In this document: piece by piece, positions 1 to 35,364 of the stretch
Layout of the letters: each line of letters starts with the position of its first letter
Numbering within the stretch: position 1 is the first letter of the stretch
Assembly: GCA_022361115.1 (NCBI GenBank)
Contig: JAKSBL010000060.1
Coordinates: 1-35,364, forward strand
Direction of reading: 5' to 3'
Source of the DNA: Spirochaetota bacterium
GTDB lineage: Bacteria > Spirochaetota > GWE2-31-10
Length of the DNA: 35,364 bases
Position numbers and translations under genes: made by a program
The notes under the pieces: model-generated
The model's input: the letters and a program-made list of their open reading frames with translations, nothing else
Databases searched by the model: none
What the model was told of the DNA's origin: nothing

Positions 1-504
1 AAAGCAGTATTTTTACAACGCCTCTACTTTGAAGCCATTTTTTCCAAGGGTTTTATGATTACAACTGGATTTGAATATGGTTTTAAGAAACGGATTAATA
101 CTGTTGAAAGCAAACCAGAAGATTGGGAAGACACCGGCTTAGACTTTACAAAAAACATCAAAGAGATTTTAACTATTAAGGAAAATCTTCTCCCCTTACA
201 TGAAGAAAGTTCTATTGAGGTTATTGAACACTCAAACTGGGCAAATGTTTTTTGCTTTGTAAAAGAATGGGACGAACAAAGAGTATTGGCAGTGATGAAT
301 AAAGATACTGAAAGTAAGCAAACTCTAAAATTAATTAATGTACCATACATTCTCAGGGCTAAAAAAATCAAAGATTATTCACCAGACAATAAAGTCAAAG
401 GTCAAATTGAAAGTCTGGATTTATCATTGTTACCCGGTGAAATTAAAATCTTTGCATCAGAAAATCATTGGACAGAGAACACAAAATCAGAAAAACAGGA
501 ATAA
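1..504 (+). CDS. C-terminal fragment of a GH13-type glycosidase / maltosyltransferase-like protein (truncated by window edge)
   Basis: Frame is open from base 1 (KAVFLQRLYFEAIFSKGFMITTGFEYGFKKRINTVESKPEDWE...); FEYG...PEDWE plus a beta-sandwich-like tail resembles the C-terminus of alpha-amylase/GlgE-type enzymes. Confidence 0.6.
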   Translation, partial: KAVFLQRLYFEAIFSKGFMITTGFEYGFKKRINTVESKPEDWEDTGLDFTKNIKEILTIKENLLPLHEESSIEVIEHSNWANVFCFVKEWDEQRVLAVMNKDTESKQTLKLINVPYILRAKKIKDYSPDNKVKGQIESLDLSLLPGEIKIFASENHWTENTKSEKQE

Positions 505-646
505 AACAAACATCAATAAAAGAGTGGTTTTTTACAATTCCTTTGGTTATTACTTCTTTTTCAATTTCTTGCTAACCAACCTACTATTTTTTTTGTTTAA
601 AAATGCAAAAAATTGTTTACATTATTTTATTCGCACCAGAAAATGA

Positions 647-652
647 TATAAT
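647..652 (+). promoter_or_regulatory. Putative extended -10 (TGATATAAT) upstream of the FGE-domain gene
   Basis: TATAAT preceded by TGA, 19 bp before the ATG at 671; no well-spaced -35. Confidence 0.35.
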
Positions 653-670
653 GAAGCAAAAAGATTTCAT

Positions 671-1495
671 ATGAAAAATTATTTTTATTATACAATTTTA
701 TTATTTTTCCTTTTCTCATTACAGGCTGTTGAAAACTCCCTCATTCCTGTAAAAGGCGGACGCTTTGAAATGGGTGACTTTAAAAAGAAAGCAGCAAATT
801 CTCGACCCCATGTAGTAGAACTGGATGATTTTTATATCAGCCGTTATGAAATCACCCAGGCAGAATTTCAAAACATTATGAATTATAATCCTTCTTATTA
901 TATTGGACCTGACTTACCGGTACATAATATCAGCTGGTATGAAGCAATTGAGTACTGCATTCAACGGAGCATTAAGGAAAAGCTCACACCAGTTTATAAG
1001 ATTAATAAATCAGAGTTTGATAAATACAATCTATCGCAAGAAGATAAATTAAAGTGGATAGTAGAAGTGAACCATGAAGCAAATGGTTACCGCTTACCAA
1101 CAGAGGCAGAATGGGAATATGCTGCTCGAGGCGGAAGAGCCCAAAAAGAAAATATGTTTTTATATAGTGGCAGTGATCACCTGGACGAAGTAGGCTGGTT
1201 TTATGATAACTCCAGTTTTGGACCACGTCAGGTCGGGTTAAAAAAACCCAACCAACTGGATTTATATGACATGAGTGGGAATCTCTATGAATGGTGCTTT
1301 GACTGGTATGGTGAAAACTACTATAAAATCAGCCCCCTCTCTAATCCACAAGGTACAAAATTAGGTATCTATCGAGTTATCCGGGGGGGCTGCTGGCTAA
1401 GAGTTGAATCCGCCTGTAGAGTATATTTTAGAAGAGCAACTCATCCTCATGACAAAGAATTCATTATTGGATTTAGAATCGTACGCAACAAATAA
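671..1495 (+). CDS. Exported SUMF1/FGE-sulfatase (formylglycine-generating-enzyme-like) domain protein
   Basis: N-terminal signal peptide; motifs GGRFEMGD, YEITQAEF, VHNISWYEAIEYC, GYRLPTEAEWEYAARGG, DMSGNLYEWCFDWYG, RVIRGGCW, IGFRIVR. Confidence 0.9.
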   Translation: MKNYFYYTILLFFLFSLQAVENSLIPVKGGRFEMGDFKKKAANSRPHVVELDDFYISRYEITQAEFQNIMNYNPSYYIGPDLPVHNISWYEAIEYCIQRSIKEKLTPVYKINKSEFDKYNLSQEDKLKWIVEVNHEANGYRLPTEAEWEYAARGGRAQKENMFLYSGSDHLDEVGWFYDNSSFGPRQVGLKKPNQLDLYDMSGNLYEWCFDWYGENYYKISPLSNPQGTKLGIYRVIRGGCWLRVESACRVYFRRATHPHDKEFIIGFRIVRNK

Positions 1496-1559
1496 TTTTA
1501 CAGCTCATATCAGAAACAAACACTGTAAAGAATTAAATCATGAAATTTTTTCTATCCTC

Positions 1560-1587
1560 TTGAAAAACCTTTTTTTTCTGTTATACT
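1560..1587 (+). promoter_or_regulatory. Putative sigma70-type promoter for cheY-cheX (TTGAAA-16-TATACT)
   Basis: TTGAAA at 1560-1565, TATACT at 1582-1587, 16-bp spacer; about 150 nt upstream of the CheY ATG. Confidence 0.5.
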
Positions 1588-1678
1588 TATTATTAAGAAA
1601 ATGTATTATAATTATAAAACAGTTCAATATAGATTTGAAGCAGGTAAAAGGTCACTATTTACAGACTAAGCAACCGAT

Positions 1679-1713
1679 CAGGTAGTTGATTTTCCCTCAG
1701 GGAAATCTGCCTG
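1679..1713 (+). promoter_or_regulatory. Stable stem-loop in the cheY-cheX 5' leader
   Basis: CAGGTAGTTGATTTTCCC-TCA-GGGAAATCTGCCTG: CCC/GGG, GATTT/AAATC and CAGGT/GCCTG pair around a small bulge and internal loop; no T-tract follows. Confidence 0.5.
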
Positions 1714-1742
1714 GACATGTGTTTTAGTAAAAGGAGAAAAAA

Positions 1743-2153
1743 ATGGATAGGAATATCCCCCTTGGTGATAAAGGAAATGGTGAAAAATTTAAAGTTCTTT
1801 TAGTTGATGATTCAGCTTTTGTTTTAAAACAGTTAAAACAAATTCTTCAATCAGAAGGTTTTGAAATATTAGATACTGCTGAAGATGGAGAAGAGGGATT
1901 AGAAAAATTTAAAAAACATTCTGCTGATTTAGACCTAGTTACCCTAGATATAACCATGCCTAAAATGGATGGTATTACCACTTTGGAAAAAATAATTGAA
2001 TATGATAAAGAAGCGACAGTTATTATGATCAGTGCTTTGGGAAAGGAAGACTTAGTTAAAAAAGCCCTGGTGACTGGTGCAAAAAACTACATTGTAAAAC
2101 CCTTAAATAGGGAAAAAGTTTTGGAAAGATTGGTTTCTGTTTTAAAAAAATAA
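1743..2153 (+). CDS. cheY: CheY-like single-domain response regulator
   Basis: VLLVDDSAFV, phospho-Asp context LVTLDITMPKMDG, VIMISA, KNYIVKPL; RBS AAAGGAG upstream. Confidence 0.9.
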   Translation: MDRNIPLGDKGNGEKFKVLLVDDSAFVLKQLKQILQSEGFEILDTAEDGEEGLEKFKKHSADLDLVTLDITMPKMDGITTLEKIIEYDKEATVIMISALGKEDLVKKALVTGAKNYIVKPLNREKVLERLVSVLKK

Positions 2154-2171
2154 ATAATATGGAGATTTTAA

Positions 2172-2633
2172 ATGAGAGTTGAATATATTAATCCATTTGT
2201 AGAATCATCTGTTAGTGTATTAAAAGAAGTACTAAACCTGGATGTTCAACGAGAACAAATTAGCCTGAAATCTAAAGCAATTCCAGTACTTGAAGTTGCT
2301 GTTATTGTTGGCCTGGTTGGTCAGGTTGAAGGTCGCGTGCTCTTTGACATGTCAAAAGAGACAACTCTCAATATTGCCTCCAGGATGAATGAAGAAACGA
2401 TTACAGAATTCGATGATCTTACTAAAGCTACTATAACCGAACTAGGAAACATGATCACCGGAAGAGCTGTTACCAAGTTATCTGAAATGGGTTATAAATT
2501 TGATGTTACCCCTCCTGCCATATTTACCGGACAAAACATGGAAATCAGTGATATTGAGATTGAATCACTGGTTGTTCCAATTGTTTCACCTTTAGGTAGA
2601 ATAGAAATAAATGTAGCATTAAGAGAAAAATAA
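2172..2633 (+). CDS. cheX: CheX-like chemotaxis phosphatase
   Basis: CheC/CheX fold pattern with the E..N active-site helix ITELGNMITGRA; directly downstream of cheY. Confidence 0.85.
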   Translation: MRVEYINPFVESSVSVLKEVLNLDVQREQISLKSKAIPVLEVAVIVGLVGQVEGRVLFDMSKETTLNIASRMNEETITEFDDLTKATITELGNMITGRAVTKLSEMGYKFDVTPPAIFTGQNMEISDIEIESLVVPIVSPLGRIEINVALREK

Positions 2634-2653
2634 CATTTTTAAATCCTCTACTA

Positions 2654-2681
2654 TTGACATTCCTCTTTAATATCATATACT
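2654..2681 (+). promoter_or_regulatory. Putative sigma70 promoter for glyA (TTGACA-16-TATACT)
   Basis: TTGACA 2654-2659, TATACT 2676-2681. Confidence 0.6.
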
Positions 2682-2712
2682 ATCGACTATACTCAAATGA
2701 AGGATGGAAATC

Positions 2713-3996
2713 ATGAATCATTTAAAGGAATTTGATCCTGATCTCTTTGCGGCAATGGATAAGGAGCTTTATCGGGAAAAATATCAACTGGAAATGATTG
2801 CCAGTGAAAATATTGTTAGTAATCGAGTTTTAGAGGCCCAGGGTAGTGTACTAACGAATAAATATGCAGAAGGGTATCCAGCCAAACGCTATTATGGCGG
2901 ATGTGAATTTGTAGATCTGGCTGAAGAGTTGGCCATTGAACGGGCTAAAGAGTTATTTAAATGTGAATTTGCCAATGTACAACCTCACTCTGGAAGCCAG
3001 GCTAATATGGGTGTTTATTTAAGTGTTTTAAAACCAGGCGATAAAATTATGGGCATGAACCTCTCACATGGTGGACACCTAACCCATGGCTCTCCAGTTA
3101 ATTTTAGTGGAAAACTATTTGAAGTTATATTTTATGGAGTCAATCCAGAAACAGAAACAATAGACTATGACCAGATGGCAGAGCTAGCTCAAAAAGAAAA
3201 ACCAAAACTTATCATTGCTGGTGCCAGTGCCTATCCTAGAACTATTGACTTTAAAAAATTTAGAGAAATAGCTGATTCTGTTGATGCATACTTAGTGACA
3301 GATATGGCTCATATAGCAGGGTTAGTAGCAACTGGTTTACATCCTAGCCCATTACCTCATTCTCATTTTGTTACCAGTACAACCCATAAAACTTTACGAG
3401 GCCCAAGAGGTGGTTTAATTTTAATGGGTCAGGATTTTCTTAATAAAATGGGAGTTGTCGCTCCTAAATCAGGCCGGGTAAAAAACATGAGTGAATTAAT
3501 CAATTCAACTATTTTCCCAGGAATTCAGGGAGGACCATTAATGCATGTTATTGCAGCCAAAGCTGTTGCCTTTAAGGAAGCTTTACAGCCAGAATTCAAA
3601 TCCTATCAGGAACAGGTCATTAAAAACTGTCAGGCATTAGCAAAAGCCCTGACAGATAATGGTTTTCGATTAGTATCAGGTGGTTCCGATAATCATTTAT
3701 TGCTCGTTGATCTAACATCAAAAGATGTAAGTGGTAAAAAATTTGAAAAAGCTCTGGACCAGGCTGGTATTACTGTTAATAAAAATGGTATTCCATTTGA
3801 TCAAAAACCACCAACTGTCACCAGTGGTATAAGAGTTGGTACTCCTGCTTTAACCAGCCGCGGTATGAAAGAAAAAGAAATGGAGATCATTGCCGGATGG
3901 TATAATGAAATTATTTCTGATATTGATAACACTGAAAAACAGGCTGCGATTAAAGCAGAAGTTAAAAAACTTTGTGAAGAATTTCCAGTTTATTAA
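2713..3996 (+). CDS. glyA: Serine hydroxymethyltransferase
   Basis: [42 protein letters not shown]-lysine motif [15 protein letters not shown]; start at 2713 preferred over 2704 because of RBS spacing. Confidence 0.97.
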
Positions 3997-4010
3997 ATAG
4001 ATAATAGATA

Positions 4011-4045
4011 AAAAAGATTTCTGTATAAACAGAAATCTTTTTTTA
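4011..4045 (+). terminator. Rho-independent terminator after glyA
   Basis: AAAGATTTCTG-TATAAA-CAGAAATCTTT hairpin followed by a T-run. Confidence 0.85.
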
Positions 4046-4099
4046 TTATAAACTAAAGCAACCGAACATTTGGTTAATCTTTTCAATCATTATTGACAC

Positions 4100-5596
4100 T
4101 TATAATTGATAAATATCCTGATATTTGTCATCTAAATATTTCATAAAATAATCTGATTTCAGATTTTCTCCACTAATTTTATTTACTAATTCCTCAGTTG
4201 AGTACATATTTCCCATCTGGTATACCTTTGCCTTCATCCATTCTTTAATCTTTGTAAATTTATCACCAGAGAAATTGACTAAATCTGGAATATCCTTCTG
4301 CATAGCTTGATATATTTGAGCTGAAATTAGGTTACCTAATGTATAGGTTGGAAAATAACCAAATAATCCTGCTGACCAATGAATATCTTGCAAATAACCT
4401 TCTTTTTTACTGGCTGGATAAAAATCAAAAAGTGATTTAGTTGTTTCATTCCAGTATTCTTCCAGATCCATGACTTTTAAAGTTCCATTGATAATTTTGT
4501 TCTCAACTTCAGTTCGTAATAAAATATGAAGATTGTAAGTTACTTCATCTGCTTCAATTCGTATCGGAGAAAGTTTTACCTGATTAACAGCCTGATAAAA
4601 CTGCTCAACTTTTACCTGCTCAAGATTTTGAGGAAAAACTTTCTGAATATGGGGAAAATAATGTTCCCAGAAACCTCTACTACGGCCTACGATATTTTCA
4701 TAAAAACGGGATTGAGACTCATGCAGAGAAAGTGACAAGAGGTTAGCACAGGGTGAATATTCCAGAGCCTCACAAACTCCTAGTTCATATAAAGCATGAC
4801 CAGTTTCATGAATAGTGGAAAAAAATCCATCCATCACATTGTTTTCTTTTAAATTAGTAGTTATCCGAACATCAAATACTCCAATATTTGTAGTAAATGG
4901 ATGAACAGAATAATCCTGACGAAAACTTTCTAAATCTATACCCATTTGTTCTAAAATGAAGAGCCCAAAATCCCATTGCTTTTGAACATCATAGCTTTTA
5001 TTTAAAAAATCTGTATTAATCGTTACAGATGATTTATTAATTTTTTGAATAAACTCAACCAACTGCCCTTTTAATTCTTCAAATAATGGAGCAATAAAGG
5101 AATACTTTAAATTTGGATCATAATCGTCTAATAAAGCATCATAAGGGTTGTTTTTATAACCAATGGTATTTGCATAGCGAATTTTTAAATCAATAATTTT
5201 AATCAGTAATTTCTTGTACTCCCTATCATCACCAGTCTCTCGGGCTTTTTCCCATTCATCCTGTGCTAATGCTTTAGTACGGGCAAGTTCAATTTCCAAA
5301 TTTGCCGGTATTTTTCGTTTTTTTACTAATAAATAAATTAAAAATTCAATTTCTTTTTGTTTTTGAAAAGGAAAATCCTTAAAATCAGGCCCTTCATATA
5401 ATTTGTAAAGACTAATATAAAAATCATCATCCAGGTATTTTGAATGAATAATCTCTGTTAAAAAAGCAATCTTCTCTGCTCTGGACTGTATTCCTCTTTT
5501 AGGCATATAAACGGCCTGATCCCATTCTAAAAGTGCCAGTGTTTCTTCCAGATTTCTGATTAGTTGATAGGATTTCATAATTTGCTGATAATTCAT
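4100..5596 (-). CDS. M32 family metallocarboxypeptidase (Taq/thermostable carboxypeptidase 1)
   Basis: HETGH zinc motif in STIHETGHALYELG, LHESQSRFYEN, SPIRIEADEVTYNLHILLR; start taken at internal Met MNYQQIMKSY. Confidence 0.93.
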   Translation of the reverse strand: MNYQQIMKSYQLIRNLEETLALLEWDQAVYMPKRGIQSRAEKIAFLTEIIHSKYLDDDFYISLYKLYEGPDFKDFPFQKQKEIEFLIYLLVKKRKIPANLEIELARTKALAQDEWEKARETGDDREYKKLLIKIIDLKIRYANTIGYKNNPYDALLDDYDPNLKYSFIAPLFEELKGQLVEFIQKINKSSVTINTDFLNKSYDVQKQWDFGLFILEQMGIDLESFRQDYSVHPFTTNIGVFDVRITTNLKENNVMDGFFSTIHETGHALYELGVCEALEYSPCANLLSLSLHESQSRFYENIVGRSRGFWEHYFPHIQKVFPQNLEQVKVEQFYQAVNQVKLSPIRIEADEVTYNLHILLRTEVENKIINGTLKVMDLEEYWNETTKSLFDFYPASKKEGYLQDIHWSAGLFGYFPTYTLGNLISAQIYQAMQKDIPDLVNFSGDKFTKIKEWMKAKVYQMGNMYSTEELVNKISGENLKSDYFMKYLDDKYQDIYQL

Positions 5597-5942
5597 CTTA
5601 ATACCTCTTTTTATAATATATATATTTATTTTACTTTTTATTTTTGTTTTACTCGAAGCAGCAGACAGCATTAATTTTAATGCATGAGTACTATAGTATT
5701 TTAATTATTTTTAAAACAATATTTCTTCATTCATGAATATATATGAATAATATAAGCAGTGAATAGGTAACAGGAATTTTATTATACCACAATATGCTTA
5801 GTTGGAAAGTTTTTTTACAGAGATAATGATGAAAAAGGTGGCTGATATTATGATAATTGGTTTTTTTCTCCCTTAATTTATTCTTGCTAAAATATTGGTT
5901 ATAGATTATAATTCACAGATATTATTTTTATAGGAATATACT

Positions 5943-7967
5943 TTGCAGATTGGTAAGAAGATTAGAAATTTTGGATTTATTGCTCATATTGATGCTGGTA
6001 AGACCACTACCACAGAGAGAGTATTGTTTTTAACAGGTTCTAACTACCGAATTGGAGAAGTGGATGAGGGAACCACCACTACTGACTGGATGTTAGAAGA
6101 AAAGGAAAGAGGCATTACTATTGTCTCTGCAGCTGTTAGTTGTCAGTGGAATGGTCATCAACTGCATATTATTGATACTCCCGGACATGTTGACTTTATT
6201 GCAGAAGTACACCGAAGTTTACGGGTTTTAGATGGTGTTGTTGTCGTGTTCTGCGGAGTCAGTGGTGTACAAACACAATCAGAGGCAGTCTGGAAAGAAG
6301 CAGATAAGTTCAAAATTCCCCGTATTGCATATATTAATAAACTGGATCGAATAGGAGCTGATTTTGATAATGCTGTAAACGAAATTCAAATAAAACTCAA
6401 AGCCAATCCTTTGCCAATTACTGTTCCGGTTTATGAAGAAGATAGTCTAATCGCAATTGTAGATCTGATAAATATGCAGTGCTGGACTTTTTTAGAAGAC
6501 GGAAAGATAGATCAGAGCCAACCTATACCGGATTCTTTTCAGGAAAAAGCCAGTCATTATCGGGAAAACCTAATCAATATTCTGACGGAAAATGATGACT
6601 CCCTATTAGAAGCTGTTTTAGAAGAAAAGGTCACTTCAGAATTGCTTCAAAAATCTATTCGCCAGGGAGCAATTAACTTAAAGTTTATCCCTGTTTTAGC
6701 TGGTTCCAGTTTTAAAAATATAGGAGTTCCATTATTGATTGACGCAATTGTGGATTTTCTGCCATCACCAATAGAAGCTCCTGCTATCGAAGCCTATCAT
6801 CATCAGAAAGAACAAAGTGTTTTAGTAAAATATCAACCTGAAGATCCTCCACTGCTCTATGTATTTAAGCTACAGTTTAATAAAGAGATGGGACCATTAA
6901 GCTTTGCCCGGATCTATCATGGTACAATCAAAACCGGGATGACAATACACAACATCCGCAGCAAAAAAGAAGAGCGGATACTTTCAATTTTAAAGATTTA
7001 TGGAGATAAATTTGAACGTCTTGATCAAGCTGAGGCAGGAGATATTGTGATCCTGGTGGGAATGAAAGAAACTACTACTGGTGATACTCTGGGAATTATT
7101 AATAATAAACTATCATTGGAAAATTTATATTTTCCAGAACCAGTTATTTTTATGAAAGTTGAACCACGCAATGCAGTGGACCAGAATAAATTTATTACAG
7201 CCCGGCAAAATCTCATGTTAGAAGATCCTACTCTAACATATAAAGAAGATAATGAAACAGGTGAAACTCTGATTGGAGGAATGGGTGAACTTCATCTAGA
7301 GATTTTTTTGGAGAGAGTAAAAAGTGAATACAAAATTGATATCAATAGCGGGAATCCGCAGGTAGCACACCGAGAAACACCAAAAGATTTGGGGCAGTTA
7401 ACCCATCTATTTGAATCCAAAATTGGTGGAAACACCAATCATGTAGAAATTGATATCAGCATTGAACCAAAAGAGCGGAACTCTGGTGTTAACCTTCAAT
7501 CAAATCTTTCTGCTAAGCAATATACCCAGGATATCATCGAATCAGCAAAAAAAGGGATATACAATGCTTTAATTTCTGGCCCAGAAGGGGCTTATCCGGT
7601 GATTGATTGCTCCATCAGCATTAATGATTTAACTTTTGATGATGCTAAGAATGCTGTTTTAGCTGTAGAAGCTGCTGCAAGTATTTGTACTACCAACCTT
7701 TTAAGACAAATCGGTATGGATTTACTAGAACCTTTAATGCGTTTAGAAATTACTCAGCCAGAATCTTTTACAGGAGCTGTGATCGGAGATTTACAAAGTC
7801 GGAATGGAATAATCCTGGATATTATAAAAAAACATGAACAAGATTTAGTTATTGCTAAAGCTCCCTTAAAAAATCTTTTTGGCTACGCTACTGGATTAAG
7901 AAGTATAACTCAGGGGAAAGGTAACTTTACCATGAAATTTTTTGAGTATGATAAAGTAGACACCTGA
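5943..7967 (+). CDS. Elongation factor G family GTPase (likely a paralogue away from the str operon); TTG start
   Basis: AHIDAGKTTTTERVL, EKERGITIVSAA, DTPGHVDF, NKLDRIGAD, GGMGELHLEIFLERVK; RBS AGGAA 6 nt before TTG. Confidence 0.92.
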   Translation: MQIGKKIRNFGFIAHIDAGKTTTTERVLFLTGSNYRIGEVDEGTTTTDWMLEEKERGITIVSAAVSCQWNGHQLHIIDTPGHVDFIAEVHRSLRVLDGVVVVFCGVSGVQTQSEAVWKEADKFKIPRIAYINKLDRIGADFDNAVNEIQIKLKANPLPITVPVYEEDSLIAIVDLINMQCWTFLEDGKIDQSQPIPDSFQEKASHYRENLINILTENDDSLLEAVLEEKVTSELLQKSIRQGAINLKFIPVLAGSSFKNIGVPLLIDAIVDFLPSPIEAPAIEAYHHQKEQSVLVKYQPEDPPLLYVFKLQFNKEMGPLSFARIYHGTIKTGMTIHNIRSKKEERILSILKIYGDKFERLDQAEAGDIVILVGMKETTTGDTLGIINNKLSLENLYFPEPVIFMKVEPRNAVDQNKFITARQNLMLEDPTLTYKEDNETGETLIGGMGELHLEIFLERVKSEYKIDINSGNPQVAHRETPKDLGQLTHLFESKIGGNTNHVEIDISIEPKERNSGVNLQSNLSAKQYTQDIIESAKKGIYNALISGPEGAYPVIDCSISINDLTFDDAKNAVLAVEAAASICTTNLLRQIGMDLLEPLMRLEITQPESFTGAVIGDLQSRNGIILDIIKKHEQDLVIAKAPLKNLFGYATGLRSITQGKGNFTMKFFEYDKVDT

Positions 7968-8120
7968 TTTGTAAAAAATATTTAAAAAAACAGCTTGCAA
8001 TTTCCCAAAATCAATGGTATAAAAAATTAACCTTTTAGACAAGCTACCTATCTATCCAAAAAGTACTTCATTCAATTTCAAAAAGTTCAATATTCGTTTC
8101 ATTTTTTAAGGAGAAATTTA

Positions 8121-8954
8121 ATGTATCGGACAGGAGAAATTGAAAACCCTCCAAATATGATCTATTGGGCAGAAATGCCTAATGTGATTGGGGAAGAAGA
8201 AAATCTGGAACTATTAAAAAATGATATATTTCTAATCAGATATAATTTGAATAATCCCGATGATTTAGAAAAACTCAGCAAATTAGATAGTGAAAATAGT
8301 GCCTATTTTTTTAACCTGGATAAAATTATCCGTTTCCAATCTCTAAGCCGTACTAGTAATACTTGTTATCTCAATAACTTACTGCAATGCATTTCTAATT
8401 TTAAGCCCCATCAATCCTTAATTCACACAACATTGATTGATGATAAATTGGCAAATACCATAAAATCCTTTGGTATTCCATATATTGAAAAAAACTTACA
8501 AAACAGAAAACAAGCACTTACAACAGTTACTAATTTGATAAAGCCCTTTTTCTCTGATAAAGGCCAGGTAAAGAAAGCAAAAATACGGATGAATTTTAAA
8601 GGTTTAGAAGTAAAATGTAAACTTATCCGCAAAGCAGAAAATGAAAGAGTACATAATGCATATTTAAGAGATTTAAGTCTTAATGGAGCTAGCATGCTGT
8701 TGGATTCTGATCTAAATTTTGAATTCTTTAACCTAAAAGATATAGTCAAAGTAGAATTGTATTTAAAACCCCATATTATTATTATCCATCAAGGCTTTGT
8801 CTGTCAATTAGATAGAGAAACAAGAACTGCAAAAATCTGTTTTAATGTAAATGATAACCGAATGGTTCACCCCAATGAAGGGGATAAAATTTGTCGATTA
8901 TTTTATAAATGGCTAAAAGAAATTTACCCCCATGAAGAAATCACAATTAACTGA
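8121..8954 (+). CDS. PilZ-domain protein with an uncharacterised N-terminal domain
   Basis: C-terminal YLRDLSLNGASMLL matches the PilZ D/NxSxxG motif; N-terminal ~150 aa not recognised. Confidence 0.65.
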   Translation: MYRTGEIENPPNMIYWAEMPNVIGEEENLELLKNDIFLIRYNLNNPDDLEKLSKLDSENSAYFFNLDKIIRFQSLSRTSNTCYLNNLLQCISNFKPHQSLIHTTLIDDKLANTIKSFGIPYIEKNLQNRKQALTTVTNLIKPFFSDKGQVKKAKIRMNFKGLEVKCKLIRKAENERVHNAYLRDLSLNGASMLLDSDLNFEFFNLKDIVKVELYLKPHIIIIHQGFVCQLDRETRTAKICFNVNDNRMVHPNEGDKICRLFYKWLKEIYPHEEITIN

Positions 8955-8971
8955 ACAGGTTATGTTAAAGA

Positions 8972-10447
8972 TCAGCTTAATTGATTTTTAACATAATTGG
9001 TTAGTTCCGTTAAAGCTTCTTCGCTCTCAATATATAATTCTTCTAAAATATTGTCGGAAAAAATATACTGGTCATTTCCTTTATGAAGCTGAGAAGAAAT
9101 CATATGAGAAAGATAGATCATCTTACTGATTTCCTTCACATCTTCCGGACAACGGTAGGGGCTATGCTGGTACCTGATTATGCTGATTATTTTTTCTGGT
9201 AACTGCCATTTCTCAGCCATTTTAGCTCCAATTAATGAGTAATTGGTTCCTTCCAGCAAATCACCTAACAAATTAACAGAAATATTTTTTTGCATACAGA
9301 GATTGGTAATATTTTCAATCGTATCGGCATGTAAGGCTTTTACAACAATTTTACCTACATTGTGAAGTAACCCTCCAATATAAGCATCTTCACTATCCTC
9401 AGATAAATTAAATTTATCACAGAGGATTGAAGCAATTTGGGCAATTTCTGTACTGTGTCGCCAGATTTCTGCTAAATCAGATTCAGCATATTTTTGTTTC
9501 AACGCCTGCTTTGCACCATAAGATTGTAGAATGTATTCTAACCCCTTCACTCCCATCATGGATACAGCATGATCGATTTTTTCGATTTTATTCAATCGTT
9601 TATAATAAACTGAGTTAGCCATTTTTAAAATTTCCATCATTAATGCCGGATCTTTTTTTATCAATAAGGTAATTTTTTTAAAATCAACATCTTCATCTTT
9701 TAATAAATTGGTTAGTTGTACAATATGTTCTGGTATCTGAGGAATCGTATCAATTTCTTTTATAATTGCATCACTGATAAACTCTGCTTCTTCTTCAGTT
9801 ACTAAAGATATTGGTACAGCAATCCTCACATGAGTGACATCTTTATCCACCGCAATAGCAAAGTTACGGTCAGAAATACCAATTTTTCTTAAGATCAAGA
9901 TTAAAATAACTATACCAAGGCCGGCACCTTCTGAATCATCCAGAATACTCATATAAGCATCATCAACTGAATTATAGGTACGAGCTTTAGCAACCCGATT
10001 TTTTATTTTCTCCTGTTCTTGTTTTAAAATTGGAGTATTATTAGACACAATAATGTTAAGAAAAGGATCTTTAATATGAAAATATACTTGTACGTAAAGA
10101 TTATATTTTTCCTGTAGACCAAGATAGTATTCTAAATCACCAAAGGCTTTATCTTTAAAATACTTCATTCCTTTTTCATATTGAACTGGATCAGCAATAT
10201 CCAGATTTTCATCCATAAAAAAGACCCGCTTAGTATTCGCTTTTTTTGCATTATTAATGATCTCTCGTAAACTATATCCCAGGTGATCAAAAATTTTCTC
10301 TTTTCCCATAGCTTTTAAAAATTCACCCAGGACGTCTACATAATAATTTTCATTATCCATAGGAATTTTGTAATCCCTGAAAACAACCGGCGAGCCATTC
10401 TCTATTTTAAAGTTGATTTCATCTTTTGAAATTTGTTTTGTTTCCAT
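8972..10447 (-). CDS. HATPase(GHKL)-like domain fused to HDOD domain signalling protein
   Basis: N-box-like LREIINNAKKAN and G-box-like EGAGLGIVILILILRKIG, then HDOD pattern IPQIPEHIVQLTNLLKDEDVDFKKITLLIKKDPALMMEILKMANSVYY...IYLSHMISSQL. Confidence 0.8.
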   Translation of the reverse strand: METKQISKDEINFKIENGSPVVFRDYKIPMDNENYYVDVLGEFLKAMGKEKIFDHLGYSLREIINNAKKANTKRVFFMDENLDIADPVQYEKGMKYFKDKAFGDLEYYLGLQEKYNLYVQVYFHIKDPFLNIIVSNNTPILKQEQEKIKNRVAKARTYNSVDDAYMSILDDSEGAGLGIVILILILRKIGISDRNFAIAVDKDVTHVRIAVPISLVTEEEAEFISDAIIKEIDTIPQIPEHIVQLTNLLKDEDVDFKKITLLIKKDPALMMEILKMANSVYYKRLNKIEKIDHAVSMMGVKGLEYILQSYGAKQALKQKYAESDLAEIWRHSTEIAQIASILCDKFNLSEDSEDAYIGGLLHNVGKIVVKALHADTIENITNLCMQKNISVNLLGDLLEGTNYSLIGAKMAEKWQLPEKIISIIRYQHSPYRCPEDVKEISKMIYLSHMISSQLHKGNDQYIFSDNILEELYIESEEALTELTNYVKNQLS

Positions 10448-10649
10448 AAACCTACTAACTTGTATTCACTTTTTAAATTATAACTGCAAAATCTACTATT
10501 TTTAAAGGCAGTTACAAGGCAATTATAAATAATTTAAAAAAAAAAATCAATCTGCTGTTGGATTTTAATGAAAAAAAAGTTATCATATAGCTAAAATTCT
10601 CATTTACTGATACTTTTACGAAGGTTTTCTTCGAAAGAAAGGATTATTC

Positions 10650-11135
10650 ATGAATCAATATAAACCTGATGAAATATTACAATTTGCTATTCATATTGAA
10701 GAAAATGGCAAAAAATTTTATTTGAAAATGAAAGACAAATTTAGCCAGGATCAGGAAATTAATCAGTTATTTACCATTTTAGCTGACCAGGAACAGCAAC
10801 ATAGAGATTATTTTCAAGAATTGTTATCAGCAATTCAGGACTACAACAATTTAGATCAATATTCTTAGGAGTATTTTTATTTTCTGAAAGCTTTTTCTGA
10901 TAATGCCATATTTAATGAAGAAAAGTTAAATGAAAAAATTGCTGTCATCTCTACTGTAAAAGAAGCACTTGATTTTGCAATAGAGAGAGAATTAGAATCT
11001 GTTACTTATTATAGTGAATTAAAAAATATGGTGGATGATTCTCAAAAAACCAAAATTGAGGATATTATTAAGGAAGAAAAAAGACATTTTATGGAGCTAT
11101 ACAAAATATCTCATTCACTGGATGAAAAATCATGA
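10650..11135 (+). pseudogene. Rubrerythrin/ferritin-like diiron protein interrupted by an in-frame TAG (10866-10868)
   Basis: First part IEENGKKFYLKMK...DQEQQHRDYF; after TAG the same frame continues EYFYFLKAFSDNAIF...ERELESVTYYSEL...KEEKRHFMELYKISHSLDEKS* to TGA at 11133-11135. Confidence 0.75.
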
Positions 11136-11449
11136 GTCAATTTATCCAGGTAACTACCACGGTTAATGATAAAAATACAGCTTCAAAAATCGCCAGCCGC
11201 CTGGTGAGTAAAAAAAAGGCGGCTTGTGTGCAAATCAGTAATGAAATTACCAGTCTCTATTGGTGGCAGGGTAAAGTAGAAGAAGAGACAGAATATTACT
11301 GTCACATCAAAACCAGTCAAGCTCTATTTGCTGAGGTGAGCACTATTATCAAAGAAATTCACCCCTATGAAGTTCCGGAAATTATAGCAGTTCCATTAGT
11401 AAACATAAGCCCGGAATATGAGAGCTGGCTATCTCAAAGCTTAAGTTAA
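11132..11449 (+). CDS. cutA: CutA1-like divalent cation tolerance protein
   Basis: VTTTVNDKNTASKIASRLVSKKKAACVQI, SLYWWQGKVEEETEYYCHIKT, HPYEVPEIIAVPL, SPEYESWL. Confidence 0.95.
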   Translation: MSQFIQVTTTVNDKNTASKIASRLVSKKKAACVQISNEITSLYWWQGKVEEETEYYCHIKTSQALFAEVSTIIKEIHPYEVPEIIAVPLVNISPEYESWLSQSLS

Positions 11450-12195
11450 AGCCATTTACTTAACATCATTTCAACAGATCGGTTCATCTCTTTTGAATAC
11501 TCAGCATTAAACTTAGCATGATAATACAACTCAGCCATATTCTGATATTTTGGTTGTCCTTTTAAATATTCAGCTTGATGACTGTACATATCCTCAAAAT
11601 CTTCCTTCTTAAACCGCTGGTACTGGTCATTAAAATGGATGTATTTTTGTTTTAAACGAGATCTGGTTTGGGTATTTTCTTCTGCTGAATAACCTAAACA
11701 CAAGAGAGTGATAGGAAAAACATAAGGTGGAAGTTGAAACATTTTTTGATGTTCTTCATAATTTTCTAAAATATCACCAATATAACAACTACCTAAGCCA
11801 AGTGATTCTGCAGCAACAACTGCATTTTGAGCTGCCAGAAGAGCATCGCATATACCTAATACTAAATCTCCAGCTTGTGGCTTTTGCCGGTTATTTTTAT
11901 GTTCAGCAATCAAACCATATGTAGCAAAAAGATCATTCATTCTTTGATAATCTGCTAAAAATAAAAGAAGTAATGGTGCTTTAGCAATAAAAGGTTGATT
12001 ATCACAGGTGATCGCTAAACAATCTTTCTTTTGCTGATCCGTAACTTCAATAATCGAATAAAGCATCATATTACCTGCCGTAGGTGCACGAATAGCAGCC
12101 TCAATGATCTGATTTTTAATTGGATCACTTATTTTTTGTTCAGAATACTTCCTAACAGAATGACGTTTATGAAGTAATTTTATGGTTGAATTCAT
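11446..12195 (-). CDS. Nitroreductase family protein
   Basis: RHSVRKYSEQKISDPIKNQIIEAAIRAPTAGNMMLYSIIEV; NAVVAAESLGLGSCYIGDI; start taken at MNSTIKLLHKRHS. Confidence 0.9.
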   Translation of the reverse strand: MNSTIKLLHKRHSVRKYSEQKISDPIKNQIIEAAIRAPTAGNMMLYSIIEVTDQQKKDCLAITCDNQPFIAKAPLLLLFLADYQRMNDLFATYGLIAEHKNNRQKPQAGDLVLGICDALLAAQNAVVAAESLGLGSCYIGDILENYEEHQKMFQLPPYVFPITLLCLGYSAEENTQTRSRLKQKYIHFNDQYQRFKKEDFEDMYSHQAEYLKGQPKYQNMAELYYHAKFNAEYSKEMNRSVEMMLSKWL

Positions 12196-12309
12196 TGTTT
12201 TTCCTTTTATAATAATGATTATCCTTTGATTTTCTTTACTAAGTTGGAGGGGATCTGTATAACTGACACATAAGAGTAGCCAGATTGTAATCTCTACCAA
12301 TAAATATGT

Positions 12310-13560
12310 TTAACGGCTTAAATCTGTCCAGTATTCTGGAGGGACTGGATTAGCCCCTTCCCAGATTATCTGGCGAAACTGAACCGGATCAGTATTCCCT
12401 TCTGTATTGATAAAAAGGATTTGAGAATCTTCATTGATATTTAAAAATTTTCTTAACTCTTCTACTCCATTTTCTTTTAAAATAGCTACTAATGCTCCCA
12501 AAGTCACAGCACCGGATTCACCAGAGATGATAAAAGGATCACCAGCAAGGGGTGTTGCATAAATACGCATTCCTTTAGCTGCAATATAATCAGGACATGC
12601 CACAAAGCAATCAACTACATTATTTAAAATTTTCCAGGCAATCGGACTGGGTTCTCCACAAGCTAAACCTGCCATTATGGTATCCAGGCTGCCGGTAACA
12701 TTGTGAGGGCGATTGTCTCCCTGTTTTGCAGAATGATAAAGACAAGCTGCATTCTCTGGTGCTACCACTATACATTGAGGGGCAGCCTGACCAAAAAGTG
12801 AATGATAATAGCCAGTAACACTAGCAGCAAGTGCTCCCACACCTGCCTGTACAAAAACATGAGTCGGTTTAATAATACCTTGAGCGGCAAATTGTTCCTG
12901 TATTTCTGCCATCATAGTGGAATACCCCTGCATGATCCACATAGGAACAGTCGTATATCCTTCCCAGGAAGTATCGGAAACGATCTCCCAGCCGTTTTTT
13001 TCTGCATCCACCACAATCTGACGAACAGCATCATCATAATTGCCATCAATTACTTTTACTGTAGCTCCATAACTTTTAATTGCATCAATTCGAGGCTGTG
13101 ATGTTTCTGAATGAACATAGATCATACTTTTATGTCTGAGTTTGCTGGCTGCCCAGGCAATTCCCCGTCCATGATTACCATCCGTTGCAGAAGCAAAAGT
13201 AATTTCTCCCAGCTTATTCCGTACTTCATCACTAATTAAATAGTCATAAGTCATCTGCCCGTCTTTTAAGCCTAGTTTTTCCTGTATAAATCGATAAATA
13301 GCGAAAGATCCGCCTAATACCTTAAAAGAGTTTAATTCTAACCGTACCGCTTCATCTTTAACCCAAATCCCTCCTACTCCCAGCATCTGGGCTAATTGGG
13401 AAAGGCCCCTTAATGGAGACATTTTAAATCCGGGAATTTGACGATGAAACCTGCGTGCTATCTTGCTAATCTCAATGGGAAACATTTCTTCAGAGACAGC
13501 AACATCTTTTTTGCCTTTTTTTTGAATGAGCCATTGGATATCTGGTTTTTTATTTCTCAT
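12310..13560 (-). CDS. dpaL: Diaminopropionate ammonia-lyase (PLP type II fold)
   Basis: TPLR-like SPLRGLSQLAQMLGV, VKDEAVRLELNSFKVLGGSFA, ATDGNHGRGIAWAA, GVGALAASVTGY, ISGESGAVTLGAL. Confidence 0.88.
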   Translation of the reverse strand: MRNKKPDIQWLIQKKGKKDVAVSEEMFPIEISKIARRFHRQIPGFKMSPLRGLSQLAQMLGVGGIWVKDEAVRLELNSFKVLGGSFAIYRFIQEKLGLKDGQMTYDYLISDEVRNKLGEITFASATDGNHGRGIAWAASKLRHKSMIYVHSETSQPRIDAIKSYGATVKVIDGNYDDAVRQIVVDAEKNGWEIVSDTSWEGYTTVPMWIMQGYSTMMAEIQEQFAAQGIIKPTHVFVQAGVGALAASVTGYYHSLFGQAAPQCIVVAPENAACLYHSAKQGDNRPHNVTGSLDTIMAGLACGEPSPIAWKILNNVVDCFVACPDYIAAKGMRIYATPLAGDPFIISGESGAVTLGALVAILKENGVEELRKFLNINEDSQILFINTEGNTDPVQFRQIIWEGANPVPPEYWTDLSR

Positions 13561-13603
13561 ACTGTTATCCTTTAATAATTAGTAAAAGTGTTCACAGATA
13601 AAC

Positions 13604-13637
13604 GCAAGCTTATCACGACTGTTATTGATAAGCTTGC
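13604..13637. terminator. Perfect 12-bp inverted repeat at the 3' end of 13637-14257(-); hairpin, possible terminator
   Basis: GCAAGCTTATCA (13604-13615) / TGATAAGCTTGC (13626-13637), 10-nt loop; arm overlaps the stop codon; T-run weak. Confidence 0.5.
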
Positions 13638-14257
13638 TAAATTTTTAATTTCAAAGATAAATCTATATTTTCCCTGACTCTGAACTCAAAGGCTATTTTT
13701 TTTCTTCCTTGATGGCTAAGACTGTAAAGGGGTATTACAGCAATTAATAACCCCATACCAACAGACATAAGTAAGATACTATTGGCAAAAAAGATATAAC
13801 TTATAGATGTATAAAACAGATATTCACCATTACTAATGTCTTCATCCCGCTGGACAGTAAATTTTTCCAATGCAGCAGGTCTGAGTGAAAGTAAATCCAC
13901 AAGAAACAAACTGACACCACTTAATAAAGAAAAGGATCCAAAAACAGACAAATGGATTAATAACATAGGATTGTTATCTTTGATAAAGGGTTTATCTCTC
14001 AAAGGCCTTTGCTCTTTCTCTTTTCTCTTTTTCTTTAAAAATGTTTTGTTTTGATTTCGAGATTCATTTTGCTCAGTTTCATCTATTGTATTATCCTGAT
14101 TATCTTGAGAAGATAAAAAAATAATATGACTCGTACTTTTATTTATGATTGGATTTTTAGGAAGGTTAAATCCTAAAGTATTGATAAGCTGATTTTCAGC
14201 ATAACCTGTAAAAAGAGAAAATATGAATAAAAATAAGATATACTTTACATTACCCAT
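13637..14257 (-). CDS. Exported/membrane hypothetical protein
   Basis: N-terminal signal-like segment, charged linker and hydrophobic C-terminal segments (LLIHLSVFGSFSLLSGVSLFLVDLL; SISYIFFANSILLMSVGMGLLIAVIPLY). Confidence 0.6.
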   Translation of the reverse strand: MGNVKYILFLFIFSLFTGYAENQLINTLGFNLPKNPIINKSTSHIIFLSSQDNQDNTIDETEQNESRNQNKTFLKKKRKEKEQRPLRDKPFIKDNNPMLLIHLSVFGSFSLLSGVSLFLVDLLSLRPAALEKFTVQRDEDISNGEYLFYTSISYIFFANSILLMSVGMGLLIAVIPLYSLSHQGRKKIAFEFRVRENIDLSLKLKI

Positions 14258-14605
14258 GCTAATGTATCTCCCAGATTTATTCCAGTTAATGTCAATAACA
14301 TCAACTGGAATATTTATATTATAGCTTATTTTCTGTCATTAATAAGTAATCACACTAATATTTTTCAAAAAACTTAAGCTTATTAGCAATAATACTTCTC
14401 TGATATTGGTAATATTTTCGTACTTTTTTCGAAACTACTTTTTAAAAGATTCTAAAAAAGGCGTTTTTTTTCTGCCATCAGCCAGTGTTCTGCTGATAAA
14501 TAATTTATTTAGTATGCTGGTACCCCGCATCAGGAAATTATTGAACTATTTCTTTATTTCCAAAATTTAAATTGTATGATATTATCAAATAAACAGGAGA
14601 ATGTC

Positions 14606-15457
14606 ATGTTAAAAGCGCAAGATCTTTACCATCAGCTGGAACAAGATTTTATTACTGCCGATATGAGCGACGAGTGGGCAAAACATATGAAAGAAGTAGA
14701 AGATTTTCTCTGCGATAATTTTAAAAATAGATCCATGGGATTAGTTTGTGATTTTGCAGAAAAAATTAATAAAATTTATACCGCTGTATTTCCTTCCAAT
14801 AAAGTGATGGAACAAATACTAGGTAATGGAACTCAGGATGGCCTGCTCTTTGTTCATCATCCTTCTATCTGGGATATCAGGAGAACAGAGATATTTTATT
14901 TGATGGATAAAAAGCTTTTAACTGAGTTTCAAGAAAAACGGATTGCCATTTATAATCTTCATGTTCCTCTGGATAACAATGGTCCCTATTCAACCAGTGT
15001 TACTTTAGCAAAAGCTTTAGGAGTCCAGCATGAAAAAGACTTTGCCCCTTATTTTGGTGCCCTATGCGGAGTATTTGGCAAAGGTGAGTATTCTACTATT
15101 GAGCAATTAAAAAATCAGTTTCAAAAAGTAGTCGGCCATGAAGTAAAACTCTATCATTATGGAAATCAGGCAATAAAAGATAATAAGATTGCAGTAGTTG
15201 CCGGAGGAGGGAATGAGGAGATAATACTAAGTGAAGTAGCAAAAGAAGGGATAAATACTTTTATTACTGGTATCACAGCTAAAAATGATTATTCTCAAAA
15301 AGCTCACGACTTTGCAAAAAACAACAAAATCAATATTCTGGGAGGTACTCATTATTCTACAGAGAAATTTGCCTGTATAGCAATGACCGAATATTTTGAA
15401 AAACTTGGTCTTCCTTCTGAGTTTATTGATGATGTGCCAGTGATAGAGGATATGTAG
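14606..15457 (+). CDS. Nif3-like dinuclear metal-centre protein
   Basis: LLFVHHPSIWDI, AIYNLHVPLDNNGPYSTSVTLAKALG, IAVVAGGGNEEI, TGITAKNDYSQKAHDFAKNNKINILGGTHYSTEKFA; AGGAGA RBS before 14606. Confidence 0.85.
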   Translation: MLKAQDLYHQLEQDFITADMSDEWAKHMKEVEDFLCDNFKNRSMGLVCDFAEKINKIYTAVFPSNKVMEQILGNGTQDGLLFVHHPSIWDIRRTEIFYLMDKKLLTEFQEKRIAIYNLHVPLDNNGPYSTSVTLAKALGVQHEKDFAPYFGALCGVFGKGEYSTIEQLKNQFQKVVGHEVKLYHYGNQAIKDNKIAVVAGGGNEEIILSEVAKEGINTFITGITAKNDYSQKAHDFAKNNKINILGGTHYSTEKFACIAMTEYFEKLGLPSEFIDDVPVIEDM

Positions 15458-15498
15458 TTTAATAATAAAATCAATCTTTTTTAAAAGGCTATTTAATA

Positions 15499-16017
15499 AT
15501 GAAAATAAAATTTAACATTGATATTTCAGATTACCAAACTCATGCCAGAGTTAGCAATAAGGAAAATAAAATATACAAAAATTCTCTTCGCTGGAAAAGA
15601 TTGATTATTTCTTCTATATTTTTATTAACATTTGCAGTTCTAGCGGTTTATTTGAAAAATACATTACTATTGTACATTGGATTGTGTTATTTTATCGTTA
15701 CTTTAATTTTCTACCCTTTGATTTTTCTACCAATACTGAGTTTAAAAAAAATAAAAAGCATCTATGAGCTGCACAATGTCCCTGTTAACAATGAGGTAGA
15801 ATTGGAAATAGAGACTGCTGAATTAGTTGTCCGCTCTAATCTCCAGGTAAGTAGATATAAATATGAAGTGTTTTACCAAATGAGAGAATATAGTAAAAAC
15901 GTCTATCTGGATATAAATCCAATGAGTTCCATAATTATTCCCACAAAAAAGATAATTGAAGGGGATCTGAAGTCTTTTTTAAATGATTTGAGAACAAAGA
16001 TTAATAACCAAGAATAA
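15499..16017 (+). CDS. Membrane protein with two TM segments and a possible YcxB-like C-terminal domain
   Basis: LIISSIFLLTFAVLAVYL / LLLYIGLCYFIVTLIFYPLIFLP, then a beta-rich tail ending MSSIIIPTKKI. Confidence 0.55.
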   Translation: MKIKFNIDISDYQTHARVSNKENKIYKNSLRWKRLIISSIFLLTFAVLAVYLKNTLLLYIGLCYFIVTLIFYPLIFLPILSLKKIKSIYELHNVPVNNEVELEIETAELVVRSNLQVSRYKYEVFYQMREYSKNVYLDINPMSSIIIPTKKIIEGDLKSFLNDLRTKINNQE

Positions 16018-16037
16018 TGATAAAAAAAATAGTAATG

Positions 16038-17042
16038 TTAATTCTGTTTTCTTATTTCTGGATAAATTGCTATCTGGTAAATTTGAGAAAAGCGCAGAAT
16101 CGTAATAATGGATTGGGTATCAGCTATTTTATCAGTGAGTATTTTATGAAGCACATCAATGCTGGTTACTGGCTGTTCCTGAAATTTAAGAATAATATCT
16201 CCTGATTGTAAACCAGCCCGATAAGCAGGAGTTTTAGGATCTACCTGAGTAATCAGTACAGCGGATTCCTGATCAATTTTATGATGGTTACGGGTACGCA
16301 AACGTAGAGGAATAGTTTGCCCCATCATTCCAATATAACTTCTTTTTATCTCTCCATTTTGAATTAATTGAATAGCTATTTGTCGAGCAGTATTACTGGC
16401 AATGGCAAAGCAGATTCCTTGTGCTCTTTGAATGATTGCAGAATTTACACCAATAACTTTGCCGGAAGAATTGATCAATGGCCCTCCGGAATTTCCTGGA
16501 TTAAGGGGAGCATCAGTTTGAATAACATCATCAATTAAAAATCCTGTTTCACCTCGCAAAGAACGGCTTAAAGCACTAACCACGCCTGTGGTAACAGTAT
16601 AGTCATACCCAAAAGGATTTCCTATCGCAATAGCAATCTGCCCCACTTTTAAACGAGCCGAATCTGCAAACTTGACCGCAGTAAGATTATCAGCATTTAT
16701 CTTAATAATTGCTAAATCAGTTTCTGGATCATCTCCCGTTAAATAGGCACTACAACTTCTTCCATCCTGTAAAGCGACTTCGATTTTTTTACATTGGTGA
16801 ACCACATGACTATTTGTTAGAATAAAACCATCTGGGGTAATAATAAAACCAGAACCACTTTGCATATTTTTCTTGTTTTTCTCTTCACCTTTGATAGAAA
16901 CAACAGCTGGACTCACAATTTCACTTGCCTTTACAATAGTTTGAGAATAGGTATCCAGTAGGGATTGGTCATCAATACTGCCATTGCCACTATAGCCGGA
17001 AGATTCTTTTGTATTATCTAAAATATTTGTTAGTAAATCCAT
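16038..17042 (-). CDS. HtrA/DegP-like trypsin-fold protease with PDZ domain; no N-terminal signal or TM apparent
   Basis: Triad contexts LTNSHVVH, DPETDLAIIK, LNPGNSGGPLIN; PDZ PKTPAYRAGLQSGDIIL; hydrophilic N-terminus MDLLTNILDNTKESSGYSG. Confidence 0.9.
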   Translation of the reverse strand: MDLLTNILDNTKESSGYSGNGSIDDQSLLDTYSQTIVKASEIVSPAVVSIKGEEKNKKNMQSGSGFIITPDGFILTNSHVVHQCKKIEVALQDGRSCSAYLTGDDPETDLAIIKINADNLTAVKFADSARLKVGQIAIAIGNPFGYDYTVTTGVVSALSRSLRGETGFLIDDVIQTDAPLNPGNSGGPLINSSGKVIGVNSAIIQRAQGICFAIASNTARQIAIQLIQNGEIKRSYIGMMGQTIPLRLRTRNHHKIDQESAVLITQVDPKTPAYRAGLQSGDIILKFQEQPVTSIDVLHKILTDKIADTQSIITILRFSQIYQIAIYPEIRKQN

Positions 17043-17238
17043 AAAATATCCTTAACTGGTATTGTTTTGAATTTAATCATCACCCTGAAGAAAGGCAATT
17101 TTTTTTTATTCCTCAAGGAAAAATCTGCTTTTTTTGTAAATTTCATATATAATTATTAATAATAAATAATAAAAAATGGAATAAATACTATTTATCTGCA
17201 TATCAAGCAAAATTCTTTTCTAGAAGAAAGAAGTCATT

Positions 17239-18054
17239 ATGAAGGCTCTGAAACTTATTTTATTCTTCCTTATTCTGTTTGTTCTTTTATTCAGCTGTAA
17301 TAAAAAGGACAAAAGTACAAACCAGTCAACGAAAACAGAAGAAACAATAATAAAAGAAACAAAAACGGTTAAACAGGAACTCTATTTAATCACACTAGAA
17401 TGGGAGCCATTTATTGGTACTAAATTAAAAAATGATGGTTTTATTATTGAAATCGTAGAGAAATCATTTTTTGCTGTTGGTTATCAGACTATCAAAATTG
17501 AGTACTTTCCCTGGAAAAGGTGTATGGAAATGGGAAAAAATAATATGACGGATGCTATTATTGGGGCCTGGTATAATGAGGAACGGGCTAAAATTTATCA
17601 TTATTCAGAACCAATGATCACGAATAAAAAAATGTTTTTTAAATTAAAAGAGAATCAGGTCATCAATCATTATACAACATTAAAGGATCTTTCCGCCTAT
17701 TCTATTGGAGTCATCCGTGGTTTTACTTATTCCCAGGAATTTGATAATGCTGACTATTTAAACAAAGATGAATGCGTGGATGTCGCTATGCTTTTTAAAA
17801 AGCTAGTAGCAGGCCGAGTAGACTTGGTCATTGATGAATATTATACAACATTATACATTTTACAAAATGATTTAGCCACCTTTAAACCAGATATTGAAGT
17901 TATCAGCCCTCCCTTAAAAGAAGATCCCCTTTATGTGATTTTCCCTAAAGGTAGAAAAAACAGCAAGCAATTGAGAGATCAATTTAATGAAGGCTTAAAT
18001 ATTCTGAAAAAGAATGGTCAGTTTGATAAAATTTTATTAAAACATGGTTTTTAA
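17239..18054 (+). CDS. Family 3-type (amino-acid ABC) solute-binding lipoprotein
   Basis: Lipobox-like LLFSC after a hydrophobic leader; WKRCMEMGKNNMTDAIIGAWYNEERAKIYHYSEP pattern. Confidence 0.8.
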   Translation: MKALKLILFFLILFVLLFSCNKKDKSTNQSTKTEETIIKETKTVKQELYLITLEWEPFIGTKLKNDGFIIEIVEKSFFAVGYQTIKIEYFPWKRCMEMGKNNMTDAIIGAWYNEERAKIYHYSEPMITNKKMFFKLKENQVINHYTTLKDLSAYSIGVIRGFTYSQEFDNADYLNKDECVDVAMLFKKLVAGRVDLVIDEYYTTLYILQNDLATFKPDIEVISPPLKEDPLYVIFPKGRKNSKQLRDQFNEGLNILKKNGQFDKILLKHGF

Positions 18055-18084
18055 AAATTTTTCAATAATATCTTGAATTCCCAT

Positions 18085-18651
18085 TCAACAACAAAACGGC
18101 TTCCACTCATCCAGCAACAAACTATAGTTGTATTCATCTTCAAATTTACCCTTTTTCCAGACAAAACTTCTTTTAATTCCCTCTCTCTGAAAGCCAAGAC
18201 TTTCAAATAAACCAATTGACCTTTCATTAAAACTAAATATCTCAGCTCCAATGCGGTTTAGTTTTAGTTCCTCAAAACAAAACTCGATTACTTTTGAGAT
18301 CAATTCTTTGGCATATCCTTTTCCCCATTGATCTTTATCTCCTAAACAGATACTTAACATGCAACGCCGGTTAAAATGATCGATGAAAACAATCTGCCCC
18401 GTTCCAATAAATTGATCACTATCTTTTAAATATATTCCATAATCTATCCGTTCCTTATCGGTCTGATTATTCTCAATTAATCTTTCCAGATATTTCTTTG
18501 TTTCTTCTAGAGGTTCTGGTTCTCGAGGAAAAGGTCTATCATCATCATAATAGTTCAGTTCTTCATCATTAAACCAGTAACTAAGTTTTTCCAAATCCTT
18601 TAGTGAAATTCCTCGCAAAATCAATCTTTCTGTCTCTAGATGAAAATCCAT
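18085..18651 (-). CDS. GNAT acetyltransferase, RimJ/RimL type
   Basis: LETERLILRGISLKDLEKL, IFLGDK-like CLGDKDQWGKGYAKELISKVIEFCFEELKLNRIGAEIFSFNERSIGLFESLGFQREG. Confidence 0.9.
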   Translation of the reverse strand: MDFHLETERLILRGISLKDLEKLSYWFNDEELNYYDDDRPFPREPEPLEETKKYLERLIENNQTDKERIDYGIYLKDSDQFIGTGQIVFIDHFNRRCMLSICLGDKDQWGKGYAKELISKVIEFCFEELKLNRIGAEIFSFNERSIGLFESLGFQREGIKRSFVWKKGKFEDEYNYSLLLDEWKPFCC

Positions 18652-18679
18652 TTTAACTCCTTAAACTAAAAGTAACTCG

Positions 18680-19426
18680 CTATATCATTGATTCAAACTC
18701 TCCAAGATTTTCAATTAACCTATCTGGATTACTTTTTATTTCATCCCCTTCTTTATATTTTCCCGTTTTAACCAAAATAGTTTTTAATCCTACTTTTTGT
18801 GCTCCTATAATATCCGTTTGCCAATCATCACCAACCATCCAGGTTGGTAAATCAGGATTAGTAAACTTCTGTAAAGCACTGAGATAGTAATCAGCAGAAG
18901 GTTTCCCAAAAACTGGTATTTTTTTATCAATAATAGACTCAATTAACTGAACAAAAGCTCCTGTATCAATTCTCTTTTTTTGGTCGATTAAATAAAAAGG
19001 TGACCGGGAAGCAGTTATGATGGGACAATTGCTTTCAGCATGATTAATAATTAGCTGCAATTGTTGATAGGAAATATTATTTTTCTCAAAGTCTAGCAGG
19101 ATGATCAAGCCAGGATTTTTTTCATCCTGAATGGCATTTATTTGACTGATCTCTTGCTCAGAACCAATGACATAGACCCTTTCCAAATGACTGGTTTTTA
19201 TATAAAAATTAATGGAATCAATGGGAGAATAGATTTGCTCCATGTTCACCTGGATACCAGCTTTTTTTAATCTGGCTTGTTGGTGTCCAGGATTTTTTAC
19301 AGAATTGGTTGCTAATAATATTTGGTAATTCATCGATTGTAATTTAGAGATAAAAGTACCAGCATTTTTAAGTGTCTTTTCACCATTCAACAATGTTCCA
19401 TCAATGTCAATAATGTAGTTTATCAT
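18680..19426 (-). CDS. HAD-superfamily hydrolase, NagD-like
   Basis: YIIDIDGTLLNGEKTLKNA, LATNSVKNP, VFGKPSADYYLSAL, MVGDDWQTDIIGAQKVGLKTILVKTGKY. Confidence 0.88.
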   Translation of the reverse strand: MINYIIDIDGTLLNGEKTLKNAGTFISKLQSMNYQILLATNSVKNPGHQQARLKKAGIQVNMEQIYSPIDSINFYIKTSHLERVYVIGSEQEISQINAIQDEKNPGLIILLDFEKNNISYQQLQLIINHAESNCPIITASRSPFYLIDQKKRIDTGAFVQLIESIIDKKIPVFGKPSADYYLSALQKFTNPDLPTWMVGDDWQTDIIGAQKVGLKTILVKTGKYKEGDEIKSNPDRLIENLGEFESMI

Positions 19427-19808
19427 CTGAATTATCCTGATCATCATTTATTAACATTAAATTATTTATTGATTGAATCAGTTCGGTCTTTCCCATTGGC
19501 TTAATCAATAAACCTGTTCCATCAAATTTGTTTACATATTCAACAATATTTTCATCCACATAACCAGTTAGGAATAAGATTGGTAAGTTGTTTTTATCAG
19601 CCTTAATCTTTTTAAAAATTTCCAATCCATCTAAAGGCTGCATTCTTATATCACACAGTAGAAGATCATAATTGTTCTGAAAAATTTTTTCAATTCCCGC
19701 TTGAGGATCTGACTCTAAATCAATCAAAAGGTCTTCATTTTTTAACTGTAATTCAATACATTTTAAAATAGCTTCATCATCATCAATGACTAAAATATTT
19801 TTTGGCAT
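19407..19808 (-). CDS. Single-domain response regulator
   Basis: ILVIDDDEAIL, LLLCDIRMQPLDGLEIF, ILFLTGY, GLLIKPM; overlaps the start of the HAD gene. Confidence 0.88.
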   Translation of the reverse strand: MPKNILVIDDDEAILKCIELQLKNEDLLIDLESDPQAGIEKIFQNNYDLLLCDIRMQPLDGLEIFKKIKADKNNLPILFLTGYVDENIVEYVNKFDGTGLLIKPMGKTELIQSINNLMLINDDQDNSDDKLHY

Positions 19809-20216
19809 ATTATTCCAATCGTTATTTACTTTTTATATGAATCCATACTATCAATTATTACAACAGATACCAAGAAATTAATTTATTATTTGATTTTGTT
19901 ATTTTTTTTATTAAAATTACGGCAAAAATCATCACATTGACCTAGCTTAAAATGAACTACATAATTTTTACAAAATAAACTGATTTGCTATACAAAATGA
20001 ATCACAAAGTACAAATCAAGCGGAAACATTAGTCCTGGAATCGGTGTTTATTGTATATTAAAAACGGGATTGCCGACATGACTGGAAGCCATGATCGCCA
20101 TGATCCGGATCAAGATTATTATCCTTGGACTTGTTTGAGCAAATGTGAGTTTTAGTTCAGGGTCGTAAACCAGACAACAATGTCGGTTGTACTTCAGGAT
20201 ATGAGGTAAAAACAAA

Positions 20217-21569
20217 CTAAGAATGGACCGAGCCCTTCCTGGTTGAAAGCTCCGTGAGGAGAGAATGCAAGGCAGATACAGTTCTCTTAATCTCATCATT
20301 CTCAATCAAAAAAGCTACATTAATCTCAGATGCACTTTGAGAAACCATAGTTGCTTTGATCTGCATTTCTTTAAGTTTATTAAAAATAAGCCCTAATACG
20401 TTCGGATTCCCTTTTAACTCTTCTCCAACTACACAAACCAAACATTTATTTTTCTTAATAGATACAGTTCCCAAAGCAGAGCATTCCTGTACAATTTGTT
20501 CCAATTGCTCATCTGTATAAGGTTTATCCAGAACAAATGAAATACTGGATTCACTAGTGGCAGCAATATGGATATCTTTATGTAGCTCAATAAGTTTGGT
20601 TAAAGCAGTATTGAGTAATTGGGCAGTAGAGCGAAATTGAGGAGCCACAATATTAATTAAACTTAGATTTTCCTTATATACAATGGATTTGGCAATTCGG
20701 TCACTCAATTGAGAAGTGGTTAAAATTAAAGTCCCTTTTTCTTGAGGTTTTGCAGAATTAAGGACTTTAATGGGAATCTTTTTTTGTACTGCAGGCATCA
20801 AAGTTGCCGGGTGGAGGACTTCAGCTCCATAAAAAGCTAATTCACTAGCTTCCTGAAAAGACATAACCGGCAGATTTGCTGCTTCAGAACAAACAGAAGG
20901 ATCAGCAGTCATGACCCCATCAACATCTGTCCAAATCTGAATTTCTTCCACATTTAAAGCAGCTCCGATAATGGACGCACTGAAATCACTACCACTTCTC
21001 CCTAATGTAGTAATTTTCCCTTCATTACTACGACCTAAAAATCCAGTAATCACAGGAATCCCAGTTAAAGACAGAATATTTTTGGCAATTCCCTCATCAA
21101 TATCTGATAAAGGATGGGCACTGCCATGATGATTATCAGTTAATAAACCAATATCATAAGAATTAACCTGGACAGCAGGATAGCCTCTGGCACTAAGAGC
21201 AGCTGCAATAATAGCGGAAGAAGCTCGTTCACCAAAAGAACAGATATAATCCATAGTTCTGTAGGTTAATTCTTTTACTAATTTTACACCATGAATAATC
21301 TCATTCAGCTCCAGATATAGTGTCGTTAAAAGTTGCTTATCCAGTTTTAAATCAGCAATAAGTTGATTATGAAAATCAATAAAACTATTTGTTTCATTAT
21401 TACCTTCAAGTGCACTTTCTGCCATACTAATCAATCCATTTGTGGTTTTTCCATGAGCCGAAACAATTACAGCTGGATTTTTACTCTTCTGATCAGCAAT
21501 AATATTTATACATCTTTCTATTTTCTCAGCAGTTCCAATAGAACTTCCACCAAATTTCATTACAATCAT
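20217..21569 (-). CDS. lysC: Aspartate kinase
   Basis: VMKFGGSSIGTAEKI, SFGERASSAIIAAAL, TTLGRSGSDFSASIIGAAL, WTDVDGVMTADPSVC, FYGAEVLHPATLMPA, two ACT-like regions. Confidence 0.95.
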   Translation of the reverse strand: MIVMKFGGSSIGTAEKIERCINIIADQKSKNPAVIVSAHGKTTNGLISMAESALEGNNETNSFIDFHNQLIADLKLDKQLLTTLYLELNEIIHGVKLVKELTYRTMDYICSFGERASSAIIAAALSARGYPAVQVNSYDIGLLTDNHHGSAHPLSDIDEGIAKNILSLTGIPVITGFLGRSNEGKITTLGRSGSDFSASIIGAALNVEEIQIWTDVDGVMTADPSVCSEAANLPVMSFQEASELAFYGAEVLHPATLMPAVQKKIPIKVLNSAKPQEKGTLILTTSQLSDRIAKSIVYKENLSLINIVAPQFRSTAQLLNTALTKLIELHKDIHIAATSESSISFVLDKPYTDEQLEQIVQECSALGTVSIKKNKCLVCVVGEELKGNPNVLGLIFNKLKEMQIKATMVSQSASEINVAFLIENDEIKRTVSALHSLLTELSTRKGSVHS

Positions 21570-21817
21570 TTTTTTATCCTGGCCCTTAAGTATTACAAAA
21601 ATAATAACAACATTTAGAGCATCTGTCAATTATGAGAAAAAATCTTCTGCACAATAGCAACCACAATCAAATTTTGTATCAAAGTCTGGGTATAATGAAA
21701 ATAATATGAAAATAAATAAGCCTAACTGGTTACAAGAACTAAGATTATCAACCAATTTTTGTCTTATAATCTTCTGTAACTAAAACACTTTAAACGAATA
21801 TAGAAAGGAATAAATTG

Positions 21818-24800
21818 ATGGCAAATAACATAAAAAATTTTACAATTTTTCCAATTGGCAAGGCTGAAAGTTATTTAGCTCAACCTGCACTAGTTGTGGA
21901 AAAAAAATATTGGCCAGCCTTAAAACAACTGGAAAAATTCAGTCACTTATTGGCGTTCTGGTATGTTGAAGAATCTTTAATAGCTTCAGATGAATCAAAT
22001 AGCGGTTGGTTTGCAAAAAAAGGGGGTAGAAGGCCTAATCCTCTAATAATGACAACCTGTCGAATTGTGGATATTGATTTTCAACAAGGAAGAATAACTG
22101 TAAATCGTCTGAATATTCCTCAGTCGGCAATTTTAATTGATATCAAAGCTTATATTCCAGTTAGTGATCGTGTTAAAAAATCACATCAACCGGACCACTC
22201 TGATCAACTATGGTTCAATGATACTCAAGAAAAAGAATGGCAATATCATCATAAGAGTATCAGGAAAAAAGAACAAAATTTAAACAAACTGGGAAAAACT
22301 TTGAAAAAACAAAACAAGACGATTATTCAATTAGATCCTCAGTATGTTCAAGGTTTAACAGGAATTGATCAGTATTCCCATGTGCAAGTGTTATTTTGGT
22401 TTGATCGACTGGATGGCGAGAGATTTCGAAAAATTTTACAGTGTCATCCTCCCTATCATAAACAAACGACAACAGGAGTTTTTGCCTCTCGTTCTCCGGT
22501 ACGACCAAATCCAATTGGGCTTTCTACTATCAAGATTCATCAAACCAATGAACAGGAAGGTTGGTTAGAAGTAGATGATTCTGATTTTTATGAAAATACC
22601 CCTATCCTGGATATACAACCCTATATTCCTGCTTTTGATCGGGTAAGTTCAGTCACTGTTCCCCCCTGGCTATCCCATTGGCCAGCCTGGTATCCCGAAA
22701 GATCTGCAAAAAATGCTGAACCAGATCAGCTTTTCCCAGCAGATGTAGATATGCTATCAGAAATCGTAATCATTACTGATAAATCTCCAATAGCTGTGGA
22801 TAGCAATGAAGAAAAACCTATTGATCAATCTGCCAATTATTCAGAAAAAGATAAAATTGCTATTATTGGTGCCAGCAAACATAATTTAAAAAATATTTCT
22901 CTTAATATTCCGAAAAACCAATTAGTTGTTATTACTGGTGTGAGTGGAAGCGGTAAATCTTCTCTAGCATTTGATACCATTTATGCAGAAGGCCAGCGTG
23001 GCTATTTAGAAAGCCTCACTACCAGTGAGCGACAACTTTTTCATCAACTTGCCCATCCCCAAGTAAAACAGATTAAAGGTTTAATCCCAACAGTGGCAAT
23101 TGAACAAAAAAGCCTAAACCGCTCACCCCGTTCTACTGTTGGCACTATCACAGGCATTTATAACCTTTTTAGAGTCCTGTTTGCAGAAGCAGGTTTAAGA
23201 CATTGCCCCCAATGTGGAAGAGCCGTTAAACCAGTGACCATCTCTGAAACTCTTTTTTTACTTAAAAATCTTCCTGTTCAGACACAATTTAACCTGTATT
23301 ACCAGGAAGAAGATTTAGACTCGCTTCAAGATATATTAATCGGTAAATATACTGTACCAGATAAAAATGATTCAACTTATGAGAAAAAAATTCATGAAGC
23401 AATTAAGCAAGCATTTAACAGTAAAAGAACGGTTTTAAAGATAGAAATACAAGAGGGAAGTATCCACTATCTGTCGCCCCGTCAGCTCTGTGTACATTGT
23501 GATCAATTGTTTTTTGCTCTCTCTCCATCACAATTCAGCTTTAACAGCCCAGATGGTATGTGTTCAGAATGTAATGGATTGGGAGTAAAAATGATTGTAA
23601 ATCCTGATCAAATTATTAGCAGCCCAGAGCTCTCATTATTAGACGGAGCTTCCCGCTGGTGGGGAAAACTAAAAACAAAAAAAAGAAATGCCAACTGGTT
23701 AACCGGAGAAATTTTAGCCCTGGCTGATGATCACAGTGTTGATCTATCTTTACCCTGGAATCAATTACCAGAAGAATTCAAACATCAAGCACTTTACGGC
23801 AATAATGGCAAGGTTCTTCATTATGAATACCATACCGATAAGGGCCGGTCGGGCTTTATTGACCGCCCGGTTTATGGAGCAATTCACAATATCAATCGCT
23901 TACTGGAAGACCCCAAAGGAAAAGCTAATCAACAATTGTATTTACAATTTTTAAGCCAGCAAACCTGTCCAGTTTGTCAAGGTGAAAGATTAGCGCTGGA
24001 ATCCCGATTGGTCACTCTTGGCGGGAAAAGATTGCCTGTATTAACCAAAATGACTATCCAACAAGCATATGACTGGCTCAACACTCTTCCGGAAACCTTA
24101 ACTGTAAGGGAACAAAAAATTGCTTTTGAAGCAATACAGGAAATTACTAAGAAGCTGAATTCCTTAATTCAGGTTGGATTACATTACCTTAATTTGGATA
24201 GGGCAACCAATACCTTATCCGGTGGTGAGGCTCAACGGGTAAGATTATCTTCACAATTAGCAGGCCATTTAAGTGGATTACTCTATATCCTGGATGAGCC
24301 AACTATCGGCCTCCATCCACGTGACCATCAGGCACTGATCAGAACCATGAAGGGATTAAAAAATAATGGCAATAGTGTACTGGTTGTGGAACATGACGAT
24401 CAAGTGATGAAAGAAGCGGATTGGATTATCGATATGGGTCCACAAGCAGGATCATATGGCGGCGAACTTGTTGGACAGGGAACACTTTCAGGAATCTGTC
24501 AAAATACCCAATCCCTAACTGCAGCTTATTTAAATGGAAATAAGCAAGTTGGGTTTACAAATCCAAAAAAACGAACTCCTAAAGGTTACCTGACAATAAA
24601 GGGAGCTAAGCTTCATAATCTAAAAAACATAGAAGTCAGTATTCCTCTGGGGGTCTTCACCTGTTTCACTGGTGTCAGTGGATCGGGAAAAAGTAGTCTG
24701 ATCATCCAAACACTTTACCCGGCACTTGCAGGTAATCCGGATGAAAAAAAAAGAGCTGCCCAATATTATAAAAGGATCAGTGGTTCCGATCAATTGGATA

Positions 24801-25561
24801 AAGTGATTCATATCACACAAGAAGCCATTGGCAGAACCCCCCGTTCCAACCCTGCTACCTATACAGGTGTTTTTGATGAAATCCGTAAAGTTTTTGCCAG
24901 TACACCTGGTGCTAAAGAAAACAAATACCAAGCTGGTCATTTCAGCTTCAACAATAAGGAGGGCTATTGTACTGCCTGTGAAGGAAATGGCAAACAGATT
25001 ATTAATATGCATTTTCTCCCTGATGTATGGATTACCTGTCCTGAGTGTCAGGGTAGCCGATATCGGACAGAAATCCTAGACATTGTTTTTCAAGATAAAA
25101 ATATTGCTCAAGTACTGGATATGGAAATTAGGGAGGCAATAGAGTATTTTACAGATCATCCTAAAATTTGTCATATTCTCAATATGCTCTGTCAGGTAGG
25201 ACTGGATTATATTAAGTTAGGCCAGAGTGGCTTAACCCTATCTGGAGGTGAGGCACAGCGAATAAAGCTGGCAAAAGAGTTGTGTCGTCCTGATTCTGGC
25301 AATACCCTCTATATTCTGGATGAACCAACAACTGGTCTTCATTTTGAAGATATGCAGAAATTGTTAACAATTATTAATCAACTGGTAGAACATGGCAACA
25401 CCGTTGTCATGATTGAACACAATACCAGTATGATCAGAAATGCAGACTGGATTATTGATCTAGGGCCAGAAGGAGGTGATGCAGGGGGGGAAATGATAGC
25501 TGCTGGGACTCCAGAGGATTTAAAAAAAATTGAAAATTCTATAACCGGGCAGTTCTTATAA
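21818..25561 (+). CDS. Fusion: two tandem TrmO/TsaA (UPF0066)-like domains followed by a UvrA-type tandem ABC ATPase
   Basis: Domain 1: GWFAKKGGRRPNPL...LIDIKAYIPVSDRV. Domain 2: YSHVQVLFWFDR...GVFASRSPVRPNPIGLS...TPILDIQPYIPAFDRV. UvrA part: ITGVSGSGKSSLAFDTIYAEGQRGYLESL, CPQC, CVHC..CSEC, NTLSGGEAQRVRL, YILDEPTIGLH, FTGVSGSGKSSL, CTAC..CPEC, LTLSGGEAQRIKL, YILDEPTTGLHFED. ATG 7 nt after GGAA. Confidence 0.93.
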   Translation: MANNIKNFTIFPIGKAESYLAQPALVVEKKYWPALKQLEKFSHLLAFWYVEESLIASDESNSGWFAKKGGRRPNPLIMTTCRIVDIDFQQGRITVNRLNIPQSAILIDIKAYIPVSDRVKKSHQPDHSDQLWFNDTQEKEWQYHHKSIRKKEQNLNKLGKTLKKQNKTIIQLDPQYVQGLTGIDQYSHVQVLFWFDRLDGERFRKILQCHPPYHKQTTTGVFASRSPVRPNPIGLSTIKIHQTNEQEGWLEVDDSDFYENTPILDIQPYIPAFDRVSSVTVPPWLSHWPAWYPERSAKNAEPDQLFPADVDMLSEIVIITDKSPIAVDSNEEKPIDQSANYSEKDKIAIIGASKHNLKNISLNIPKNQLVVITGVSGSGKSSLAFDTIYAEGQRGYLESLTTSERQLFHQLAHPQVKQIKGLIPTVAIEQKSLNRSPRSTVGTITGIYNLFRVLFAEAGLRHCPQCGRAVKPVTISETLFLLKNLPVQTQFNLYYQEEDLDSLQDILIGKYTVPDKNDSTYEKKIHEAIKQAFNSKRTVLKIEIQEGSIHYLSPRQLCVHCDQLFFALSPSQFSFNSPDGMCSECNGLGVKMIVNPDQIISSPELSLLDGASRWWGKLKTKKRNANWLTGEILALADDHSVDLSLPWNQLPEEFKHQALYGNNGKVLHYEYHTDKGRSGFIDRPVYGAIHNINRLLEDPKGKANQQLYLQFLSQQTCPVCQGERLALESRLVTLGGKRLPVLTKMTIQQAYDWLNTLPETLTVREQKIAFEAIQEITKKLNSLIQVGLHYLNLDRATNTLSGGEAQRVRLSSQLAGHLSGLLYILDEPTIGLHPRDHQALIRTMKGLKNNGNSVLVVEHDDQVMKEADWIIDMGPQAGSYGGELVGQGTLSGICQNTQSLTAAYLNGNKQVGFTNPKKRTPKGYLTIKGAKLHNLKNIEVSIPLGVFTCFTGVSGSGKSSLIIQTLYPALAGNPDEKKRAAQYYKRISGSDQLDKVIHITQEAIGRTPRSNPATYTGVFDEIRKVFASTPGAKENKYQAGHFSFNNKEGYCTACEGNGKQIINMHFLPDVWITCPECQGSRYRTEILDIVFQDKNIAQVLDMEIREAIEYFTDHPKICHILNMLCQVGLDYIKLGQSGLTLSGGEAQRIKLAKELCRPDSGNTLYILDEPTTGLHFEDMQKLLTIINQLVEHGNTVVMIEHNTSMIRNADWIIDLGPEGGDAGGEMIAAGTPEDLKKIENSITGQFL

Positions 25562-25616
25562 GAATGAATAAAACTGAAACCACGATGATCCTTAAAATAT
25601 AATGATATTCAATAAT

Positions 25617-25662
25617 AAAAAAATGACACATTAAATACCCACTATTCTTTGTGTCATTTTTT
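25617..25662. terminator. Bidirectional rho-independent terminator between convergent genes
   Basis: AAATGACACA (25621-25630) / TGTGTCATTT (25650-25659) with flanking A- and T-runs. Confidence 0.8.
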
Positions 25663-25678
25663 AGTTTTTTGACTTTAT

Positions 25679-26824
25679 TTAAAAATCAGCTTCTTCCAAA
25701 GCAGGAAGAGTATCCTCAATAGTGATATATGGATAGAGGACTACCAATTTACCTTTTTTTCCCTTTTCTTCATAGTCGATTTCCACAATACAAATCATAT
25801 CTTTAGGAGGAATTATCTGTAAAATCTTTTCCAGAGAAACTGCTTTTTGTACCAGATCTGGTTCAATATGCCCAACAAATTCCCAGGCTTTTTTGCAGGA
25901 AATCTCAAAAATATCCTTATTGGTAAAACTATTATCTTGTTGGTAAACCAGTAAAAAGTAAAAATCCTGTACTCTTAAAGGTTGACAAAATTTATTTATC
26001 TGGTCTATCTCTTTTTGAGTCAATTTATAATCTGCGCTCTCTAAGTTGACAAAATTACCAATCTTTACCTTACTTTTTCCTTGATAAAATTTGTATTGAT
26101 CCACTTTAAAAGATTTTGCTTGCTTCCAAAATTCTTCATAAGTTAATTGATCAACACTTTTAATCCTGGCTTTTAATGGATTTTTACTATTAAAACTCAC
26201 ATTGTTAATCAATCTGCTGTGTATTTTGCAAAGATTTGTTATCTGCCTTAGGGAAAACTTATCTGGCCGCATAAAATCATAGAGTTTGTAATTCAAATCA
26301 TCCTGATCATCTTTTAAAATATTGCCAGTAGACTTATATGGATAAAGAGCACTTTCCAGATCTTTTAAACCAATCACTGAAGTAGTATAAAAAACAAAAT
26401 TTTCATCACGAACTCCTACTTTACCTCTGGCAATTTCTGAACTAGAAATAAATAAGCTAACCTCGTCATCAATGTGATTTCCAAAATAGATAACACTTCC
26501 TTCTTTAATCTGGAAAAGTTCTTGGGAAGTTACTTTTTTTTGAGAAATCACCACTTCTCCCTGGACAATATCCAGTAACTGTTCTTTTACCCCAGGATAG
26601 GTATAATTTTCTTGATTTACATCTAAAGAGGCTACACGAAAACCAAAATTTTGGTCAACAACCACCAGTTCACCTCGGGCAACAGCCTGATTGTTCCAAT
26701 AAAGAACTTGCGGACGACCGGCAAGAGCAGTGGTTAAAATCAAATCTCCAGCTTTTAAATGAGCCAGTTCAGATAAAGAAAAGTAATTATTTCCTAAAAC
26801 AATTTTTAAAATATGTTCCATCAT
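25679..26824 (-). CDS. Flagellar-switch-like protein with permuted order: two SpoA (FliN/FliM C-terminal) domains then a FliM-like core
   Basis: SpoA1 IVLGNNYFSLSELAHLKAGDLILTTALAGRPQVLYWNNQAVARGELVVVDQNFGFRV; SpoA2 VQGEVVISQKKVTSQELFQIKEGSVIYFGNHIDDEVSLFISSSEIARGKVGVRDENFVF; FliM-like LYDFMRPDKFSLRQITNLCKIHSRLINNVS...SVDQLTYEEFWK...EKILQIIPPKDMICIVEI...LYPYITIE. Confidence 0.75.
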   Translation of the reverse strand: MMEHILKIVLGNNYFSLSELAHLKAGDLILTTALAGRPQVLYWNNQAVARGELVVVDQNFGFRVASLDVNQENYTYPGVKEQLLDIVQGEVVISQKKVTSQELFQIKEGSVIYFGNHIDDEVSLFISSSEIARGKVGVRDENFVFYTTSVIGLKDLESALYPYKSTGNILKDDQDDLNYKLYDFMRPDKFSLRQITNLCKIHSRLINNVSFNSKNPLKARIKSVDQLTYEEFWKQAKSFKVDQYKFYQGKSKVKIGNFVNLESADYKLTQKEIDQINKFCQPLRVQDFYFLLVYQQDNSFTNKDIFEISCKKAWEFVGHIEPDLVQKAVSLEKILQIIPPKDMICIVEIDYEEKGKKGKLVVLYPYITIEDTLPALEEADF

Positions 26825-26836
26825 TTAGCTCCTTAC

Positions 26837-27388
26837 TTAATGAAGTAAATCATCAGAATTAGGTTTTATTATATCTCTAGCTAGAAAATATTTATTATAT
26901 TCAGAGAAATTAAAATTTCTCATTAAGTCACTATCTTTTAATAATTCACTGTTAACCTGCTGCTGGTTACTTTCCAATATTTTTATCAATAAATCTTTTG
27001 CAGCTCCTTTTTTAATATAGAATTCCTGTCTGATTCGTATAATAGCAGATGATTGTTTTAACTCTTCCAGCTGGTGATCAGTAAGTGATAATATTTCAAC
27101 CAGCTGTTGAAGGCTGATCAATCCTAATTCTTTTAGTAAAATGTTTTGCTCTCGTTGTACTTTTAAACCAGCGATCCTTTTATTCAATCTTACAGTTAGT
27201 TCCTGAGCAACAGGATTTTCTAAATGAGTTTTTGCTATTAATTGAGAATACTTTTTATGCTGTTCTAATTGATCCTGACAAAAATTACAATTTTTAAGAT
27301 GTTCTAAAAAATCTTTTTCTTTATTGCTAGATAATTGTTCATCAATATAATCAAAAAAATACTTCTCATATTCTAAACACTTATTCAT
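26837..27388 (-). CDS. zf-HC2-type soluble anti-sigma factor
   Basis: FLEHLKNCNFCQDQLEQH (H-x3-C-x2-C) near the N-terminus; start overlaps the ECF sigma stop; no TM segment seen. Confidence 0.7.
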   Translation of the reverse strand: MNKCLEYEKYFFDYIDEQLSSNKEKDFLEHLKNCNFCQDQLEQHKKYSQLIAKTHLENPVAQELTVRLNKRIAGLKVQREQNILLKELGLISLQQLVEILSLTDHQLEELKQSSAIIRIRQEFYIKKGAAKDLLIKILESNQQQVNSELLKDSDLMRNFNFSEYNKYFLARDIIKPNSDDLLH

Positions 27389-27920
27389 ATTGACTCCTTA
27401 AAGCAGAATAAACTCTTTCTCTTGCTCGATGAATAATGGTTTTTACCGTTCCTAAAGGTTTATTTAGTATTTCTGCAATACTTTGATAATCATACCCTTC
27501 CATATCTTTAAGAAAAAGAGCAGTTTTCTTGATTTCTGGCATGTTTTCTAATAACTGGTAGTAATCCCGGTATATTTCCTGTTTATCTAATTGATCCTGG
27601 ATATTTCTTTCATCTCTGATTTGATCGACTGGATATTCTTCATCTGACAAAGTCTCTGGTTTCATTTTTCTTAAATAATCAATACAACGACTCCTGGTGA
27701 TAGTAAATAAATAAGTACTAAACTTGGCCAGATGAATATAGGTTTTCCGATTTCTGTAAAGGGATAGAAATACTTCCTGAAAAATATCTTCTGTTTCCAT
27801 AGAATTTCCAATAAGGGTATATATAAAACGGTATACCGACTGCTGGTATTTCTCATATAACAGATTAAAAGCTTCGGTATCACCCTTTTTTATTAATATC
27901 ATCAGTTCTTGATCAGTCAT
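27381..27920 (-). CDS. ECF-family RNA polymerase sigma factor
   Basis: DTEAFNLLYEKYQQSVYRFIYTLIGN...EDIFQEVFLSLYRN, region 4 YDYQSIAEILNKPLGTVKTIIHRARERVYSAL; start at MTDQELM. Confidence 0.92.
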   Translation of the reverse strand: MTDQELMILIKKGDTEAFNLLYEKYQQSVYRFIYTLIGNSMETEDIFQEVFLSLYRNRKTYIHLAKFSTYLFTITRSRCIDYLRKMKPETLSDEEYPVDQIRDERNIQDQLDKQEIYRDYYQLLENMPEIKKTALFLKDMEGYDYQSIAEILNKPLGTVKTIIHRARERVYSALRSQYE

Positions 27921-27957
27921 ATTTTTCCTGATAATTTTTATTCCTATTTTATACTTA

Positions 27958-27986
27958 TTAAACGGAGAAGAGTGCAAAAGGTTTCA
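27958..27986 (-). promoter_or_regulatory. Putative ECF-type autoregulatory promoter (TGAAACC-15-CGTTTAA)
   Basis: On the minus strand TGAAACCTTTTGCACTCTTCTCCGTTTAA, 37 nt before the sigma ATG. A sigma70-like TTGCAC-18-TATAAA overlaps it. Confidence 0.45.
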
Positions 27987-28059
27987 TTTTTTGGAAAAAA
28001 TTGTACGAAGAGAAATACTAGGAAAAAACACTGGACATGAAAAGATTTTTGCTTTTAGG

Positions 28060-28689
28060 CTAACTTAGTTTTTCTGCATACTGTATCCGTCCTTTTTCTG
28101 ACAGAACGCCGTCAAACATAACAATTAATACAGAATCAAATAACTCAGAGACAGAAATAGGTAGTTCTTCAATGATATTCGTGGTCAATACATTTTTAAT
28201 GGCTTCAAAATAAAAACGAACTACCAGGCTGGTATTAAAAACTGGTTTAAAAACACCTTCCTTGATTCCAGCTTCAACCAGACCTTCACATTGTTTTAGC
28301 AGTTCATCAGACTCAAAAGTCTTGATTTGCTCCCAGAGAAAAGGAAACTTACTTTTTAAATCCTTAATCAATGGTTTAGAAAAAAAGGACATCTTTATTG
28401 CAGCAGTTTTTAGGATCAGTTTCACTTTATCAATTAAATCATAATCTGAATTCTGGATAATTTGCTCAATTTCTTTTAAGATTTCGTCTTTACGTTTTAC
28501 AAAAACAGCTTGTAAGATCATTTCTTTTTTTGGAAAATATTTATAAAGGGTTTTTTTACTAATGGCTAAACGCTCAGCTATCTCATCTGTAGTAATTTTT
28601 GTATAACCGTATTGAAAAAATAATTCTGCAGCCAGCTTCAGTATCCGGGCTTCCACAACCGGGTCATGACTTTCATTAGGAATATCCAT
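28060..28689 (-). CDS. TetR-family transcriptional regulator
   Basis: ILKLAAELFFQYGYTKITTDEIAERLAISKKTLYKYFPKKEMIL. Confidence 0.95.
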   Translation of the reverse strand: MDIPNESHDPVVEARILKLAAELFFQYGYTKITTDEIAERLAISKKTLYKYFPKKEMILQAVFVKRKDEILKEIEQIIQNSDYDLIDKVKLILKTAAIKMSFFSKPLIKDLKSKFPFLWEQIKTFESDELLKQCEGLVEAGIKEGVFKPVFNTSLVVRFYFEAIKNVLTTNIIEELPISVSELFDSVLIVMFDGVLSEKGRIQYAEKLS

Positions 28690-28711
28690 AATAACTTCCA
28701 GTTTATTTTAT

Positions 28712-28740
28712 ACTATGGATACTAAAATGGTATTTATAGT
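28712..28740. promoter_or_regulatory. Imperfect palindrome upstream of tetR, candidate operator
   Basis: ACTATGGATAC-taaaatg-GTATTTATAGT (9/11 paired); related half-site TGGTATTCATAGT at 28833-28845 before the divergent gene. Confidence 0.5.
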
Positions 28741-28878
28741 TTCCTTTTTTATGATAACAGATTATCAAAAATCGTCAATAAGTTTATGAAGAAAAATTAA
28801 CCATTAAATATCTTCACATAATTGGAAAATTTATGGTATTCATAGTATAATTAACTAAAAAAAAGAAAAGTGGCCTGA

Positions 28879-30546
28879 ATGAAACATCCAGAAAATATCC
28901 AGATTGAAATACATAACCAAAAACCAATAGAAATTCCTTCAGGAACCCGGGTTTATCAGTTGATAAAACATCATCCTTCTAAAAACTACCCCTATGTTGC
29001 TGCGATGATCAATAACAATGTGTGTTCCTTAAATACTGTCTTAACCATTAATGCAAAAGTAAAATTTCTCACTATCGAATCCATGACAGGTATGGAAGTC
29101 TATCGCCGAAGTTTAGCCATACTTTTATCTAAAGCAATTCATGTCCTTTTTCCTAAAGCGAAATTGATCATTAGCCACTCTATTGCTCATGGTTTTTATT
29201 ATGATCTGGAAAATATTGATCTTCCTATTGATAAAAATATCTTAGAAAAAATCAAAAATCAAATGCTTACCTTTATCAATGAGGATATTCCTATTTTTGA
29301 AATTGAGTTAGGTTATGAAGAAGCTCTAAACTGGTTAGATTCCCAAAAGCAAAAGGATGAATATAATTTATTAAAAGCAAAAAATCTGGAAAAAGTTTCA
29401 TTCTATCAAATCAATCATTACCAAGAAATGGCTTTTGGCACAGTTGTTCCCAGAACAGGAGTATTAAAAGCATTTGACTTATCTATCTATCATCCAGGTT
29501 TTATCTTAAGATTTCCCAGCCCTGAAAATCCTGATAAAATTGCTACGTATCAGGACTTTCATAACCTTTTTCAAACCTATCGAGAAAGAAAAAACTGGGG
29601 CCGTATTCTCGCTATCCATAATGTTGGGGCTTTAAATGATCAGATTACCAATAAATCTATTGATGATATTGTTCTGATAGTAGAAGCCTTACAGGAAAAA
29701 AAACTAGCTGAAATTTCCGATCAAATCAATCAGCAAAAAGAACAGTTAAAACTGGTCCTCATTGCAGGCCCTTCCAGTTCAGGTAAAACCACATTTGCCA
29801 AAAGGCTAAGTGTGCAGTTCAGAGTCATTGGCCTCAATCCTATCAATCTATCTTTAGATAATTATTTTATTGACCGGGAAAAAACGCCTCGAGATGCGGA
29901 AGGTAATTATGATTTTGAATCTTTAGGTGCCTTGGATATTGAACTATTTAATCAGCAGTTAGTAGAATTGTTTTCTGGCCAGGAGGTGAAACTGCCTAGT
30001 TTTAATTTTAAAACCGGAAAAAGAGTCTATAAAGGCAATACCTTAAAGATGGATAAAGGACATATTCTGATTATTGAAGGGATTCATGGGCTTAATGAAA
30101 AACTAACCTATAAAGTTCCCTTAGAAAATAAGTTTAAAATTTTTGTTTCAGCCCTTTCCCAGATCAAACTCAATTCTAAAAACCGTATTTCCACAACTGA
30201 CACTCGGTTATTGCGTCGAATGATCAGAGACAGCCGGTTCAGAGGATTTACCGCTTTGCAAACTCTTCAACTCTGGCCTAAAGTAATAGCAGGTGAGAAG
30301 AAAAATATCACCCCTTTTCAAGCACAAACCGATGCTATCTTTAACTCAGCTTTAGATTATGAATTTGGGGTGATCAAGCAATTTGCTTTGCCTTTATTGA
30401 AAGAAATTAAACCTTATCATCAGCAATACTATAAAGCAGTACATCTTATCAGTTTTTTAGAATATTTTAAACCGATTGATGATGCAATTGTACCTTCAAA
30501 TTCCATTCTTCGAGAATTTATTGGTAATTCCCGGTTTCATTATTAA
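28879..30546 (+). CDS. TGS/ThrRS-like N-terminus fused to uridine-kinase-like P-loop kinase (nucleoside kinase family)
   Basis: TGS-like N-terminus (IQIEIHNQKPIEIPSGTRVYQLI), ThrRS-like AKLIISHSIAHGFYYDL, kinase IAGPSSSGKTTFAKRLSVQF, LDNYFIDREKTPRD, ILIIEGIHGLN, TDTRLLRRMIRDSRFRG. Confidence 0.87.
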   Translation: MKHPENIQIEIHNQKPIEIPSGTRVYQLIKHHPSKNYPYVAAMINNNVCSLNTVLTINAKVKFLTIESMTGMEVYRRSLAILLSKAIHVLFPKAKLIISHSIAHGFYYDLENIDLPIDKNILEKIKNQMLTFINEDIPIFEIELGYEEALNWLDSQKQKDEYNLLKAKNLEKVSFYQINHYQEMAFGTVVPRTGVLKAFDLSIYHPGFILRFPSPENPDKIATYQDFHNLFQTYRERKNWGRILAIHNVGALNDQITNKSIDDIVLIVEALQEKKLAEISDQINQQKEQLKLVLIAGPSSSGKTTFAKRLSVQFRVIGLNPINLSLDNYFIDREKTPRDAEGNYDFESLGALDIELFNQQLVELFSGQEVKLPSFNFKTGKRVYKGNTLKMDKGHILIIEGIHGLNEKLTYKVPLENKFKIFVSALSQIKLNSKNRISTTDTRLLRRMIRDSRFRGFTALQTLQLWPKVIAGEKKNITPFQAQTDAIFNSALDYEFGVIKQFALPLLKEIKPYHQQYYKAVHLISFLEYFKPIDDAIVPSNSILREFIGNSRFHY

Positions 30547-30597
30547 TAACGATCCTGACTGCAAGCAACTTATGACTAATCAATAAGGAAAACACAA

Positions 30598-31092
30598 ATG
30601 GTAACAGAAAAACTAAATTTAGAAACACATTTGCGGCCCTTAACAGAATTGATTCAAAAATCTTTTCGAACTGTGGCAGATGATTTTGAATTAAACGAAA
30701 AAACCGCTCCAACCAATCCTGCATTTATCAAAAGCCGGGATATATTAAAAGTGACACAGGAAAAAGAAATGGCTTTTTACGGTTATTCTGAAAACCAAAA
30801 ATTAGTTGGTTGTTATGCATTAGAAAAAGCAAGCCAGCAGATTTACTATTTAGAAAGATTGGCCGTTGATCCAGGTTATCGTCATAAAGGTTTAGGAAAA
30901 AAGCTTGTACAAGATGCAAGGGAACGAGTTCGAAATAGTGGAGGAGAAAAAATATCTATTGGAATTATTGATGAACACAAGAGGCTAAAAAACTGGTATA
31001 TCGATTTAGGATTTCAAATTAAGGGATTGAAAAGGTTTGAGCACCTTCCCTTTACTGTTTGTTTTTTAGAAATTTCAGTGCTTTCAGAGTAA
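30598..31092 (+). CDS. GNAT acetyltransferase
   Basis: YYLERLAVDPGYRHKGLGKKLVQDARERVRNSGGEKISIGII...LKNWYIDLGFQI. Confidence 0.9.
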   Translation: MVTEKLNLETHLRPLTELIQKSFRTVADDFELNEKTAPTNPAFIKSRDILKVTQEKEMAFYGYSENQKLVGCYALEKASQQIYYLERLAVDPGYRHKGLGKKLVQDARERVRNSGGEKISIGIIDEHKRLKNWYIDLGFQIKGLKRFEHLPFTVCFLEISVLSE

Positions 31093-31104
31093 GTTTTTAT
31101 TAAT

Positions 31105-31680
31105 TTAAACCCTCTTGTAATTTAAACCAATAAAATTGGTTAAAATATTGAGAATTTTAACTGTATCACCTGGAAATTTTTCTAAATCTTCCTGTAATTT
31201 TTTAAAATTATGATAAAGAACTTTTTTCACATACTCTTTTTCTTTGGCTATTTGTTCTTTCCGTTTTACCAGGAGTTTTTTTCTTTTATTTTTATCCAGA
31301 GTTTCATGATATTGATCATCAATTTGTTTTATCTCCAGATTGTAACTCATCACATAATTATGAATATTTTCACTTAAATACATTTGCATGTTATTGAGAG
31401 CTTTATTAAAAATAAAAGCTAATTTGTTGATGACGAATTGATCATCTTCATTGGCTAATTGGCTGATCTGATAAATATCCTTTTCTATTTGATAAAAAAA
31501 GGTAGCAAAACTGTTCAATACAAAAGAGTAAATCATTTTCGCACAAAAAATTGTTGATATATATATTTCTTTGCGCTCATCTTCTTCAGGTAACTCTACA
31601 TTAATCATATTGTAGGATGGATCAGTTAAAACATTTTGAATATGTTCTTTCAGTTTGCTTATTGCTTCTTTTCCCTGCAT
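31105..31680 (-). CDS. Hypothetical helical protein
   Basis: Coding-like ORF; Met at 31680 has AAGGA 8-9 nt upstream; no recognised family. Confidence 0.6.
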   Translation of the reverse strand: MQGKEAISKLKEHIQNVLTDPSYNMINVELPEEDERKEIYISTIFCAKMIYSFVLNSFATFFYQIEKDIYQISQLANEDDQFVINKLAFIFNKALNNMQMYLSENIHNYVMSYNLEIKQIDDQYHETLDKNKRKKLLVKRKEQIAKEKEYVKKVLYHNFKKLQEDLEKFPGDTVKILNILTNFIGLNYKRV

Positions 31681-31836
31681 ATTATAATCCTTTTTTGCTA
31701 TGACTTTTTGTATATTTTCGGTTTTTTTCAGGTTTTTATGAGAAGTGAGCTTGTTATTTAACAAAAAGTTAATAAGTAACCAAAATGAGATAAGTTGTAA
31801 GTCTATAAGCTGGGCTGATAGGATTGAACAACCATT

Positions 31837-32823
31837 TTATCCGATTTTAATTCTTAGCAGTTCTTCTACTTTATTTTGAAAGGATTGGGGTATTGGCGCC
31901 TGGTAAGTATGATTATCTTCCAGAGTGATCGATTGACAATGTAAATAGTACCGGTCTATCTGGTTGAGAAGCGAAAAGGATTGAGACTGTTGGCTGTTAT
32001 ACTTTGCATCTCCCAATAATGGATGGCCTGCAGTTGTCAGATGTGCACGGATTTGGTGTTTTTTCCCTGTCCAAAGATTCACTTTTACTAAAGTAACATT
32101 TTTATCTGATTTTATTGGTTCAATCAAAGTAGCAGAAAAATCAGGATTTTCTTTTAAATACCGATTTTTATCAGGAATAATCATTTTTTTTTGAAAGGAG
32201 TGGACTTTTACCATATTATCCCGGTTGGGCCGGGCATCAATTTGAGAAATGAGCAGCTGAGATTGGATGATTTTTCCATAGCAAAGAGCCAGGTAAATCT
32301 TACATGTAGTTCGCTCACGAAAGGCTTTTGTGATTTCCTGAAGAGCCGTTTGGGTTTTGGCAATCATTACTATGCCTGAGGTATTAGCATCTAAGCGGTT
32401 ACAACAGGCAGGAGTAAAATTATTTTGTGGGGAATATTCTCTCTTACGGTAGAGATAAGCTTTAACCCCTTCGATCAGGGTTTTTTGGTAATTTCTTTTA
32501 TCAGGATGGACTATTAATCCTCTGGGTTTATTCACCACCAGCAATAAGTTATCTTCAAAGACAATATCCAAGTTCATTCTAACATTTTTAAATTTATCCC
32601 TTTGCCCTTCATGTTCTTGAAAATGCTGATCTTTTAAATAAAGTTGTATTTTATCATTGGCCTGCAAAAAATAATGACTGTCTGTTTTTTTTCCATTTAC
32701 CAGCACAATTTTTTTTCGAATGACTTTAAAAACTTCAGTATTTCTCATTTGGGGAAAAAGTTCTTTTAAGAGACGGAATAATTTTTTACCGGAAGTTTTT
32801 GAATCGACAATAATTTCTCGCAA
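31837..32823 (-). CDS. RluA-family 23S rRNA pseudouridine synthase with S4-like N-terminus
   Basis: CNRLDANTSGIVMIAKT catalytic motif; GLIVHPDKRNYQKTL; GKKHQIRAHLTTAGHPLLGDAKY. Confidence 0.93.
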   Translation of the reverse strand: MREIIVDSKTSGKKLFRLLKELFPQMRNTEVFKVIRKKIVLVNGKKTDSHYFLQANDKIQLYLKDQHFQEHEGQRDKFKNVRMNLDIVFEDNLLLVVNKPRGLIVHPDKRNYQKTLIEGVKAYLYRKREYSPQNNFTPACCNRLDANTSGIVMIAKTQTALQEITKAFRERTTCKIYLALCYGKIIQSQLLISQIDARPNRDNMVKVHSFQKKMIIPDKNRYLKENPDFSATLIEPIKSDKNVTLVKVNLWTGKKHQIRAHLTTAGHPLLGDAKYNSQQSQSFSLLNQIDRYYLHCQSITLEDNHTYQAPIPQSFQNKVEELLRIKIG

Positions 32824-32824
32824 T

Positions 32825-35326
32825 TTAGACTTCCATTTCTTCTGCTAAATTATTTAAATAATGATGGATATTGTCCAGCTTTTTCTTTTCCTTCTCTGTC
32901 CAGGCTTTAATATCAAACTCAAAAAGGATTTCCAAAGAGTTAAGATTTTCTTCAATAGCAGTAAAAAAATCATACTCTAAATAATAATCATAGGTATCCT
33001 CTCCCAAATAACGAAGAGTCAAAAAACCTGCTTTCTTATTCTTTCTGGTACGTGCAGTAGGCCGGATGAGATTTGGTAAATAGCGATAAATGGTTGTCCA
33101 ATCATCAGGATAAAGTAAAAGTTGATTTCTAGGCCAGTCAAAATTCATTCCCTGGTCCAGATTAATCTTATCGAAATACTTTAAAAGAGAAGTAAAGTTG
33201 TCCTTTAAGATGATATAGTCTTTGTAAACCAATCGAGCTGAAATTTTACCAAAATCCATTCTCATGATTTTCGTTTTTCTATTCTGTAGCTGAATGATGA
33301 TTTGATAGGGCACATGAACCAAGCGTTCCTTTTTTATTTGAACCACATCAAAATATTTATCCAACACTTCAATCCGATCGGGTATTGTTTCTTTGGCTGG
33401 CCGTTTAGTGGTAGTCACAGCCACTACTTTACGAGGTTCTTTTTTGCTCGTAATTTGTTTATATTCATCAACAAAACAGGTTTTCACAATTTTTTCTGGA
33501 ACCATAACTGCGGTCCGTACATAAGTTCGGCCTGTATTAACGATTTCACCTCCAACAATCCAATCATGAGATTCTCCAAAGAGAAAAGATCCGGGATGAA
33601 TCCGAATATCCTGTTCAGTTGGAGAACGATAACTATTTCTTTTCTTATTCTCCTTTTTACACATATACTGACGGAGGCCGGCACTGATACAAATGGCAAT
33701 TTTATTATAATCAAACCCATCTTTGATTGGATAATTTCGGTCTATTACCATATCACAAAGCTGATGGTGAATTTTAACAATTTCGTTCATTGCTCTAGTA
33801 TCTAAATAATATTTTTTACAAAACAATTCCCGATCATTGCTATTCACATACTTATAAAAAACATTGAGCCAGGTAAAAAAATCTCCCCCCTTTGAACTTA
33901 ATTTTCGTTGTGCCTGACGACTTTCGATTTCTTCTCCTTTGGGGTAAAGAAAGGGAGTTTTTGTAGATAAAAAAGAGATTATAATTAATATTTTATTAGC
34001 CACTTGTGGATAATTAGTTAAAGCTTCAAAAAGAATTCGAGAGTGACGGGGACTCAGAGGAAAATCTACCATCATTTTGCCCATTTGAGTTAATTTGTTT
34101 TCTTCCAGGGCATTGAGGGAGTTTAGTGTTTCAATAGCAGAATAAACTGCTCCTCGATTAGGAGGAGAAATAAAATCAAATTCTGTATAATGGGTAATTC
34201 CTAAATCAGCCATTCTTAAAACGACTTCTGATAAATCAGTCCTGTATATTTCTTCTTTAGTAAACTCCTCACGAGCTTGGTAATCTTCTTCACTAAATAA
34301 ACGGTAAACTATTCCAGGAGCAGTTCTACCAGCCCGGCCAGAGCGCTGGTTACAAGATGCTTGAGAAATCATTTTTGTTTCTAAAAAGGAAGTAAAAGTT
34401 CGTGGATTATAATAATTCATCTTACAGAAACCAGGATCAATTACATGAATAATTCCATCAATGGTAATAGAAGTTTCTGCAATATTTGTAGCTACTACTA
34501 CTTTACGTTTGCCAGGAAAATCATGAAATACCCGGTTTTGTTCTTCCGGCGCTAAGCGAGCATAAATAGGTAAAACCGCTAATTTATATTTTTGATTAAC
34601 AGCTAATAATTCTAATTCTCGACAACAGGTTTTTATTATTTCCTCACCAGTCAAAAAGACTAAGACATCACCTTCAATTTTCTGGTGTTCTAAACGATCA
34701 ACAATCTGAACAATTCTTTCAATAATTTCATCAAAATCCCCTTTTTTATTGAGAGGAAGATATTTGATCTCCACTGGATAAGGTTTTGTCTCAACAGAAA
34801 TGATGGGAGCATCATGAAAGTATTGACTAAATAGGGGAGCATTAATAGTTGCAGAAGAAATGACTACTTTTAAGTCAGAACGCTCTTTTAAAATTTCTTT
34901 GAGTAATCCTAAAATAAAATCAATATTTAAACTTCGTTCATGTGCTTCATCAATCATCATAATAGAATACTTCTTTAGCAGAGGATCAGAGCGTAGTTCC
35001 TCTAACAATATTCCATCAGTCATGATTTTTATTTTAGTCTGTTCACTTGTATAATCGTCAAAACGGATTTTATAACCTACTAATTGACTTAACTGAGTGT
35101 TCATCTCTTCCGCTATTCGACTACTGACACCCATAGCAGCAATTCGGCGGGGTTGGGTAACTCCAATTAATCCCCAATTGTCCAATCCAGCTTCATAGAT
35201 AATTTGCGGTATTTGTGTTGTTTTACCAGACCCAGTAGGAGCTTCCACAACAATGACTTGATGTTTCTTTAAAGATCCAATAATAGTATCTTTGTATTGA
35301 TTGATGGCTAATAGTTCTTTTTGCAT
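32825..35326 (-). CDS. DEAH-box ATP-dependent helicase, HrpA/HrpB-like
   Basis: EAPTGSGKTTQIPQ, TQPRRIAA, MIDEAHERSLN, SSATINA, ATNIAETSITIDGIIHVID, QRSGRAGRTAPG; start near window edge, 35326 or 35359. Confidence 0.93.
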   Translation of the reverse strand: MQKELLAINQYKDTIIGSLKKHQVIVVEAPTGSGKTTQIPQIIYEAGLDNWGLIGVTQPRRIAAMGVSSRIAEEMNTQLSQLVGYKIRFDDYTSEQTKIKIMTDGILLEELRSDPLLKKYSIMMIDEAHERSLNIDFILGLLKEILKERSDLKVVISSATINAPLFSQYFHDAPIISVETKPYPVEIKYLPLNKKGDFDEIIERIVQIVDRLEHQKIEGDVLVFLTGEEIIKTCCRELELLAVNQKYKLAVLPIYARLAPEEQNRVFHDFPGKRKVVVATNIAETSITIDGIIHVIDPGFCKMNYYNPRTFTSFLETKMISQASCNQRSGRAGRTAPGIVYRLFSEEDYQAREEFTKEEIYRTDLSEVVLRMADLGITHYTEFDFISPPNRGAVYSAIETLNSLNALEENKLTQMGKMMVDFPLSPRHSRILFEALTNYPQVANKILIIISFLSTKTPFLYPKGEEIESRQAQRKLSSKGGDFFTWLNVFYKYVNSNDRELFCKKYYLDTRAMNEIVKIHHQLCDMVIDRNYPIKDGFDYNKIAICISAGLRQYMCKKENKKRNSYRSPTEQDIRIHPGSFLFGESHDWIVGGEIVNTGRTYVRTAVMVPEKIVKTCFVDEYKQITSKKEPRKVVAVTTTKRPAKETIPDRIEVLDKYFDVVQIKKERLVHVPYQIIIQLQNRKTKIMRMDFGKISARLVYKDYIILKDNFTSLLKYFDKINLDQGMNFDWPRNQLLLYPDDWTTIYRYLPNLIRPTARTRKNKKAGFLTLRYLGEDTYDYYLEYDFFTAIEENLNSLEILFEFDIKAWTEKEKKKLDNIHHYLNNLAEEMEV

Positions 35327-35364
35327 ATCCTCACTATAGCTGATAAACAAAAAAAGCAAAAGGT

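Follow-up and report, generated by a model that had tools for sequence, protein, structure and literature searches.

Our analysis of a 35,364-nt contig of a Spirochaetota bacterium (the window) suggests that a protein assembled from flagellar C-ring domains is, on a cautious balance, a regulatory protein that works with the transcription regulator sharing its operon and acts as that regulator's signal input. We name the family to which it belongs SSF, after its order of two SpoA domains and a FliM middle domain (SpoA-SpoA-FliM_M). The partner would be a CRP/FNR-type regulator in eight genomes and an extracytoplasmic function (ECF) sigma/anti-sigma pair in the window; a part of the motor seems, from these gene arrangements, to have been recruited into a gene switch.

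The window operon and its three proteins

The window belongs to a 5.3-Mb draft genome (G000; 85.8% complete, 5.9% contamination), and the following features, all on its minus strand, are discussed below.

28060..28689, minus strand: TetR-family regulator gene, upstream of the sigma gene (TetR_N, E 1.4e-14)
27958..27986, minus strand: ECF-type promoter TGAAAC-N16-CGTTTAA, 37 nt upstream of the sigma start (sequence, pattern search)
27381..27920, minus strand: ECF sigma factor, 179 aa, regions 2 and 4.2 (Pfam)
26837..27388, minus strand: candidate soluble Hx3Cx2C anti-sigma factor, 183 aa (sub-cut-off zf-HC2 and TIGR03988 matches, motif)
25679..26824, minus strand: SSF, FliN-type SpoA1, FliN-type SpoA2 and FliM middle domain, 381 aa (Pfam, AlphaFold2, Foldseek)
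about 25622..25661, minus strand: terminator-like hairpin 3' of SSF, 13-bp outer stem, -16.3 kcal/mol, z -4.46

The first-pass annotation had described a three-gene operon here, and its coordinates, domain types, 8-nt overlap of the sigma and anti-sigma reading frames and 12-nt gap between the anti-sigma and SSF genes are all confirmed. AAGGAG ribosome-binding sites precede the anti-sigma and SSF genes. The TetR gene is probably outside the operon, with the ECF-type promoter lying in the 139-nt gap between them. The sigma factor consists of regions 2 (Sigma70_r2, PF04542, E 5.8e-18, residues 21-85) and 4 (r4_2, PF08281, E 4.1e-14, residues 119-169) only, in about 180 aa, and a TGAAAC / CGT-type promoter precedes its own operon, both as in ECF factors. 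This promoter resembles the known ECF consensus, and was the single match in the window against 0.15 expected by shuffling (≤3 mismatches). A slightly looser form matched at one further place in the 5.3-Mb genome, ahead of a gene for an MFS transporter. Since the two patterns together returned the window operon and this one additional site, and a reversed control pattern also matched once, we claim no ECF regulon.

The 183-aa product of the overlapping gene is a candidate class I zinc anti-sigma factor of this sigma. Its matches to zf-HC2 (E 0.0054) and to the RsrA-like TIGR03988 (E 3.6e-7) both fall below the curated cut-offs; its N-terminal domain carries the class I (zinc) motif Hx3Cx2C as H30/C34/C37. 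The earlier description of a zf-HC2 protein lacking a transmembrane helix holds, with a highest 19-residue hydropathy of 1.28. Pfam and NCBIfam recognised no domain in the C-terminal half (about 100 aa), structure prediction gave an unusable model (pLDDT 40.7), and the 60 relatives searched yielded local matches to the zinc domain and no full-length relative.

In SSF itself, Pfam detects two FliMN_C (SpoA) domains (E 6.4e-23) followed by a FliM middle domain (E 5.7e-13). An AlphaFold2 model built on an eight-sequence alignment (pLDDT 73.6) matched FliM(SpoA)::FliN (4yxb, E 7.6e-11) and the FliM middle domain (4gc8, E 5e-8) in Foldseek, and a profile search of PDB sequences agreed. For both SpoA domains the FliY/FliN profile outscored FliM-C in all eight SSFs tested, some scores being low, which places both with the FliN type. 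The first-pass annotation had called the protein a permuted switch-like protein; the SpoA-SpoA-FliM_M order is confirmed, but the FliN type of the two SpoA domains makes 'permuted FliM' the wrong name for it. Circular permutation of FliM is rejected on these grounds and, by its profile scores, SSF is FliN-FliN-FliM_M. The window SSF also scores well below the equivalog cut-offs of fliM (TIGR01397, 69.5 against 219.6 bits) and fliN (TIGR02480, 69.2 against 84.05 bits), and its domain order differs from that of canonical FliM (N-peptide, FliM middle domain, C-terminal SpoA). Canonical FliM and FliY genes are present separately from SSF in the window genome (contig C100) and its relatives. FliM contacts FliG through an FGGxG motif; GGxG occurs in 32 of 35 canonical FliM sequences and in none of the nine SSFs, and with this FliG-binding motif gone, SSF appears unlikely to be an ordinary rotor subunit.

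Other genes in the window include, judged by eye from translations, a gene for a CheY-like receiver with a CheX-like gene behind it (1743-2633, some 24 kb away from the sigma operon) and a 1248-aa open reading frame (21815-25561) in which YaeB/TsaA-like N-terminal repeats are apparently joined to a full UvrA-like ABC protein. A 555-aa protein (28879-30546) combines a ThrRS-like N-terminal part with a uridine-kinase/PRK domain.

Distribution of SSF and its linkage to regulator genes

SSF was found in nine Spirochaetota genomes, namely seven of 393 Spirochaetota (profile searches) and two from a sample of one order: the window genome, G001, G004, G018, G162, G332, G379, G393 and G440 (locus L039). 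A contig scan of genomes confined it to Spirochaetota among the matches listed; matches in G058 and G040 were rejected as canonical FliM/FliY loci. A plasmid search found no SSF, and neither did the viral contigs, in which FliM, FliG and FliN genes are present. Four virus-assigned IMG/VR contigs of 33-329 kb (L205, L206, L207, L208) encode FliM, several of them also FliG and FliN; some FliM-bearing contigs have phage-type neighbours (a PmgG-like head protein, homing endonucleases), and in Microcystis phage MaAM05 a fliM gene is annotated.

The SSF middle domains form one clade (support 98/97), and on this tree SSF is a real family of single origin. The window SSF splits from the eight CRP-linked SSFs (support 96/92) on long branches and, given the tree program's warning about such joins, only the single origin is read with confidence. 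The topology is consistent with either an exchange of regulator partners or two old sister lineages; because the window SSF stands apart from the other eight on long branches, a recent partner exchange in its lineage is not proven.

Conservation of the sigma/anti-sigma/SSF trio, whose absence the first-pass annotation had named as one of the outcomes that would count against it, does not hold: among the nine genomes, a sigma/anti-sigma pair adjoins SSF in the window genome only. The broader tie that it proposed between the switch-like protein and a regulator did stand, with a different partner. A CRP/FNR-type regulator gene lies directly downstream of SSF in all eight other genomes, a position in which the window SSF has none. 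The gap is about -26 to +3 nt where the start is clear (in G332 it is ambiguous, and in G018 the scanned stretch has no ATG, GTG or TTG). A CRP-profile search of seven genomes, six with SSF and CRP plus the window genome, returned one strong subfamily member in each of the six (E <= 3.4e-47), always beside SSF, with the next best match at 7.8e-17; the window genome had no member at E <= 1e-6. No flagellar gene was seen adjoining SSF in the loci read. Gene order thus supports a genetic tie between SSF and transcription control, in which the constant theme is SSF together with a probably self-regulated transcription factor of differing class. The possibility that SSF is an accessory of a flagellar or other C-ring/export machine, with the regulator genes as incidental neighbours, draws on the C-ring origin of all its domains, but we consider it improbable given that SSF is linked to one CRP subfamily in 8/8 genomes of divergent families, that no flagellar gene adjoins it in the loci read and that the FliG-binding motif is lost.

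The CRP partners carry a recognition-helix motif, TRETVN(K/R), resembling that of E. coli CRP, which reads GTGA. When the 200 nt before SSF were searched for GTGA-N6-8-TCAC, five of the eight CRP-type operons (G162, G379, G332, L039/G440 and G393) had GTGA-N6/7-TCAC, at -86 to -139 nt and with a shuffle probability of about 0.005-0.009 per region. This palindrome is the predicted site expected for the partner's recognition helix. The corresponding regions of G001 and G004 hold other perfect 7-bp palindromes, and that of G018 an imperfect one. With a CRP-type site or an ECF-type promoter upstream, both operon versions look autoregulated by their own encoded regulator. The cAMP ligands of M. tuberculosis CRP include a glutamate and an arginine; in alignment with that protein both are replaced in the CRP partners, whose input is therefore not expected to be cAMP.

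One genome, G162, has several exact TGTGA-N6/7-TCACA sites. Apart from the site of the SSF operon, those inspected lie near genes of LacI type, for GH4-like enzymes, of the radical-SAM kind and like recJ/hemerythrin, all identified by eye from translations and not by profiles; a flagellar regulon was not recovered, no obvious flagellar gene or operon following the other sites inspected. On contig C4 of this genome an identical palindrome, TGTGATATATGTCACA, occurs three times (169328, 172504 and 177098), 3-5 kb apart, the first beside a LacI-like gene.

The window genome encodes a second C-ring-like module:

L134, 7886-11063 (contig C629 of the window genome): two small FliN-like genes, a fusion of FliM with the FliG middle domain (FliM::FliG) and an AraC-family gene

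The fusion on C629 has 597 aa, and the first small FliN-like gene has no Pfam match. The fusion was near full length in nine of 393 genomes in profile searches, with two more at L040 and L046. At nine of 11 distinct fusion loci (L194 and L076 are the same locus, counted once) there is an AraC-like gene on the same strand at a distance of up to about 2 kb; the two loci with no AraC-like gene nearby are both close to a contig end. By its gene content this module fits the theme of a C-ring part with a regulator, and the existence of two such C-ring-derived modules with linked regulator genes is unlikely to be a coincidence. The fusion could equally be an alternative switch complex, with the AraC protein controlling its expression. 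SSF might be a fusion of the FliN-FliN-FliM genes of this module: the FliM middle domain of all nine SSFs scores higher against the module's profile, but that profile is also the more diverse one, and the tree does not join the two.

SSF as a proposed signal input and the alternatives

We infer from sequence that SSF and its linked regulator influence one another, in one direction or the other. As the signal input, SSF could use its SpoA pair to dock at the flagellar export base, on FliH/FliN, or else oligomerise with free C-ring subunits, and its docked or free state would hold or release the regulator. The motor or export-apparatus state named by the first-pass annotation would be a further candidate for what SSF reads. 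In the window, SSF would bind the C-terminal half of the anti-sigma factor, and autoregulation would amplify the response. We favour SSF as input over SSF as output, mainly because each genome has one dedicated regulator and the normal rotor contact is apparently lost. Counting against the input reading, the ECF/anti-sigma version comes from one draft genome alone, the anti-sigma C-terminal half has no recognisable domain, the window SSF splits from the CRP-linked eight in the tree, and the other G162 sites inspected precede no obvious flagellar gene. A regulator that merely controls SSF expression would also predict the operon linkage just as well.

This last possibility leads to the strongest alternative, which we rate clearly below the input reading: the ECF or CRP-type regulator would sense a stress or a redox/metabolic signal and turn on SSF, which would then alter the flagellar motor or export base, for instance by sequestering FliH, FliN or FliM. 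That the SSF operon is preceded by the regulator's site or promoter would be consistent with this arrangement, as would the binding of FliH by FliM/FliN SpoA pairs (4yxc, a Foldseek match of SSF) and the frequent sensing of intracellular redox by soluble zinc-type anti-sigma factors (PMC7406223). The unbroken one-to-one pairing, with one dedicated regulator copy per genome, is tighter than is usual for a target gene, although it does not exclude an output. By contrast, a SpoIIAA/SpoIIAB/sigmaF-type partner switch with SSF as a phosphorylation-controlled anti-anti-sigma factor, one form that the partner-switching module of the first-pass annotation could take, has the sigma/anti-sigma/third-protein layout in its favour but is refuted at the domain level and very improbable, as none of the three proteins has a Pfam match to STAS, HATPase_c or PP2C and the anti-sigma is zinc-type rather than kinase-type; an unrelated anti-anti-sigma action of SSF would be compatible with these data.

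Returning to SSF as an input, a wider and more tentative proposal is that retired C-ring parts have given Spirochaetota a class of regulators that plug into unrelated classes of transcription factor (CRP/FNR, ECF sigma/anti-sigma and, through the FliN-FliM::FliG module, AraC) and report the state of the motor or export base, or free C-ring subunits, to gene expression. If true, C-ring components would be wired directly to transcription, bypassing a sensor kinase or an exported anti-sigma, and at the regulator end a CRP-type factor could be exchanged for an ECF-type one. With the input constant and its two read-outs unrelated, the function of SSF would be open to direct testing.

Comparison with known systems

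SSF shares the middle-domain fold of flagellar FliM (4gc8), but has two N-terminal FliN-type SpoA domains with nothing before them, no C-terminal SpoA and no GGxG FliG-binding motif. The best structural match of its N-terminal half is the FliM(SpoA)::FliN heterodimer (4yxb) and the SpoA pairs of SctQ/YscQ; unlike these, both SSF SpoA domains are FliN-type and the FliM middle domain comes after rather than before them. The window operon, in turn, resembles soluble ECF class I systems such as ChrR and RsrA (PMC7406223), with a sigma gene overlapping that of an Hx3Cx2C anti-sigma and an ECF-type promoter upstream, and differs from them in its third, C-ring-derived gene. We found no report, in the open-access papers covered, of a C-ring-derived partner in a soluble ECF anti-sigma operon.

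Two precedents couple basal-body state to transcription and, as far as the cited portions of the sources extend, neither uses a C-ring-derived regulator (PMC7064773, PMC4526659). In the FlgSR/FlrBC/FleSR checkpoint of the polar flagellates C. jejuni, V. cholerae and P. aeruginosa, a transcription regulator responds to basal-body parts (FliF, FliG and the export core), a likeness to the system proposed here. The reader there is a histidine kinase acting on the normal motor, and the cited portion of the source describes no C-ring-derived protein that, like SSF, shares an operon with the regulator and is dedicated to it; FliM and FliN are, in the same account, not required for the V. cholerae checkpoint (PMC7064773). 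The coupling of FlgM to the flagellar sigma factor is alike in that the state of the export apparatus controls a sigma through its anti-sigma and, according to the cited part of the source, hook export depends on the C-ring and SwrB, with FlgM, so that basal-body state feeds transcription (PMC4526659). FlgM is itself exported, whereas the window anti-sigma is of the zinc type and its sigma is an ECF factor.
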